The notes beneath the pieces are model-generated. The model saw only the letters and a program-made list of their open reading frames with translations, searched no databases and was not told the origin of the DNA. From NCBI RefSeq assembly GCF_000378505.1, contig NZ_KB899996.1, forward strand, positions 186,001-250,000: a DNA stretch of 64,000 nt, given 5' to 3'. This stretch comes from Modicisalibacter luteus DSM 23508 (GTDB taxonomy: Bacteria; Pseudomonadota; Gammaproteobacteria; Pseudomonadales; Halomonadaceae). The translations under genes were made by a program, and so were the position numbers. Positions 1 through 64,000 of the stretch are shown piece after piece (position 1 is the first letter of the stretch; every line of letters begins with the position of its first letter).

Positions 1-184
1 CCAGAGCATCTTCGCGCAGACGCGCCCCGGGGCGCAGCCTATGCTCGATGATGGCATCGCTAATGGTGCGGTAGATGGCATCGTGACGCTCGGCCCCATC
101 ACCGTTCTTGCCGCGGCGTCGCTTGGGCGCGGTATCGCCGCCGGCCTTTTCCGCACTGTCAGCCACTTGCTGGGGCTCGGTCAT
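1..184 (-). CDS. GntR-family (FadR-type) regulator, N-terminal part
   Basis: Only the first 61 codons are inside the window; the gene runs off the left edge. After a charged, low-complexity leader of about 30 residues comes a typical GntR winged-helix start (DAIYRTISDAIIEHRLRPG, then ARLRED at about residues 54-59). The ligand-binding C-terminal domain, expected to be of FCD type, is outside. It lies just downstream of the urate genes on the same strand, so control of purine catabolism is the likely role (inference). The motif TTGTATAC 37 bp upstream of the ATG recurs between hiuH and uraD, which fits autoregulation, but here it overlaps a TACAAT -10-like hexamer on the minus strand. Confidence 0.75.
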   Translation of the reverse strand, partial: MTEPQQVADSAEKAGGDTAPKRRRGKNGDGAERHDAIYRTISDAIIEHRLRPGARLREDAL

Positions 185-220
185 GATCAGCTTTCCCCGC
201 TCTTCTCATCGATGCCCCCA

Positions 221-228
221 TTGTATAC
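221..228. promoter_or_regulatory. TTGTATAC motif upstream of gntR (possible operator or -10)
   Basis: TTGTATAC contains the palindrome GTATAC and resembles half of a FadR-type GntR operator. The same octamer occurs at 2068-2075 in the hiuH/uraD intergenic region. On the minus strand it also reads TATACAAT, a plausible -10 for gntR. Both readings may be true if the repressor covers its own promoter. Confidence 0.4.
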
Positions 229-262
229 GCATAAGCCGGTCAGCGACGACTCGCGTCCGGTC

Positions 263-287
263 CCCTGGCCCAGCGTGAGGGCCAGGG
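263..287 (-). terminator. Hairpin after puuD (weak terminator candidate)
   Basis: CCCTGGCCC (263-271) and GGGCCAGGG (279-287) form a 9-bp perfect stem with a 7-nt loop, 33 bp past the puuD stop codon. No T-tract follows on the minus strand, so termination is uncertain; it could instead be an RNA-stabilising hairpin between puuD and gntR. Confidence 0.35.
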
Positions 288-319
288 CATGGCGATACGG
301 ACGGGTACGATTCCGTGTA

Positions 320-1549
320 TTACTTCTCCTTCTCCCAGGCTGCGATCTCCTCACGCTCCTCGTCGGTCATCTGGGTTATGTTGCCCAACGGCATATAGCC
401 GCTGGCGACAACCTGCTTGATCTGCGCGATCTGGTTCACGATCTGCTCGCCAGTATCGAAGGCCATACCGGACGGTGCCGCGGTGAAGGCAGGATGCTCG
501 GGCGCCTGAGCATGGCACTGCACGCAGCGGGCATCGATAATTTCGTGGATACGCTCCAGCGAGGCGCCTTCGTTGGCCGGCGCGGAGGCGGCGTCTTCAC
601 CGGCAGCCGGCGCATTGCTGACGCTAGGCGCTGCAATCCATACGTTGAGCAGGATCAGCACGGCCCCAGCGGCGGGATAGGCCGGCTTGATGCTGCCGGC
701 ATGCATCAGTACGAAGAACTGACGGATCAACGCGCCAGCAAAGATGAACAGCGTCATGATCAGCCATGCATGCTCATGCGAGTACATGAACGAATAGTGA
801 TTGCTGAGCATCAGCAGCACGACGGGCAGCGTGAAGTACGTGTTATGCACCGAACGCTGCTTGCCTCGCTTGCCGTCTAGCGGATCGGGGGCCGCGCCGG
901 CCTTCATGGCTTTCACCATGCGCCGCTGGCCGGGAATGATCCAGAAGAACACATTGGCCGACATCGCCGTAGCCATCACCGCCCCGGTGAGCAGGAAGGC
1001 AGCGCGCCCGGCAAAGATCTGCGTGCTCAGGTAAGCGACCAGAACCATCATCACAGCCACCGCCACGCTGAGCAGGCCGTCGCGCTCCATGTTGGGACTG
1101 AGGCGCTTGCAAAGCTCGTTGTAGACGACCCAGCCGGCCAGCAGGAACAGCAGGGCCACGACATTGGCCTGCCAACCGGACATGCTGGCGGCCCAGGCCC
1201 AGTCGGCGGAAGGGTCGATCAGATAGAACTCGGGATTGGCCAGGTACAGGGTGATGAACAGGGCAAAGCCCGACAGCCATGTGGTATAGGCTTTCCAGAA
1301 CGACCAATGCAGATCGTCGGGAAGCTTGTCCGGGCTCGTGGCGTATTTCTGGTTGTGATAGAAGCCGCCGCCATGGACTGCCCACAACTCGCCGAAGATC
1401 CCCTTGCGCTGGTCTTCCGCCGCCTTGGGCGGGCGCAGGCTATTATCCAGCATGACAAAGTAGATCGATTCGCCAATCCAGGCGATAGCAGCGATGACAT
1501 GCAACCATCGCAGCAGCATGTTAAGAAAATCCTGAAGATACGCTTCCAT
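320..1549 (-). CDS. puuD: Membrane urate oxidase PuuD (urate hydroxylase with cytochrome c domain)
   Basis: This is an integral-membrane urate oxidase that converts urate to 5-hydroxyisourate and passes electrons to the respiratory chain rather than making H2O2. The N-terminal ~300 residues are a multi-spanning DUF989/Urate_ox_N domain beginning with the helix LLRWLHVIAAIAWIGESIYF. The C-terminal ~70 residues form a cytochrome c domain with a haem motif CVQCH at residues 342-346 and a probable axial Met at 386 (YMPLGN). The length of 409 residues is normal for the family. It lies 51 bp after hiuH on the same strand, consistent with a hiuH-puuD operon that handles two successive steps. The start ATG has GAGAG about 9 nt upstream. 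Confidence 0.93.
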   Translation of the reverse strand: MEAYLQDFLNMLLRWLHVIAAIAWIGESIYFVMLDNSLRPPKAAEDQRKGIFGELWAVHGGGFYHNQKYATSPDKLPDDLHWSFWKAYTTWLSGFALFITLYLANPEFYLIDPSADWAWAASMSGWQANVVALLFLLAGWVVYNELCKRLSPNMERDGLLSVAVAVMMVLVAYLSTQIFAGRAAFLLTGAVMATAMSANVFFWIIPGQRRMVKAMKAGAAPDPLDGKRGKQRSVHNTYFTLPVVLLMLSNHYSFMYSHEHAWLIMTLFIFAGALIRQFFVLMHAGSIKPAYPAAGAVLILLNVWIAAPSVSNAPAAGEDAASAPANEGASLERIHEIIDARCVQCHAQAPEHPAFTAAPSGMAFDTGEQIVNQIAQIKQVVASGYMPLGNITQMTDEEREEIAAWEKEK

Positions 1550-1600
1550 GAAGGGACTCTCGTCTCGGCAATTTGTTATTGGACTCGAAGCGGGGCGCGA

Positions 1601-1954
1601 TTAGCTGCCCCGGTAAGTCGAGTAGCCGAAGGGCGAGAGCAGCAAGGGCACATGGTAGTGCTGGCTGGCATCGGCCACGCCAAAGCGCAGCGGGATACGA
1701 TCCAAAAAGCGCGGCGAACTGCCTGCGTCGCCTTGGGCATCCAGATAGTCACCGGCATGGAACAGCAGCTCATATTCTCCTGCGGTGAAATTATCGCCCT
1801 CCAAAATCGGAGCATCACAGCGCCCATCGTCATTAGTGATCACCTCGCCAAGCCGAGTGCGCTGCCCTTCATCGATACGGAAAATCTCGATGCGCAGGCC
1901 ATGCCCCGGGCAGCCCCGGGCGGTGTCCAGCACGTGTGTCGTCAGTCGTCCCAT
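1601..1954 (-). CDS. hiuH: 5-hydroxyisourate hydrolase (transthyretin-like)
   Basis: A 117-residue protein that hydrolyses 5-hydroxyisourate, the product of PuuD, to OHCU. The family signatures are present: [18 protein letters not shown] at the N-terminus (with the conserved active-site His), and the C-terminal YRGS tetrapeptide that ends almost all HiuH proteins. A longer reading frame exists upstream, but the ATG at 1954 is chosen because AGGAG sits 8 nt before it and because the family begins at this point. It heads the hiuH-puuD unit and is divergent from uraD, so the 170-bp gap before uraD probably holds promoters for both. Confidence 0.93.
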
Positions 1955-2067
1955 GGTGGCGCTCCTCTTGTTCTGCCCTCTTGGGGGTAGTTCACGTAGC
2001 GGCATTCGCCGTGGCCGTTATCATGAAGACAGTTTTAGCGCTTTAAGAGATACAGTACAAAGTTTTT

Positions 2068-2077
2068 TTGTATACAG
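2068..2077. promoter_or_regulatory. Palindrome TTGTATACAG between hiuH and uraD (candidate GntR operator)
   Basis: TGTATACA (2069-2076) is a perfect 8-bp palindrome in an AT-rich stretch between the divergent hiuH and uraD genes. TTGTATAC also occurs upstream of the GntR gene at 221-228. A further copy near 37833, upstream of glyQ, looks like a -10 element, so the octamer alone is not diagnostic. Confidence 0.4.
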
Positions 2078-2125
2078 TTTTATATTAACGTTTATCCAAC
2101 CACTCGCTAGCCAAGGACAACAACC

Positions 2126-2653
2126 ATGACCGAGCCATGTCTTTTTCCTCGCCCCAGCACCCTGGACCGGGACGCTTTTGTCAGCCACTACGGCGACATC
2201 TACGAACATTCGCCCTGGATCGCCGAACTCGCCTGGGAACGCGGCCTGGATCAGGCTCAGGATACCCCTGCGGGCCTGGCCGAGGTCATGGGAAGAATCC
2301 TCACCGAGGCCTCGGCCGAGCGCCAACTGGAGGTGATCCGGGCCCACCCCGATCTGGCCGGCAAGGCCGCCAAGCAGGGCGAGCTGACTGTGGATTCAAC
2401 CCGTGAACAGGCCGGCGCCGGACTTGACCAATGCTCTGAGGAGGAGTTCGAGCGCTTCCATCGCTACAACGAGGCCTACAAGGCCCGTTTCGGCTTTCCC
2501 TTCGTGATGGCCGTCAAGGGCAGCGACCGCCACAAGATTCTCGCCGCCTTCGAGACCCGCCTGGCGCACACGCCCGACGAGGAACGACGTACCGCGATCG
2601 AACAGATCAACCGCATTGCCCGGTTTCGTCTGGATGATCGCGTCGCTGACTAG
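2126..2653 (+). CDS. uraD: OHCU decarboxylase
   Basis: A 175-residue 2-oxo-4-hydroxy-4-carboxy-5-ureidoimidazoline decarboxylase, the step after HiuH, giving S-allantoin. Family marks include the SPWIAELAW segment, the catalytic-His region IRAHPDLAGKAA, and the substrate-binding stretch FRFGFPFV-type sequence near residues 120-130 (ARFGFPFVMAVKG). The length is typical for the bacterial stand-alone enzyme. It is divergent from hiuH-puuD and followed 116 bp later by an iclR-type gene on the same strand. No allantoin-degrading gene is visible in the window, so further catabolism must be encoded elsewhere, possibly beyond the left edge. Confidence 0.92.
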   Translation: MTEPCLFPRPSTLDRDAFVSHYGDIYEHSPWIAELAWERGLDQAQDTPAGLAEVMGRILTEASAERQLEVIRAHPDLAGKAAKQGELTVDSTREQAGAGLDQCSEEEFERFHRYNEAYKARFGFPFVMAVKGSDRHKILAAFETRLAHTPDEERRTAIEQINRIARFRLDDRVAD

Positions 2654-2664
2654 GTCCCCCGCAA

Positions 2665-2705
2665 CCCTGGCGGAATCGCGAAAATGGAAACCCATTCCGC
2701 CAGGG
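2665..2705. promoter_or_regulatory. Inverted repeat with IclR-like operator upstream of the iclR gene
   Basis: CCCTGGCGGAAT (2665-2676) and ATTCCGCCAGGG (2694-2705) are perfect 12-bp inverted arms around a 17-nt spacer. The sequence TGGAAACCCATTCCG (2685-2699) overlapping the right arm resembles the known IclR consensus TGGAAATNATTTCCA. It could be an autoregulatory operator; as RNA it could also form a hairpin after uraD, but there is no T-tract. Confidence 0.45.
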
Positions 2706-2769
2706 CGGACAGCCGTGTTGCTAGCGTGTATCCTTGAACGCCAGTGGACGCGTTGAGGAGAACTTGGGC

Positions 2770-3615
2770 GTGACGGAAACCAGACGCAAACCGGTCGGTC
2801 GCCCGGCAGGATCCGGTAAGAGTAGTAGCGGGCACAGCCAGTCGCTGGTGCGCGGGCTCAACATTCTCGAAGGCCTGGCAGCGGCGCCGTCCGGGCTGGG
2901 CCTGTCCGATATCGCCCAGATTGTCGGCCTGGCGCCTTCGACCACGCACCGCCTGCTTCAGGCCCTGCACAAGCAGGGGTTCATCACCCAGGACGGTGAT
3001 CTGGGCTTGTGGAAGATTGGTGTCAAGACATTCCAGATCGGCAACACCTTTCTTGAGGCGCGGGACTTCGTGGCCACCGCCCGCCCCTATCTGCGCCAGC
3101 TGACCCAGGAAACCGGCGAGACCGCCAACCTGGGCATCCGTGACGAAGGTATGGCGGTATTCCTCGCCCAGAGCGAATCGTCGCAGATGATGCGCATGAT
3201 TACCCGCCTGGGCTCGCGTGCGCCACTGCATGCCTCAGGTGTTGGCAAGGCTCTGCTAGCCTGGCTCCCCGACCGGGAAGTGGAGAAGATCCTTCAGGCA
3301 CGCGGGCTCAACCGGGTGACCGAGAATACGCTCGACACCCCTTCCCGGCTTCGTGAAGGTCTGGCTGAGATTCGTCGACAGGGTTATGCCTGCGATCGCG
3401 AGGAGCACGCTATTGGCCTGCACTGCGTCGCAGCGTCCATCCATGATGAACATGCCAACCCGCTTGCGGCGATTTCGGTCTCCGGCCCGGTTGCACGTAT
3501 TCCCGAATCACGCCTGGCCGAACTTGGTGGCATGGTAAGTCGCGCCGCTCGCGAGATTACCCTGCAAATCGGCGGTCGCCTGCCCACGCTGGAAGAGATC
3601 GCCAAGCGCGCCTGA
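2770..3615 (+). CDS. IclR-family transcriptional regulator
   Basis: A 281-residue regulator with an N-terminal winged helix (about residues 22-85; SLVRGLNILEGL followed by LSDIAQIVGLAPSTTHRLLQ) and a C-terminal IclR effector domain (about 100-275; RLGSRAPLHASGVGKALLAW and a conserved ACDREEHAIGLHCVA segment). The GTG at 2770 is preferred over the upstream TTG codons because GAGGAG ends 9 nt before it. Position beside uraD suggests control of urate or allantoin catabolism, as for AllR-type proteins, but the effector cannot be told from sequence. An inverted repeat just upstream resembles an IclR operator. Confidence 0.88.
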   Translation: MTETRRKPVGRPAGSGKSSSGHSQSLVRGLNILEGLAAAPSGLGLSDIAQIVGLAPSTTHRLLQALHKQGFITQDGDLGLWKIGVKTFQIGNTFLEARDFVATARPYLRQLTQETGETANLGIRDEGMAVFLAQSESSQMMRMITRLGSRAPLHASGVGKALLAWLPDREVEKILQARGLNRVTENTLDTPSRLREGLAEIRRQGYACDREEHAIGLHCVAASIHDEHANPLAAISVSGPVARIPESRLAELGGMVSRAAREITLQIGGRLPTLEEIAKRA

Positions 3616-3643
3616 GCGACGCGTCGCTTGCCTCCCCATGCTG

Positions 3644-3680
3644 AACGGCCCCGGCAACCATGATTGGCGCCGGGGCCGTT
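3644..3680. terminator. Bidirectional terminator-like hairpin between iclR and SDR gene
   Basis: AACGGCCCCGGC (3644-3655) pairs perfectly with GCCGGGGCCGTT (3669-3680), giving a 12-bp GC-rich stem with a 13-nt loop. It lies between two convergent genes. T-tracts are short (TTT on the plus strand), so strength is uncertain. Confidence 0.65.
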
Positions 3681-3706
3681 TCGGTGCGGCATGTCGTACC
3701 GAAGAC

Positions 3707-4558
3707 TCAGGTATTGAGCACAACGCCGCCGTTGAGGTGCAGTGTCTGGCCCGACATGTAAGAAGATTCTTCGCTGGCCAGATAGACGTAGGCCGGCCCT
3801 ATCTCGCTGGGCTGAGCAGCACGATCCATGGGCACTTGCCCGCCGAACCCTTCAACCTTTTCCTCGGGGAAGCTGGCCGGGATCAACGGGGTCCAGACCG
3901 GGCCAGGCGCCACGGCATTGATGCGAATGCCCTTGCTGGCCAGCGGCGTGGCAAGTGAGCGCACCAACCCTTGAATGGCACCCTTGGTGGCGCTGTAGTC
4001 GATCAGCGATGGGTTGCCCTTGAAGGCATTGACCGACGAGGTGCCAATGATCGTATCGCCCTCGCTCAGATGCGGCAGGACCAGCTTGATCAAGTAGAAA
4101 TGGCTGAAAATGTTGGTCTGGAAGGTACGTGTCAGCTGATCATCGGGGATCTGGGTGATATCGTCCCAGGCGTGCTGCTCGGCGGCATTATTGACCAGGA
4201 TGTTGAGCTTGCCGAAGACCTGCAGCGCCTTGTCGACGGCCTCACGGCAGAACGCCGGATCGCCGACATCGCCCTTGATCAGCTCGCAGCGGCGGCCTTC
4301 CGCCTCGATCAGCGCCCTGGTGTCCTCGGCATCACGATCCTCATCGAGATACACCAGCACACAATCGGCGCCCTCCCGGGCATAGTGCACAGCCACGGCA
4401 CGCCCGATGCCGCTGTCGCCGCCGGTGATCAACGCCACCTTGTCCTTGAGCTTGTCCGTACCGCGGTAGCTGGCGCGGATAAATTCCGGTTCCGGCTGCA
4501 TCTCGTGCTCATCGCCGGGCTGTTGCTGTCGCTGGGGAGGAAACTTTTCATCGGCCAT
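3707..4558 (-). CDS. Short-chain dehydrogenase/reductase (YghA/GsiB-like)
   Basis: A 283-residue NAD(P)-dependent SDR. The Rossmann nucleotide motif TGGDSGIG lies at 45-52, the NNAA motif at about 123-126, and the Ser-Tyr-Lys triad at about S175, Y188 and K192 (YSATKGA). The hydrophilic N-terminal extension rich in Gln and Pro (PPQRQQQPGDEHEMQPEPEF) is typical of the YghA/YdaD group of stress-induced oxidoreductases. The substrate is unknown. The ATG at 4558 is chosen because AGGAG lies 9 nt upstream. It is convergent with the iclR gene and divergent from pyrB, and is probably monocistronic. Confidence 0.88.
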   Translation of the reverse strand: MADEKFPPQRQQQPGDEHEMQPEPEFIRASYRGTDKLKDKVALITGGDSGIGRAVAVHYAREGADCVLVYLDEDRDAEDTRALIEAEGRRCELIKGDVGDPAFCREAVDKALQVFGKLNILVNNAAEQHAWDDITQIPDDQLTRTFQTNIFSHFYLIKLVLPHLSEGDTIIGTSSVNAFKGNPSLIDYSATKGAIQGLVRSLATPLASKGIRINAVAPGPVWTPLIPASFPEEKVEGFGGQVPMDRAAQPSEIGPAYVYLASEESSYMSGQTLHLNGGVVLNT

Positions 4559-4755
4559 GTGCATGCACTCCTGTGTCGCACTGGTTGGGAAAAGGCGCCA
4601 TTCTCCTTCGGCGCCGATGACGCATGGCCTACTGAAGATAGAAAGCGCACTCGACGACGACAAGCGAAGCCTGCAGCACCTCTCAGTGATGTCCGCGGCC
4701 AGGGCGGTTACACTAGCCCCCACTTTGTTGCCACCGTCATGCCGAGGCCGCTGCG

Positions 4756-5787
4756 ATGAGTTCTCACCTGCTCTCCGTCGATTCCCTATCCCGCGATCAC
4801 GTCGATCACCTGTTACGCGTCGCTAGTCGCATGGAACCGATTGCCCAGCGACGCAAGATCACCCGGGTGCTGGAGGGTGCCGTGCTCGGCAACCTGTTCT
4901 TCGAGGCCAGCACGCGCACCCGCGTCAGCTTCCATGCTGCATTCTGCCGCCTGGGGGGCAGCGTTTGCGACACTACCGGTTTCACCTTCTCGTCGATGGC
5001 CAAGGGCGAGTCACTCTACGACACCAGCCGAGTAATGAGCGGCTATTGTGACGCCATCGTCATGCGCCACCCCGATCAGGGCTCGGTGGCCGAATTCGCC
5101 CAGGCGACCAATGTGCCGGTAATCAACGGTGGTGACGGTCCGGGCGAGCACCCCAGCCAGGCGCTGCTCGACCTGTATACCATCGACAAGGAATTCACGC
5201 GGCTTGGCAAGACGCTGGCCGGTGCCCACCTGCTGTTGACCGGCGACTTGAAGTACGGGCGCACCGTGCATTCGCTGATCAAGCTGCTATCGCTTTACGC
5301 CCCGATGCGCATCACACTGGTATCGCCGCCCGGACTGGAGATGCCCAGCCACCTCGTCGATCTGGTCGCCTCGCGCGGACATCAGGTCGAACTGCGCGAG
5401 AGTCTGTCCAGCGATTTCGGCGACCTGGACGTGATCTACACCACCCGCATTCAGAAGGAGCGCTTCACCGAGGAAATGATGGAGAGTTTCTCCGGCGTGT
5501 CCCAGGACTTCACCATCGACCGCGCCTTTCTCGACCAGCGCTGCAACGACACCACCATCGTCATGCACCCGCTGCCGCGCGACAGCCGGCCGGGCGCCAA
5601 TGACCTCAACGTCGATCTCAACGGCGACCCACGCCTGGCGATCTTCCGCCAGACCGACAATGGCATCCCCGTACGGATGGCGATCTTCGCCACCCTGCTC
5701 GAGGTCGAGGACCAGATCGAGAAGGACCTGCGCGACGTCAAATGGTTCGTGCCGAGGAAGCTGGGCGTGGACGACCGCGAGTTCTAG
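4756..5787 (+). CDS. pyrB: Aspartate carbamoyltransferase (long form)
   Basis: Catalyses condensation of carbamoyl phosphate and aspartate, the committed step of pyrimidine synthesis. Carbamoyl-phosphate contacts are visible: STRTR at 52-56, the flexible-loop Lys in MAKGESLYDT (K83), GEHPSQ (H132, Q135) and HPLPR at 271-275. At 343 residues it is about 30 longer than the E. coli enzyme, with a charged C-terminal tail; it resembles the long PyrB found in Shewanella-like bacteria. No pyrI, pyrR or pyrC is adjacent, so it appears to be a single-gene unit. It is convergent with ruvX, leaving only 11 bp between them. Confidence 0.93.
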   Translation: MSSHLLSVDSLSRDHVDHLLRVASRMEPIAQRRKITRVLEGAVLGNLFFEASTRTRVSFHAAFCRLGGSVCDTTGFTFSSMAKGESLYDTSRVMSGYCDAIVMRHPDQGSVAEFAQATNVPVINGGDGPGEHPSQALLDLYTIDKEFTRLGKTLAGAHLLLTGDLKYGRTVHSLIKLLSLYAPMRITLVSPPGLEMPSHLVDLVASRGHQVELRESLSSDFGDLDVIYTTRIQKERFTEEMMESFSGVSQDFTIDRAFLDQRCNDTTIVMHPLPRDSRPGANDLNVDLNGDPRLAIFRQTDNGIPVRMAIFATLLEVEDQIEKDLRDVKWFVPRKLGVDDREF

Positions 5788-5798
5788 GCTCGCCGACG

Positions 5799-6248
5799 TC
5801 ACTCGCGACGTGACGGCAGTCCCTCGTTGCTTGCAAACCAACCCTCGAGGATCAACTGCGCAGCCAGGCCATCGACGCCTTCCTCGCGGTAGTTGCCACG
5901 ATGGCCTGCCTCTCGGGCGATGGCCTTGGCCTCGAACGTCGAGCCACGCTCGTCGACCATCTCGCAGGGCTTGCCGTAGCGCCCGTAGAGCCGCTTGCCG
6001 AACTTGCGGGCCCGCAGGCTCATCTCGGACTCGCTGCCATCCATGTTGAGCGGCAATCCGACCACGAAAAGATCCGGACGCCACTCCTCGACCAACCGTG
6101 TCACCACGTTCCAGTCGGGGATACCGTCACGGGCCGGGAGCGGGTCCAGGGCCGAGGCGCTGGCCAGCAGTTCGTTGCCCACCGCCACACCGATGCGCCG
6201 CGTGCCGAAATCGAAGGCCAGGATCAACCGCTCCCCCGCTCCTGCCAT
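5799..6248 (-). CDS. ruvX: Holliday-junction resolvase-like RuvX/YqgF (pre-16S rRNA nuclease)
   Basis: A 149-residue RNase H-fold protein. Conserved acidic elements are AFDFGTRRIGVAVG at the N-terminus, GLPLNMDGSES in the middle, and VDERGSTFEA with a later acidic EEGVDGLAA segment. In E. coli the protein acts in 16S rRNA 5' maturation. The start ATG at 6248 shares one base with the yqgE stop (TGATG), so it is probably translationally coupled. The yqgE-ruvX pair is conserved across gammaproteobacteria. Confidence 0.93.
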   Translation of the reverse strand: MAGAGERLILAFDFGTRRIGVAVGNELLASASALDPLPARDGIPDWNVVTRLVEEWRPDLFVVGLPLNMDGSESEMSLRARKFGKRLYGRYGKPCEMVDERGSTFEAKAIAREAGHRGNYREEGVDGLAAQLILEGWFASNEGLPSRRE

Positions 6249-6805
6249 CAACTGTGTCCTATCTGGCTGGTCAACAGGTTCAGGTCGATGCCGAGAATTC
6301 CTGCAGCGGCATTCAGGCGCTGTTCCGGGGGTAAATCGAAAATGATGCCCGGCTGCGCCTCGACCGTCAGCCAGGTATTTTCCTTGAGCTCGTTCTCGAG
6401 CTGGCCCGCCTCCCAACCACAGCAGCCCAGGCAGATCAGAAAGGTATCCGGCCCCTTGCCGGCGGCAAGCGCGTGCAGCATGTCCATTGACGTGGTCAGC
6501 GCCACGTCATCGGCGACCTGGATACTCGAATCCCACGGCTCACTGCTGCCTCGGTGCAGAATGAAGCCACGGTCCTTGTGGGTCGGTCCACCGTAATACA
6601 CCGGCGTGTCGCGCACCGGGCATTCATCGGCATCGATATCGACCTGTTCGAACAGCACGTCGAGCGTCAATTCCAGCGGATGGTTGACGATGATGCCCAT
6701 GGTGCCGTTCTCGTCATGGTCGCACAGATAACTGAGACTGCCGGCGAAGTTGGGATCCTCGAGGTGAGGCATCGCCAGCAGGAAATGATTGCGCAAGCTT
6801 TGCAT
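6248..6805 (-). CDS. yqgE: UPF0301 protein YqgE/AlgH
   Basis: A 185-residue UPF0301 protein. Typical motifs: SLRNHFLLAMPHLEDPNF at the start, GTMGIIVNHP around residue 35, and the CLGCCGWEAGQLENEL stretch. In Pseudomonas the homologue is called AlgH; its biochemical role is not settled. The ATG at 6805 has AGGAGG directly upstream, only 3 nt away; an upstream in-frame TTG is unlikely. It sits 14 bp after tonB and overlaps ruvX by one base, in the conserved order gshB-tonB-yqgE-ruvX. Confidence 0.92.
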   Translation of the reverse strand: MQSLRNHFLLAMPHLEDPNFAGSLSYLCDHDENGTMGIIVNHPLELTLDVLFEQVDIDADECPVRDTPVYYGGPTHKDRGFILHRGSSEPWDSSIQVADDVALTTSMDMLHALAAGKGPDTFLICLGCCGWEAGQLENELKENTWLTVEAQPGIIFDLPPEQRLNAAAGILGIDLNLLTSQIGHS

Positions 6806-6819
6806 GTGCCTCCTGGGCG

Positions 6820-7719
6820 TCAACGTACGCCGAAGTTATTCCCTTTGCCGAAACGCCAGACCCGCGTGATGGTCAGCGTGTCGCGTTCACCCATTCCGCG
6901 ATCGAAGGGTCGGTAGGGCGCTGCACCCTGGATCGTCTGCAGGGCAGCCTGGTCGAGTTCGGGATACCCTGATGATTGTATCACCTCTGCCTGGCGTACC
7001 TGACCATCGCTGCCAATGACGACCCGAATGCGTAGCTGACCCTCCAACTCCGACGGCGCTGGATAGAAGCGGTTGCCATAAGTCTCGACGCGCCGGGTCC
7101 AGTCCGCAATATAGCGGGCCTCGGCGGCACGCCGAGCGGCCTTCTGATCGCGATCGCCGGTCGTCTCGGTGGTTGGCGAGGACTCGAATCCTCGCTCACG
7201 GATACTCGATGTCGCCTGGGCGAGCAGGGCCTGCCCGCTGGGCGCCGTTCGGGACTTCGGGGGTGAGGCTGGAGCACTGGGCTGCGAAGGCGCCGGTGGG
7301 GAAACCGGCGCCTCGGTGGGCTCCGGCCGCGGAGGCGTTGCGGACTCGGGCGGAACCTGTGGCTCGGGTGGGGCCTGTGGCCTGGACAACGTTTCCGGAG
7401 TCGGGGGCTCGGACGGCGCTGCGGGCTTATCGGGTGCTACAGGCGTTCCCGACGACGTGTCGACCCGCTCGCGACGGACAGCCTGCTGATTGGCCTCGGC
7501 AATGGCCTGGGCGGCGCCTGGCTCGACTGACGGCTGGGTAACGAGTACCACGTCGAGACTGGTCGGCTCGCGAGGGACCCACTCGCTGTCGATCTGCCAG
7601 GCAGCAATCCCGGCAAATACCAAGGCGTGCAGTGCCAGCGCTACCGCCCACGCCGCCAACTGACGATGCCGACGTCCGACCGGTACACGACGCACAAGGC
7701 TGCCCGGCGATCCAGCCAT
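6820..7719 (-). CDS. tonB: TonB-family energy transducer
   Basis: A 299-residue TonB protein: a cytoplasmic basic N-terminus, one transmembrane helix at about 21-41 containing a His (LALHALVF), a long Pro/Glu/Ser-rich periplasmic linker (about 95-170), and a C-terminal TonB domain (about 205-295; GQLRIRVVIGSDGQVRQAEV and SSGYPELDQAAL). It couples the proton-motive force to outer-membrane uptake through ExbBD, which are not encoded here. The location next to gshB-yqgE-ruvX is the standard Pseudomonas-type arrangement. Confidence 0.9.
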   Translation of the reverse strand: MAGSPGSLVRRVPVGRRHRQLAAWAVALALHALVFAGIAAWQIDSEWVPREPTSLDVVLVTQPSVEPGAAQAIAEANQQAVRRERVDTSSGTPVAPDKPAAPSEPPTPETLSRPQAPPEPQVPPESATPPRPEPTEAPVSPPAPSQPSAPASPPKSRTAPSGQALLAQATSSIRERGFESSPTTETTGDRDQKAARRAAEARYIADWTRRVETYGNRFYPAPSELEGQLRIRVVIGSDGQVRQAEVIQSSGYPELDQAALQTIQGAAPYRPFDRGMGERDTLTITRVWRFGKGNNFGVR

Positions 7720-7732
7720 GGTACAGCCCTGC

Positions 7733-8692
7733 CTACGCTCCCAGCCGACGCACGATAGCGTCCATCAGCAGGCCGGCGATGTCGGTGCCGCGCTGATCGT
7801 CGATCTCTCGCACGCAGGTCGGGCTGGTGACGTTGATTTCGGTTATGTAGTCGCCGATCACGTCGAGCCCGACGAACATTAGCCCCTTTTCCTTAATGAC
7901 CGGCTTGACCTGCTCGACCAGCCACATGTCACGTTCGGTCAGCTCACGGCTGACACCGCGACCGCCAGCGGCCAGGTTGCCGCGGGTTTCGCCAGCCATC
8001 GGAACGCGTGCCAGGCCGTAGGGCACCGGCTCGCCATCAACCAGAAGAATACGGGTATCGCCGGCGCTGATCTCGGGAATATAGCGCTGGGCCATGATCT
8101 GACGCTGGCCACGCTCGGTGAGCATCTCGATGATCGCCCCCAGGTTGCGACCTTCCGGTTGGACATGGAATATCCCGGTGCCGCCCATGCCATCGAGTGG
8201 CTTGTAGATCACGTCGCCATGCTCGGCATGAAAGGCGCGCAACACCTTTTCGTTGCTCGATACCGTGGTCGGCACACAGCACTGAGGGAACTGCTGGGCA
8301 AACAGTTTCTCGTTGCACTCCAGCAGCGCACGGGTGGGGTTGACCACAAGCACGCCCTCGCGCTCGGCAAAACCCAGCAGGTGAACCGCATTGGAGAACT
8401 CGGTATCGACGGGTGGATCCTTGCGCATCAGGATCACGTCGAGCTCGGCCAGCGACCTGGAGCTTGGCTCCCCTAGGGCATACCAGCTGTTAGGGTCGCG
8501 ATAGACGGTCAGGTCGCGCATGCGCGCCATGGCGCGACCATTGGCGAGGAACAGATCTTCCTGCTCCATGTAGTGCAGCGACCAGCCCCGGTCCTGGGCG
8601 GCCCACAGCATCGCCATGGTGGTGTCCTTCTTGTAGGCAATGGCCCCGATGGGGTCCATCACCACACCGATCTTGAGAGCGGGTTGACTCAT
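7733..8692 (-). CDS. gshB: Glutathione synthetase
   Basis: A 319-residue ATP-grasp enzyme that ligates glycine to gamma-glutamylcysteine. Recognisable features are the N-terminal VVMDPIGAIAYKKDTTMAML, the metal/substrate region LMRKDPPVDTEF, the flexible loop PLDGMGGTGIF, and the C-terminal metal-binding ITEINVTSPTC. The ATG at 8692 matches the family start (MSQPALKIGVVMDP). The downstream gene tonB begins 13 bp after the stop, so gshB-tonB-yqgE-ruvX can be one transcript. Confidence 0.95.
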   Translation of the reverse strand: MSQPALKIGVVMDPIGAIAYKKDTTMAMLWAAQDRGWSLHYMEQEDLFLANGRAMARMRDLTVYRDPNSWYALGEPSSRSLAELDVILMRKDPPVDTEFSNAVHLLGFAEREGVLVVNPTRALLECNEKLFAQQFPQCCVPTTVSSNEKVLRAFHAEHGDVIYKPLDGMGGTGIFHVQPEGRNLGAIIEMLTERGQRQIMAQRYIPEISAGDTRILLVDGEPVPYGLARVPMAGETRGNLAAGGRGVSRELTERDMWLVEQVKPVIKEKGLMFVGLDVIGDYITEINVTSPTCVREIDDQRGTDIAGLLMDAIVRRLGA

Positions 8693-8776
8693 GGTTGGGC
8701 TTCCATGGCAGTAGAAAACGATGGGCGCAGTATGACGCAGCCCGCAGAACAGGACCAAGGCCGAATTGGGGGCCGG

Positions 8777-9463
8777 TCAATCGCTTTGCTCGTCGAACTG
8801 ACGGCGAATGCCGCTCTCCTCGATGGTGATCTGGCGACGCTTGTAGAGCCGGCCGATGGCCTGCTTGAAGGCGCTCTTGCTGACACCGAGCCGGGCCTTG
8901 ATCGCCTCGGGCGGACTCTTGTCGCTCAACGGCAGGTAACCGCCACTCTCCCGCAGGGCGGCAAGCACCTTGTCACCGACCACGTCCAGGCGTGCCTCGC
9001 CCGGCGGCATCAACGCCAGGTCCAGGCGACCGTCGTCGCGTACCCGGCTCACATAGCCGGTCAGGCGCTGGCCACGACGCAGCGGCTGAGTCACCGCATC
9101 GTGATAGAGCAGGCCCCAGTAACGATGGTCGACCACCGCCTTGTAACCGAGGTCGGTGCGTTCGGCGATGATCAGCTCGACCCGGTCGCCCGATGCCAGA
9201 CCCTCGGAGACATCACGCAAGAAGCGGTCGAGGCGCATCGAGGCGATTGGGCGGCCTTGGGCATCTTCGCTCACCATGATCAGCACACGCTTGCCGGGGT
9301 CGGGCCGGAAACGCTGCTCACCGTAGGGCAGCAGAAGATCCTTGGGGCCGCCCCAGTCCAGAAAGGCACCGGTCTCGTTGACCGTCACCACCGTCAGATA
9401 GGCGACTTCACCGACGGCAACCTGCGGGCTACCGGCGGAACGCCCCTGGGATGTCCGGGACAT
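8777..9463 (-). CDS. cvfB: CvfB/YitL-like S1 RNA-binding protein
   Basis: A 228-residue protein of the CvfB family: tandem S1-like OB folds (about 15-70 with GAFLDWGGPKDLLLPYGEQ, then about 75-140 and 140-175) followed by a winged helix (about 180-225; KARLGVSKSAFKQAIGRLYK). Family members bind RNA and affect virulence or post-transcriptional control in Gram-positive bacteria; the role in proteobacteria is poorly known. ATG at 9463 is selected because AGGA precedes it by about 8 nt. Confidence 0.87.
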   Translation of the reverse strand: MSRTSQGRSAGSPQVAVGEVAYLTVVTVNETGAFLDWGGPKDLLLPYGEQRFRPDPGKRVLIMVSEDAQGRPIASMRLDRFLRDVSEGLASGDRVELIIAERTDLGYKAVVDHRYWGLLYHDAVTQPLRRGQRLTGYVSRVRDDGRLDLALMPPGEARLDVVGDKVLAALRESGGYLPLSDKSPPEAIKARLGVSKSAFKQAIGRLYKRRQITIEESGIRRQFDEQSD

Positions 9464-9521
9464 GGCAATTTCCTGCAAGAGTAGGGAGTGTAGCGGTACG
9501 CGTGAAACGGTAAGAGTAGAA

Positions 9522-10259
9522 CTACAGGTCGCCGAAGTGGTGCTGCAACAGCGTCAGGGCGACGACCGGCGCCGTCTCGGTACGCAGAATACGCGGGCCG
9601 AGGGTCAATGACATGAAGCCCGCCTGGCCGGCCTGTTCGACTTCAGACGTGGATAGCCCGCCTTCCGGCCCGATCAGCAGCGCTGCGCTGGTCACGCTCT
9701 TGGCCGCCTGCCAGGGCGACTCGGTAGCCGGGTGCAACACCAAGCGTAGCCCCTCGTCCCGCGCCTTCAGCCAGTCGGCCAGCGACTGCGGGGCATGAAC
9801 GGTCGGCACGGTAGCGCGCCCGCACTGCTCGCAGGCGCTGATGGCCACGCCCTGCCAATGCGAAAGCTTCTTGGCCTCGCGCTCGCCCTTTAGGCGCACG
9901 TCGCCATGTTCGGTGTACAGCGGAGTAATCGCCGCCACACCCAACTCCACGGCTTTCTGGATGGCATAGTCCATACGATCGCCCTTGGAGATCGCCTGCC
10001 CCAGATGGACGGCCAGAAGCGACTCACCATGTCCGAGAATGACCTTGTCGATGCGTGCCACCACCCGCTTGCGAGTGGCCTCGACGAGTACGGCCGCGGC
10101 CTCATGGCCGCGGCCGTCGAACAAGGTCAGCGCCGCGCCCTCGCGAAGGCGCAGCACGGTTGCGACATGGCGCGCCGCGCCCTCCGGCAAGGTCAGCTCG
10201 GCATCGGCAGCCAGCTCGGCGTCGACATGGATGCGCGGTCCTGACAGATCGCTTGCCAT
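9522..10259 (-). CDS. rsmE: 16S rRNA (uracil1498-N3)-methyltransferase
   Basis: A 245-residue SPOUT methyltransferase. The N-terminal PUA-like domain (GAARHVATVLRLREGAALTL) is followed by the knotted SAM-binding domain with QKAVELGVAAITPLYTE, LLIGPEGGLSTSEVEQA and the C-terminal LGPRILRTETAPVVAL. It methylates U1498 in helix 44 of 16S rRNA. It starts one base from the secB stop, so it is likely co-transcribed downstream of secB. Confidence 0.94.
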   Translation of the reverse strand: MASDLSGPRIHVDAELAADAELTLPEGAARHVATVLRLREGAALTLFDGRGHEAAAVLVEATRKRVVARIDKVILGHGESLLAVHLGQAISKGDRMDYAIQKAVELGVAAITPLYTEHGDVRLKGEREAKKLSHWQGVAISACEQCGRATVPTVHAPQSLADWLKARDEGLRLVLHPATESPWQAAKSVTSAALLIGPEGGLSTSEVEQAGQAGFMSLTLGPRILRTETAPVVALTLLQHHFGDL

Positions 10260-10260
10260 A

Positions 10261-10752
10261 TTACTGCGCCGTGTCGCTGCCTTCGGCCTGGCGCTGCTTC
10301 TTCTGGGCGTACATGGCCTCGAAGTTGACCGGCGCCAGCATCAGCGGAGGGAAGCTACCACGATTGACCAGGTTGTCGATGCACTCACGTGCGTAGGGGA
10401 ACAGCACATTGGGGCAGAACGCACCCAGGGTATGATCGAGCTGCTCGCCCTGAAGCCCGGCGATACGGAACAGGCCAGCCTGCTCAACCTCAACCAGGAA
10501 CGAGGTGTTGCCGCTTTCGGCATGCGACACCTGGGCGGTGACCTTGATGACGACTTCGTAGAGATCCTCGCCAACCTGTTCACTGGACGTGTTCAGGTCC
10601 AGGCCGACCTTGGGCTTGAACGGCTGCTGGAACACTGCCGGAGAGTTCGGCGATTCGAAGGAGATGTCCTTCACGTAGATGCGCTGCAGCGAGAACTGGA
10701 GCTGCTGATTCTGGCCCTGTGCGGCCTGATTGTTGTCTTCCGCCATGCTCAT
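10261..10752 (-). CDS. secB: Protein-export chaperone SecB
   Basis: A tetrameric cytosolic chaperone that holds preproteins unfolded and delivers them to SecA. The sequence shows the conserved QRIYVKDISFESPNSP, HTLGAFCPNVLFPYARE and GSFPPLMLAPVNFEAMY segments. It has 163 residues. Two in-frame ATGs lie at 10752 and 10746; AAGGA is 3 nt before the first and 9 nt before the second, so the second (161 residues, MAEDNN) is the better fit by spacing. In Pseudomonas and E. coli grxC lies between the rhodanese gene and secB, but only 28 bp separate them here. Confidence 0.95.
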   Translation of the reverse strand: MSMAEDNNQAAQGQNQQLQFSLQRIYVKDISFESPNSPAVFQQPFKPKVGLDLNTSSEQVGEDLYEVVIKVTAQVSHAESGNTSFLVEVEQAGLFRIAGLQGEQLDHTLGAFCPNVLFPYARECIDNLVNRGSFPPLMLAPVNFEAMYAQKKQRQAEGSDTAQ

Positions 10753-10780
10753 GATTCCTTAAATGCGATGCGTTGCGTGC

Positions 10781-11200
10781 CTATTTCTTGACCACCGGCA
10801 GGCTATCGGCCTGCCACTGGGCCATGCCGCCCTTGAGCTTGACCGCACGGCTGAAGCCGGCCTTGGTCAGCTTGGCCACGGCGAGTCCCGATGACTGGCC
10901 ATGCTTGCAGACGACGATCACTGGCTTGTCCTTGAACTTCTCGAGCTCGGACATGCGGTCGTCGAGGCGACTCTGGGGGATATTGCGTGCGCCGGCGATA
11001 TGGCCCGCCTTGAAATCGTTGGCTTCGCGAATGTCGACGATAACGCCGTCCTCGCGATTGATCAGGGTCGTGGCCTGGCTGGAGTCGACGCCGTGATTGC
11101 CGCGCTGGAACTCGTAGGCGAGCCAGGCCGCAAGCACAATCAGAAATGCGCCCACCAGAAGCGGGTGATTCTGCACGAATTCGAACAGCTGATCGATCAT
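10781..11200 (-). CDS. yibN: Membrane-anchored rhodanese-like protein (YibN type)
   Basis: A 139-residue protein with one N-terminal transmembrane helix (about 13-29, PLLVGAFLIVLAAWLAYEF) and a rhodanese domain with a catalytic Cys loop CKHGQSSG near residue 98. E. coli YibN is a membrane rhodanese whose gene precedes grxC-secB; a role near the Sec machinery has been proposed. It is divergent from gpmI, and the 261-bp gap between them should hold promoters for both. Confidence 0.88.
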   Translation of the reverse strand: MIDQLFEFVQNHPLLVGAFLIVLAAWLAYEFQRGNHGVDSSQATTLINREDGVIVDIREANDFKAGHIAGARNIPQSRLDDRMSELEKFKDKPVIVVCKHGQSSGLAVAKLTKAGFSRAVKLKGGMAQWQADSLPVVKK

Positions 11201-11461
11201 GGGTCCGGATAACTCTTGTTGAGGTCTACCCTATTTTTCGGGCGCGCCCAGTATACACGAGCCATGGCGATGCGTCCGTCACTCGCGCAGGCTATGACGC
11301 CCGCGACCTGCCTGCGTTATGATGCAGCACGACAGCGCATGCCGTGAAACCGTGCAGGGACGCCGGTGCAGAAACCAGCAAGTCACGCGAAACCGCTTCG
11401 CGACACACCGGAACACCCCCGCCAAGGCGAAACGTATCGATACAGCAAAGCGAGGCCCCCA

Positions 11462-13036
11462 ATGACAGACACAGCCGCTACCCGCCCACGTCCGGTGGCA
11501 TTGATCATCCTCGACGGTTACGGTCACAACGAATCGCCCGACCACAACGCCGTGTATGCCGCCAGAACGCCGGTCATGGATCGCCTCGAGCAGACCTATC
11601 CCAGCGGTTTGCTGCACACCGATGGCAAGCATGTCGGCCTGCCCGACGGCCAGATGGGCAACTCGGAAGTTGGCCACATGAACCTCGGCGCCGGGCGCAT
11701 CGTCTATCAGGACTTCACGCGTATCACCAAGGCCATCGAGGATGGTGAACTCGCCAGCATCGAGACGTTGACCGCACCTATCGATGCCGCGGTCGAGGCC
11801 GGCCGTGCGGTGCACCTGCTCGGCCTGCTGTCGCCTGGTGGTGTGCACAGTCACGAGGATCATATTCTGGCTGCTGCCGAGCTGGCTGCACAGCGCGGCG
11901 CCAAGCGCATCTACATCCATGCCTTCCTTGATGGCCGTGACACCGCCCCCAAGAGCGCCCGCCCCTCGCTGGAGCGCACCAATGCCAAGCTGGCGGAGCT
12001 GGTCGGTAGGGAGCACGGTTTCGTCGCCTCCATCGTGGGTCGCTACTTCGCCATGGACCGCGACAATCGCTGGGATCGTGTCGAGCAGGCCTACCGGATA
12101 GTCACCGAAGGCGTCGGCGAGCATAGCGCCGAGTCCGCCGAGGCTGGCCTGGATGCCGCCTACGAACGTGGTGAAAACGATGAGTTCGTGGCGGCCACCA
12201 GCATCCGCCCGGCCGGCAAGCCGGTCGTCATGGAGGACGGCGACGCCGCCATCTTCATGAACTTCCGTGCCGATCGCGCCCGCGAGTTGACCCGCGCCTT
12301 TGTCGAAGATGATTTTGACGGTTTCACCCGCCAGGCGCGTCCCAAACTGGCCGCCCAAGGGCTGGTGATGCTGACCCAGTACGCCGCCAATATTCCTGCC
12401 CCGTGCGCCTTCCCGCCGGTGGACCTGCACAACACCCTTGGCGAAGTGGTAGCCAAGCGTGGCATGACCCAGTTGCGCATCGCCGAAACCGAGAAGTACG
12501 CCCACGTGACGTTTTTCTTCTCCGGCGGTCGCGAGGCTGAATTCGACGGCGAAACCCGCGAGCTGATTCCCTCACCCAAGGACGTCAAGACCTACGACGA
12601 GAAGCCCGAGATGAGTGCTTTCGAACTCACCGACGTCTTGGTCGACGCCATCGATGCCGGCAAGTACGACCTGATCGTCTGCAACTACGCCAACGGCGAC
12701 ATGGTCGGCCACAGCGGCGATTTCGATGCTGCGGTCAAGGCCATCGAGGCGGTCGATACCTGCCTGGGCCGGGTCGTCGAGGCAATCGAGCGCGCCAACG
12801 GCGAGTGTCTGGTCACTGCCGACCACGGCAATGCCGAGCAGATGGTCCACCCGGAAACCGGTGCCCCGCAGACCGCACACACCACCTTCCAGGTGCCGCT
12901 GGTCTACGTCACCCGTCGTCAGGCCAGCCTGCACGAAGGTGGCCGACTGTGCGACATCGCCCCGACGTTGCTGACCATGATGGGCGAGCCGATCCCCGAC
13001 GAGATGACCGGCAACGTGCTGATCGAGTACCGCTGA
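11462..13036 (+). CDS. gpmI: 2,3-bisphosphoglycerate-independent phosphoglycerate mutase
   Basis: A 524-residue Mn-dependent alkaline-phosphatase-superfamily enzyme that interconverts 3- and 2-phosphoglycerate. Seen: LDGYG at 17-21 (metal-binding Asp), the phosphoserine loop [15 protein letters not shown] with S68, the DGRDT motif, and C-terminal metal ligands in [12 protein letters not shown] and [11 protein letters not shown] long upstream extension in frame lacks family similarity; ATG at 11462 has GAGG 6 nt upstream. It is followed 5 bp later by an envC-like gene and then ctpA, as in Pseudomonas. Confidence 0.95.
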
Positions 13037-13041
13037 GCACC

Positions 13042-14199
13042 ATGCACCGTCTCGACCCACTGCGCGCCGCCATGATGGCGGCGCTGCTCGTCCTGGCACC
13101 GTTGAGCATGCCTGTAGCCCAAGAGCGTCCCAGTGAAGGCGATGCCAAGGCCCGGGTCGATGCCCTTGGGCGCGACATCCAGGCACTCGATACACGCCTC
13201 GAAGAGACCCGGGATGCACGCAGCGATGCGAGCCGACAGCTGGAGAAGGTCGAGACGGCACTGGGAGAGATTCACCACCGGCTCGATGCTCTGCAGGCTG
13301 AACGCCGGCAGCTGGACGACGAGATCGTCACCCTCGAGGCGCAGCAACGCGACTTGCAGGCTCAACAGGCCGCTCAGCGCCAGGCCTTGGGCGAGCAGGT
13401 CGCTGCGCTCTATCGCCTGGGCGACACGCCCCAGCTGAAGCTGCTACTCAACCAGGACGACCCGGCACGCCTCGATCGCATGCAGACCTATCTCAATTAC
13501 CTCGCCGAGGCGCGTCAGGCACGTATCGAGGCCCTGGCCCGTCTCGACCGGGAGCTGGCCGACAACCGCGAGGCTCTGACCCAGCGTCGAACCCGGCTAG
13601 ACACTCTGGTCAGCGAACTCGACGCGCAGAGCGCCACATTGGCATCGCGCATGCGCGAGCGCCAGGCGCTGGTGGCCAAGCTCGATGCACGCTATGCCAG
13701 TGAGCAGTCGCGCCTGGGGGATCTGCGCCAGGACCGCGCCCACGCCGAGCGTGTGCTCGAGCAGGTGCGCCGGGAACTCAAGCGCCTCGATCAGCCCCCG
13801 CCAACCACAGCGATCGCCAAGACTCAGGGCAAGCTCCCCTGGCCAGTGCAGGGAGAAGTGGTATCCACCTTCGGCAGCGGCGATGGCGTCAACCGCAATG
13901 GCCTGCTGATCACCGCCAGCGAAGGCACGCCAGTGCGTGCCATCCATGCCGGCCGAGTGGTCTTTGCCGACTGGATGCGCGGTTTCGGCAACCTGCTGAT
14001 CATCGATCACGGTGATGACATCATGTCGCTCTACGCCCATGTCCAGCGCTTCAACGTCGGCGTCGGCGACCGGGTGGGGAACGACCAGGTGATTGCTGCT
14101 GTCGGTAATACCGGAGGACGCCCCAGCCCGGGCCTCTATTTCGAGGTGCGTCGTGGCGGCGAGCCAATCGACCCACGAACCTGGATAAGCAAGCGCTGA
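13042..14199 (+). CDS. envC: EnvC-like murein hydrolase activator (degenerate LytM)
   Basis: A 385-residue periplasmic protein: signal peptide (about 1-26, ending PVA-QE), two long coiled-coil segments (about 30-110 and 140-245), then a LytM/M23 domain (about 265-385). The first Zn-site His and Asp of active M23 enzymes are replaced (GVNRNGLLITASEG), although LYAH near the second site is kept. This is the pattern of EnvC, which activates AmiA/AmiB rather than cutting peptidoglycan. It starts 5 bp after gpmI and precedes the ctpA-type protease gene, suggesting coordinated cell-separation functions. Confidence 0.9.
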   Translation: MHRLDPLRAAMMAALLVLAPLSMPVAQERPSEGDAKARVDALGRDIQALDTRLEETRDARSDASRQLEKVETALGEIHHRLDALQAERRQLDDEIVTLEAQQRDLQAQQAAQRQALGEQVAALYRLGDTPQLKLLLNQDDPARLDRMQTYLNYLAEARQARIEALARLDRELADNREALTQRRTRLDTLVSELDAQSATLASRMRERQALVAKLDARYASEQSRLGDLRQDRAHAERVLEQVRRELKRLDQPPPTTAIAKTQGKLPWPVQGEVVSTFGSGDGVNRNGLLITASEGTPVRAIHAGRVVFADWMRGFGNLLIIDHGDDIMSLYAHVQRFNVGVGDRVGNDQVIAAVGNTGGRPSPGLYFEVRRGGEPIDPRTWISKR

Positions 14200-14273
14200 C
14201 AGCGAGCGGATATAGAACTGGCCCCAATCGTAACGCTATGCTGTAGCCCTAACCGCCATGACCTGGAGAGAGC

Positions 14274-15563
14274 ATGCGCCTTCCCCTTTTGACCTGGTTA
14301 CTGCCGACGCTGCTGCTCAGCCTGCCGGGCGCCACGCTCGCAGCGCCCGAAAGCGAGGCCAAGGACGACCTGCCAGTAGCCGATATCCAGACCTTTGCCG
14401 AGGTCTTCGAACGCATCAAGCGTGCCTATGTCGAGGAAGTCGACGATAGCACCCTGCTGCGCAACGCCATGCGCGGAATGCTCGGTGAGCTGGACCCGCA
14501 CTCGGCCTACCTGGACAGTGAAGACTTCCAGGCCCTGCGTGAGTCCACCCAGGGCGAATTCGGTGGCATCGGCATCGAAGTCGGTATGCAGAATGGTCAA
14601 CTCACGGTTATTGCGCCCCTCGACGACACGCCGGCGGCCGAGGCCGGGTTACAGCCCCGCGACACCATCCTGCGCATCGACGATCAGCCCACCGACCGGC
14701 TGTCGCTCGAGGAAGCCGTGTCGTTGATGCGCGGCGAGGCCGGTACCGAGATCGAATTGACGATTCTGCGTAGCAGCGAGTCCACCCCGCGCACGGTGAC
14801 CCTGACGCGCCAGGCCATCCGCAGTGACAGCGTGAAGAGCGAGATGCTCGAGCCGGGGTATGGCTATCTACGCATCAGCCAGTTCCAGAACCGTACCGGT
14901 GAACAGATCCGCCAGGCACTGGCCGACCTGCAGACCCAGGCGCCACTGAAGGGCCTGATCCTCGATCTGCGCAACAACCCCGGTGGCGTGCTCGACGGAG
15001 CCATCGAGGTCGCGGATGCATTTCTCGGTGACGGACTGATCGTCTATACCGAAGGCCGCCTCGAAGATAGCGACTTGAGCTTCAGCGCCACCCCGGAGAG
15101 CGCAGCCCCTGATGTTCCCGTCGTGGTGTTGATCAATGGCGGTAGCGCCTCGGCGGCAGAGATTGTTGCCGGTGCCCTGCAGGATCAGCAACGCGCCATC
15201 ATCATGGGTACGCGCAGCTTCGGTAAGGGCTCGGTCCAGCAGGTCATGCCGCTGGGCAACGGCGATGGGGTCAAGCTGACAACAGCGCTGTACTTCACCC
15301 CCAATGGTCGCTCGATCCAGGCCCAGGGCATCGAGCCCGATGTCGAAGTCGTGCGTGGCCGTCTCGAGATTGCCGAGTCGTCGGGCCTGGAGATCCGTGA
15401 AGCGGACCTGCGTGGCCACCTGGAAAACGTCAACGGCAGAAGCACAGGACCGCGTCCTTCCGGCGACCCGGTGCAGGACTATCAGTTGGGTGAGGCGCTC
15501 AACCTGCTCAAGGCACTGAATGTTCTTGAGCCGCGCTTCTCGGGGCGCGGCCGGGCCGACTAG
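14274..15563 (+). CDS. ctpA: Carboxy-terminal processing protease (S41 family)
   Basis: A 429-residue periplasmic serine protease. Signal peptide about 1-23 (LLLSLPGATLA); PDZ domain about 95-180 with GIGIEVGMQNGQLTVI; protease core with DLRNNPGG at 231-238. The Ser-Lys dyad fits S293 (GGSASAAE) and K318 (SFGKGSVQQ), spaced 25 residues as in Prc. Homologues trim or degrade cell-wall hydrolases with lipoprotein adaptors, so being next to envC is meaningful. RBS GGAGAG lies before the ATG. A Pseudomonas-type polysaccharide-deacetylase gene does not follow. Confidence 0.93.
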   Translation: MRLPLLTWLLPTLLLSLPGATLAAPESEAKDDLPVADIQTFAEVFERIKRAYVEEVDDSTLLRNAMRGMLGELDPHSAYLDSEDFQALRESTQGEFGGIGIEVGMQNGQLTVIAPLDDTPAAEAGLQPRDTILRIDDQPTDRLSLEEAVSLMRGEAGTEIELTILRSSESTPRTVTLTRQAIRSDSVKSEMLEPGYGYLRISQFQNRTGEQIRQALADLQTQAPLKGLILDLRNNPGGVLDGAIEVADAFLGDGLIVYTEGRLEDSDLSFSATPESAAPDVPVVVLINGGSASAAEIVAGALQDQQRAIIMGTRSFGKGSVQQVMPLGNGDGVKLTTALYFTPNGRSIQAQGIEPDVEVVRGRLEIAESSGLEIREADLRGHLENVNGRSTGPRPSGDPVQDYQLGEALNLLKALNVLEPRFSGRGRAD

Positions 15564-15588
15564 CTTTTCTTAAAGCTCTGTCTAGAAA

Positions 15589-15606
15589 TCGGCGAGCGAT
15601 GGCCAG
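15589..15606. repeat. Dispersed repeat, copy A (18-bp core)
   Basis: The 18-mer TCGGCGAGCGATGGCCAG is identical to 21697-21714. Flanks are also similar (CTGTCTAGAA before, TTTTTA-CG-type after). It lies just past the ctpA stop, between convergent genes. A third, weaker relative (GAGCGATGGC) occurs near 16900 in the ubiI-ubiH gap. Probably a halomonad intergenic repeat family. Confidence 0.6.
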
Positions 15607-15612
15607 GTGTTT

Positions 15613-16848
15613 TTAGCGGCAGGAAGCCGGTAGGCGCCCTCGTTCACCGATCGCCTGGCGCATCAACAAACGTTTGACCGGCCCCAGGCGATCGACGCCG
15701 GACAGCCCGACATTGCGCACAAGGCGCAGTGCCGGGTGCTCGGCCCCGAACAGCAACCGAAAACCGTCCATCAGCGCCAACATGGCCGTATTGTCGCCCC
15801 GCCGACGGCGTGCGTAGCGCGATAGGATACGCACGTCACCCTGCTCGGCGCCCCGCCGCCGCGCCTCGATCAGCTCTTCAGCCAGGACGGCGGCATCCAT
15901 GAAGCCCAGGTTCACCCCTTGTCCGGCCAAGGGGTGGATGCTATGGGCCGCATCGCCGACGAGGGCCAGCCCCGGTTCGACATAGTGCCCAGCGTGGCGC
16001 TGGGTCAAGGGGATGTGCACGGCATCGTCGATGGGCTCCACCGTGGCCAGCCGGTGTTCAAAGGCAGCAGCCATTTCGCGCCCCAGGGCTTCGCGAGGCA
16101 GCGCACAAAGCCGTGCCGCCTCATCCGGCGACGTCGACCACACGATCGAGCAATAATGATCGTCACCGGCCACACTCAGCGGCAGGAAGGCCAACGGACC
16201 ACTGGGCAGGAATACCTGGCGGGCCACGCCGCCATGTCCCCGCCCCGTACGGACGGTGGTCACCAGCGCTGCATGGCCGGTGTCACGGGATGACACGTCG
16301 ATACCGGCCAGCTCGCGCAACTGCGATCGGGCCCCGTCGGCGGCCACCACCAGCGGCGCCAAAAAGTGCCGGCCATCGGCCAGGATCAGCCGGCGCCCCA
16401 CGGCCGTGGTCTGCAGGGCGTCCAGGCGTGCCTCAAATACCTGGCTGACACTGGGCAACTCAGCCAGGCGCGCTTCCAGCGCCGCCAACATGACATCGTT
16501 TTCGACGATGTGGCCAAGGACGTCGGTCCCGGCCTGATCGGCGTCGAAGGTTATCTCGCCGCTACCCTCAGCGTCCCACACCTGCATGCCGGTATATGGC
16601 GTTACCCGCCGTGCTGCCATGGCCGGCCAGGCTCCGAGGCGCTCGAGCAGACGCTGACTGACTGGCGTCACCGCACTGACTCGCTGCGCCAGCTTCCCCC
16701 GCCCGACCGCCTCGCCATCCAGCGGTCCGGGGCGCGCATCCAGTACTGTCACCGCCACCCCGGCCTCGCCAAGCAGGCACGCCAACGATGCCCCCACCAG
16801 TCCACCACCGACGACGATCACTTCTGCCTGTGTCTGCGATTCGTTCAT
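15613..16848 (-). CDS. ubiI: UbiH/UbiI-family FAD monooxygenase (2-octaprenylphenol hydroxylase)
   Basis: A 411-residue flavoprotein hydroxylase of ubiquinone synthesis. The FAD dinucleotide motif VVGGGLVGASLACLLG is near residue 12, the middle DG motif is VAADGARSQLRELAG, and the second FAD motif is LALVGDAAHSIHPLAGQG with a GD pair as in UbiI/UbiF. ATG at 16848 has GGGGA upstream; an ATG six codons earlier lacks an RBS. It lies downstream of ubiH on the same strand; the pepP-ubiH-ubiI order is the common gammaproteobacterial one. Ring position (C5 versus others) is inferred from synteny. Confidence 0.88.
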   Translation of the reverse strand: MNESQTQAEVIVVGGGLVGASLACLLGEAGVAVTVLDARPGPLDGEAVGRGKLAQRVSAVTPVSQRLLERLGAWPAMAARRVTPYTGMQVWDAEGSGEITFDADQAGTDVLGHIVENDVMLAALEARLAELPSVSQVFEARLDALQTTAVGRRLILADGRHFLAPLVVAADGARSQLRELAGIDVSSRDTGHAALVTTVRTGRGHGGVARQVFLPSGPLAFLPLSVAGDDHYCSIVWSTSPDEAARLCALPREALGREMAAAFEHRLATVEPIDDAVHIPLTQRHAGHYVEPGLALVGDAAHSIHPLAGQGVNLGFMDAAVLAEELIEARRRGAEQGDVRILSRYARRRRGDNTAMLALMDGFRLLFGAEHPALRLVRNVGLSGVDRLGPVKRLLMRQAIGERGRLPASCR

Positions 16849-17011
16849 GGCTTTCCCCAGCTTCATGAAGGTCAGAAAAATTTCGTCAGGTTCATCGTGA
16901 GCGATGGCATAGCAAGGCGAAAACTGTCGAAAGCGCGGATTGGCTTGAGTAAATGCGCGCTTGTAACCCTTTCAACACAGCTACGCAGAGCGCAGCAGAA
17001 CCTGTGAGTCC

Positions 17012-18217
17012 TCAGCGTTCCAGCCCCATGGCTCGTCTGGCAAACGCCCGGCGCAGCGGTCCTGCCAGATTCAGCCCAACCAACCCTGCGGCCCGCGCAT
17101 GCGACAGCAACGGATGCGTCACCCCAAACAGGCGGATCAGGCCGTCGCTGAAGCGGATCACGTTGCGGCGATCGAGGTCGCGACGGGTCTCGAAGTCATT
17201 CATGACCGTCACGGCGCCCGGCGATTGCCCCGTCTCGATTCCGGCGTCTAGCGCCGCCACGAGGTCCATCACGCCGCGCAGCGCCAGGTTGAAGCCTTGC
17301 CCGGCCACGGGATGCAAAGCATGTGCGGCGTTGCCCAGCACGGCCAGGCCGGGGCGAACGCTTTCTTCGGCGGTGACCAGCGTCAAAGGGTAGACGTGGC
17401 GGCGCCCGACGCGGCGAAAACGCCCGGCCCGCTCGCCGAAGACCCGTTGTAGCCTCGCAAGAAAATCACCATCGCTCAGTGCCAGTGTCCCGCGCTCCTC
17501 ACCGGCGGCATGCGTCCAGATCAGTTCCATGCGATTGCCGGTCAACGGCAGTAAGGCCAGAGGCCCTTCGGCGGTAAACCGTTCGTAAGCCACGCCGCGA
17601 TGTGGCTGGCTGACCTCAAGCGTGGTGATCAGTGCCGCCTGTTCGTAGGATGCCTCATGACTGGCGATGCCCAGGCGCTCCTTGAGACCTGAACGCCCCC
17701 CATCGGCCAGGACTGTCAAACCTGCATTGAGTTCGCTGCCATCGGATAACCGCAAGCGATACCCCTGCGGCGACGCCGCGATATCCTCGACCCGCGCCGG
17801 ACAGTGCCAATCAAGATCGATATCTGCCAGCCGGTCGTGCAGAACTCGCCCCATCCACGCATTGGGGAGAACGTAGCCCAGCGCATCGACCCTTAATTCG
17901 CCGGCAGTGAGGCGTGTCGCTCCCAGGCGGCCGCGCTCACTGACGTGAATCATCTCGATGGGCTGCGCCTCGCGTGCCAGCGCATCCCACACCCCCAGGG
18001 TCTGAAAATGCCGACGTGAGCCTTGGGCAATGGCACTGGCGCGGGCATCGAAACTGGGCTGGTAGCCCTGCATTCCGTCGGCGGGCAAGGCACTGGCCTC
18101 GATGACGGCGACCCGCAGCCCGTGCCGGCGAATCAGCGGCGCCAGTGCGCAGCCCAAACTGGCGCCCACCAAGCCACCACCGATGATGGCAATGTCCACT
18201 CGCTCGGTGTGATTCAC
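17012..18217 (-). CDS. ubiH: 2-octaprenyl-6-methoxyphenol hydroxylase UbiH
   Basis: A 401-residue FAD-dependent hydroxylase in ubiquinone synthesis. The N-terminal FAD motif is IAIIGGGLVGASLGCAL, the DG motif is VLADGGRSGLKERLG, and the second motif is LAVLGNAAHALHPVAGQGFN, where GN replaces GD as in E. coli UbiH. The start is taken as GTG at 18217 (VNHTERVD), with GAGG about 8 nt upstream; the longer open frame upstream does not look conserved. It lies 72 bp after pepP and 163 bp before ubiI; this last gap carries a weak repeat relative and no gene. Confidence 0.88.
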   Translation of the reverse strand: MNHTERVDIAIIGGGLVGASLGCALAPLIRRHGLRVAVIEASALPADGMQGYQPSFDARASAIAQGSRRHFQTLGVWDALAREAQPIEMIHVSERGRLGATRLTAGELRVDALGYVLPNAWMGRVLHDRLADIDLDWHCPARVEDIAASPQGYRLRLSDGSELNAGLTVLADGGRSGLKERLGIASHEASYEQAALITTLEVSQPHRGVAYERFTAEGPLALLPLTGNRMELIWTHAAGEERGTLALSDGDFLARLQRVFGERAGRFRRVGRRHVYPLTLVTAEESVRPGLAVLGNAAHALHPVAGQGFNLALRGVMDLVAALDAGIETGQSPGAVTVMNDFETRRDLDRRNVIRFSDGLIRLFGVTHPLLSHARAAGLVGLNLAGPLRRAFARRAMGLER

Positions 18218-18289
18218 GTCCTGCCTCGCATAGCAATTATCCTTATTACGTAAATTACGTATTGCAGCATGAGCAGCGATAGTCACTGA

Positions 18290-19627
18290 TCATTTTTTCA
18301 TCATCAGTGCCTGAATATCCTCTACTCGCTTGGGCACTCCCGAGGTCAGTACCTCATGCCCCTCGGTAGTGACCGCGACATCATCCTCGATGCGAATGCC
18401 GATACCACGCAGTGGCTCGGGAATATCCTCATCCTCGGGAAGGTAGAGACCGGGTTCCACGGTAAGCACCATGCCCGGCTCCAGCCGCCGCGGCTCGCCA
18501 TCGCGTCGATAGCCACCGACATCGTGTACGTCGAGTCCCAGCCAATGCGAAGTGGAGTGCAGGTAAAAGCGACGATAGCTTTCGTCTTCGACACGCGCTT
18601 CAACACTACCTTCAAGCAAGCCCAGCTCGATCAGCCCAGCCGTCAGATCGTTCACCACCCCCTGATGGATCTCGGCGAGCGTGACACCGGGCGTTACGGC
18701 CTGTACGGCCCGTTCCTGGGCGGCCAGCACGATTTCGTAGACGCGCCGCTGTTCAGGCGTGAAACGGCCATTGACCGGGAAGGTGCGGGTGATGTCACCG
18801 GCATAGATGTCGTACTCGACGCCGGCATCGATCAGCACCAGGTCACCGTCGCGCAGTGGGCTGGCATTCTCGATGTAGTGCAATACACAGGCGTTGGCGC
18901 CACCTCCGACAATGGTGCTATAGGCCGGTCCTTGCCCGCCCTGCCACAGGAACTCGTGCTCCAGCTCGGCCTGCAAGTGATACTCGTATAGGCCCGGCCG
19001 GCTGGTGCGCATGGCACGCACGTGCGCCCGCGCGGAGACCTCAGCGGCATGACGCATCAGGGCCAGCTCAGCCTCACTTTTGATCAAGCGCTGCTCATGG
19101 ATAAGGTAGGCTACATCGCACAAAGCACGGGGCGGTTGGGCACCCTGGCGCATCCGGCTACCGAGTTCGCGTCGCACCTCTTCGGCCAGTGCGAAGGCCG
19201 CCTCGTCGTCCAGCGGCAGATAGACCGCTTCACGACCATCCAGCAGCTCATACAAACGCTCGTCGCGCTCGGCGTTTTCGAAGGCCTGATCGATGCCGAA
19301 TTGTGCCTCGGCGCCCTCGGCGCCAATGCGAATGCCGGTCCAGGCTTCCTTGGCGGGGTCCTTATCCTGACAGAACAGTACGGCCTCGCCAGCGTCGCGA
19401 CCGGGTAACAGCACCAGTAAGGCGTCCGGCTCGGGAAAACCCGTCAGGTAATGAAAATTGCTCTCCTGACGAAAGGGGTACTCACTGTCATTGCTGCGTG
19501 TTGCCAGCGTGGCCGCAGACAACAGAACGGCACTGCGCGGAGGCAGGGCCGCCATCAAAGCCTGACGACGCCCCCGGTATTCTTCCAGGCTGATGGCCGC
19601 CGGGCGCGGCAGGATGTCATGTGACAT
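18290..19627 (-). CDS. pepP: Xaa-Pro aminopeptidase
   Basis: A 445-residue M24 metallopeptidase that removes N-terminal residues preceding proline. N-terminal creatinase-like domain (about 10-170) includes SNDSEYPFRQESNFHYLTGF. The catalytic domain shows metal ligands in LIDAGVEYDIYAGDITRTFP, HSTSHWLGLDVHDVG, LTVEPGLYL and GIRIEDD. It lies 9 bp from ygfB on the same strand, matching the conserved ygfB-pepP-ubiH-ubiI order. Confidence 0.95.
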   Translation of the reverse strand: MSHDILPRPAAISLEEYRGRRQALMAALPPRSAVLLSAATLATRSNDSEYPFRQESNFHYLTGFPEPDALLVLLPGRDAGEAVLFCQDKDPAKEAWTGIRIGAEGAEAQFGIDQAFENAERDERLYELLDGREAVYLPLDDEAAFALAEEVRRELGSRMRQGAQPPRALCDVAYLIHEQRLIKSEAELALMRHAAEVSARAHVRAMRTSRPGLYEYHLQAELEHEFLWQGGQGPAYSTIVGGGANACVLHYIENASPLRDGDLVLIDAGVEYDIYAGDITRTFPVNGRFTPEQRRVYEIVLAAQERAVQAVTPGVTLAEIHQGVVNDLTAGLIELGLLEGSVEARVEDESYRRFYLHSTSHWLGLDVHDVGGYRRDGEPRRLEPGMVLTVEPGLYLPEDEDIPEPLRGIGIRIEDDVAVTTEGHEVLTSGVPKRVEDIQALMMKK

Positions 19628-19636
19628 TCGCTTTCC

Positions 19637-20218
19637 TCATTGCTGGGGTTCGTTGTCGGCCTGTTCCACCTGCGGTCGACCCGGGTGCTGTTCGGTATAC
19701 AGCAGCATCGCCGCCATGCGCGCATGCTCGGTCAACGCAAACAGGTCGTTCTCATTCTCGGCATCGTCCTCCAGAGCCAGGTCGTCGATGCCGGCAAGCA
19801 CCTCGAGATCCTCGATGGCCTCGCGCAGGTTGGCCGACCAGGCATCACGGGTCTCGGCACTCACCTCGCCGACGACCTCGAGAAAACCCAGGGTCCATTC
19901 ACGCAGCCCGCGGGCCCGCTCAGCCAGCGAGAACATGTCATCGGGCAATAGCGGCTCGTAGTTGAGTTCCGCCGCGGAAAGCGCTTCCAATACCTGGCGA
20001 CGCCAAGTCAGCAGAACCTCGCCCTGGTCACGGTCCTTCGGTTGTTCGACGCCCATTGCGGCACACACTTCCTCGAGCCAGGCGTCGGCGGATAAATCGT
20101 GCAGCGCCAGGCCGGACGCCAGGCGGCCGTCGAGAAACGCTGGCGACTGCAGGCTGCCGTGAACCAGAAAAACGTTGGCGATGGTGGAAAAGTCGTGCTG
20201 GTCGTTGATGATCGACAT
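19637..20218 (-). CDS. ygfB: UPF0149 protein YgfB
   Basis: A 193-residue acidic UPF0149 protein. Typical sequence: the start HDFSTIANVFLVHGSLQSPAF-like helix region, then LLPDD and ARGLREWTLGFLEVVGE. Family members have no enzyme motif; in Pseudomonas YgfB influences antibiotic-related regulation. ATG at 20218 begins the conserved region; the upstream in-frame extension does not. It is first in the ygfB-pepP-ubiH-ubiI set and divergent from zapA. Confidence 0.9.
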   Translation of the reverse strand: MSIINDQHDFSTIANVFLVHGSLQSPAFLDGRLASGLALHDLSADAWLEEVCAAMGVEQPKDRDQGEVLLTWRRQVLEALSAAELNYEPLLPDDMFSLAERARGLREWTLGFLEVVGEVSAETRDAWSANLREAIEDLEVLAGIDDLALEDDAENENDLFALTEHARMAAMLLYTEQHPGRPQVEQADNEPQQ

Positions 20219-20403
20219 GGTTATCCGTAGCGAGTGGAAGGGATTCGACGGCCGAGGCGCCTCTATCGTGGTCAACCCAGGCCGGATGCGGCGGCGTGAG
20301 CTACATTGACCGGCCCATACCGCCTCTCTATAGTGGCCGAAACTGTCTGCATCTTACCGTATCGGGCCCTGCCTTGGCCCACCCCCAGTCCCAGGAGCCA
20401 GCC

Positions 20404-20718
20404 ATGAGCGATGACAAGCGTTCGACGACGGAGATCACCCTGCTGGGGCGCAGCTACGTCATCGCCTGCCCACCCGAGGAACGCCCCCAGCTGGAGCGGG
20501 CCGCGCGCTATCTGGACCGCGCCATGCATGGAATCCATTCCCGCGGCAAGGTCCTCGACTCGGAGAAGGTTGCCATCATGGCCGCCCTCAATATCGCTCA
20601 CGACCTGATTCGCATCCAGGACGAGCATCGAGCCGGGGAGGAAAACCTGGCCCGTCTCAATGAGCGTCTCGGCCAGGCCCTCAACGGCATGCCCGGGCCC
20701 AAGGAGCCGGCATCGTGA
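20404..20718 (+). CDS. zapA: Cell-division protein ZapA
   Basis: A 104-residue FtsZ-ring stabiliser. It has the N-terminal ITLLGRSYVIACPPEERP fold followed by a helical dimerisation segment with coiled-coil character (about 65-95; HDLIRIQDEHRAGEENLARL). ATG at 20404 is supported by AGGAG about 8 nt upstream (CAGGAGCCAGCC). The order zapA-ssrS-fau downstream is the standard gammaproteobacterial arrangement. Confidence 0.93.
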   Translation: MSDDKRSTTEITLLGRSYVIACPPEERPQLERAARYLDRAMHGIHSRGKVLDSEKVAIMAALNIAHDLIRIQDEHRAGEENLARLNERLGQALNGMPGPKEPAS

Positions 20719-20735
20719 TTGCGCGGCACATATCT

Positions 20736-20765
20736 TTGGCGACCGCCACCAGCCTCTGTTAGGAT
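20736..20765 (+). promoter_or_regulatory. Putative 6S RNA promoter
   Basis: TTGGCG (20736-20741) and TAGGAT (20760-20765) are spaced 18 bp apart, ending 6 bp before the expected 5' end of 6S RNA at 20772. Confidence 0.55.
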
Positions 20766-20771
20766 GAAGAC

Positions 20772-20953
20772 GTTCCCTGGGGTGTGCGCCAGTCGCTGAA
20801 GTCCCTCGAGCCTATGCGCAGTACCCAGGGGGCCAATAGCTAGGCAGGCCCGTGTGCATGTCCGCGCGACGGAAAGCCTGACGGCCTGCCTGCGGCCACC
20901 CACCTTGAACCAGTGGGTTCAAGGGCCAGAGCGACAACGGCACTCTGGGGAAC
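20772..20953 (+). ncRNA. ssrS: 6S RNA
   Basis: About 182 nt between zapA and fau, the standard place and size for 6S RNA. The near-universal 3' segment CACCTTGAACC...GGGTTCAAGGG is present (about 20900-20922). The ends GTTCCC and GGGGAAC can pair to close the long stem, with TGGGGTG/CACTCTG continuing it with bulges. 6S RNA mimics an open promoter and binds sigma70-RNA polymerase in stationary phase. Ends are placed by pairing and may be off by a few bases; the transcript probably continues into fau. Confidence 0.92.
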
Positions 20954-21027
20954 TCATATCCCACCACGGGAATCGGCACGCGCTGCAGGATTCCCTGTTT
21001 TCCGTCTCAACGCCTTGCCGGTCAGCC

Positions 21028-21678
21028 GTGGATTTCGATACCGACTCCGTTACCGTTAGCCTGTCCCAGCATCAGCGTCGCAGGAACCTGCGGCGGGAGT
21101 TACGCCAGCGCCGCCGCGCGCTGTCGCCCATGCAGCGCCGTCGTGCCGCCGTGTCACTTGGTAAGCGCCTGCGCGGCCTGCCGGAAGTTCAGCGCGCCCG
21201 GCGAATTGCCATCTACCTGCCCAACGACGGCGAGATCGACGTCACCGTACTGTTACCCTGGCTGAAACACCGCGGCGCCAAGGTTTATCTTCCGGTGCTT
21301 CGCCCGCTATCCGACAATCGCCTGTGGTTCGTGCATTTCCACGAAGCGACGCCCATGGTGGCCAACCGCTTCGGCATTCGCGAGCCGCATACCCGCCATG
21401 GCGCCCACCGCGCCCGGCGCTTGCCGCCCTGGGCCCTGGATCTGGTTTTGTTGCCCCTGGTCGGCTTCGACGATGCCGGCAACCGCATGGGCATGGGGGG
21501 TGGTTTCTACGACCGCAGCTTCGCCTTCGTGCGTCATCGCCGTCCGCGCCCGCGCCTGATCGGTGTGGCCCATGATTGCCAGCGTGTCGAACACCTCCCG
21601 GTGGCTTCATGGGATGTCCCGCTCGATGCCATCGTCAGCGATGCGCGGGTCGTCCGACCCGACCGCGATAGTTCCTAG
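21028..21678 (+). CDS. fau: 5-formyltetrahydrofolate cyclo-ligase
   Basis: About 216 residues. The enzyme makes 5,10-methenyl-THF from 5-formyl-THF with ATP. Visible: a basic N-terminus LRRELRQRRRALSP, the substrate region ARRIAIYLPNDGEIDV, and the C-terminal LVLLPLVGFDDAGNRMGMGGGFYDR phosphate-binding stretch (quoted motif begins near residue 135). The open frame extends into the 6S RNA region; I place the start at GTG 21028, which lacks an obvious Shine-Dalgarno, so it is uncertain. Co-location with 6S RNA is conserved. Confidence 0.87.
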   Translation: MDFDTDSVTVSLSQHQRRRNLRRELRQRRRALSPMQRRRAAVSLGKRLRGLPEVQRARRIAIYLPNDGEIDVTVLLPWLKHRGAKVYLPVLRPLSDNRLWFVHFHEATPMVANRFGIREPHTRHGAHRARRLPPWALDLVLLPLVGFDDAGNRMGMGGGFYDRSFAFVRHRRPRPRLIGVAHDCQRVEHLPVASWDVPLDAIVSDARVVRPDRDSS

Positions 21679-21696
21679 GGCTTGTCTGGGAAGAAG

Positions 21697-21714
21697 TCGG
21701 CGAGCGATGGCCAG
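21697..21714. repeat. Dispersed repeat, copy B (18-bp core)
   Basis: Identical 18-mer to 15589-15606 (TCGGCGAGCGATGGCCAG), with similar flanks (TTGTCTGGGAA before, TTTTTTACG after). It lies 19 bp past the fau stop codon, again directly downstream of an operon end. Confidence 0.6.
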
Positions 21715-21771
21715 ACGATTTTTTACGCCGTATGGCCAAGTGCAAGCACTTTTCGGATAGACCTAAAACGA

Positions 21772-21805
21772 GAACCGGCAGGCAACTTGCGTTGCCTGCC
21801 GGTTC
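21772..21805 (-). terminator. Strong hairpin after the 31-codon gene
   Basis: GAACCGGCAGGCAAC (21772-21786) and GTTGCCTGCCGGTTC (21791-21805) form a perfect 15-bp stem with a 4-nt loop. On the minus strand it is followed by TCGTTTTAGG, consistent with termination of the small gene at 21858-21953; it may also stop fau read-through. Confidence 0.7.
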
Positions 21806-21857
21806 GAAATCGTACTGTCCACCCTCGGCTCTTTGAGTTTCGCGAGCCGGGCACCGA

Positions 21858-21953
21858 TCAGGTGCCTACGAATGTCTGAGCATAACCGGTTGCCACCACA
21901 CCGAGACCGAAAATCAGTACCAGTGCCATGACCAGATCGGGCTTGCGCTTCAT
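21858..21953 (-). CDS. 31-residue single-span membrane peptide
   Basis: A short frame encoding MKRKPDLVMALVLIFGLGVV followed by ATGYAQTFVGT. It has a basic N-terminus and one hydrophobic helix (about 7-24), expected to insert with the N-terminus in the cytoplasm. Support beyond the frame: GGAG 8 nt before the ATG, a good promoter (TTGTCA, 17 bp, TATAGT) upstream and a strong hairpin terminator downstream. From memory, similar peptides starting MKRKPDL occur in Pseudomonas, without known function; I could not check this. It is too short for most gene finders. Confidence 0.7.
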   Translation of the reverse strand: MKRKPDLVMALVLIFGLGVVATGYAQTFVGT

Positions 21954-22212
21954 TAACCGCTCCGTAAAAAGTCGTTGTTCTACCTACCCCAGATAACAGG
22001 GGTGACTATAGGGCTACGCAAAAAGAATGACAACTGGTTAACTAACGTTTGCTTCAACGCCAGCCCAGACCACACGCCATCCACCATGTAAGCGAACGGT
22101 TACTAACTTCATCATTTGCGACCTTTCATCACTTATCGGCAGCCGCCGGGAAAACTGTTGGGCATGACATGCTTACCCTCAAGTTCCCCGGCGATTATCG
22201 TCATGCCCAGGT
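21954..22212. other. Gap between 31-codon gene and ilvA
   Basis: 259 bp, relatively AT-rich. It holds the promoter above. CGCCGGGAAAACT (22144-22156) and AGTTCCCCGGCG (22192-22203) form an imperfect inverted repeat just past the ilvA stop, without a T-tract. I see no further gene. Confidence 0.5.
22005..22033 (-). promoter_or_regulatory. Promoter of the 31-codon gene
   Basis: Read on the minus strand: TTGTCA (22033-22028), 17-bp spacer, TATAGT (22010-22005), about 50 bp upstream of the ATG at 21953. This is one of the best sigma70-type matches in the window. Confidence 0.65.
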
Positions 22213-23727
22213 TTAAGCCATGAACAAACGATAAGCGGCGTTATCGGTTTCCTTCCAATAGCGATAGCCGATCCGGTCGAAGTATTCCTCGACGTGGCTG
22301 CGATCACCGTTGGGTATCTGCATACCGACCAACACGCGGCCATAAGCCGCCCCGTGATTGCGGTAGTGGAACAGAGAGATGTTCCAGTCGGCCGGCAGGT
22401 GGGTGAGGAAGTTCATCAGCGCACCGGGGCGCTCGGGGAATTCGAAGCGGTAGACCTGCTCCTCGAAGTGCTCCTTGGGCCGGCCGCCACCGAGATGACG
22501 AATGTGCAGCTTGGCGAGTTCGTTGTCGGTCAGGTCCTCGACCGGATAACCGGCCTCGCCAAGCTTGCGAATCAGCTCGGCACGATCGTCGCCACCGGGC
22601 TTGACCTGCACCCCCACGAAAATGTGCGCATCCTCGGGGTCGGCGTAGCGGTAATTGAATTCGGTAACCATGCGCTTGCCGATGGTACGACAGAACTTCT
22701 TGAAGCTACCCGCCCGCTCGGGAATGGTCACTGCCAGGATCGCCTCGCGCTGCTCGCCGAGTTCGGTGCGCTCGGCGATGTGCTGCAGGCGATCGAAATT
22801 GGTGTTCGCCCCGGAGTTGATGCACAGCAGGGTCTCGCCTTCGGCCCCGGTCTGCTGGATATATTTCTTTAGCCCGGCCAACGACAGCGCACCCGAGGTC
22901 TCCGATACGGCACGGGTATCCTCGAAGATATCCTTGACTGCCGCGCACATCTCATCGGTCGTGACGGTGATGACATCATCGATCAGATCACGGGCGATGG
23001 CGAACGGCACCTCGCCGATCTGCGCTACGGCCACCCCTTCGGCGAACACACCAACCTGATCGAGTACCACACGTTCGCCGGCCTCCAGTGCCGCCTTGAG
23101 GCAGGCACTATCCTCGGCCTCGACGCCGATCACCTTGATCTCGGGACGCAGGTACTTGACGTAGGCGGCCACCCCGGCGATCAGTCCACCACCGCCCACC
23201 GGCACGAAGATCGCATCGAGACGCCCAGTCTGCTGACGCAGAATTTCCATGCCCACCGTGCCTTGGCCAGCCACCACATCGATATCGTCGAACGGCGGGA
23301 TGTAGGTGTAGCCATGCTCCTCTATCAATTCCATGGCGTGGGCCAGGGCCTCACTGAAGGCATCGCCGCGCAGGACCACCTTGGCCCCGCGTGCGCGCAC
23401 CGCCTGGACCTTGATGTCCGGCGTGATGCGCGGCATCACGATCACCGCCTTGACCCCCAGCTTCTTTGCCGACAACGCGAGCCCCTGGGCATGGTTGCCC
23501 GCGGAAGCTGCGATCACGCCCTTGGCCTTCTGCTCGTCGGAGAGCATGACCATCTTGTTATAGGCACCGCGCACCTTGAAGGAATAGACCGGCTGCAGGT
23601 CTTCGCGCTTGATCAGAATCTGGTTGTTGAGACGGCGGGAAAGGAAGGAGGCCGGAGAAATCGGGGTTTCAAGTGCGGCTTCGTAAACGCGGGCCTGGAG
23701 TATCTTCTTGACGGTGTCTTCGAGCAT
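22213..23727 (-). CDS. ilvA: Threonine dehydratase, biosynthetic
   Basis: A 504-residue PLP enzyme giving 2-oxobutyrate for isoleucine. The PLP Lys lies in [14 protein letters not shown] near residue 56; the SxGNHAQG phosphate/substrate loop (ASAGNHAQG) and the glycine-rich [11 protein letters not shown] are present. The C-terminal ~180 residues are two ACT-like regulatory repeats ([17 protein letters not shown] and [16 protein letters not shown]), as in feedback-inhibited IlvA. ATG at 23727 is chosen for the family start and an AGGA upstream. It is divergent from rpiA, as in many gammaproteobacteria. Confidence 0.94.
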
Positions 23728-23886
23728 CCTGGTGTCCTGAGAGATCGCGCGGGACCGGGGCTGGGAAAAGCCCCTATTGGTAGCAAAGGCAACACCCCGG
23801 CGTCCAGCGTATTGGCCGGACACCATTCAATCGGGGCAATGGGCTCGCCTATAATGGCATCTTTGCCATTCAGCCACGAGCCATCT

Positions 23887-24558
23887 ATGACCCAGGACGA
23901 ACTCAAGCGTGCAGTCGCTGCTGCCGCCATCGACGAAATCAAGCCCCTGCTGGGCAGCGATACGGTAATCGGCGTGGGCACTGGCTCCACAGCCAACCAC
24001 TTCATCGACCTTCTGGGCGCGCTGCGGCATGACTTCAAGGGCGCCGTGGCCAGTTCCCAGGCCACCGCCGAGCGTCTCAAGGCTCAGGGCATCGACGTGT
24101 TCGAACTCAACCACGTCGGCAGCGTGCCGGTGTACGTGGACGGCGCCGACGAGATCAACCCGAAACTGGAAATGATCAAGGGCGGAGGCGCTGCACTGAC
24201 CCGCGAAAAGATCGTGGCTGCCTGCGCCGAACGCTTCGTGTGCATCGCCGATGCTTCCAAGCGCGTCGCGGTGCTGGGTGGCTTCCCGCTGCCCATCGAG
24301 GTGATACCCATGGCGCGCTCGTATGTGGCACGCGAGCTGGTCAAGCGCGGCATCATGCCGGTCTATCGCGACGGGGTAGTCACTGACAACGGCAATCAGA
24401 TCCTCGACTGCTACGACTTCCTGATCGAGGATCCGCAGCGCACCGAAGCCGATCTCAATAATATCGTGGGGGTAGTCACTAATGGCCTGTTCGCCGCACG
24501 CGGTGCCGATGTGCTTCTGCTGGGTAGTGAACGTGGCGTAGAGCGCATCACTGCCTAA
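23887..24558 (+). CDS. rpiA: Ribose-5-phosphate isomerase A
   Basis: A 223-residue enzyme of the pentose phosphate pathway. Conserved phosphate loop [17 protein letters not shown] (about 28-44), [18 protein letters not shown] with catalytic Asp/Lys/Glu residues (about 81-98), and the C-terminal GVVTNGLFA. The length is normal. A much longer open frame upstream is antisense to ilvA and is not used. Divergent from ilvA with a 159-bp gap. Confidence 0.95.
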
Positions 24559-24762
24559 GCTTCGCCCTTAAAAATCCCTGATGCCCGGTCACAGCACGTT
24601 GGAAACGCCTTCAACCGGGCAACATACCGCCTTGCAGTCTTGCGCCGTCACCACAGCTCCCGTGTGCAGAGCGGCAGCCTGGCATCGCCGACCTACAGCT
24701 GGGCACTGTACGCCGTCATGAGCATGGGTTTTCAGGAGGTGCTGTACGGAAAGCCGCCGAGC
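24559..24762. other. Gap after rpiA with a possible gene remnant
   Basis: About 200 bp. A plus-strand frame open from at least 24610 to a TAA at 24805-24807 encodes a segment with LYAVMSMGFQEVLYGKPPS. This faintly recalls the SxxGFEALLxGKPV motif of capsule-polysaccharide (KpsC/KpsS-type) proteins. There is no good start, and it overlaps the end of the GT90 gene. If real it is a decayed fragment. No terminator is clear. Confidence 0.2.
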
Positions 24763-25704
24763 CTAGAGCTGGCCGGACAATTCGAAATACTTCCTGGCAA
24801 CCAATAACGAGATTAGCCGCTCCTGCCGACGATCCTTGAACTGTGCCGCATGCTGCTTGGCGTTGGCGATAATCTCTAGCGCCTCATCGGTGTGCGTGGC
24901 GTAATAATCCATCTTCTCCTCGAGATCGGCACAATCGTCCCGGAGCGGTACGTAATGCCGGTAAGGTTCGAGGCGCCCTTCCATGAACCACGTCTCGAAA
25001 CGCGGCCTGGGCATGAGGCACAGCGAGTTCGACGCCAGGATCCACTTGAGGTTGGTCGCGACGTCCTTGCCCTCCAGGCTCAGCACGAATTTGTAGCGCA
25101 ACTGGTCGCGTATGGACATGAAGGGCCGATAGTCGGGCTGCGACTTGAGTTTGGGGTCGGTCTGCCCGATGTCCATTCCCGGTTTGTCATGTAGCCGACG
25201 GACGACCGAGCGGCGCTGATCGTGAAAGCACTTGCCTCGCCATACCACTTCATTGCGCTTGCTTTCGAAAGGCTGCGGGTCGTCGATGAAATTGTAATGA
25301 CGGATGCGGTTCAGCTTGAGCAGTACGGCATTGGCGTTGTCGCCATCGATGGGTCGGCTCTTGACGAAGGAGGGAACGGTGGGCACTTGGGTCACATCGC
25401 CGAAACGATACGCAAAGCGACATGCCGGATCGAAATAGCGCACCACGCTTTTTGCATCCAGGTAGTAGGTGCCCCGCCGTTCGTAGCGAAAGTCGGCGAT
25501 CCGCTGCGCATGTATACCAAGCTCGAAGGGGGACTGGCGCTTGTTGTAGTAATTCACCCGATCGAGGACGTCATCAAGGTCTTGCTCTTGATGTCCGGCG
25601 AGGATCCGTTCCAGCCGATAGCGGAAGAGGCTATCCGGGGCCAGCAGCTTGAGTAGCCCAGCGGAGTAATAGCGAAGCTTTCGACTCTTGTGGACCAGGT
25701 TCAT
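24763..25704 (-). CDS. Glycosyltransferase family 90 (CAP10/LpsA-like)
   Basis: A 313-residue protein with the GT90/CAP10 hallmark in its second half: RDQLRYKFVLSLEGKDVATN then LKWILASNSLCLMPRP, followed by a conserved YVPLRDDCADLEEKMDYY acceptor/donor region. In Gram-negative bacteria such proteins add a sugar to LPS (for example LpsA). The sugar is unknown. It is downstream of waaA on the same strand with only 21 bp between, so it belongs to the LPS-core unit. Confidence 0.8.
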   Translation of the reverse strand: MNLVHKSRKLRYYSAGLLKLLAPDSLFRYRLERILAGHQEQDLDDVLDRVNYYNKRQSPFELGIHAQRIADFRYERRGTYYLDAKSVVRYFDPACRFAYRFGDVTQVPTVPSFVKSRPIDGDNANAVLLKLNRIRHYNFIDDPQPFESKRNEVVWRGKCFHDQRRSVVRRLHDKPGMDIGQTDPKLKSQPDYRPFMSIRDQLRYKFVLSLEGKDVATNLKWILASNSLCLMPRPRFETWFMEGRLEPYRHYVPLRDDCADLEEKMDYYATHTDEALEIIANAKQHAAQFKDRRQERLISLLVARKYFELSGQL

Positions 25705-25725
25705 GGTCAGCTCTGCCCAGCGGCA

Positions 25726-27057
25726 CTACTGAGAGTTATCGGTCCGTGTCGGTAACTCGGACGGACACGGTAATAGCCTTTCCAGGCCATCCAGCGTTCG
25801 CGCTAGCGCCCCCCGCTGAGCCATGATCGCCGCTTTCCCGGCGTCTCCCCGGCGCAGCCGCTCTGCGGGTGCCGCGAATAGATCGCTCACTGCTTCGCCC
25901 AATGCCTCGGCATCGGCGATGTCTGTCAGGGCATTAGCACTGCGCAGCACCTCGGCGACATCCAGGAAATTAGCCAGCTCGGGGCCACTCAGTACCGGCA
26001 CACCAAGAATAGCCGGCTCGAGCAGATTATGCCCACCGATCGGCACCAGGCTACCCCCGACGAAGGCGATGTCAGCGGCGCCGTAGAGACGCATCAGCTC
26101 GCCCATGGTATCGCCCAAGTAGACCGTCGTTGCGCGCTGTACAGGCTCGCTGCGCGAACGACGCGCTAGATGTTCGCCCCGCATCCGGCAAAGATCAGCC
26201 ACGTCGTCGAAGCGCTGGGGGTGCCTCGGAACTAAGACCAACAGGGCGTCGGGGTAACGCTCACGAATGCGGCCATGCGCCGTCAGTACCTGCTCATCCT
26301 CGCCGGGATGGGTCGATGCCGCGATCCATACCGGCCGCGTGCCAAATGATGCACGTAAGCGCTCACTTTCGCCACACACATTCTCATCGACACTGATATC
26401 GAATTTCAGTGATCCCACCACGCTGAGACGTTCGCTCGCCATCCCCAGCTCGCGGAAACGCTCGGCATCCTCGTTAGATTTCGCCGCCAGCCAATCGACC
26501 TTAGCCAAGGCATTGGCCATTAGCGCACCGAGACGACGGTAGCCGCGCATGGCCCGTTCGGACAGCCGCCCGTTGACCACCGCCACCGGTGTCCCTTGGC
26601 GATAGCAGGCCTCGAGCAGATTGGGCCACAGTTCGGTCTCGAAGAAGATGGCCAGATCAGGCGCTAGCTTGCTCACGAAACGCCGCGCTGCACCGGGGAA
26701 GTCCAGCGGCACGAAGTGATGGGTCACTTCGCCGCCGAACAGCGCATCAACACGCTCGGCACCAGTCGCGGTCATGGTGGTGATAACGAGCCGGTGTGCC
26801 GGATAGCGGCTGCAAAGCGCCTCGATCAACGGCCGTGCGGCAATTACTTCGCCCACTGAAGCCGCATGCAGCCATAGCGTCGCACCGTTTAGTGCCGGCA
26901 CAAGGCCCAGCCGCTCGAGGCGCGGATGAGTGGGCACTTGCTCACGCCACACCCGCCGCCAGATCAGCGGCGATAGCGTGTACAACGCACCGCTGTAGAG
27001 ACAGCGCGCCCAGCCCTTGGGCGGCCGCGAGGGCAACGACGAACGCTCAGCGCTCAC
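25726..27057 (-). CDS. waaA: 3-deoxy-D-manno-octulosonic acid transferase
   Basis: A 443-residue GT30 enzyme that transfers Kdo from CMP-Kdo to lipid A precursor at the inner membrane. Signs: [21 protein letters not shown] (start near residue 62), [21 protein letters not shown], and [16 protein letters not shown]. The start is GTG at 27057, overlapping the end of hldE by 11 bp; no strong RBS, so translational coupling is likely. Given kdkA nearby, it may add a single Kdo as in Haemophilus (inference). Confidence 0.93.
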
Positions 27058-28477
27058 GGTCGAGGATGGTCGAGATCATGGCGGTGGTTGAGACGCCGTC
27101 CTCGAAGCCCAGCACCTTGACCTCGCCGCCATTGGCGATGACCGCCTCGCCACCGGCGATGGCCTCGGGCTTATAGTCGCCACCCTTGACCAGTACATCG
27201 GGAAGCACCGCTTCGATCAGGCGCGCCGGGGTGTCCTCACTGAAGGCGACCACCCAATCGACGGCGCCCAGGCCGGCCAGCACCTGCATGCGTCGTGCCA
27301 GCGGGTTGATGGGACGTCGTGGGCCCTTTAGACGCGAGATCGAGGCATCATCGTTGACCGCCACGATTAGACGGTCGCCGAGACGCTTGGCCTGTTCCAG
27401 GTAGGCGACGTGGCCGGCGTGCAGAATGTCGAAGCAGCCGTTGGTCATCACCACACGCTCGCCACGCGCCTGAGCGGCACGTACTGCCTCGATCAACGCC
27501 GGCTCGGTGATGACCCCGAACTCGGCGAGCTTGTCGCCATGCAGGGCGGTGTAGAGTTCGGCGATCGACAGTGTTGCAGTGCCCGGCTTGGCGACCACCA
27601 AACCCGCGGCCAGGTTGGCCAGCGTCATCGCCTCGGGGTAGGCATGGCCGGCGGCCAAGGCCAGGCCAAGCACGCCGATTACCGTGTCGCCGGCGCCAGT
27701 AACGTCGAACACCTCGCGGGCGTGGGTCGGCAGGTGCAGCGGTGCATGGCCTTCACGGATCAGCGTCATGCCTTTTTCGCTGCGGGTCACCAGCAACGCC
27801 TCGAGGTCGAGCTCGGCACGCAGCCGTTCGCCCTTCGCCGCCAGTTCTTCATCGTCGCGACAGTGGCCAACCACGGCCTCAAACTCGCCAAGGTTGGGGG
27901 TGATCACGCTGGCCCCACGGTAACGGGCGAAGTCGCTGCCCTTGGGGTCGACCAGGACACGCTTGCCGGCGGCGCGGGCCAGCGCGATCAATGCCTCGAC
28001 CCGGTTGAGGGTGCCTTTACCATAATCGGAGAGGATGACCACGTCGCTATCGGGTAGCGCCGCCTCGACCTTGCCCAGCAGCTCTGAAGTATCAACATCG
28101 CCGAGCTTCTGCTCGAAATCTAGGCGAATCAGTTGCTGGTTGCGGCTCATCACGCGCAGCTTGGTAATCGTGGGAATCGCGTCGCTGCGCTGCAAGTGGG
28201 CAATTACACCGGTCGCCTCCAGACGCTGCGAGAGCAGGTCGGCGTTATCGTCATTGCCGACCAGCCCTGCCAATGCGGCGTGCCCGCCCAGCGAGGCGAT
28301 GTTGAGCGCGACGTTGGCCGCACCGCCGGGGCGATCTTCGGATTCACCGACATGCACCACCGGTACCGGCGCCTCGGGCGAAATGCGGGATGTGCCGCCA
28401 TGCCAGTAGCGGTCGAGCATCACATCGCCGACAACCAGCAGGCGGGCCTGTTCCAGGGCGGTAAGATCAAGCTTCAT
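27047..28477 (-). CDS. hldE: Bifunctional heptose-7-phosphate kinase / heptose-1-phosphate adenylyltransferase
   Basis: A 476-residue fusion. The N-terminal PfkB/ribokinase domain (about 1-320) has [17 protein letters not shown] and [12 protein letters not shown]. The C-terminal nucleotidyltransferase domain (about 340-476) has [20 protein letters not shown]. The two domains give the two cytosolic steps on either side of GmhB in ADP-heptose synthesis. ATG at 28477 ([18 protein letters not shown]) overlaps the preceding glycosyltransferase gene by 11 bp and waaA downstream by 11 bp, so the three are tightly coupled. Confidence 0.95.
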
Positions 28478-29570
28478 TCGGAGGCTCCGGCGTGACGGTG
28501 CGAGGAAGCGCCAGCAGCGCTTCGGCCTGGGCAATGACATCCTCGGCACGGATCAGGGACATGGCATCGGGGTGGCGCACCCGCTCCCCCCAGGTGACGG
28601 TCTCGGGGTCTTTGTGCAGGTAAGTACGCACCGCCTCGGGGTAGCGGTTGACCACGTAGTCGCGCCATAGGTAAGGCGCGGCTCGGTCGGGATTGGTCGT
28701 GGCGTAGAGTCCTACGGTGGGTGTACCGAGGGCATTGGCCATGTGCACCGGGCCCGAGTCGGGGGCGACCACCAGGCGTGCCCGGTCGATCAATGCCAGC
28801 AACCCCTTCAGTGAACTGCCGCCGATGGCATCAATCACCGCCTCGTCAGGCACCAGAGCGCGGATTCGCTCGCCCATCTCGCGCTCCTGGGCACTGCCGC
28901 CGCCGGTGAGCAATGTTTTCAGGCCGTGCTGCGTCCAGAGGTGTTCAGTGACGGTAGCGTAGCCTTCCGGTGACCAGTTGCGGAAGTTGCGCAGGCGCGG
29001 ATTGGCACAGGGACTCATCAGCACATAGGGTGCTTCACCGCTCACGCGCAACGCTTCGGCATAGGCCTCATCGGGCACGGACAGATTCCACTCAAGGTGA
29101 TCGGTGTAGGCCGAATCGACTCCCAGCAGGCGAGCGAAATCCATGAACGACTCGAGAACATGGGCGCGCGGATGCGGGTCCAGCTGGCGATGGGTGAAGC
29201 GATGCTGCCAATCCTTGGCACGCGCCTTGTCGTACCCGACCCGAACCTTGGCCTTAAGCCCCAGCGACAGCGCGCTGGCACGCAAGGCCTGCTGCATATG
29301 AAGCAGGACATCGAAGTGCGTGTCGGCGAGCTGACGCCAGATCTCGCGCATGCCGGCCAAGCCGGTGGCCTTGTCGTAGACCACGAACTCGACCCCGGAC
29401 AGGCCAGAAAGTAGACTGTGCTCGCCTTTGCCGACGATCCAGGTAAGGCGGGCTTCGGGCCACTGGCGCTGCAGGGCGCGTACGGTGGGCACCAGATTGC
29501 AGACATCGCCCAGTGCGGAAAGCCGCAGCACGCAGAGATGTGCGGGGCGCTCGGGCAGAGGACGCTTCAT
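28467..29570 (-). CDS. opsX: Glycosyltransferase family 9 heptosyltransferase (OpsX/WaaC-like)
   Basis: A 367-residue GT9 protein. The N-terminal acceptor domain has [20 protein letters not shown]; the donor domain has [41 protein letters not shown] with RAKDWQHRF resembles OpsX of Haemophilus more than enterobacterial WaaC; OpsX adds the first heptose to a phosphorylated Kdo. The neighbouring divergent kdkA fits that reading. It heads the opsX-hldE-waaA-GT90 minus-strand unit; its ATG at 29570 is 67 bp from the kdkA start, so they share a promoter region. Confidence 0.85.
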
Positions 29571-29637
29571 GCGGTTGGCAACGCTCCAGACGGGAAAAAC
29601 TTACATTCTATATGATGCCGGCATTCTATGTGACGCC

Positions 29638-30294
29638 ATGGCTACGCCACAAATCACGCCTGCCTGGTTCACCCCCGCCTTCTGGCAAGCCCGAGATGCC
29701 GTGACCGGCCAGGCTCCGGGACGTGGCGCCAGCCTGTTCGTATCCGCCGCGTCGGTGTTGCCAAGCGACAGGCAGTGGGTCTTACGCCTCTATTTGCGTG
29801 GTGGTTTGGCCGCTCGAATCAGTGAGACGCGCTACGTATGGGCCGTCCTCGAACGCACCCGGGCCTTTCGCGAGCTGCGCCTGACTGCGGCCCTGCACGA
29901 ACGCGGCCTGCCGGTTCCCACGCCCGTTGCCGGTTGTGTCTGGCGGCATGGCCCCACCTACGAGGCCGGCCTGTTGACCGAGCGCCTGATGGGGGCGCGG
30001 GCCCTGGCCGAGATGCTGCCGGATGCCGACGATACGTTGCTGGCCCGGGTCGGTGAAACGCTGCGCCGGTTTCACGAGGCCGGGCTCGATCACGTCGATC
30101 TCAACGCACGCAACCTGCTGATCACCCCCGACGAGCGCGTCTGGCTGATTGATCTCGACCGCTGTCGCTTGCGCCGACCGGGCAGTTGGCAGGAGGCCAA
30201 CCTCAAACGATTGCAACGTTCTCTGGAGCGCTTCTCGCCTGGCCAGGGCGAAAACAGGCTGCACCAGATACTCCGGGGCTATGACGTCCATTAA
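29638..30294 (+). CDS. kdkA: 3-deoxy-D-manno-octulosonic acid kinase
   Basis: A 218-residue small-molecule kinase of the KdkA/InaA group with the protein-kinase-like fold. The catalytic loop is HVDLNARNLLI near residue 158, followed by the metal-binding LIDLDRCRLRR; the N-lobe shows WVLRLYLRGGLAARI, close to the KdkA pattern. It phosphorylates Kdo in the LPS inner core. ATG at 29638 is the first in-frame codon that gives a normal length. The plus-strand series kdkA-LapC-like-GT2-GT4 follows. Confidence 0.87.
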   Translation: MATPQITPAWFTPAFWQARDAVTGQAPGRGASLFVSAASVLPSDRQWVLRLYLRGGLAARISETRYVWAVLERTRAFRELRLTAALHERGLPVPTPVAGCVWRHGPTYEAGLLTERLMGARALAEMLPDADDTLLARVGETLRRFHEAGLDHVDLNARNLLITPDERVWLIDLDRCRLRRPGSWQEANLKRLQRSLERFSPGQGENRLHQILRGYDVH

Positions 30295-30303
30295 CGAGAC
30301 ACC

Positions 30304-32163
30304 ATGAACGAACCTTCCATTTCCCTACCCCGTCGGCGCTTGCGTGCCAGTCTTGCCTTTGCTCTATGTAACCTACCGCTGGTCTGGCTGATCGCCCTTC
30401 GCTACGTCCCATATCTCGAGGTGCCGGGTGACTGGCTCGGCGTAAGCTATCTTCTTACCACTTGGACCGGACATTTTGGCCTACTGGTGCTACTCGCCTG
30501 GGTGCCGCTGGCCTTCATCGCCCTGATGGTGCCTCGCCGTGTACTGTGGTTGCCAGCCGCACTAATGGTCACAGCTGGCATGTGGCTGCTGTTGCTGGAT
30601 ACTGGTGTCTATGCGCAGTATCGCTTTCACATCAATAAGTTCATGGTCACGCTGTTTCTGAATGACCAGAACGGTGAAATCTTCAGTTTCACGACGACAA
30701 CCTGGCTCGTCGTCCTGGGTATCGCCTTGGGCCTGCTGGCGGGCGAGGCCTGGCTCGCGAAGCTCCTGTTCAATTCACCAAGGGCTTGGCGCCTGCCAGT
30801 CTGGCGCATGGCCGGTGGCCTGCTCCTGATCATGATCGTCAGCCACGCGATCCACATCATCGGTGATGCCCGCTATCAGCGCAGCGTCACACAACAGGCC
30901 GCTATCTACCCATTATTGTTTCCAGCGACAGCCAAGGACTTCATGAAGGATCGTGGCTGGCTCGATCCTCGTGCAGTACGTGCCGCAAATATCGATACCT
31001 CGCCAGACAGAGCCGAGAGTCTGAACTGGCCACGCCAGCCCTTGTCCTGCAATGCCCGAGCCACACCTCCCAATGTCCTGCTGATCCTCATCGATTCATG
31101 GCGTCACGATGAGTACAGCGCACGGAACACACCACAGATGCATGCGGCCCTCGACGGAACTGGACGGCGTTACCTCTCTCACTTCAGTGGTGGCAACAGC
31201 ACACGCAGCGGTGTCATGAGCCTGTTCTACGGGCTGACCGGCAATTACTATCATTTCCTCGAGGACACCCAGACCCCCTCGCTGCTGATCAGCCAGTTGC
31301 AAGAGACAGGTTATGAATTGGGCATATTCAGCGCTGCCAGCCTGGACAGTGTTGGCTTCGACCGGTCAGTGTTTGCTTCGGTGTCTGAACTTCCTCCGGC
31401 TGCACAGGGCGAGACACCGGCACAGCGCGACCAGGCCATGACCGCGTCATGGCTGGACTGGCAGGCCGAGCGGCGCCGGACGGACTCCGAGGCGCCTTGG
31501 TTCAGCATGCTCTTCTACGATGCCCCGCATGGCTACAGCACACCAAAGCATGCAGCGATGCCTTTCCAACCTTCGGCACTGCGCATGAATTACCTCAAGC
31601 TGGGGCCAGAGACCGATCCGCTGCCTTACTACAACCTGCATCGCAATGCCGTCTATAACGATGATCGTCTGATCGGCCGAGTCATCGATGATCTCAAAGC
31701 CAGCGGCGAGTGGCAGAACACGGTCCTGATCGTGACCGGCGATCACGGCCAGTCCTTCAACGACTTCGGGCAGAACTACTGGGGACACAACAGTCACTTT
31801 GCGCCGCCGCAAACGCAGGTACCAATGGTGCTGCACGGCCCCGGCATTCCTGCCGGCAATCATGAAGGCACCACCAGCCACCTGGATGTGGTACCCACAC
31901 TGATGCGCCACGTGCTGGGGTGCGTCAATGCTAGCGAGGACTACAGTCAGGGGCATGACATGCTGGACACCGCACTGGACCATCCTTGGGTCATGTCGAG
32001 CAGTTATCTCGACTATGGCATCATCGAGGAGCAGCGCATCACGGTAGTCGATGGGACTGGTGACTGGAAAGTCGTCGACCGACAGCTGAATCCGCTGAAA
32101 GAGACGATATCACCCGCCGTGCTGGAGGCCATGCAAGTATCCAGGCGTTTCTATGCACCCTAG
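30304..32163 (+). CDS. yejM: Inner-membrane sulfatase-fold protein of the PbgA/LapC (YejM) type
   Basis: A 619-residue protein. About five transmembrane helices fill residues 1-190 (DUF3413-like), then a periplasmic sulfatase-fold domain (about 255-560): NVLLILIDSWRHDEYSA, FSGGNSTRSGVMSLFYGLTG with the phosphatase-type Thr, and VTGDHGQSFNDFG with later HNSHFAPPQ. In E. coli YejM is an essential LPS sensor that controls LpxC through LapB. Homology to YejM is by domain layout; function as a sensor is inferred. Being 9 bp after kdkA, inside the LPS-core cluster, is notable because E. coli yejM is not located with core genes. Confidence 0.82.
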   Translation: MNEPSISLPRRRLRASLAFALCNLPLVWLIALRYVPYLEVPGDWLGVSYLLTTWTGHFGLLVLLAWVPLAFIALMVPRRVLWLPAALMVTAGMWLLLLDTGVYAQYRFHINKFMVTLFLNDQNGEIFSFTTTTWLVVLGIALGLLAGEAWLAKLLFNSPRAWRLPVWRMAGGLLLIMIVSHAIHIIGDARYQRSVTQQAAIYPLLFPATAKDFMKDRGWLDPRAVRAANIDTSPDRAESLNWPRQPLSCNARATPPNVLLILIDSWRHDEYSARNTPQMHAALDGTGRRYLSHFSGGNSTRSGVMSLFYGLTGNYYHFLEDTQTPSLLISQLQETGYELGIFSAASLDSVGFDRSVFASVSELPPAAQGETPAQRDQAMTASWLDWQAERRRTDSEAPWFSMLFYDAPHGYSTPKHAAMPFQPSALRMNYLKLGPETDPLPYYNLHRNAVYNDDRLIGRVIDDLKASGEWQNTVLIVTGDHGQSFNDFGQNYWGHNSHFAPPQTQVPMVLHGPGIPAGNHEGTTSHLDVVPTLMRHVLGCVNASEDYSQGHDMLDTALDHPWVMSSSYLDYGIIEEQRITVVDGTGDWKVVDRQLNPLKETISPAVLEAMQVSRRFYAP

Positions 32164-32199
32164 CGGTCTCTTCGCACAACCCCGAATTCCGGAGCTTTC

Positions 32200-32988
32200 A
32201 TGCCTCCCATTACCGGCGTGGTGATCACGCTCAACGAAGCCGACAACATCGAGGCCTGCCTGGAGTCACTGGCACGCGTCTGCGATGAGTTGATCGTCGT
32301 CGATTCGGGCTCCAGCGACGCGACATGCGAACTCGCCGAACGGGCCGGGGCGAAGGTCATTCCGCAGCCCTATCTCGGCGACGGGCCGCAGAAGAACGTT
32401 GGTCCGGCTCAAGCCAGCCATCGCTGGGTGCTTTCGCTGGACGCCGACGAGCGCCTGACCGACGAGGCCGTGCAAGCCATCCTGCAACTCGACCTGGCCA
32501 CGACGACCCGGGCCGGCTTTGCCCTGCGCCGGCGCAATTTCATCGGCTCGCGCTGGGTCAGGACCTGCGGCTGGTATCCCGACTACTGCATCCGTCTGTA
32601 CGATCGCGAGCGTACCGGCTTCTCCAACAGCCGACAGCACGCCTCAGTCCCTGCCGAGGACGTCGCCAGGCTGGACGCCGACATCGAGCATTATTCCTTC
32701 GCCAACCTCAGCGAGCTGTTCACCAAGGCCAGCGGGCGCTTCTCCACCCGTGCGGCCAAGATCATGTATCTCAAGGGCAAGCGCGTGAACGCATTATCCC
32801 CGTTCGTGCACGGCGCCAACGCTTTCGTCCGCAAATATGTCTTCCAGCGCGGCTTCTTGTCGGGCATCGATGGCGTCTCTGTAGCCCTTTCCGCCGCAGT
32901 GAACGCTTACCTCAAGTACGCCAAGCTGCTCGAATACCAGCGCGACCGCAAGGTACGCGATGCCGAGGACTTCGATCGGGTATGGTAA
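32200..32988 (+). CDS. Glycosyltransferase family 2 (WaaE/KdtX-like)
   Basis: A 262-residue GT2 with the GT-A nucleotide motif VVITLNEADNIEACLESL, VVDSGSSDAT, and SLDADERLTDE as the DXD-type metal site, then a C-terminal helix region. It resembles WaaE/KdtX enzymes that add a beta-1,4-glucose to heptose I, but the sugar is not certain. Its stop overlaps the next gene's ATG by 7 bp, so it is coupled to the GT4 gene. Confidence 0.85.
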   Translation: MPPITGVVITLNEADNIEACLESLARVCDELIVVDSGSSDATCELAERAGAKVIPQPYLGDGPQKNVGPAQASHRWVLSLDADERLTDEAVQAILQLDLATTTRAGFALRRRNFIGSRWVRTCGWYPDYCIRLYDRERTGFSNSRQHASVPAEDVARLDADIEHYSFANLSELFTKASGRFSTRAAKIMYLKGKRVNALSPFVHGANAFVRKYVFQRGFLSGIDGVSVALSAAVNAYLKYAKLLEYQRDRKVRDAEDFDRVW

Positions 32989-34040
32989 TCTCGCCCACGC
33001 CCTTACATGTGCGTCACGTCAATCTCGCCAAGGGCTTTCGCGGCGGCGAACGCCAGACTGTGCTGCTGATTCGCGCCCTGGCCGTGTATGGCATCAGCCA
33101 AAGCCTGGTCTGCCGCCGCGACTCACCGCTGCCGGAGGCGCTGACCGATGTGGAAATCTCGATCCTGCATGCCGACCATCAATTGGCGGGGCATTTTCGG
33201 GGAGCGCGGGCCGATCTGGTCCACGCCCATGAGGCCAAGGCCGTGCACTGGGCCTACCTGCACCGCCGGCTGCGTGGCGTGCCCTATATCCTGACCCGGC
33301 GCGTGCCGCAGCCGGTCAAGGACAAGCCGTTCAATCGGCTCACCTACCGCTCGGCCGCCTGTGCCGTGGCGATTTCCCAGGTCATCGAGCGACACCTGGA
33401 TGCGCTGGCCTGGTGTCCCGTCACGCGCATCCCCAGTGCGCTCTCGCACCTGCCCAGCGATCCACAGCAGGTAAAGGCACTACGCCAGCGCTTCGCAGGT
33501 CGTCGCGTGATCGGTCATATCGGCGCGCTCGTGGATCGCCACAAGGGGCAACGCCTGTTGATTGACGCAGCCCGGCAACTGCGCAAGTCACACCCCGAGC
33601 TGCTGTTCTTGTGTCTGGGGCAAGGCGAGGACGAGGCCGCACTCAAGCAGGAGAGCGCCGACCTGGACAATCTCGTCTGGGAGGGCTTTCGTAGCAACGT
33701 CGGCGACTACCTCGAGGTCATGGACCTGTTCGTCTTTCCCTCACGTAATGAAGGCCTGGGCTCGACCCTGCTCGATGTCATGGACCACGACGTGCCGATC
33801 GTCGCCACCGACGTAGACGGCATCCCCGATATCGTCGTAGACGATCAAAGCGGCGTTCTGGTACCGGCAAACGATGCTGCAGCTTTGGCCCGGGCTGTTG
33901 TCGCCCTGCTAGACGACCCCGCGCGCAGCCAGCGCCTCACGGCCGGAGCTAGGCAGCGCCTGGAAGGCTTCACACCCGCCGCCATGGCCAAGCGCTACTT
34001 CACGCTGTATCGCCGCCTGCTGGCGCCCGGCGAGGCATGA
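32982..34040 (+). CDS. Glycosyltransferase family 4
   Basis: A 352-residue GT-B enzyme. The N-terminal domain has HVNLAKGFRGGERQTVLLIR and DLVHAHEAKAVHWAYLH; the C-terminal nucleotide-sugar domain has VIGHIGALVDRHKGQRLLIDA, LEVMDLFVFPSRNEGLGSTL, and the donor-site Glu of the EX7E motif. It overlaps the GT2 gene by 7 bp. Together with it this most likely extends the LPS core from heptose. Donor and linkage cannot be told from the sequence. Confidence 0.85.
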   Translation: MVISPTPLHVRHVNLAKGFRGGERQTVLLIRALAVYGISQSLVCRRDSPLPEALTDVEISILHADHQLAGHFRGARADLVHAHEAKAVHWAYLHRRLRGVPYILTRRVPQPVKDKPFNRLTYRSAACAVAISQVIERHLDALAWCPVTRIPSALSHLPSDPQQVKALRQRFAGRRVIGHIGALVDRHKGQRLLIDAARQLRKSHPELLFLCLGQGEDEAALKQESADLDNLVWEGFRSNVGDYLEVMDLFVFPSRNEGLGSTLLDVMDHDVPIVATDVDGIPDIVVDDQSGVLVPANDAAALARAVVALLDDPARSQRLTAGARQRLEGFTPAAMAKRYFTLYRRLLAPGEA

Positions 34041-34114
34041 ACGCCCCGTTTGCTTATGACAATCCCACGACAAGCTTGTTACTCTTTCGGCACTGCTGAA
34101 AGGATGCTGCAACG

Positions 34115-35710
34115 ATGTCGATTCGTCATCCCGGGTATCGATGGCCGTCACTGACCCTTCTCGGGCTGTGTCTCGGGTATGCCATCACCACCGTACTCGC
34201 CCTACCCCACCTGTTCACGCTTCCCATGCTGGGACTCTGGCTGGCCCTCGCCTGGGGTTTTCGCTGGGGAGCGCCGAAGCAGGCCCGAGCACCCGACAGG
34301 GTCTGGCCATGGTCGCTTTTCCCCCTAGCTCTTTGGTGGCTGTGCGTTTATGTCACCAACAGCTACGGCCGGGTGGATTTTCCTGCCATCCTGTTCCATT
34401 TTCAGGCGGGCGTCACCGATCATGGCGGCACCGGACGGATACTGATCGCTATCGTACACACCCTGGCCGGTATCGCCATGCTGGCCGCATTTACCTGGCT
34501 GGTACGCGTCGATCACCGCTGGCGGCTGCTCGAAAAGGTCCTGGTGATGTTCCTGCTGGCCTTCAACCCGCTGTTATTCGGCATCACTCGCCAGGGAGCC
34601 GCCATCGTCACCGAGGACGGGGCCTGGCTAGACCGACGCTATATTCCGCCGGCTATCGAGGCCGCACCGGACAACCCGCCCAACCTCGTTCTGCTTTATC
34701 TGGAAAGCATCGAAGGCACCTATGCCGACGAGGCCCGGTTTGGCAATGTCTACGATGATATCGAGGCGCTGGGCCAGCGCGGGCTAGTATTCCATGGCGT
34801 CCGTCAGATCGAGAATACCGGCTGGACCATGGGCGGTATGATCGCCAGCCAGTGCGGCACACCGTTGATGCCGGCGGGATTGATCCATGACAATCAGTTC
34901 GAGCCGCTGCATCACGTAGTGCCCGGCGTGAACTGTCTAGGCGACCTGCTTGATGCCCAGGGCTACCAACTGATGTTCATGGGCGGCGCCAGTCTGCAAT
35001 TCGCCGGCAAGGGACTGTTCTACCAGGGCCACGGTTTCGACCGCATGCTAGGCCGCGAGCAGCTCGAGAAGCGTCTCGAGGACCCGGCATACGTCAATAG
35101 CTGGGGTGTCAATGACGACTCGCTACTCGACATGGCCGTCGATGAGATTCGTGAGCTGGCCGAGACCCCCCAACCGTTCGCCTTCGTCGGGCTGACCCTG
35201 TCGGGACATCCACCCTACGGCTATCCGGCGCAGTCGTGCTACGACCGCCAGGGCGAGTTCGACGGCGTCAATATTCTTTATTCGGTACAATGCAGTGCCT
35301 TTCTGGCGCGCCGCTTCATCGAGCGCCTCGACAACGAAGGCTTGTTGAAGAATACGTTAGTGGTGGTGGCCAGCGATCATTTATCGATGAAGAACTCAGC
35401 CTGGCAGCGCCTGATCGAAGGCCCACGCGAAAACACGCTGATCATGTTCGGCAACGGCCTGCCCCAAGGCGTGATCCAGCGCGAGGCCTCGACTGTCGAT
35501 ACCCTGCCCACCCTGCTGGAGGCCATGGGCTTCTCGATTCCCTCGCATCGGGCAGGATTGGGCGCGTCGCTGCTATCGCCGGCCCAGACCTTGGTCGAGC
35601 GCCATGGCCTGGAGGGCTTCAACGAGCGCTTGCTCGAAGAGCGTGCCTTGCAGCAGCGCCTGTGGAAGCAGGCCGACGACATGCCCCCACCCACCAACAC
35701 GCAGCCATGA
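34115..35710 (+). CDS. OpgB/MdoB-like phosphoglycerol transferase
   Basis: A 531-residue membrane protein: about four transmembrane helices in residues 8-165, then a periplasmic alkaline-phosphatase-fold domain. Similarity to E. coli OpgB is clear: NLVLLYLESIEGTYADE, NTGWTMGGMIASQCGTPLMP with the nucleophile Thr, CLGDLLDAQGYQLMFMGGAS, and VASDHLSMKNSAW. OpgB moves phosphoglycerol from phosphatidylglycerol to periplasmic glucans. This protein ends soon after the catalytic domain, lacking the long OpgB C-terminus. Lying inside the LPS cluster, it could decorate LPS core sugars instead (inference). It is 74 bp after the GT4 gene and convergent with waaF. Confidence 0.8.
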   Translation: MSIRHPGYRWPSLTLLGLCLGYAITTVLALPHLFTLPMLGLWLALAWGFRWGAPKQARAPDRVWPWSLFPLALWWLCVYVTNSYGRVDFPAILFHFQAGVTDHGGTGRILIAIVHTLAGIAMLAAFTWLVRVDHRWRLLEKVLVMFLLAFNPLLFGITRQGAAIVTEDGAWLDRRYIPPAIEAAPDNPPNLVLLYLESIEGTYADEARFGNVYDDIEALGQRGLVFHGVRQIENTGWTMGGMIASQCGTPLMPAGLIHDNQFEPLHHVVPGVNCLGDLLDAQGYQLMFMGGASLQFAGKGLFYQGHGFDRMLGREQLEKRLEDPAYVNSWGVNDDSLLDMAVDEIRELAETPQPFAFVGLTLSGHPPYGYPAQSCYDRQGEFDGVNILYSVQCSAFLARRFIERLDNEGLLKNTLVVVASDHLSMKNSAWQRLIEGPRENTLIMFGNGLPQGVIQREASTVDTLPTLLEAMGFSIPSHRAGLGASLLSPAQTLVERHGLEGFNERLLEERALQQRLWKQADDMPPPTNTQP

Positions 35711-35711
35711 C

Positions 35712-36734
35712 CTAGCCCCGGATCGCGCGCAGCAGCCGTTCGGGAGCGAGTTGTTTCAAGCAGTTGGTGTGGCCCAGTGGACAGGTACGCTCAAAGCAAG
35801 GCGAGCAGGTCAGCGCCAAGGTATGAATGCAAGCCTTGTCGGTCAGCGGTGGCGTATAGCTCGGCGAGGTCGAACCGTAGATGGCATGGATCTGTGTGCC
35901 GACTGCCGCCGCCACGTGCATCAGTCCGGAGTCGTTTGTCACCACCTGGCGGCAATCGGCCAGCAGATCGACGGCATCGGCCAACTGCGTGCGGCCACAC
36001 AGGTTGAACGCATGCGTCAGCCCACCGGCAATGGCCTCCCCCGCCTCGGTATCCTTGGGCCCGCCCATTACCCGAATCTCGAAACCCTCTTCGATTAGCT
36101 GCTCGGCCAGGCGGCGGAAGTGCCCCAGCGGCCACTGCTTGGAGGGGCCGAATTCGGCACCCGGCATCATGGCGATCGCTGGGCGCTGGCCCAAACCATG
36201 TCTGGTTTGCAACGCGGCAAGGTTGGCAGCATCGACCTCGAGCCGGGGCTGGGGAATCGCGAAGTCGCCACGCGCCGCCTCCTCCTCGGGCAAGCCCAGC
36301 GACACGAAGCGCTTGACGGTTTGATCGAGCACCGCCTTGTCCAGCCGACGTCGCTCGTTGAGCAGCAGCATGCGCTGCTCGCCGGTAAACCCGGTGCGGT
36401 GCGGTACCCGAGCCAGGAACGGCACCAGCGCCGATTTCCACGAGCGCGGCAGCACGATGGCCCGATCGAAGCGCTCACGCAGCGCACGGGCCAGTACCTG
36501 TCGGGACCGCCAGCCGAACTCGCCATGCTTTACGTCGAGCCCTATCGCCTCATCGACTTCTGCCATGCGTTCGAGGATCGGCTGCGACCACCCCGGCGCA
36601 AGGACTGCCACCGTACACCCGGGCCGGCGCGCCTTGAGGGTCTTGAACAGGCTCTGGGCCATAACCATGTCACCGACCCAGGACGGCCCCACGACCAGGA
36701 TACGCTCACCCCCCGACGTCACTGCCTCAGTCAT
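35712..36734 (-). CDS. waaF: ADP-heptose:LPS heptosyltransferase II
   Basis: A 340-residue GT9 enzyme. Signature: [19 protein letters not shown] at the N-terminus, [20 protein letters not shown] in the linker, and [18 protein letters not shown] in the donor-binding domain. C-terminal [17 protein letters not shown] is the typical WaaF Cys-rich end. It adds the second heptose. It overlaps hldD by 8 bp, so precursor maker and user are coupled. One base separates its stop from that of the convergent OpgB-like gene. Confidence 0.94.
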
Positions 36735-37683
36735 TGAGCCATTCCAGATACGCCGTCACGCCTTCGCGAACCGTCCGGAACTCGGCGCTATAGCCAGCTT
36801 GGCGCAGACGCGAGATGTCGGCACGGGTATAGCTCTGATAGCGGCCCTTGAGTTCGTCGGGGAAGTCGATGTAATCGATATCTCCCTTGCCGTAGTAATC
36901 GATCACCGTATCGGCGATAGCCTTGAACGGCTCAGCGCGTCCGGTGCCCAGATTGAAGATGCCGGATTGCTCGGGGTGGTCGAGGAACCACAGGTTGACG
37001 TCGACCACATCGCCCACGTAGATGAAGTCGCGGCTCTGCATGCCCGCCTCATAGCCGTCCCAGGCGCCGAATAGGCGCGGGTTCTGGCCCTGGCGCACCT
37101 GGGTGTGGTGATGATAGGCGACGCTGGCCATCTTGCCCTTGTGCTGCTCGCGCGGCCCGTAGACGTTGAAGTAGCGGAACCCCACCACCTGACTGGTGAA
37201 GCTGCGCCAACGTGCGCGCACGTATTGGTCGAATAGCAGTTTGGAGTAGCCGTAGACATTGAGCGGTTTCTCGTACTCGGGCGCCTCGACAAATACCTCG
37301 CTACCACCGTAGGTGGCTGCCGACGATGCGTACAGGAACGGAATGCCGCGCTTCTGGCAATAGTGCAGCAGGACCTTGGAATACTCGAAGTTGTTTTCGA
37401 GCATGTACTTACCATCCCACTCGGTGGTGTCCGAGCACGCCCCCTCGTGGAAAATGGCCTCGATGGGCGGCAGCCCTCCGTCTTCGCCATGCAACTGCGC
37501 CTGGATGCGACGCAGAAAATCATCCTTGTCGAGGTAGTCGCCAAGCGTGCAGTCGGCCAGGTTGACGAACTTGGTGCCATCGCTCAAGTCGTCGACTACC
37601 AGCACGTCGTTGCGGCCGCGCGCGTTGAGCGCCTTGACCAGATTGGCGCCGATGAATCCCGCGCCGCCTGTCACTACGATCAT
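36727..37683 (-). CDS. hldD: ADP-L-glycero-D-manno-heptose 6-epimerase
   Basis: A 318-residue NADP-dependent extended SDR, the last step in ADP-heptose synthesis. NADP motif [17 protein letters not shown] at the start, [13 protein letters not shown], and catalytic [11 protein letters not shown] (Tyr/Lys). The length is normal. It precedes waaF with an 8-bp overlap. The 196 bp up to glyQ hold divergent promoters. Confidence 0.95.
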
Positions 37684-37879
37684 GTCGATCCCCTATGCTG
37701 GGTCACTCCGCCGCGGTCCGCCCCGGCGAAGTCGTATTGAAACCAATGTGCCGATCGAGGTGATATCCGACGTCGCAGGGCTGACGCGCAGGGACATTCC
37801 ACCCCGGTGCCTATAACCGATCAGGCGGTGATTGTATACTCGACGGTTTGTGAATTCATGGGCCAACGGTGCTTCACCA

Positions 37880-38827
37880 ATGACACAGTCGACGCCAGAC
37901 GTGACAACCTTTCAGGGCCTGATCCTTGCCCTGCAGCAGTACTGGGCCGAAAAGGGCTGCGTAATCATGCAGCCGCTGGACATGGAAGTCGGCGCCGGGA
38001 CCTTCCACCCGGCCACATTCCTGCGTTCCATCGGCCCCGAAACCTGGAATGCCGCCTACGTACAGCCTTCGCGCCGTCCTACCGACGGGCGCTACGGCGA
38101 GAATCCCAACCGCCTGCAGCATTATTATCAGTTTCAGGTCGTGATGAAGCCCTCCCCGGCCGACCTGCAGGAGCTTTACCTCGGCTCTTTGCAGCGCCTG
38201 GGTATCGACCCGCTGGTGCATGACATCCGTTTCGTCGAGGATAACTGGGAATCGCCCACCTTGGGCGCTTGGGGATTGGGCTGGGAAGTCTGGCTCAACG
38301 GCATGGAAGTGACCCAGTTCACCTATTTCCAGCAGGCCGGCGGCATCGAGTGCTACCCGGTCACCGGCGAGCTTACCTACGGCCTCGAGCGCATCGCCAT
38401 GTACCTGCAGGACGTCGACAGCGTCTACGATCTGGTGTGGACGTTGGCCCCCGATGGTTCCAAGGTCACCTACGGGGATGTTTACCTACAGAACGAACGC
38501 GAGCAGTCGACGTATAATTTCGAATATGCCGATGTCCCGGCACTGTTCGCCAGTTTCGATCATCTCGAAAACGAATGCAGCAAGCTGCTCGGGGCCAACC
38601 TGCCCCTGCCCGCCTACGAAATGGTGCTCAAGGCCTCGCATACCTTCAACCTTCTCGACGCCCGCCACGCCATTTCAGTGACCGAGCGTCAGCGCTACAT
38701 TCTGCGTGTACGCACCATGGCCCGTGACGTGGCCCACGCTTACTACGAATCGCGCAAGGCTGCCGGCTTCCCCATGGCCTCCGACGCCCTGCGCCAGGAA
38801 CTACTCGCCGAAGAGGGAGACGCTTGA
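37880..38827 (+). CDS. glyQ: Glycyl-tRNA synthetase alpha subunit
   Basis: A 315-residue class IIc synthetase subunit of the alpha2beta2 bacterial enzyme. Conserved: [45 protein letters not shown] (motif region), and [24 protein letters not shown] at 37880 begins the conserved region. Its stop lies 2 bp before the glyS ATG, and glyS could even start at an overlapping TTG, so the subunits are translationally coupled. TATACT at 37835-37840 is a plausible -10. Confidence 0.96.
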
Positions 38828-38829
38828 GC

Positions 38830-40896
38830 ATGGCTTCCAACACCCTACTGGTCGAACTGGGCGTCGAAGAACTGCCGCCCGGCGCCATCGACAGTCTCTC
38901 CGAATCACTGGCATCCGGCATCGCCGCCGGGCTGCGGGAGGCCGAAGTCGATTTTGGCGCGGTCCGAGCCTACGCCACGCCGCGTCGTCTTGCCGTGCAG
39001 ATCGAAGCCCTCGCCGACAAGCAGCCCGATCGCCAGATCGAGCGCCGTGGCCCGGCCCTGGCGGCGGCGTTCAAGGACGGTGAGCCGACCAAGGCCGCCC
39101 AAGGCTTTGCCCATTCCTGCGGTGTAAGCGTCGATGAGCTGATCCATCTGGAAACCGACAAGGGTACCTGGCTGGGTCATCGCTTCGAACAAACCGGGGA
39201 GGCGGTAACGGCGCTATTGCCCGAGATCGTCTCCAAGACGGTGGCCGCCCTGCCGGTTCCCAAAAACATGCGCTGGGGTACTTCGCGCATCGAGTTTTCT
39301 CGCCCCGTGCACTGGCTGGTCATGCTCTATGGCAGCGAGGTCGTCGACGCAGAACTCCTCGGTTTGAAAGCCGGACGCGAGACTCGCGGCCACCGTTTCC
39401 ATGCACCGCAAGCCATTACTCTGGCCCATGCCGACGACTATCTGAGCGTACTGGAAGACGCCTACGTGCTTGCCGATCGTCAGCGACGCCGCGAACGCAT
39501 CCGCGAGCAGGTATTGGCCGAGGCCGAAGTCCAGGAAGCCACAGCGGTGATTGACGAGGACCTGCTCGACGAGGTCAACGGCTTGGTGGAGTGGCCCGTG
39601 GCACTGGCTGGCAGCTTCGATGAGCGCTTCCTCGAGGTGCCTGCCGAATGTCTGATCTCGTCCATGAAGGCCAACCAGAAATATTTCCACCTGCTCGACG
39701 AAAGCGGCAAGCTCAAGCCGGGCTTTATTACCATCGCCAACATCGACAGCCGCGACCCACAGCAGGTCATCGAGGGTAACGAGAAGGTGATCCGCCCGCG
39801 TCTGGCCGACGCCGCGTTCTTTTACGAGACCGACCTCAAGCACAACCTGGCTTCACGTCGCGACGGGCTGGCCAGCGTGGTATTCCAGCAGCAGCTCGGT
39901 ACTTTGGCAGACAAGGCTGAGCGTAGCGAAGCCGTTGCCCGCTATATCGCCGAGCGCATCGAGGGCGACAGCGAACACGCCGCTCGAGCTGCGCAACTCG
40001 CCAAGTGCGACCTGGTCAGCGAAATGGTGCTCGAGTTCCCTGAGCTACAGGGCATCATGGGCTGCTATTACGCCCGCCACGACGGCGAACCCGAGGATGT
40101 CGCGCTGGCCTTGCAGGAGCAGTACCTGCCGCGCTTCGCCGGCGATGCCATCCCACAGACTAAGACTGGCTTGGCTTTGGCCCTGGCCGACAGGCTAGAT
40201 ACCCTGACCGGCATCTTCGGCATCGGCCAGCGACCCACCGGTGCCAAGGATCCATTCGCCCTGCGTCGTGCCGCCATCGGCGTACTCAATATTTTGATCA
40301 AGGCCGAACTCGACCTTGATCTGCGCGAACTCCTCGCACAGGCGGCCGCTCAGCATCGCGACCTGCCCAAGGCCGACGGCTTGGTCGAAGAAGTGCTCGA
40401 ATATATGCTCGACCGTTTCCGCGCCTGGACCCAGGACGAAGATATCGCCGTCGAGGTCTACCTTGCCGTGCGTTCACGTCCGGTCACCCGGCCGCTGGAC
40501 TTCGCCCGTCGTATCCGTGCCGTGCACGCCTTCAGCCAGCGCGAGGAAGCGGCTGCTCTGGCGTCGGCGAACAAGCGTGTCTCCAATATCCTGGCCAAGC
40601 AAGGCGGAGAGGTGTCTTTTCACGTGGCCAGCGAGCTGCTTTCCGAAGCTGCCGAGCAAGCCCTCGCCGATGCTCTTGAGGCACGTCGCCGTGAAGTCGC
40701 CCCGCTATTCGCCGAGGCCCGCTACAGCGAGGCCCTCGATGCTCTAGCGGCCCTGCGAGAGCCGGTCGATACTTTCTTCGACGAGGTCATGGTTATGGCC
40801 GATGACGAGGCGGTGCGTCGCAATCGCTTGGCATTGTTGGCCAACCTTCAGGGGCTATTCCTCGAAGTGGCGGATATCGCCGAACTGCAGCAGTAA
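38830..40896 (+). CDS. glyS: Glycyl-tRNA synthetase beta subunit
   Basis: A 688-residue subunit beginning TLLVELGVEELPPGAIDSL. Core segments GTSRIEFSRPVHWLVMLYGS and ARHDGEPEDVALALQEQYLP are typical, and the C-terminal anticodon-binding DALR-like region is intact. The ATG at 38830 is preferred; a TTG two codons earlier (38824), which overlaps the glyQ stop, has better spacing from GGGAGA and cannot be excluded. A strong terminator follows at 40924. Confidence 0.95.
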   Translation: MASNTLLVELGVEELPPGAIDSLSESLASGIAAGLREAEVDFGAVRAYATPRRLAVQIEALADKQPDRQIERRGPALAAAFKDGEPTKAAQGFAHSCGVSVDELIHLETDKGTWLGHRFEQTGEAVTALLPEIVSKTVAALPVPKNMRWGTSRIEFSRPVHWLVMLYGSEVVDAELLGLKAGRETRGHRFHAPQAITLAHADDYLSVLEDAYVLADRQRRRERIREQVLAEAEVQEATAVIDEDLLDEVNGLVEWPVALAGSFDERFLEVPAECLISSMKANQKYFHLLDESGKLKPGFITIANIDSRDPQQVIEGNEKVIRPRLADAAFFYETDLKHNLASRRDGLASVVFQQQLGTLADKAERSEAVARYIAERIEGDSEHAARAAQLAKCDLVSEMVLEFPELQGIMGCYYARHDGEPEDVALALQEQYLPRFAGDAIPQTKTGLALALADRLDTLTGIFGIGQRPTGAKDPFALRRAAIGVLNILIKAELDLDLRELLAQAAAQHRDLPKADGLVEEVLEYMLDRFRAWTQDEDIAVEVYLAVRSRPVTRPLDFARRIRAVHAFSQREEAAALASANKRVSNILAKQGGEVSFHVASELLSEAAEQALADALEARRREVAPLFAEARYSEALDALAALREPVDTFFDEVMVMADDEAVRRNRLALLANLQGLFLEVADIAELQQ

Positions 40897-40923
40897 CTCG
40901 CTCGCTATACTGAGTGAAAGACG

Positions 40924-40949
40924 AAGGCCGGTGTCTAGCCGGCCTTTTT
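40924..40949 (+). terminator. Rho-independent terminator of glyQS
   Basis: AAGGCCGG (40924-40931), 7-nt loop, CCGGCCTT (40939-40946), with TTTTT ending at 40949. Classic intrinsic terminator 27 bp after glyS. Confidence 0.9.
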
Positions 40950-40958
40950 CATGCGTAC

Positions 40959-40974
40959 TGTTTCACGTGAAACA
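40959..40974. other. parS: parS site 1 (ParB binding)
   Basis: TGTTTCACGTGAAACA is an exact match to the canonical 16-bp palindromic parS. It lies between the glyS terminator and gmhB. Confidence 0.93.
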
Positions 40975-40997
40975 CCTATAAACGCATCGCAGCAGGG

Positions 40998-41013
40998 AGT
41001 TTCACGTGAAACA
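40998..41013. other. parS: parS site 2 (one mismatch)
   Basis: AGTTTCACGTGAAACA differs from canonical parS at the first base only. It is 23 bp after site 1 and 19 bp before the gmhB ATG. Confidence 0.88.
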
Positions 41014-41032
41014 TGACAGGAGTCTCCTGACC

Positions 41033-41623
41033 ATGACCCAGCAGCCGATACCCACCCAACCCTATGGTTCGGCACCACAGAAAGTAGTAATACTCGACCG
41101 CGACGGGGTCATCAACGAGGATTCCGATGAGTACATCAAGTCACTCGACGAATGGAAGCCCTACCCCCAAGCCATCGAAGCCATCGCCCACCTAGCCCGT
41201 CATGGCTGGACGATTGCCGTGGCGACCAACCAGTCGGGGATCGCTCGAGGCTATTACGACGAGGAGGAACTGGCTCGCATGCATGAGCGCCTACTGGCCC
41301 TCGTTCGCGAGGCTGGGGGTGACATCGCGCGTATCGCTTATTGCCCACACGGTCCCGACGATGATTGTGTCTGTCGCAAGCCACGCGTCGGTCTGCTCGA
41401 TGAAATTCAGAGCGCGTTGAAACTCGATAGCCTTGAGGGCACCTGGCTGGTTGGCGATAGCTTGCGGGATCTTCAGGCAGGCAAGAGCAAGGGTTGCCAT
41501 AGCGTGTTGGTACGCACCGGCAAGGGAAAGCGGACCGAGGCAAAGGGTGGATTGGGCGAAGCCCAGGTATTCGATGACCTGGCTGCGTTTGCCTATTTCT
41601 TGCAACCTCACTCTTACACTTGA
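41033..41623 (+). CDS. gmhB: D-glycero-beta-D-manno-heptose-1,7-bisphosphate 7-phosphatase
   Basis: A 196-residue HAD phosphatase acting between the two HldE reactions. Motif I is VVILDRDGVINEDSDEYIKS; motif II ATNQSG; the zinc loop is YCPHGPDDDCVCRKPRVG with Cys/His ligands; the motif IV region is WLVGDSLRDLQAGKSKGC. ATG at 41033 has AGGAG about 11 nt upstream; a GTG at 41006 inside parS site 2 is less likely. In Pseudomonas, gmhB likewise follows glyS near the origin. Confidence 0.93.
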   Translation: MTQQPIPTQPYGSAPQKVVILDRDGVINEDSDEYIKSLDEWKPYPQAIEAIAHLARHGWTIAVATNQSGIARGYYDEEELARMHERLLALVREAGGDIARIAYCPHGPDDDCVCRKPRVGLLDEIQSALKLDSLEGTWLVGDSLRDLQAGKSKGCHSVLVRTGKGKRTEAKGGLGEAQVFDDLAAFAYFLQPHSYT

Positions 41624-41667
41624 TGTTTCAGGCAAATGGAGCCGGGATGGTAAAAATTCGCTTAGTA

Positions 41668-41683
41668 TGTTTCACGTGAAACA
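41668..41683. other. parS: parS site 3
   Basis: An exact TGTTTCACGTGAAACA, 44 bp after the gmhB stop codon, in non-coding DNA. Confidence 0.93.
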
Positions 41684-42075
41684 ACACAGACAGGCTACCG
41701 TCTGGCTCCCTTCTGGGCGGGTTTGTATCTTAGGGCAGACTCAAACGGATCGTGATCAACTCAAACATTCCATCAGGTAAATAGCAGGGCGTTGATATCG
41801 ACTGGTGGCATACTGCCACGCCGAGGATGCTGAATAGCATGTAGGTTAATTCCGTGGCGAGGCTCGTTGCCTACCCTCAAGCCATTTTTGCATAGCCTGC
41901 CCTCAACATCTTGGAATTGCTGCGCAGCAAACGCCATCAATAAGCGCAGCAAATTCGCTATGGCTTTAACGTAATCGACCACAGCCTTGACTTAGCGACT
42001 TTGAGTCCTCGCCTCCGGCCAGCATCGTTTACTATTGGCTAGCCGAATAGCTTTCACTTAGCTTCTCATTCTGAA

Positions 42076-42116
42076 AAAAACAAAACCCGGCCTCTGGCGA
42101 GACCGGGTTTTTTCGG
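42076..42116 (-). terminator. Terminator of gyrB
   Basis: AAAACCCGG (42082-42090) pairs with CCGGGTTTT (42103-42111). Read on the minus strand the stem is followed by TTTTGTTTTTTT, a strong intrinsic terminator; it could work on the plus strand too (TTTTTT after the stem). Confidence 0.88.
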
Positions 42117-42138
42117 CAATCAGATCCGATCCAGAAGG

Positions 42139-44562
<2,424 letters not shown>

Positions 44563-45672
44563 CTACTCCGTCGTGAAGTCATACTGTCCATGGTCCACGA
44601 GCCGACCTTGTTTCACGTGAAACATTGCGACTGAGGTTTCCGGCTGCCACAGGTCGGCAAGCGCCTCGCGCTCGACACTGGTAATGAAGACCTGACATTG
44701 CATGCGCTCGAGCCAGCGACAGAATGCCTGTCGATGTTCGAGATCCAGCTCCGCGGGCAGGTCGTCGATAAGATACACACAGGTGCGCCCCGTCATGGCT
44801 TCCAGCAGGCGTCCCTGAGCCAGCTTCATGGCACTGACTACCAGCTTCTGCTGACCCCGGGAAAGCACTTCCACGGCCGGGCGGCGCGACAACCGGATGC
44901 GCAGGTCGGCTCGCTGTGGCCCCTGCTGGGTAAATCCCATCTGGGTATCGCTGAGGCGCCCATGGTCCAGCACGTCAGCCAGCGGACGACTGCGATCCCA
45001 CCCTCGGTAGTATTTCAATGCCAGATCGGGCAAGGGCAGCAAGCCTTCGAGCGTCTCCTCGAACACCGGCAGAAAGCGTTCCACGTAAGCCTCGCGCAGT
45101 GCGTCGAGCCGTTCGCTCCACTGCACCAGTTCGTGCTCCCAGACCTTGATGGACTGAACGTCGATTCTATCATGCCTAAGCAGGGCATTCCGATGTTTCA
45201 ATGCCCGTCGAAACCCTTTCCAGACCGTGAAGAAGTCATGTTTCACGTGAAACACGCCCCAGTCCAGAAACTCTCGACGGGAGGCTGGCGATCCTTCGAG
45301 TAGACGAAAGGCATCGGGATTGATCAATTGTAACGGCAAGGCTTCGGCCAGTTGCGCCACTCGGGCAACGCGCTCGCCACCCATGCGCATTTCCAGTTCA
45401 CTGGAGGCCCGTTGCCTACGTATGCCCAGCGGCAAAGGAGGCGGTCCTGTCAGACGGCCATGCAACACCAGGGCATCGTTGTCGTGTCCAATGGCGTTCT
45501 TGACCTTCTGCGTGCGAAAGGAACGCCCCATCCCCAGCAGGTACACCCCTTCGAGTATGCTTGTCTTGCCGCTACCGTTGGCGCCGAAAATCAAATTGAT
45601 CCCGGCCGCCGGACGCATGTCCAGCGAATCGAGATTACGCAGGCCCAGCAAGTTCAGACGGTCAAGAGGCAT
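44563..45672 (-). CDS. recF: DNA replication and repair protein RecF
   Basis: A 369-residue SMC-like ATPase that helps load RecA at gaps. Walker A is GANGSGKTSILEGVYLL (start near residue 30); the signature motif VEVLSRGQQKLVVSAMKLAQ and Walker B CVYLIDDLPAELD follow. Two stretches FHVKH (near residue 143) and MFHVKQ (near 353) are encoded by exact parS sites (45239-45254 and 44609-44624). E. coli RecF has FHVE at the first place. ATG at 45672 is used; an in-frame GTG two codons upstream is possible. The RBS is weak. Confidence 0.94.
   Translation of the reverse strand: MPLDRLNLLGLRNLDSLDMRPAAGINLIFGANGSGKTSILEGVYLLGMGRSFRTQKVKNAIGHDNDALVLHGRLTGPPPLPLGIRRQRASSELEMRMGGERVARVAQLAEALPLQLINPDAFRLLEGSPASRREFLDWGVFHVKHDFFTVWKGFRRALKHRNALLRHDRIDVQSIKVWEHELVQWSERLDALREAYVERFLPVFEETLEGLLPLPDLALKYYRGWDRSRPLADVLDHGRLSDTQMGFTQQGPQRADLRIRLSRRPAVEVLSRGQQKLVVSAMKLAQGRLLEAMTGRTCVYLIDDLPAELDLEHRQAFCRWLERMQCQVFITSVEREALADLWQPETSVAMFHVKQGRLVDHGQYDFTTE
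44609..44624. other. parS: parS site 4, inside recF
   Basis: An exact TGTTTCACGTGAAACA near the 3' end of recF, read in frame as FHVK. Confidence 0.92.
45239..45254. other. parS: parS site 5, inside recF
   Basis: An exact TGTTTCACGTGAAACA in the middle of recF, read in frame as FHVK, where E. coli RecF has FHVE. Confidence 0.92.
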
Positions 45673-45719
45673 CGTCACGCTCGGCGGCGGCGCACAGAGG
45701 CGCCGCCGATCGGAAAGGA

Positions 45720-46823
45720 TTAGAGACGCATAGGCATGACGACATACAGGGCATCCCCGCCGCCCGGCTCTTCCATGATTGCGCTGCTGTTGGGGTCGGA
45801 CAGGGTCATCTGTACGCGATCCTCGCCGAGTGCATTGAGCACATCGATTAGATATCCGACATTGAACCCAATCTCCATGGCCGCGCCATCGTACTCAATG
45901 GAGACGTTCTCTTCGGCCTCTTCCTGTTCAGGATTATTGGCCATGACGCGCAGGTTTCCCTCCTCCAGGTTCAGGCGTACCCCGCGGTACTTCTCGTTGG
46001 AGAGTATCGATGTGCGCGACAGGACCTGGCGCAGCTCGGCACGCTCGGCAATGAAAACCTTGTCGCCACCGCGCGGAATAACCCGCTCGTAATCGGGAAA
46101 CTTGCCGTCGACCAGCTTGGAGGTAAAAGTGAACTCTCCGGTGTGGGCGCGGACATGGTTGGCGCCCAGCGTTAGCCTGACCGGATTATCACTATTGTCC
46201 AGCAGGCGGGCCAGTTCGAGGATGCCCTTGCGCGGCACGATAAGCTTCTGTGCAGGTTCGACATCCACTTCTGCCGAGCGCGAGCAGACCGCCAGTCGGT
46301 GCCCGTCGGTCGCCACCGTGCGCACGATATGGTGGCCCAACTCCAGCAGCATGCCATTGAGATAGTAGCGTACGTCCTGCTGCGCCATGGCGAAGGCAGT
46401 TGAGTCTATAAGGTGCTTGAGGGTGCCGCGGGGCAGGCTGAGCTCCTGTGTGCTCTGGCCATCTTCGATATTGGGGAATTCGGCCACTGGCAGCGTCGAC
46501 AGGGTGAAGCGAGAACGCCCGGCCCTCAGCACCGCCCGCCCTTCTTCCAGGCTGAAGTTGATCTCGGACTGATCCGGCAGCGACTTGCAGATATCCATCA
46601 GCTTGCGTGCCGGCACAGTCGCTGATCCGGGTTCGTCGACCGTGTTGGGCTCGGTGCGTCCAATCAGTTCGACCTCGAGGTCAGTACCGGTCAGGGATAG
46701 CTGATTATCCTGCACCTCGAGAAGCACGTTGGACAGCACTGGCAACGTCTGTCGACGCTCGACCACACCGGCGACCAGCGTCAGCGGACGCAGCAACGCT
46801 TCGCGGGAGATGGAAAATTTCAT
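45720..46823 (-). CDS. dnaN: DNA polymerase III beta subunit (sliding clamp)
   Basis: A 367-residue clamp made of three similar domains. It begins MKFSISREALLRPLTLVAGV and ends YVVMPMRL, as is usual for beta clamps; the central LINPDAF-type hydrophobic pocket region and KLVDGKFPDYERVIP are present. It lies 67 bp after dnaA and 47 bp before recF. Confidence 0.97.
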   Translation of the reverse strand: MKFSISREALLRPLTLVAGVVERRQTLPVLSNVLLEVQDNQLSLTGTDLEVELIGRTEPNTVDEPGSATVPARKLMDICKSLPDQSEINFSLEEGRAVLRAGRSRFTLSTLPVAEFPNIEDGQSTQELSLPRGTLKHLIDSTAFAMAQQDVRYYLNGMLLELGHHIVRTVATDGHRLAVCSRSAEVDVEPAQKLIVPRKGILELARLLDNSDNPVRLTLGANHVRAHTGEFTFTSKLVDGKFPDYERVIPRGGDKVFIAERAELRQVLSRTSILSNEKYRGVRLNLEEGNLRVMANNPEQEEAEENVSIEYDGAAMEIGFNVGYLIDVLNALGEDRVQMTLSDPNSSAIMEEPGGGDALYVVMPMRL

Positions 46824-46890
46824 GAAGGCTCCACTCTTGGACTGGGTTCCTGGGCATCATTGTGCCATTGCATGGGCAATGTCTGCCGTG

Positions 46891-48360
46891 TCAGCTGGTC
46901 AGCAATCGCAACAGGTTCTTGTAATCCTCGCGGATGTCCGCGCTCTCTTCCTTCAACGATTGAATCTTTCGGCAGGCATGTAGCACGGTGGTGTGGTCGC
47001 GACCGCCGAAGGCATCGCCGATTTCCGGCAGGCTATGGTTGGTCAGTTCCTTCGCCAGCGCCATGGCGACCTGGCGAGGGCGTGCGACGGAGCGCGAGCG
47101 CCGCTTGGAAAGTAGATCGGCAACCTTGATCTTGTAATACTCGGCCACGGTGCGCTGGATGTTATCCACCCCAACCTGCTTGTCCTGCAGCGCGAGCAAG
47201 TCTTTCAAAGACTCGCGAATGAAATCCTGGGTGATCGGCTTGCCCATGAAGTGAGAGTCGGCGATCACCTTTTTCAATGCGCCTTCCAGTTCGCGAACGT
47301 TGGAACGAATTTTCTGAGCAATGAAGAAAGCCGCGTCATGGGGCAGATCGACTTTGGCCTGGTCAGCCTTCTTCATCAGGATCGCCACGCGTGTTTCCAA
47401 CTCCGGAGGCTCGATCGCTACCGTCAGTCCCCAGCCAAAGCGTGACTTCAGGCGTTCTTCCACTCCACTGATTTCCTTAGGGTAGCGGTCGGAAGTCAGG
47501 ATCATCTGCTGGCCGCCCTCAAGCAGGGCATTGAAGGTATGGAAAAACTCTTCCTGGGAGCGCTCCTTGCCGGCAAAGAACTGGATGTCGTCGATCAATA
47601 GCGCGTCGACACTTCGGTAGAAACGCTTGAAATCGTTAATGGCATTGAGCTGCAGCGCCTTGACCATATCCGCCACGAAGCGCTCTGAGTGCAGGTAGAT
47701 TACCTTCGCATTTTCCCGTTGTTTGGCGAGCTGGTTGCCAACGGCATGCATGAGGTGCGTCTTACCTAGGCCGACGCCCCCGTAAAGGAACAATGGATTG
47801 TAAGCGCCACCAGGATTCTCCGAGACCTGTCGCGAGGCGGCCCTCGCCAGCTGGTTCGACTTACCCTCGACGAAGGTATCGAAAGTGAAGTTGGGGTTGA
47901 GGCCGCTCTGATGTTTGAGGCTACCTTCGACTTGCACCTGCCGCTCGCCCGACGCACCACGTCGAGGCGCTTCCTCGCGTAGCTGCTCTATTTCCTGCTC
48001 GTCAGCGTAATCACCGCGCGGAGAGGTATGTACAGCCGGTGCAGCCGACTGCGGGAAACGACTGGCCGAGACCGGGCTGCCCAGATCGCGGGGCTGCGGG
48101 CTTGGCGCCGCACGCCGGCTACCTACCGCCAGGGTTACCTTAGGGGGCTTGGCTGGTGATAGCTCACGCAACAACTCATTGATGCGCTTGAGGTACTTGT
48201 CGCTGACCCAGTCCCGAACAAAGCGATTGGGCGCCAACAGACATAGCTCGTTGGCATCCCCTTCCTCCGCCTGCAAAGGACGAATCCAGGTATTGAACTG
48301 CTGAGAATTCAGCTCGTCCTGCAGAAAGCCAAGACATTGTTGCCAAAGAGCGACCGACAC
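46891..48360 (-). CDS. dnaA: Chromosomal replication initiator DnaA
   Basis: A 489-residue AAA+ initiator. Domain I about 1-90 ([20 protein letters not shown]), a linker of about 90-150, domain III about 155-370 with Walker [31 protein letters not shown] and an Arg-finger region, and domain IV about 380-489 with the DnaA signature [15 protein letters not shown] and [12 protein letters not shown]. The start is GTG at 48360. It is divergent from rpmH across oriC. Confidence 0.97.
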
Positions 48361-48930
48361 GCGACCTCACCATCCAGTTAGCGAATGATCGGGGATTGTA
48401 TCGCTCTCGGGGCGAGTTATCCACACGACGACAAGGCATTTCTTCCTGTGGAAAACTTGCCCACAGCCAAGTGGACAGGAGAGGTATATAGTAGAGGACA
48501 AGTCTACCCTGTGGATGGAATGGAAGTTATCCACATCGCTATCCCCGCGCCCCACACCGGCTATCAGCATGCCCTCCACAGTAATATTATTGCTATAAGC
48601 CCTTAAGAAGCCTGACTTTTAATCACTTATCCACACATATTGCCCACAGTATTAATAACAACATCAGTAAGAAACCAAACGTTATTATAGTGGTTCGATA
48701 GGCATCTTCTGATTTCGTTAATTGCTGATGCAGTCATTCGACATGCGGTTGAAAACACTCACGGCAGGGCATTCCCAAACCACGTGTGGATAAATTCGCG
48801 TAAAAATTGCACGTGGCTTGCGAATTCACTAGAATTCCCGACCTTGAACCGAATCCGCCCTGGTTCCCGATCGGAGCCAGGGCACTCCGTTTGACCTCTT
48901 GTTCACTTAACCACGTGGGAAGCAGCAGCT
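48361..48930. other. oriC: Chromosomal origin of replication (oriC)
   Basis: The 570-bp dnaA-rpmH gap. DnaA boxes: TTATCCACA at 48417-48425, 48537-48545 and 48627-48635 (plus), TGTGGAAAA at 48447-48455 (minus, TTTTCCACA) and TGTGGATAA at 48785-48793 (minus). AT-rich candidate unwinding stretches lie at about 48581-48600 and 48638-48700 (ATTAATAACAACATC). The position and box density match gammaproteobacterial origins of the Pseudomonas type. Confidence 0.92.
48807..48835 (+). promoter_or_regulatory. rpmH promoter
   Basis: TTGCAC (48807-48812), 17-bp spacer, TAGAAT (48830-48835), about 95 bp upstream of the rpmH ATG and directly beside the rightmost DnaA box, so DnaA binding could influence it. 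Confidence 0.6.
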
Positions 48931-49065
48931 ATGAAACGTACTTTTCAGCCCAGCGTTCTGAAGCGCAAGCGCGTGCACGGCTTTCGTGCCCGCATGGCCA
49001 CCAAGAACGGCCGCCAGGTCATTGCGCGTCGTCGCGCCAAGGGTCGCAAGCGTCTGAGCGCTTGA
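48931..49065 (+). CDS. rpmH: 50S ribosomal protein L34
   Basis: A 44-residue, highly basic protein beginning [20 protein letters not shown] and ending [12 protein letters not shown], which is diagnostic of L34. It is followed 12 bp later by rnpA. GGGAAG upstream can serve as RBS. Confidence 0.97.
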
Positions 49066-49077
49066 TCCCGGTTGCCA

Positions 49078-49461
49078 ATGTCCTGTCAGGGATTTCCCCG
49101 GCAGCTGCGTCTGCTGACCGCCGGGGAATATCGACGAGTCTTCGACCAGGCCTCGTACAAGATACATGGCAAAGGGTTGCTGGCACTGGCCAGTGACAAT
49201 GCGCTGGGATATCCACGGGTGGGGCTGGTATTCAGTAAGAAGAACGTTCGTCGGGCCGTCGACCGCAACCGCCTGAAACGCCTCGTGCGCGAATCCATTC
49301 GTCTGCAGCAGCATCGGCTACCCGCTGTGGATATCGTCGTTTTGGCACGCCGCGGCGTTAACGATCTGGACAACGAGACACTGCATCGCCAGCTTTATGG
49401 CATGTGGCGTCGCTTGGAGAAGGACGTCCGCAAGCAGATGGTCGCCTCCTCACTCTCTTGA
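49078..49461 (+). CDS. rnpA: Ribonuclease P protein component
   Basis: A 127-residue basic cofactor of the RNase P ribozyme. RNR-type core: VGLVFSKKNVRRAVDRNRLK and LVRESIRLQQHRLPAVDIVV. ATG at 49078 is used; a TTG two codons upstream is possible. In most bacteria yidD overlaps or follows rnpA, but only 96 bp separate rnpA from yidC here and no yidD frame is present. Confidence 0.94.
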   Translation: MSCQGFPRQLRLLTAGEYRRVFDQASYKIHGKGLLALASDNALGYPRVGLVFSKKNVRRAVDRNRLKRLVRESIRLQQHRLPAVDIVVLARRGVNDLDNETLHRQLYGMWRRLEKDVRKQMVASSLS

Positions 49462-49557
49462 CCGGATAGCAGCAGCGCGGCCTCGTCATGCCCACTCCGG
49501 TCATCGGTGCTGAACGAAGCCGCCAGATTGATCCATCACCCCACCGGGCAGATCCCC

Positions 49558-51240
49558 ATGGATGTAAAACGACTTCTTCTCGTGATACCGCTAGCGGTAC
49601 TCGCCTACCTGCTGGTAATCCAATGGAATCAGGATTACGGCCAGCCTGACGTCAATGTTCCCAGCGCTCCCACTGTCAGCGAAGCGCCACGTAGCGGTAA
49701 TGCCGCATCCGCGACGGATGACGAGGGCCTGGCGGCACCATCGGACGCCACGGCTAGCCCCGCCAGCAGCACTATGCCGGGCGAGAACGCTACCGACAAT
49801 CGTCGCAGCCTGGTCCAGGTCGTCACCGACGTGCTCGATGTCCGTATCGACCCCCAAGGCGGCGATATCGTCTATGCCGCACTCCCTCAGCATCTGCGCA
49901 GCCAGGACTCCGAACATCCCTTCGTTCTGTTGTCCGACAATCAGGTGCGTAGTTATGTCGCCAAGTCCGGCCTGCAGTTGGAAAATCACCAGGGACGGAT
50001 CGCCTTTACCCCCGAGCAGACCAGCTATCGCCTCGAACAGGATAGCGAGACACTGACCGTCGATCTCGCGGCCGAAGTCAGCGGCGTGAATATCATCAAG
50101 CGATTCACTTTCGAGCGTGATAGTTATGCGGTAAACGTCAGCTATCATTTGGCCAACGGGAGTCAGGAACCGGTCACGGCCCGCTTCATCGGCCAGCTGG
50201 CCCGTGACAATAGTCCCGATCCGTCCAGTGGCGTTTCCATGGGCATGAGCTCATTCCTCGGCGCCGCCTACTCCTCACCCGAGAGTCATTACGAGAAGGT
50301 CGACTTCGAGGATGTTCAGGAAGGTGGGTTTAACAACCGTGACGTCCAGGGTGGCTGGGTCGCGATCATCCAGCACTACTTCGTCTCCGCCTGGGTGCCT
50401 GGGCAAGATCAACAGAACCTTTATTACGCAACGACCGATTCGCGCAATCGCAACGTCGCCGCTTTTGCCGGCCCGACCCACACCATTGCGCCGGGTAGCG
50501 AAGCGACCCTGGATGCCACGCTGTATGTGGGACCGAAGGTTCAGGAGCATCTGGAGGAAATCGCCCCATATCTTGAGCTGACCGTCGACTTCGGGTGGCT
50601 GTGGTTCATCGCCAATCCGTTGTTCTGGCTGCTCGAGAAGATTCATAGCGTGATCGGCAACTGGGGTTGGTCGATCGTGGTTCTGACGGTCCTCGTCAAG
50701 CTGGTGCTGTTCCCGCTTTCCGCCACCGCCTACAAGTCGATGGCCAAGATGCGCAAGCTCGGTCCCGAGATGCAGCGCATCAAGGAGCAGTACGGCAACG
50801 ACCGCCAGAAAATGTCCCAGGAGATGATGAAGTTCTATCAGAAGGAGAAGATCAATCCGCTGGGCGGCTGTCTTCCGATTCTGATCCAGATGCCGGTCTT
50901 CATCGCACTCTACTGGATGCTGCTCGAGTCCGTCGAACTGCGCCACGCGCCGTTCATCCTGTGGATCGATGACCTGTCGGTGAAGGATCCCTACTTCGTC
51001 CTGCCTATCCTGATGGGCATTTCCATGTTCCTGCAGCAGCAGCTGAACCCGACACCCCCGGACCCGACCCAGGCCAAGATCATGAAGATGCTGCCGATCG
51101 TCTTCACGTTCTTCTTCCTGTGGTTCCCGGCCGGTCTGGTCATTTACTGGATCGTCAACAACACCATCTCGATCCTGCAACAATGGTTCATCACGCGTAA
51201 GCTGATGGCTGACCCGGCGCCGGCCAGCAAGACCAAGTAG
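49558..51240 (+). CDS. yidC: Membrane protein insertase YidC
   Basis: A 560-residue Sec-associated insertase. N-terminal transmembrane helix ([18 protein letters not shown]), a large periplasmic beta-domain (about 60-340), and five-helix insertase core (about 355-550) with [20 protein letters not shown] and [20 protein letters not shown]. The amphipathic and coiled cytoplasmic hairpin contains [23 protein letters not shown] at 49558 starts the usual [11 protein letters not shown]-type sequence. A terminator-like hairpin follows before mnmE. Confidence 0.96.
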
Positions 51241-51255
51241 GATATGATGCCAAGC

Positions 51256-51284
51256 CCAGACCCCCGCCCCGTGCGGGGGTCTGG
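51256..51284 (+). terminator. Terminator-like hairpin after yidC
   Basis: CCAGACCCCCGC (51256-51267) and GCGGGGGTCTGG (51273-51284) give a 12-bp perfect stem with a 5-nt loop, followed by CGTTTCTGG. The T-tract is short, so it may be partial, leaving some read-through to mnmE 43 bp on. Confidence 0.75.
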
Positions 51285-51326
51285 CGTTTCTGGCCTCCTC
51301 TCGCGACAATATCGGCAAACACGAGA

Positions 51327-52709
51327 ATGCCCATGCCCGATAGCCCGCTCTACACCCAGGACACCATTGCCGCCCTTGCCACGCCCCCCGGACGTGGCGG
51401 TGTCGGCATCATTCGCGTCTCGGGGCCTCTCAGCCGCGAGATCGCCAGCCAAGTACTAGGACATTGCCCCTCGCCACGTCATGCCTTCTACGGTCCTTTT
51501 GCGGGGCATGACGAACAGATCATCGATGAAGGCATCGCCCTGTACTTCCCCGGTCCTCATTCGTTCACCGGAGAGGACGTGCTCGAACTACAGGGCCATG
51601 GCGGTCCGGTGATCATGGACTTGCTGCTTGAACGTTGCGTTCAGCTCGGGGCACGCCTGGCCCGGCCCGGTGAGTTCTCCGAGCGCGCCTTTCTCAACGA
51701 CAAGCTCGACCTGGCCCAGGCCGAGGCCATCGCTGACCTGATTGATGCCAGCTCAAGGGCTGCTGCCGAGAACGCGCTGCGCTCGCTGCAGGGCGAGTTT
51801 TCGCAGCGGGTCACCACCCTGGTTGAACGCCTCATCGAGTTGCGCATGTATGTCGAGGCGGCCATCGATTTTCCCGAAGAGGAGATCGACTTTCTGGCGG
51901 ACGGTCGCGTCGCCGCCATGCTGGACAAGGTCCGTCATGAGCTCGCAAGCGTGCGTGCGGCAGCGGGTCAGGGCTCGCTGATGCGCGAGGGCATGAGTGT
52001 GGTGATCGCCGGGCGTCCCAATGCCGGCAAGTCTAGCCTGCTCAATGCCTTGACCGAGCAGGACACCGCTATTGTCACCGACATCGAAGGTACTACCCGT
52101 GACGTGCTGCGAGAGCATATCCATATTGATGGGATGCCGCTGCATATCATCGATACCGCCGGCCTGCGCGATACCCCTGACGCCGTAGAGCAAATCGGCG
52201 TGGCTCGTGCATGGAACGAGATTGAGAAGGCCGATCGGGTTCTACTGTTGGTGGACGCCGCCCTCACCCAGGCGACCGATCCCATGTCGATCTGGCCGGA
52301 GTTCGTCGCACGGCTGTCTGATCCTACGCGGCTTACCCTGGTACGCAACAAGATCGATGCAAGCCAAGAAACGCCGGGGCTCGACTTATCCACAACCCCA
52401 CCGACCCTGCGCTTGTCCGCAAAGACCGGAGCGGGTGTGGATAATCTCAAGGAACACTTGAAAAGCGTAATGGGTTACAGCGCGACCACGGAAGGCCGAT
52501 TTTCTGCGCGTCGTCGCCATCTCGACGCCTTGGACCGGGCGGATGACGCGCTGGATAAGGGTGAAGCCCAGCTGCAAGGCTTTGGGGCGGGAGAACTACT
52601 GGCCGAGGATCTACGCGAAGCCCAACAGGCGCTGGGCGAGATCACCGGCGAGTTCAGCGCCGATGATCTGTTGGGCAAGATCTTTGGCGAGTTCTGCATT
52701 GGAAAGTAA
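51327..52709 (+). CDS. mnmE: tRNA modification GTPase MnmE
   Basis: A 460-residue GTPase that, with MnmG, installs the carboxymethylaminomethyl group at U34 of tRNAs. N-terminal folate-binding domain (about 1-125), helical domain, and an inserted G domain (about 220-380) with [22 protein letters not shown] and DTAGL; the C-terminal FCIGK Cys motif is intact. mnmG does not follow; the next gene is convergent rlmJ, 8 bp away. Two inverted exact DnaA boxes lie in the coding sequence at 52386 and 52436. Confidence 0.96.
52386..52444. other. Pair of exact DnaA boxes inside mnmE
   Basis: TTATCCACA at 52386-52394 and TGTGGATAA at 52436-52444 are inverted with a 41-bp gap. The first is read as tta-tcc-aca (Leu-Ser-Thr), using TTA and ACA, which appear uncommon in these GC-rich genes. 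Binding is not shown. Confidence 0.55.
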
Positions 52710-52717
52710 GTGAGGGT

Positions 52718-53572
52718 TCACTCTCCTACCCACCAGTCGCCACGATGGGTGGCCTCTTGGCCCCAGAGGCCGACCACGTCGGTGAATACATTGTTCATGA
52801 CCTCATCCAGCCCCCAGGGCGGGTTGAAAAACAGCATGCCGCTACCGTACATGCCGTGGCTGGCCCCAGGGGAATGCAGGCGTACCTCGCTACGCCAAAG
52901 CTTGCGCAAGCCTGCGTCGCGTGCACGCTCCAGCAGCGTTTGATGGCGTCCCGCCGGCAACAGTGGATACCAGATCATCACCTGCGCATGGCGTGCCTTG
53001 CGGGCTACATAGGCCAGCGTCTCGGCAACCTCTGTATAGTCCTCCTTGCGCTCATAGCTAGGGTCGATCAGCACACAGAGCCGAGGCGTCGTTGCCGGCA
53101 ACAGACGACGTAGCCCCGCCAGGCCATCTGCATGGATGTGCCGCACATTGCTCGGCCACGATTGTGCCTCGAGATGATCATGCTCGCCGGGGTGTAACTC
53201 GAACAGGCTAAGCCGATCCTGCTTGCGCAGGGAGTCTGCCAACCACCACGGTGACCCCGGATAATGGGTCAGAGAAGGCTTTGCCTGGCTATCCTGGGCC
53301 CGAACCAACGCCATAAGCCACGTTTCGAGTAGTGGATGCTTATTACTTAATGCCTGCCTTGCATACCAAAGAGGGAGAACCCCTTGCTCGTACTCCTTGA
53401 GCTTCTGAGTCTCCTTTCCGGTCAAGGGATAACGCCCCCGTCCGGCATGGGTATCTACATACGTAACTGAAGATTCTTTACGTAATAACGCCAACTGTGT
53501 CGCGTAAAGGGCAAGGTGCTTATGCACATCGGCAAAGTTGCCGGCATGATAGGCGTGCTGATAGGCAAGCAT
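52718..53572 (-). CDS. rlmJ: 23S rRNA (adenine2030-N6)-methyltransferase
   Basis: A 284-residue Rossmann methyltransferase. Begins MLAYQHAYHAGNFADVHKH as RlmJ does; VTYVDTHAGRGRYPL is the SAM site and VLIDPSYERKEDY is the DPPY-type catalytic motif (DPSY). Convergent with mnmE, 8 bp apart. Upstream lies the OmpA-like gene with its terminator. Confidence 0.93.
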   Translation of the reverse strand: MLAYQHAYHAGNFADVHKHLALYATQLALLRKESSVTYVDTHAGRGRYPLTGKETQKLKEYEQGVLPLWYARQALSNKHPLLETWLMALVRAQDSQAKPSLTHYPGSPWWLADSLRKQDRLSLFELHPGEHDHLEAQSWPSNVRHIHADGLAGLRRLLPATTPRLCVLIDPSYERKEDYTEVAETLAYVARKARHAQVMIWYPLLPAGRHQTLLERARDAGLRKLWRSEVRLHSPGASHGMYGSGMLFFNPPWGLDEVMNNVFTDVVGLWGQEATHRGDWWVGE

Positions 53573-53589
53573 GGTGGTGTCGTCCCGAT

Positions 53590-53617
53590 AAAAAAGGCCC
53601 GCCGAGATCGACGGGCC
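53590..53617 (-). terminator. Terminator of the OmpA-like gene
   Basis: On the minus strand GGCCCG (53617-53612), a loop, then CGGGCC (53601-53596) followed by TTTTTT (53595-53590). Classic intrinsic terminator 34 bp after the stop codon. Confidence 0.85.
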
Positions 53618-53650
53618 GTGGCGCTTCTTGATGGTAGCGTGAAGGCGCCC

Positions 53651-54340
53651 TTATTGCTGCTGTTGCTGGATCTGCTGTTGCATGGGAGTGAGCGTGATCT
53701 CGACGCGGCGGTTCTGCGCTCTGCCCTGCTCGTTGGCATTGCTCGCCACCGGCTGGCTTTCGCCGTAGCCCGTCATGGCCAGGCGCTGCGCAGAGACACC
53801 ATTCTGGATGAGATAGTTGCCAACCGACTGGGCACGCCGTTCCGAGAGTTGCTGGTTGTAAGCATCAGAACCGCTATTGTCGGTGTGCCCCGCTATGGCG
53901 ATCCGCGTTTCCGGGTACTGCTGCATGACGGCTGCGGCGTCATTCAGTGCTTGGCGCGCCTCGGAAGTGAGATCGCTGGAGTCGAAGGCAAACGTCACGC
54001 TGCTGGGCATGTTAAGCACGATATTATCGCCCTGGCGCTCTACTCCAATGCCGGTGCCCTGCAAGCTTTCCCGCAATTGGGCTTCCTGACGGTCCATGTA
54101 ATAGCCGATGCCGCTTCCGGCAGCGGCCCCCACGGCGGCGCCTATCACGGCCCGATCTCGGCGACTTGAGCTGCCATCCCCGCTAAGTGCCCCAGCGACG
54201 GCCCCTACGGCCGCCCCGATCCCTGCCCCGGTAGTCGCCTTGGCACGCTGAGTTTCACCCGAATATGGGTCTGTCGTAGTACATCCAGCCATGGCAACAA
54301 CAGTAGCCAGGGGTAGTGCCATCCAGAACTTTTTGGTCAT
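53651..54340 (-). CDS. OmpA-family lipoprotein with glycine zipper (YiaD-like)
   Basis: A 229-residue outer-membrane lipoprotein. Signal peptide with lipobox ending MAGC, acylated Cys at 20. Glycine-zipper segments at about 38-80 (GAGIGAAVGAVAGALSG and IGAAVGAAAGSGIGYYM) suggest membrane insertion or oligomerisation. The OmpA-like peptidoglycan-binding domain (about 110-220) shows TFAFDSSDLTSEARQAL, IAGHTDNSGSDAYNQQLSER and RRVEITL. It tethers the outer membrane to the wall. Ends in a Gln-rich tail (QQQIQQQQQ). Monocistronic with its own terminator. Confidence 0.9.
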   Translation of the reverse strand: MTKKFWMALPLATVVAMAGCTTTDPYSGETQRAKATTGAGIGAAVGAVAGALSGDGSSSRRDRAVIGAAVGAAAGSGIGYYMDRQEAQLRESLQGTGIGVERQGDNIVLNMPSSVTFAFDSSDLTSEARQALNDAAAVMQQYPETRIAIAGHTDNSGSDAYNQQLSERRAQSVGNYLIQNGVSAQRLAMTGYGESQPVASNANEQGRAQNRRVEITLTPMQQQIQQQQQ

Positions 54341-54375
54341 CCTCTGCTAACTCCTTTTCAGCATGAAACCTCTTC

Positions 54376-55551
54376 TCACGTTTCACTCTGTTCAGCGATT
54401 CGGGTGAGAAGCTCGTTCAAGAATAACAGGCCATGGGGGGTGGCCTGCATCCGTCCGGTGTCTTGCACCAACAATCCTTGGTTACGCAGTGAAGCCATAC
54501 GATATTCCATGTCGGATATCGGGCGCCCGGTCGACGCCGCCCATGCTGCCATATCGACACCATCGACCAGGCGGAGGGCATTCATCGCGAACTCCAGGGG
54601 TAACTCGTCTTTGTCGATCTGCTGATGGCCGGCCACAAACCCACGAGGGTCATTCATCCGTCGCAGGTACGCCTCGGGCTGGCGGCTTTTCCAGCGTCGT
54701 TCGATGACCAGTTCGCCATCGACCCAGCGACTCAACTTGCCATGTGCACCAGCGCCGATGCCCAGGTAATCACCGAAACTCCAATAGTTGAGATTATGTT
54801 GCGAGCGGCGCCCTGGCTGGGCATACGCAGATATCTCATACCTGGTCAGGCCGGCCTTCTCGAGTCGTGTGTGTCCGGCATCCTGAATGTCCCAGAGGAG
54901 ATCGTCCTCGGGCAGGCGCGGCGGGTGCGAGTGAAACTCCGTGTTGGGTTCCAGGGTGAGCTGATACCAGGAAAGATGCTCGGGTTCCAAGGCAAGCGCC
55001 TGTTCCAGATCGTCGAGCGCTAGCGCGAGGGTCTGCCCTGGCAGGCCATGCATCAAGTCCAGGTTGAGGTTATCGAACCCTGCCCGGCGCGCACTCTCGA
55101 CAGCGAGTCTTGCCTCGTCACCGCTATGGATACGCCCCAGGACCTGCAACTGCTGGGCCTGAAAGCTCTGTACACCGATCGAGAGGCGATTGATCCCAGC
55201 CTCCCGATACCCGGCGAAGCGTTGCTGTTCGACAGTACCGGGATTGGCCTCCAGCGTGACCTCGCAGCCCGCGGCCAACGTCAGGCGTTGCGACAAGGCC
55301 GAGAAGAACTGCGCGTAAAACGCTGGCGACATCAGGCTGGGCGTCCCACCTCCGATAAACACGCTGCCGATTGGGCGCTCACCTACCAGTGCGATGTCGG
55401 CATCGAGATCCGCCAACAATGCCTCGAGATAGGCCTCCTCCGGCAGCGTTGCGCCACGACCGACGCCGTGGGAATTGAAATCGCAGTAGGGGCATTTGCG
55501 CACACACCAGGGTACGTGCACGTATAGGGCTAGAGGTGGCAGCGCTGGCAT
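54376..55551 (-). CDS. hemW: Radical SAM haem chaperone HemW
   Basis: A 391-residue radical-SAM protein. The 4Fe-4S Cys motif is WCVRKCPYCDFNS with C16, C20 and C23; it lacks the extra Cys of true HemN. GSVFIGGGTPSLM and the HemN C-terminal domain follow. HemW traffics haem to respiratory proteins rather than oxidising coproporphyrinogen. Its ATG shares one base with the rdgB stop (TGATG), so the pair is translationally coupled. Confidence 0.93.
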   Translation of the reverse strand: MPALPPLALYVHVPWCVRKCPYCDFNSHGVGRGATLPEEAYLEALLADLDADIALVGERPIGSVFIGGGTPSLMSPAFYAQFFSALSQRLTLAAGCEVTLEANPGTVEQQRFAGYREAGINRLSIGVQSFQAQQLQVLGRIHSGDEARLAVESARRAGFDNLNLDLMHGLPGQTLALALDDLEQALALEPEHLSWYQLTLEPNTEFHSHPPRLPEDDLLWDIQDAGHTRLEKAGLTRYEISAYAQPGRRSQHNLNYWSFGDYLGIGAGAHGKLSRWVDGELVIERRWKSRQPEAYLRRMNDPRGFVAGHQQIDKDELPLEFAMNALRLVDGVDMAAWAASTGRPISDMEYRMASLRNQGLLVQDTGRMQATPHGLLFLNELLTRIAEQSET

Positions 55552-56147
55552 CAGCGCAACCTATCGACCAGTTGGCGCAGCGCTCTGCCCCGATGGCTCA
55601 GGCGGTTCTTCTCTTCGGCGCTGAGTTCGGCAGCACTCAAGCCGCTTTCCGGCACCCAGAACAGCGGGTCATAACCGAACCCCCCAGTACCACGCGGATA
55701 TGCCAGGATTTCCCCTTCCCAGCTCATCTGGACGATTTCGGGAACCGGATCCTCGGCATGTCGCAGCAGGACAAGAACGCACCAGTAATGTGCGGTTCGC
55801 TGGCCTTCGGGAACCTCTGCCAATGCCTCGAGAAGCTTTCGGTTGTTGGCTTCGTCGTCCTTGGGTTCCCCGGCATAACGGGCCGAGTAGATGCCAGGAG
55901 CGCCCTGAAGGGCATCGACCGACAATCCTGAATCATCTGCCAAGGCCGGCAAGCCACTGATACGTGCCGCCTCACGCGCTTTGAGCAAGGCATTCTCGAC
56001 AAAGGTAAGCCCAGTCTCCTCAACCTCGGGAACATCAAAATCCGACTGCGGGCGTACTGTAAGGCCCAACGGGGCCAACAGCTCGTCGAACTCTCTCAGC
56101 TTTCCGCGATTGCCACTGGCCAGCACGAGCGACTGCGTCACGGTCAT
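55551..56147 (-). CDS. rdgB: XTP/dITP diphosphatase (RdgB/HAM1)
   Basis: A 198-residue nucleotide-pool sanitising pyrophosphatase that removes deaminated purine triphosphates. Substrate loop [14 protein letters not shown], catalytic [19 protein letters not shown] and [13 protein letters not shown], and the end [13 protein letters not shown] at 56147 has AGGAGG at good spacing. It leads rdgB-hemW. Confidence 0.95.
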
Positions 56148-56525
56148 GGAACTTCCTCCTCGCAAATCTGCTTATTTTACGGGCTAGCGCCGCAGTGAGC
56201 ACGTACTCTTGACCATTTAACCATAATCACAAGATGGAAATTCTCATGCTTGTATTTGGTAAATAACTAATTTCTGACCACGTTAAGAGCTGATAGAAAT
56301 CATGGCCGGTTCAGTCATACCGTTGGGTTAGCGTCCTGATGCCATGTCGCTTGGGCTACGCGATAAAAATGCATAATAAAGCCAATTTATAGTTATTTTT
56401 TTCATAGATATTTTTAGTAACATTGCTTTACAAAATGTAAGAAAGCGACAACCTTTAAAGTGCAGCCTCATGGCAATAAGGATGCGATAACTTCACGGAT
56501 TAGGTCACACTTCAGGAGCAGGACC
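56148..56525. promoter_or_regulatory. AT-rich leader region upstream of the csgD-like gene
   Basis: About 380 bp between divergent rdgB and the csgD-like gene. It is much richer in A/T than the surroundings, mostly in 56210-56460 (for example TTTATAGTTATTTTTTTCAT), with no convincing gene. Long AT-rich leaders are known for csgD in enterobacteria, where many regulators bind; the same may hold here (inference). Confidence 0.45.
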
Positions 56526-57206
56526 ATGAGCCAAGGGAACGCAAAGATTCTTCTAGTTACAGATTGTAACCCCCAGTCTCAGCTATTCATGGATTACATT
56601 TCGGAACAGCTGGGATTACAGATATCAGCGGTCGGGCCTCACGATGTCAGCGACGACATCGAATGTGAAAACAGGCTGGTTCTGCTTGATGCTGATCATG
56701 TGGACGAAAACAGCATGCAGCAGTGGCATCACCAGACGGTGGAATGCCAACACGTTATTCTGGCCGCCTTCAATCTACGGGATGAAGACCACGCGGCAGA
56801 AATTCTCGCCGCCTTGCACTTGCACGGGGTGTTCTATCGCCGCGATAGTCTGAAGCTGATCTGCAAAGGCATTGACGCCCTGCTCAAGGGGGACCTATGG
56901 ATGTCTCGGTCATTGATGACACGGCTGATCCAATTCTACCGCCGCCAGCAGCTCAACGCCTATCGTCCGGTCTGCAGCCTGACCCATCGCGAACAGGAAA
57001 TCATCAGCCTGCTCGGTTCCGGTGCCTCAAATACGGAAATCGCCGACAAACTTTTTGTCAGCGAACATACAGTCAAGTCGCACCTTTACAACACCTTCCG
57101 CAAAATCAAGGTACACAACCGGATACAGGCAATGAATTGGGCACGTCAGAATCTGGGCCCCTTGCCTCCCATCCACTCTCACTCCCGGCATAGAAAGAGC
57201 GAATAA
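56526..57206 (+). CDS. CsgD-like LuxR-type regulator
   Basis: A 226-residue protein. N-terminal atypical receiver-like domain (about 5-130) without an evident phospho-Asp set, containing HGVFYRRDSLKLICKGIDAL, close to the HINGVFY...GLQGVLRG pattern of CsgD. C-terminal LuxR HTH (about 155-215): CSLTHREQEIISLLGSGASN and SEHTVKSHLYNTFRKI, near-CsgD sequence. CsgD controls biofilm matrix genes. No curli or cellulose genes are present in the window. The ATG at 56526 has AGGAG upstream. Named as CsgD-like only. Confidence 0.85.
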   Translation: MSQGNAKILLVTDCNPQSQLFMDYISEQLGLQISAVGPHDVSDDIECENRLVLLDADHVDENSMQQWHHQTVECQHVILAAFNLRDEDHAAEILAALHLHGVFYRRDSLKLICKGIDALLKGDLWMSRSLMTRLIQFYRRQQLNAYRPVCSLTHREQEIISLLGSGASNTEIADKLFVSEHTVKSHLYNTFRKIKVHNRIQAMNWARQNLGPLPPIHSHSRHRKSE

Positions 57207-57340
57207 ACATTACCCATGGAGCACGGCATATCCAAGGATAGCCCCATGTCGTCATCGCTGACTTCCCCATGGCTACCTTGCAAAAGCAAGTGCTCCCTCC
57301 TATCGCCTTCATTGTCGTCTGAACCTGGAGCGCGTTTCTT

Positions 57341-58918
57341 TCACGGTCGATTCAGGCGCAAATGTTCCTGAATCATTCCCACCAGTGTCAGATTGGCATT
57401 TTCGGCAGTGGTATCCAGATGAACGAGGTGCAGCCGCTCTTCGTCGGTGAATTCCTCGAAGCAGGCCAGTTGCCGCTCGAGCACGGCCAGCCCGGCCTCG
57501 GAAGGATCCCCACCGCGCCGGGCACGCTTTTCTATCCGCGCTTTGAGAGTGGCCTCATCGGCCTCGAAGCTGACTAACAGCACCGGCAGGCCACGCCCAA
57601 CCGCCTGCTGGCGCAGCAGATCGCGCTGGTCCTGCCGCAGACAGGTCGCATCAATGCACACAGGGAATCCCGACTCAAGCAAAACACCGGTCAACTGCGC
57701 CAGACGCGTGTAGGTCTGTTGGGTAGCCTCGGGGGTATAGATATCCACACCCTGTTCGGCGGTACGGGCCTGTGGATCAAAACCGAACAGGCGCTTGCGC
57801 TCCACGTCGGAGCGTAGACGTACCCCTCCCAGACGCCGCACCATTTCGCCGGTGAACCGGCTCTTGCCACTACCGGACACACCGACACCAATGACCAGGT
57901 AAGGGAACGTGAATTCCGTATAACGCTCGGCCAGATCGATGTATCGTCGATAATTGGCCATGACCGCCGGGCGGTCCGCAGGGTGAAGCTCGGGCTGGTG
58001 ATAACGCAGAATGGCCACCTTGGCACGCACCAGGGCACGATACAGCTTGTAGAACGGCAGCAGGCGCACCAGTGTGTAGTCGCCGGACAATTCTAGGTAG
58101 CGATTCAAGGTGTGGTGAGCAAATGCTTCCTCGTCCCGCGCCTCTAGGTCCATCAGCAGGAACGCCAGGTCGGCACCGACATCACTCCAGCGCAATTCCT
58201 CGTTGAACTCGATACCGTCGAACATCAGCGCGCGCCCTTCGTGACGCACGGCATTGCCCAGGTGAACATCGCCATGCGTTTCACGCACATGCCCCTCACG
58301 GCAGCGCCTCGCAAACTCGCTGTCGAAACGCTCCAGGGCCTCCGACACCCAAGTTTTCAGGGCATCCAGACGGCGCTGATCGGCGTCTCCCTCGAGCCGC
58401 GGCGCAATCAGAGCGAACTCCCGGTCCATGATACGCTGCATGGCCTCGCGCGAGCCCCAGTCATCGCTGCCGTCGGTAAGCCGTTGTGCGCCCTCGTGGA
58501 AAAGCACCAGCTGATCCACTAGATCATCAAGCAGTTCCAGTGATAGGTCGCCGCTAGCCTGCAGGTTGCTGAACAGCAGGCGGTTGCTGAATTGGCGCAT
58601 CTTTACCGCGTACTCGAACGGCGCCGAGTCATCATTGATTCGTGGTGCCTCGGGGCTGCCTGAAATGGGCACGACCTCCAGATATAGCGACGGAGCCAAC
58701 CGCCGATTGAGCTGAACTTCCTGATCGCACAACCGACGACGCTTGTCGAGGGTGGAAAAGTCCAGAAAGCTGCCGAAATCCAGCGGTTTCTTGAGCTTAT
58801 ATGCGTATTCGCCGGTCAGCACGACCCACGAGATATGCGTTTCGATGATCTCGATGGAATCGACGGGGTGGTCATAACAGCCTGCGTCGTTCAATGCCTG
58901 GATCAGTGCCTGACTCAA
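57341..58918 (-). CDS. Fused aminoglycoside-phosphotransferase-like / P-loop AAA protein
   Basis: A 525-residue two-domain protein. The N-terminal ~330 residues resemble the APH kinase fold with HGDVHLGNAV as the catalytic loop and LMFDGIEFNEELRWSD as the metal site; the C-terminal ~185 residues have a P-loop GVGVSGSGKSRFTGEMV and resemble nucleoside/gluconate-kinase-like AAA_33 domains. Such fusions are widespread in proteobacteria with unknown substrate. The start appears to be TTG at 58918 (with GGAGGG about 7 nt upstream); no nearby in-frame ATG fits the family start SQALIQAL. Just downstream of hemL. Confidence 0.82.
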   Translation of the reverse strand: MSQALIQALNDAGCYDHPVDSIEIIETHISWVVLTGEYAYKLKKPLDFGSFLDFSTLDKRRRLCDQEVQLNRRLAPSLYLEVVPISGSPEAPRINDDSAPFEYAVKMRQFSNRLLFSNLQASGDLSLELLDDLVDQLVLFHEGAQRLTDGSDDWGSREAMQRIMDREFALIAPRLEGDADQRRLDALKTWVSEALERFDSEFARRCREGHVRETHGDVHLGNAVRHEGRALMFDGIEFNEELRWSDVGADLAFLLMDLEARDEEAFAHHTLNRYLELSGDYTLVRLLPFYKLYRALVRAKVAILRYHQPELHPADRPAVMANYRRYIDLAERYTEFTFPYLVIGVGVSGSGKSRFTGEMVRRLGGVRLRSDVERKRLFGFDPQARTAEQGVDIYTPEATQQTYTRLAQLTGVLLESGFPVCIDATCLRQDQRDLLRQQAVGRGLPVLLVSFEADEATLKARIEKRARRGGDPSEAGLAVLERQLACFEEFTDEERLHLVHLDTTAENANLTLVGMIQEHLRLNRP

Positions 58919-58948
58919 TGCTTTCCCTCCCTAGAATGACCGTCGCTG

Positions 58949-60238
58949 TCAGGCCTTGGCCAGCCCGGCGAAAACCTGCTCTGCGGCATCCAGCGTCGCG
59001 GTAATGTCCGCATCGCTATGGGCGCTGGACATGAAACCGGCCTCATAGGCAGACGGCGCCAGGTAGACGCCATGATCGAGCATGCCACTGAAAAATTGCC
59101 GGAACATGGACGCATCGCAGGCGGTGGCCTGAGCGAAGTTCTCCACCCGCGACTGGCTGGTAAAGAACACACCGAACATGCCACCGGCCTGCTGCGTGAT
59201 CATTTCCACGCCAGCCGCCCTGGCACGCTCCACGAGGCCGCTGCACAGCGTCTCTACCCGCTCGGCGAGAGCGGCATGGAAACCGGGCTCGCGCACCTTG
59301 GTGAGCAGCGTGATACCAGCGGCCATGGCCAGCGGGTTACCTGATAGCGTGCCGGCCTGGTAGACCGGTCCCAGCGGCGAGATCTTCTCCATGATGTCGC
59401 GCTTACCACCGAACGCGCCTACCGGCATACCGCCACCGACGATCTTGCCCAGGCAGGTCAGATCCGGTGTGATCGAATAGTGTGCTTGAGCACCTCCCAG
59501 CGCTACACGAAAGCCGGTCATTACCTCATCGAAGATCAGCACACTTCCATACTGGTCGCAAACCGTACGCAGTGTTTCCAGGAAACCCGGAGCGGGTGGA
59601 ATGCAATTCATGTTGCCGGCCACCGGCTCAACGATGATGCAGGCTACTTCCTCACCGATCTCGGCAAAGCTCTCGCGCACGGCATCGCTGTCGTTGTAGG
59701 GCAGAGTAATGGTGTGCTCGGCCAACGAGGCGGGCACCCCGGGCGAGCTGGGTTCACCGTGAGTCAACGCCCCGGAGCCGGCCTTGACCAGCAGCGAGTC
59801 GGAATGACCGTGATAGTTGCCCTCGAACTTGACGATCTTGTCACGGCCGGTATACCCACGCGCCAGACGAATCGCCGACATGGTCGCTTCGGTACCGGAG
59901 TTGACCATGCGCACCATGTCCATTGACGGAATGATCTCGCAGATCAGATCGGCCATGGTAGTCTCGATGGCGGTGGGCGTACCGAAGGACAGACCGGCGT
60001 CGAGACGTTCACGAACCGCCGCGAGGACCTCGGGATCGGCATGCCCGGTAATCATGGGTCCCCACGAGCCCACGTAATCGATATAGCGCTTGCCTTCGAC
60101 ATCGTATAGATAGGCCCCTTGGGCACGTTCGATGAAGACTGGCGGCCGCTCCAGCCCTTTGAAGGCGCGCACCGGTGAGTTCACTCCGCCGGGAATATGG
60201 CGACAGGCCTGTTCGAAGAGCTGTGCGGAAGTGGTCAT
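58949..60238 (-). CDS. hemL: Glutamate-1-semialdehyde 2,1-aminomutase
   Basis: A 429-residue PLP enzyme making 5-aminolevulinate by the C5 route. Begins [40 protein letters not shown] Lys in [20 protein letters not shown] (near residue 268). The C-terminus is normal. It follows thiE on the same strand after a 78-bp gap that contains two exact DnaA boxes, and is followed 30 bp later by the kinase-like/AAA gene. Confidence 0.96.
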
Positions 60239-60260
60239 TAGCTGCCTCTAATCACGAATT

Positions 60261-60315
60261 TGTGGATAAGTCTCTGGACAGGTCGAATAACTTTACGTTG
60301 ACGGCCTGTGGATAA
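60261..60315. other. Two exact DnaA boxes between thiE and hemL
   Basis: TGTGGATAA at 60261-60269 and again at 60307-60315, both in the same orientation, 37 bp apart, in the short gap between the thiE stop and hemL ATG. They flank an AT-rich stretch (GAATAACTTTACGTTGAC). Possible DnaA control of hemL or DnaA titration (inference). Confidence 0.55.
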
Positions 60316-60316
60316 A

Positions 60317-60976
60317 CTATGGATACGCTGCCAGACGTGCATTGAGTGCCCGGACACGAGCCTCGGGATTCACATCACCGAACACCCCATGGACCGTAGC
60401 CAGCAACTCGGCTCCCGCCTCGCGCGCCATTCCGACATTGTCGATATCGATACCGCCGATCGCTACCCGAGGCAAATCGAAACGTCCGGCCTCGCCCAGC
60501 AAGTCTAGCGTTGCCGGTGGTGCCTCAGGCTTGGTTTTCGAGACGAAGAAGCGACCGAAGGCCAGATAGCTGGCGCCCTCGCTGGCTGCCCGCTCGGCCA
60601 GGTCGAGACGCGCATGGCAGGTAGCCCCAATGATTGCCTCGCCTCCCAGCACCTCTCTCGCCTCGCGCAACGAGCCATCTTGCTGCCCCAGATGCAGACC
60701 GACCTCGGCAAAGCCGTCGTCACGCAGACGTTGCGCCAATGCCAAGTCATCGTTGATGATCAGCGGCACCCCGTAGTCGCGGCACATCATGGCCAGCGCC
60801 AGCGCCTGACGCACACGATGGCTCAGATCACCGGACTTGTCACGGTACTGGAGCAGGGCCAGCCCGCCTTTCAGGGCTGACCGGCATGCCTCCAACAACT
60901 GCCTGTCACTAGGCAACAGTTGGGCATCGGTGATGGCATAGACTCCACGGGTCCAGTCATGTCGCTTGTCGGTCAT
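60317..60976 (-). CDS. thiE: Thiamine-phosphate synthase
   Basis: A 219-residue TIM-barrel enzyme that joins HMP-PP and thiazole phosphate. RGVYAITDAQLLPSD, LLQYRDKSGD, LIINDDLALA, GLHLGQQDG, and YLAFGRFFVSKTKP with the phosphate-binding end PRVAIGGIDIDNVG match ThiE. ATG at 60976 overlaps thiD by 4 bp (ATGA). A long upstream extension in frame is antisense noise of thiD. Confidence 0.94.
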   Translation of the reverse strand: MTDKRHDWTRGVYAITDAQLLPSDRQLLEACRSALKGGLALLQYRDKSGDLSHRVRQALALAMMCRDYGVPLIINDDLALAQRLRDDGFAEVGLHLGQQDGSLREAREVLGGEAIIGATCHARLDLAERAASEGASYLAFGRFFVSKTKPEAPPATLDLLGEAGRFDLPRVAIGGIDIDNVGMAREAGAELLATVHGVFGDVNPEARVRALNARLAAYP

Positions 60977-61770
60977 GGTATCCACCGCCTGGGCAAGGCC
61001 TGCCCTTCTCCCGGCTGCCAGCCGTGTCGCAGGCTCTCCCAGGTAAACTGCTGGGCCTGCTCGCAAGCCGTTACCAATCGCTCTCCCACAGCCAGGCGAG
61101 CCGCCAATGCTGACGCCAGCGTGCAACCCGAGCCGTGATACTGGCCTGGGAGTCGCGGCCAATGCCACTGTCGGCTGGTCTCGGGGGTGTGCAACGTATG
61201 CATCACGGTGTCGTTCGGCGCTTCCAGAGGTGGATCGTCAGTCCCGGTAACCAGGACCGCCTGGCAACCTAGGGACAGCAGGGCGACGACCCGCTCGACG
61301 TCGTTACTTGCCTCGTTCCCGGCCAACCTTGCCAGTTCATGGCGGTTAGGCGTCAAAATATCCACAAGCGGTAGCAGCCGATGACGGAAGTCATCGATGA
61401 GAGCCGTTGTGGACAAGTTGGCTCCGCCGCCGGCGCGCAGCACCGGATCGACCACCAAAGGAATTCCGGGACAGGCGCGCACCACATCCTCAATGGCATC
61501 CAGACCCGCCTCATTTGCAATCAAGCCAACCTTGATCGCCGCTATGTCGAACTCGTCGAGCAACGCCCAGGCCATGTTGCGTATATCTTCAGCCTCGCAG
61601 GGCATGACTCGAAGCACATCTTGCGTACTCTGTACCGTCAAGCTGGTCGGGATAGTCACCGGCCAGCCACCACAGGCAGTGATGGCTTCGGCATCGGCAA
61701 TAAGCCCGGCACCCCCGGTCGGATCGTGTCCCGCCAACACGAGTACCACGGGAAGTTTTGCATCGTGCAT
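60973..61770 (-). CDS. thiD: Hydroxymethylpyrimidine/phosphomethylpyrimidine kinase
   Basis: A 265-residue ribokinase-fold enzyme making HMP-PP for ThiE. VLAGHDPTGGAGLIADAEA at the start, AIKVGLIANE, VVDPVLRAGGGA, and YHGSGCTLASALAARLA as anion hole. ATG at 61770 shares one base with the hemJ stop (TGATG). hemJ-thiD-thiE-hemL forms a likely unit mixing cofactor and haem genes. Confidence 0.94.
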   Translation of the reverse strand: MHDAKLPVVLVLAGHDPTGGAGLIADAEAITACGGWPVTIPTSLTVQSTQDVLRVMPCEAEDIRNMAWALLDEFDIAAIKVGLIANEAGLDAIEDVVRACPGIPLVVDPVLRAGGGANLSTTALIDDFRHRLLPLVDILTPNRHELARLAGNEASNDVERVVALLSLGCQAVLVTGTDDPPLEAPNDTVMHTLHTPETSRQWHWPRLPGQYHGSGCTLASALAARLAVGERLVTACEQAQQFTWESLRHGWQPGEGQALPRRWIP

Positions 61771-62201
61771 CAATAAGGTTTAACCATGGCCAGGATAACG
61801 ATCAGTATCAACGCAACGACCGGGGCCTCGTTGAACCAGCGGAAATAGGTATGCGTTTTGGTGCAGGTGCCGGCAGCCAGACGTTTCATGTGGGCCAGGC
61901 ACATATGGTGATAACCCACCAGCAGCAGAACTAACAGCAGTTTGGTGTGTAACCAGCCTTGGCTCAGAAAGCCCGGTGCCATGAACAGCAGCCAGGCGCC
62001 GAGCGCGATGACGGCAATCATCGAAGGAGTCATGATGCCGCGAAACAGTTTGCGCTCCATGACGGTAAAGTATTCCATCGCCAGGGTATCGCCCTTGTCG
62101 CGAGCCATGGCGTGATAGACGAACAATCGCGGCAGGTAGAACAGGGCGGCAAACCAAGTGACCATGGCGACCAGGTGAAACGCTTTTATCCACAGGTACA
62201 T
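61770..62201 (-). CDS. hemJ: Protoporphyrinogen IX oxidase HemJ
   Basis: A 143-residue four-helix membrane protein. WIKAFHLVAMVTWFAALFYL with the conserved His, LPRLFVYHA, MERKLFRGIMTPS and the Lys-bearing KLLLVLLLVGYHHMC region are HemJ marks. It catalyses the penultimate step of haem synthesis and acts in the same pathway as HemL. RBS AAGGAG precedes the ATG. Its 5' end contains an exact DnaA box (62186-62194). Confidence 0.92.
   Translation of the reverse strand: MYLWIKAFHLVAMVTWFAALFYLPRLFVYHAMARDKGDTLAMEYFTVMERKLFRGIMTPSMIAVIALGAWLLFMAPGFLSQGWLHTKLLLVLLLVGYHHMCLAHMKRLAAGTCTKTHTYFRWFNEAPVVALILIVILAMVKPY
62186..62194. other. Exact DnaA box at the hemJ start
   Basis: TTATCCACA on the plus strand, lying within codons 3-6 of hemJ (tgg-ata-aaa, Trp-Ile-Lys); ATA is an uncommon Ile codon in these genes. 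Confidence 0.45.
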
Positions 62202-62241
62202 TGCAGCTCCTTATGCAGTCAGCAGTCCCGGTGCTTCCGGA

Positions 62242-64000
62242 TCAGCGTTTGTAACGGTAGTAACTCTCGATAGCATCCCGGGTGATGATACCTGAAATTT
62301 TCTGGATCATTGGCGCAGTAGTGTGCTGCACATATAGAGCATCCACGCCGTACTCATTGAGGCGTTCGAAGGCCTCGTTGAGGGTAGCCTGCAGATGAAT
62401 CGGGGCCAGGTCCAGGCGTTGACCCGGAATCTCCAGCAGGTCGAAGGATTCCTCATCAGCCCAATGCTCATCGAGCATCACGCGTGCCAGGTCAGCCGCC
62501 TTCAGCGCAATCGGCGTCTTCTCTTCGTTGGAGCGGATGATCACCAGCCAGGTCGGCTTGTCCTCGAGCAGGGCTTGGGCCTGCTCACGACTGATCTTGC
62601 GCTGAGTGCGGGCCAAGCTGCGTTCCATGACCGCCGGCACCGCGACCCGGGAAAGCGCCTGCATCAATGGCTGCTGTAGGCGATGCAGGCCGTGTTGCGT
62701 CTGGGTGATAAAGAATCCCTGGCATCCACAAAGTTGACGCGAAGTGAGCACGGCCACAGAGACCGAGAGCATGCCAGGCAAGATGATATTGGGGTTATGG
62801 GTTAGCTCGAGTAGCGCCATCAATGCCGCCAACGGCGCCTGTAGTACAGCGCCCATCATCGCCGCCATGCCCAGCATGGCATAAAGGGCAGCGTCGGAGG
62901 CGACCTGCGGCCACAGCCAGCCGCCTACCATCCCACATAAAGCACCCGCAGCCGCACCAATCACCAGCACCGGGCCGATGATACTGACCGAAACTCCACA
63001 GGCGACGGCGCCGGCAGTCAGCAGCAACTTGCCGATAGCGACGACAACAAGAACGTCCGTTGCCACGTTGCCGGTCAGTGTGGCACCCAAAGTGTCATAA
63101 CCCATGCCTTGGACCTGGGGATACCACCAGGCTACTGCGCTAACGGACACACCAACCATAGCTAGGCGCAACCACCCAGGTAGAGGCTCCAGCCGCGTGC
63201 CGCTACGGGCAATGTGGACGAATAGGCCAGCAAGAAGCCCAATGATCAATCCAGTGACAATGATCCACGGCAGATCGACCAGTGAGCCCAGACTCACCGG
63301 GGGGACCTGGAATGCCGGATCGCTGCCATAGACCAGCTGTGCGATCACTGCCCCCGTACTCGATGCCAGGATCACCGGCAAGAAACCGGCCGTGGTGTAC
63401 TCCATCAACACCACTTCCATAGCGAAGATGACACCAGCGATAGGTGTATTGAACGAAGCCGAGATGCCTGCCGCAGTGCCACATCCGACCAATACTCGCA
63501 AGCTGTTGTGGGGCAGGCGTAGACGTTGCCCAAGCCCACTGGATGCAGCCGCGGCCAGATGGATCGCCGGCCCCTCTCGACCAGCCGAAAGCCCGCCCAC
63601 AACGGAGACTATCCCGATCCACCACTGGTTGATCCAGTTGCGTAGCGGAAAACGCCCCTGATGGTAGCTGAGCCGCTCAATGACATGAGCAATGCCGATC
63701 TTGCGTGCCTGGGCCGGCTGACGCCACAGCCAGAGACCGATCAGGCTGACTGCCACGATCGGCAACAGCGAACGCAGGTAGGGCGATAGCGCCTCGAAGG
63801 ATTCGATGTTTCCATACGGCATCAGCAGCCAGGCACCCAAGCTGAGAAGCGAGCGAAAGATAACCATCACGCCACCGGCCAGCAGCCCCGAGGCTACCCC
63901 AAGCACGCAAAGCTGCGGCAGGGCATCGACGCTTGCCAATTGGCGTCGGAAACGTTCAAGACTAAGATCGGGCAAGGGCAGGCGAGGCAAGACATGTTCC
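62242..64000 (-). CDS. ClC-type chloride channel/antiporter with CBS domain (5' end uncertain)
   Basis: At least 582 residues. About ten or more membrane segments (about 25-420) with SAGREGPAIHLAAAASSG, whose Glu is the gating residue, then a C-terminal tail with CBS-like sequence (about 440-582). The usual GSGIP selectivity motif is replaced by GIAHVIERL, and the GxFxP region reads SVSIIGPVL, as in the Pseudomonas-type branch of the family. The frame stays open to the window edge; a TTG at 63990 could be the start, with GGAA upstream, or the gene begins outside. Transported ion is not certain. Confidence 0.85.
   Translation of the reverse strand, partial: EHVLPRLPLPDLSLERFRRQLASVDALPQLCVLGVASGLLAGGVMVIFRSLLSLGAWLLMPYGNIESFEALSPYLRSLLPIVAVSLIGLWLWRQPAQARKIGIAHVIERLSYHQGRFPLRNWINQWWIGIVSVVGGLSAGREGPAIHLAAAASSGLGQRLRLPHNSLRVLVGCGTAAGISASFNTPIAGVIFAMEVVLMEYTTAGFLPVILASSTGAVIAQLVYGSDPAFQVPPVSLGSLVDLPWIIVTGLIIGLLAGLFVHIARSGTRLEPLPGWLRLAMVGVSVSAVAWWYPQVQGMGYDTLGATLTGNVATDVLVVVAIGKLLLTAGAVACGVSVSIIGPVLVIGAAAGALCGMVGGWLWPQVASDAALYAMLGMAAMMGAVLQAPLAALMALLELTHNPNIILPGMLSVSVAVLTSRQLCGCQGFFITQTQHGLHRLQQPLMQALSRVAVPAVMERSLARTQRKISREQAQALLEDKPTWLVIIRSNEEKTPIALKAADLARVMLDEHWADEESFDLLEIPGQRLDLAPIHLQATLNEAFERLNEYGVDALYVQHTTAPMIQKISGIITRDAIESYYRYKR

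Follow-up and report, generated by a model that had tools for sequence, protein, structure and literature searches.

The window, by which is meant the whole stretch of 64,000 nucleotides from Modicisalibacter luteus DSM 23508 that was analysed, contains between the genes for 5-formyltetrahydrofolate cyclo-ligase (fau) and threonine dehydratase (ilvA) a frame of only 31 codons, and this raises the question of whether so short a frame is a gene and, if it is, what its product might do. A first-pass annotation of the window had proposed a small membrane peptide with a ribosome-binding site, a promoter and a terminator of its own. The frame and its ribosome-binding site are as described there, with 31 residues from an ATG and GGAG 6 nt upstream; translation of 21861-21953 on the reverse strand gives MKRKPDLVMALVLIFGLGVVATGYAQTFVGT. 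The gene, referred to below as the KPD gene, shares its strand with ilvA, located upstream at a distance of 259 nt from the microprotein start, and converges with fau, whose stop is 179 nt from its own (Table 1). Both 6S RNA and zapA are upstream of fau, and as the start of the listed fau ORF overlaps the 6S RNA, the true fau start probably lies further inside that ORF.

Table 1. Features at the KPD locus, in coordinates of the window
Feature	Position	Strand	Basis
KPD microprotein gene, 31 codons plus stop, ATG start	21858..21953	(-)	ORF listing, homologue search, codon analysis
Shine-Dalgarno GGAG, ATG 6 nt downstream	21960..21963	(-)	sequence
Sigma-70-type promoter sequence TTGTCA-17-TATAGT	22005..22033	(-)	motif scan, family comparison
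Intrinsic-terminator-like hairpin, 15-bp stem, tail TCGTTTTAGG	21772..21805	(-)	hairpin scan
fau/ygfA ORF, 5-formyltetrahydrofolate cyclo-ligase, convergent neighbour	20854..21678	(+)	PF01812, 2.4e-42
6S RNA (ssrS)	20771..20955	(+)	RF00013, 100.1 bits
zapA ORF	20296..20718	(+)	PF05164
ilvA, threonine dehydratase	22213..23826	(-)	PF00291, PF00585

Counts made within the window are insufficient to answer the first part of this question. One promoter-like site (10 of 12) was found where 0.5 would be expected, and one terminator-like site where 1.5 would be; as both are near chance expectation, neither is significant alone. The gene is confirmed by comparison across the family, through the conservation of the frame, its codon pattern and a conserved promoter sequence. 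In a search of 58 genomes with the peptide as query, matches at E≤1.9e-6 came from 36 of the 37 that belong to the window's GTDB family (the window's own genome included), G026 being the sole family genome without one, and the peptide is 100% identical in the named species Modicisalibacter xianhensis and in Halomonas sp. McH1-25. The set used for comparison within the family comprises 41 distinct loci (L002-L044 minus the repeats L033 and L036), with 80 named-species loci left out. Across these, the peptide has 31 residues in 34 loci and 32 in seven, and in 38 a GGAG lies no more than 20 nt ahead of the start (absent from L014, L019 and L030).

The pattern of substitution in these sequences is that of a protein under purifying selection. 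Over all pairs of the 41 coding sequences, mean pS is 0.68 and mean pN 0.17, a ratio of means of about 0.25, and entropy at codon positions 1, 2 and 3 is 0.67, 0.25 and 1.34, the third position varying most; the pattern is gone in frame-shifted controls, one or two bases off (0.28/0.28 and 0.10/0.36). Measured against the window sequence, pN/pS in the 13 other loci of the same genus ranges from 0.00 to 0.20 (0.00 in L002 and L003, 0.05-0.10 in L005-L010, and 0.13-0.20 in L021-L023, L026 and L027). A dN/dS near 1, which the first-pass annotation had named as one result that would speak against the frame, is excluded by these values. The 31-residue frame is a real protein gene.

The near-consensus promoter, TTGTCA-17-TATAGT, also holds up in this comparison. 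The sequence occurs once in the 4.53-Mb genome, at the KPD locus, and the exact hexamers, spaced by 17 or 18 nt, are kept within 150 nt upstream at 27 of the 41 family loci. The best promoter score upstream on the sense strand is at least 9 of 12 at 32 loci, with a mean of 9.4 against 7.1 in mononucleotide shuffles, and is below 9 at the other nine (L007, L019, L024, L025, L029, L031 and L037-L039). An alignment of same-genus sequences (9 of 14) retains both hexamers in eight, with far less conservation in the flanking intergenic DNA, and lacks them in L007. At ten loci of a second GTDB family, f21, the best scores are 7-8 of 12, and as these are close to the shuffles the promoter is a feature of the window's family. 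The family f21 is one that we take to be Pseudomonadaceae, from its sequence and from its fau-EVE context (PMC7641849).

The terminator is less widely conserved than the promoter: a strict script found a T-tailed hairpin 3' of the gene at 15 of the 41 family loci. In the window the proposed hairpin with its 15-bp stem is present (10 of 15 pairs G-C, loop 4) at 21805..21772, outside the 21858-22033 span that had been given for the whole unit. Membership of the KPD gene in an ilvA operon was rejected on the ground that the conserved promoter lies between the two genes; read-through from ilvA may nonetheless occur, because this hairpin is the sole terminator-like site found in 21200-22800. Directly past the ilvA stop there is an inverted repeat, GGGCATGAC...GTCATGCCC (22160-22208, 31-nt interior), possibly an ilvA terminator or operator.

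The KPD gene extends well beyond the window's family. At E≤0.05, a profile of 25 family peptides found matches in 169 of the order's 391 genomes; in a class-wide sample it matched 34 of 276. With a profile of 45 diverse short peptides the order count rose to 190 of 391, in 76 of 137 genera, at E≤0.001, a lower bound given that diverged forms are present among the non-matching genomes; in the class-wide sample the same profile matched 48 of 276 at E≤0.05, three of these 48 being from the window's own order, and its weaker class-level matches include some due to chance and some to longer proteins. The first-pass annotation had suggested that Pseudomonas may have similar peptides beginning MKRKPDL, and such peptides are found in f21 (MKRKPDLLWVLVILFGLGVVTTGYTQ...). 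Twenty genomes of the order without a match were inspected, of which 19 have fau. Reading the 3' side of these 19 fau genes revealed a convergent KPD peptide in two (G043 and G051) and a hydrophobic peptide of unclear KPD character near fau in three (G046, G050 and G053); in the other 14, G026 among them, a script found no convincing KPD peptide. Because about half of the sampled genomes of the order are unmatched, the KPD gene is not indispensable for the order. Some genomes appear to have more than one copy: two adjacent KPD-like genes lie beside fau in G039 (L113:2409-2564 and L113:2735-2824), apparently two in G098 (C6:76882-76962 and 77131-77205), and G080, G096 and G198 have two matches each to the 45-peptide profile.

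Where the KPD gene occurs, its neighbour on one side is nearly constant. Searches by tblastn with the window's proteins placed fau at all 43 family loci (L002-L044, 41 distinct) and at all ten f21 loci (L045-L054). Among 60 longer stretches chosen from the hits (54 order-level and six class-level, nine of them repeating places fetched earlier), fau is convergent with the KPD gene in 56, comprising all 54 order-level stretches and two of the six class-level ones. The gap between the two stops has a median of 31 nt, exceeds 150 nt in five and reaches 895 nt at its largest, and the genes overlap in 14 of the 56. The nearest downstream ORF returned by a simple ORF caller belonged to PF01812 in 46 of 50 submitted; the other ten of the 60 loci fall outside this check, the caller having picked another ORF or the locus having been left out. 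A 6S RNA reached the gathering score in each of 20 order-level stretches tested, one apiece. The association also reaches beyond the order, with fau and/or zapA beside the KPD gene in ten outside genomes (G435, G450, G491, G495, G526, G533, G577, G613, G633 and G691). A strong match (E 1.1e-12) in G629 (L137:1179-4254) is not beside fau and is flanked by a nickel-hydrogenase large-subunit gene and a class II tRNA-synthetase-like gene.

The other flank varies. In the window and at many other loci it is ilvA; in seven order-level loci drawn from those without an ilvA hit, the upstream neighbour is an EVE-domain gene in five, the remaining two having a SulA-like gene and a transporter. At L134, L135, L108, L122 and L119, fau and the EVE-domain gene enclose the KPD gene, which is on the opposite strand. 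It therefore falls inside the zapA-ssrS-fau-EVE unit described, as far as the text available to us goes, in PMC7641849.

The features of the protein itself suggest what it may do. AlphaFold, given 22 family sequences, predicts one helix over residues 7-29 (mean pLDDT 90.3), in agreement with the single hydrophobic helix of the first-pass annotation. The predicted helix begins directly after Pro5-Asp6, and Pro-Asp before a helix is as expected for a helix cap. In the weighted 45-row profile, P5 and D6 stand at 100%, a figure that leans on the retrieval of the rows by profile; position 18 is Gly in 95%, position 22 Thr or Ser in 96%, position 4 Lys in 80% and Arg in 12%, and L11 and F15 are kept in 72% and 68%, while the C-terminal tail is the least conserved part. 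L11, F15, G18 and T22 fall on one face of the helix, with G-x3-T/S as a packing pair of the small-x3-small type; the test for helical periodicity in the conservation is suggestive only (shuffle p 0.074). The first 100 nt of the mRNA have less structure than shuffles (z +1.59), as an mRNA open to translation would.

Searches of the protein collections assign the peptide to no described family. The window peptide, seven short relatives and three longer proteins reached no cut-off in Pfam or NCBIfam, the top Pfam score being 14.7 bits for Inovirus_G7P_2 against a cut-off of 27. Neither the KPD profile nor the f21 form matched a PDB chain sequence below an E of 0.4; the best match to the profile, PsbL (E 0.46), lies over the hydrophobic stretch. 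The hits to Inovirus_G7P_2, LapA, PsbL, ArfC and others of this sort were rejected, being below cut-off or at E≥0.026 and lying over hydrophobic stretches. Eleven PHROGs were each matched weakly by one of the 45 members (best 0.0068), and PADLOC gave no match among KPD members. An origin in phages or plasmids was likewise rejected, as the window peptide had no match in the phage collection and the f21 form, the only form tried there, had none in the plasmid collection.

We consider it slightly better than an even chance that the KPD protein is a single-span inner-membrane microprotein expressed from its own promoter, with a helix that packs on a membrane partner or on itself and so steadies or tunes it. 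Transcription would start at the gene's own promoter, independently of its neighbours. By the positive-inside rule, the Arg and Lys residues and the Pro-Asp at the membrane edge would stay in the cytoplasm with the N-terminus, Pro-Asp capping the single helix of residues 7-29, and the short C-terminus would end in the periplasm. The conserved face of L11, F15, G18 and T/S22, with its small-x3-small pair, would then pack against an integral membrane partner or a second copy of itself, and the packed helix would steady or tune that partner. That the protein tunes a membrane complex, as the first-pass annotation had suggested for such peptides in general, is a reading from sequence, and the neighbourhood argues against a membrane partner in one respect: the constant neighbour, fau, encodes a soluble enzyme, and no gene for a membrane partner sits consistently beside the KPD gene at the sampled loci.

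Alternatively, the hydrophobic stretch could serve as a signal peptide, with a product that is a short peptide, exported or processed. ATGYA|Q in the window's peptide resembles a signal peptidase I site, and longer proteins sharing the N-terminal motif look like precursors (L247, ...LVTATVNA|DEW...). Cleavage would, however, leave only about six residues in the window's family, several order-level members have no AxA-like site (GVLASSYTQG, VVITLLTPM), and conservation in the profile is lowest in the tail that would be released, so that we regard this explanation as unlikely.

The longer proteins form a group of their own. Eleven class-level proteins of 98-165 residues (L139, L141, L247, L248, L249, L250, L251, L252, L253, L256 and L259) share an N-terminal signature of K/R-x-PD plus a hydrophobic stretch, with PG in L259. 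They look exported, and the C-terminus is RW or RF in nine. Genes with an apaG domain are near L247, L248 and L259, and ksgA is near L141 and L253; at the remaining loci scanned no common neighbour was seen, and Pfam has no family for the proteins of L139 and L141, the two scanned. Two genomes, G533 and G633, carry both a short KPD gene and a longer KPD protein. The resemblance between short and longer forms may reflect either common descent or a shared export signal. A broader and rather speculative proposal, which we hold to be improbable though not fanciful, would make the KPD gene an overlooked member of a zapA-6S RNA-fau(-EVE) growth-phase island, a member that predates the order (presumably Pseudomonadales) and has a conserved inner-membrane job, and would make the KPD-plus-helix N-terminus a membrane-entry signature common to the longer exported-looking proteins, such that both may meet the same partner.

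A further possibility, that the KPD peptide is a type I toxin, small and hydrophobic and restrained by an antisense RNA, seems to us decidedly unlikely. Its size and single hydrophobic helix fit, second KPD copies lie nearby in G039 and G098, and ibs genes are multicopy; moreover, in E. coli K-12 the slot convergent with and just 3' of fau is occupied by ibsC/sibC, in which sibC is the antisense RNA to the type I toxin IbsC. Against it, the opposite strand has a sigma-70 promoter score of at least 9 of 12 at only one of the 41 family loci (mean 6.3 versus 6.9 in shuffles) in a scan for sigma-70-type sites between 20 nt downstream of the start and 150 nt downstream of the stop, whereas the sense upstream region reaches that score at 32. 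The lack of such an antisense promoter speaks against a toxin of this type, as do the persistence of the frame at a single chromosomal location across the order, the unfolded start region and the lack of matches in the phage (window peptide) and plasmid (f21 form) collections; a toxin regulated in another way may still fit. IbsC (MMRLVIILIVLLLISFSAY) also has no KPD motif.

It is more doubtful still that the function lies in the RNA itself, which might for instance regulate the 3' end of fau in antisense, with the peptide secondary. The tail-to-tail arrangement with fau and the overlap of the genes in a quarter of the sampled convergent loci would suit such a role, and the transcript, with its terminator hairpin included, forms a more stable fold than shuffled sequences do (z -4.62). 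The terminator probably accounts for most of that score, as the fold of the first 100 nt is weaker than in shuffles. Variation is greatest at third codon positions and smallest in the amino acids, the fau stop in the window is well separated from the KPD stop, and 6S was the sole Rfam family at gathering score in a scan of 15000-30000. A spurious ORF, for which the shortness of 31 codons and the near-chance counts of the window could be cited, is a reading we dismiss almost entirely, chance being rejected by family conservation and codon-level selection and opposed by the spread across the order, the promoter and the synteny with fau.

In the literature within reach, which excludes subscription papers and supplements, no paper was found that names MKRKPDL or longer strings of the peptide, and none that links PA5228 and its species to a 'small protein'; PMC11898565 and PMC3902932, from the literature on PA5228, PA5229 and PA5227.1, do not deal with the KPD gene in the text available. 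The protein may be listed among the new small proteins of P. stutzeri (PMC10433244), and it may have been entered elsewhere as a hypothetical protein or detected by proteomics. Judged by sequence searches, the kind, small single-span proteins, is known and the KPD family is new to Pfam and NCBIfam. A mostly single-copy microprotein gene is thus present in roughly every second genome sampled from the order, in the much-studied neighbourhood of zapA, 6S RNA and fau, and yet has no curated family, which makes it a ready target for genetic study.

Among known small proteins, CydX, AcrZ and MgrB steady or tune membrane partners. With these and CcoM, as they are generally described, the KPD protein shares a length of roughly 30-50 residues, a single helix (predicted in its case) and maintenance by selection. 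It differs in that its gene is not beside genes for membrane complexes, in the Pro-Asp at the start of its helix, and in that neither the KPD profile nor the f21 form has a match at E<0.4 to a PDB chain of any complex. IbsC/SibC of E. coli K-12 (NC_000913.3, L267:3352-3492) is alike in being a tiny hydrophobic peptide gene convergent with fau; the KPD peptide is longer, has the KPD motif, is kept across the order and lacks a sigma-70-type antisense promoter. The slot 3' of fau can thus host different tiny hydrophobic peptide genes, KPD here and ibsC in E. coli. The closest likeness in gene order is the ZapA-SsrS-(FAU1)-EVE gene island described in PMC7641849; a term search of its main text found none of 'transmembrane', 'small protein' or 'uncharacterized protein'. 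So far as the available text of that paper goes, the neighbourhood is the same, with zapA, 6S RNA, fau, EVE, ygfB/pepP, ilvA and rpiA, and what distinguishes the loci described here is a microprotein gene on the opposite strand, set between fau and EVE or ilvA.
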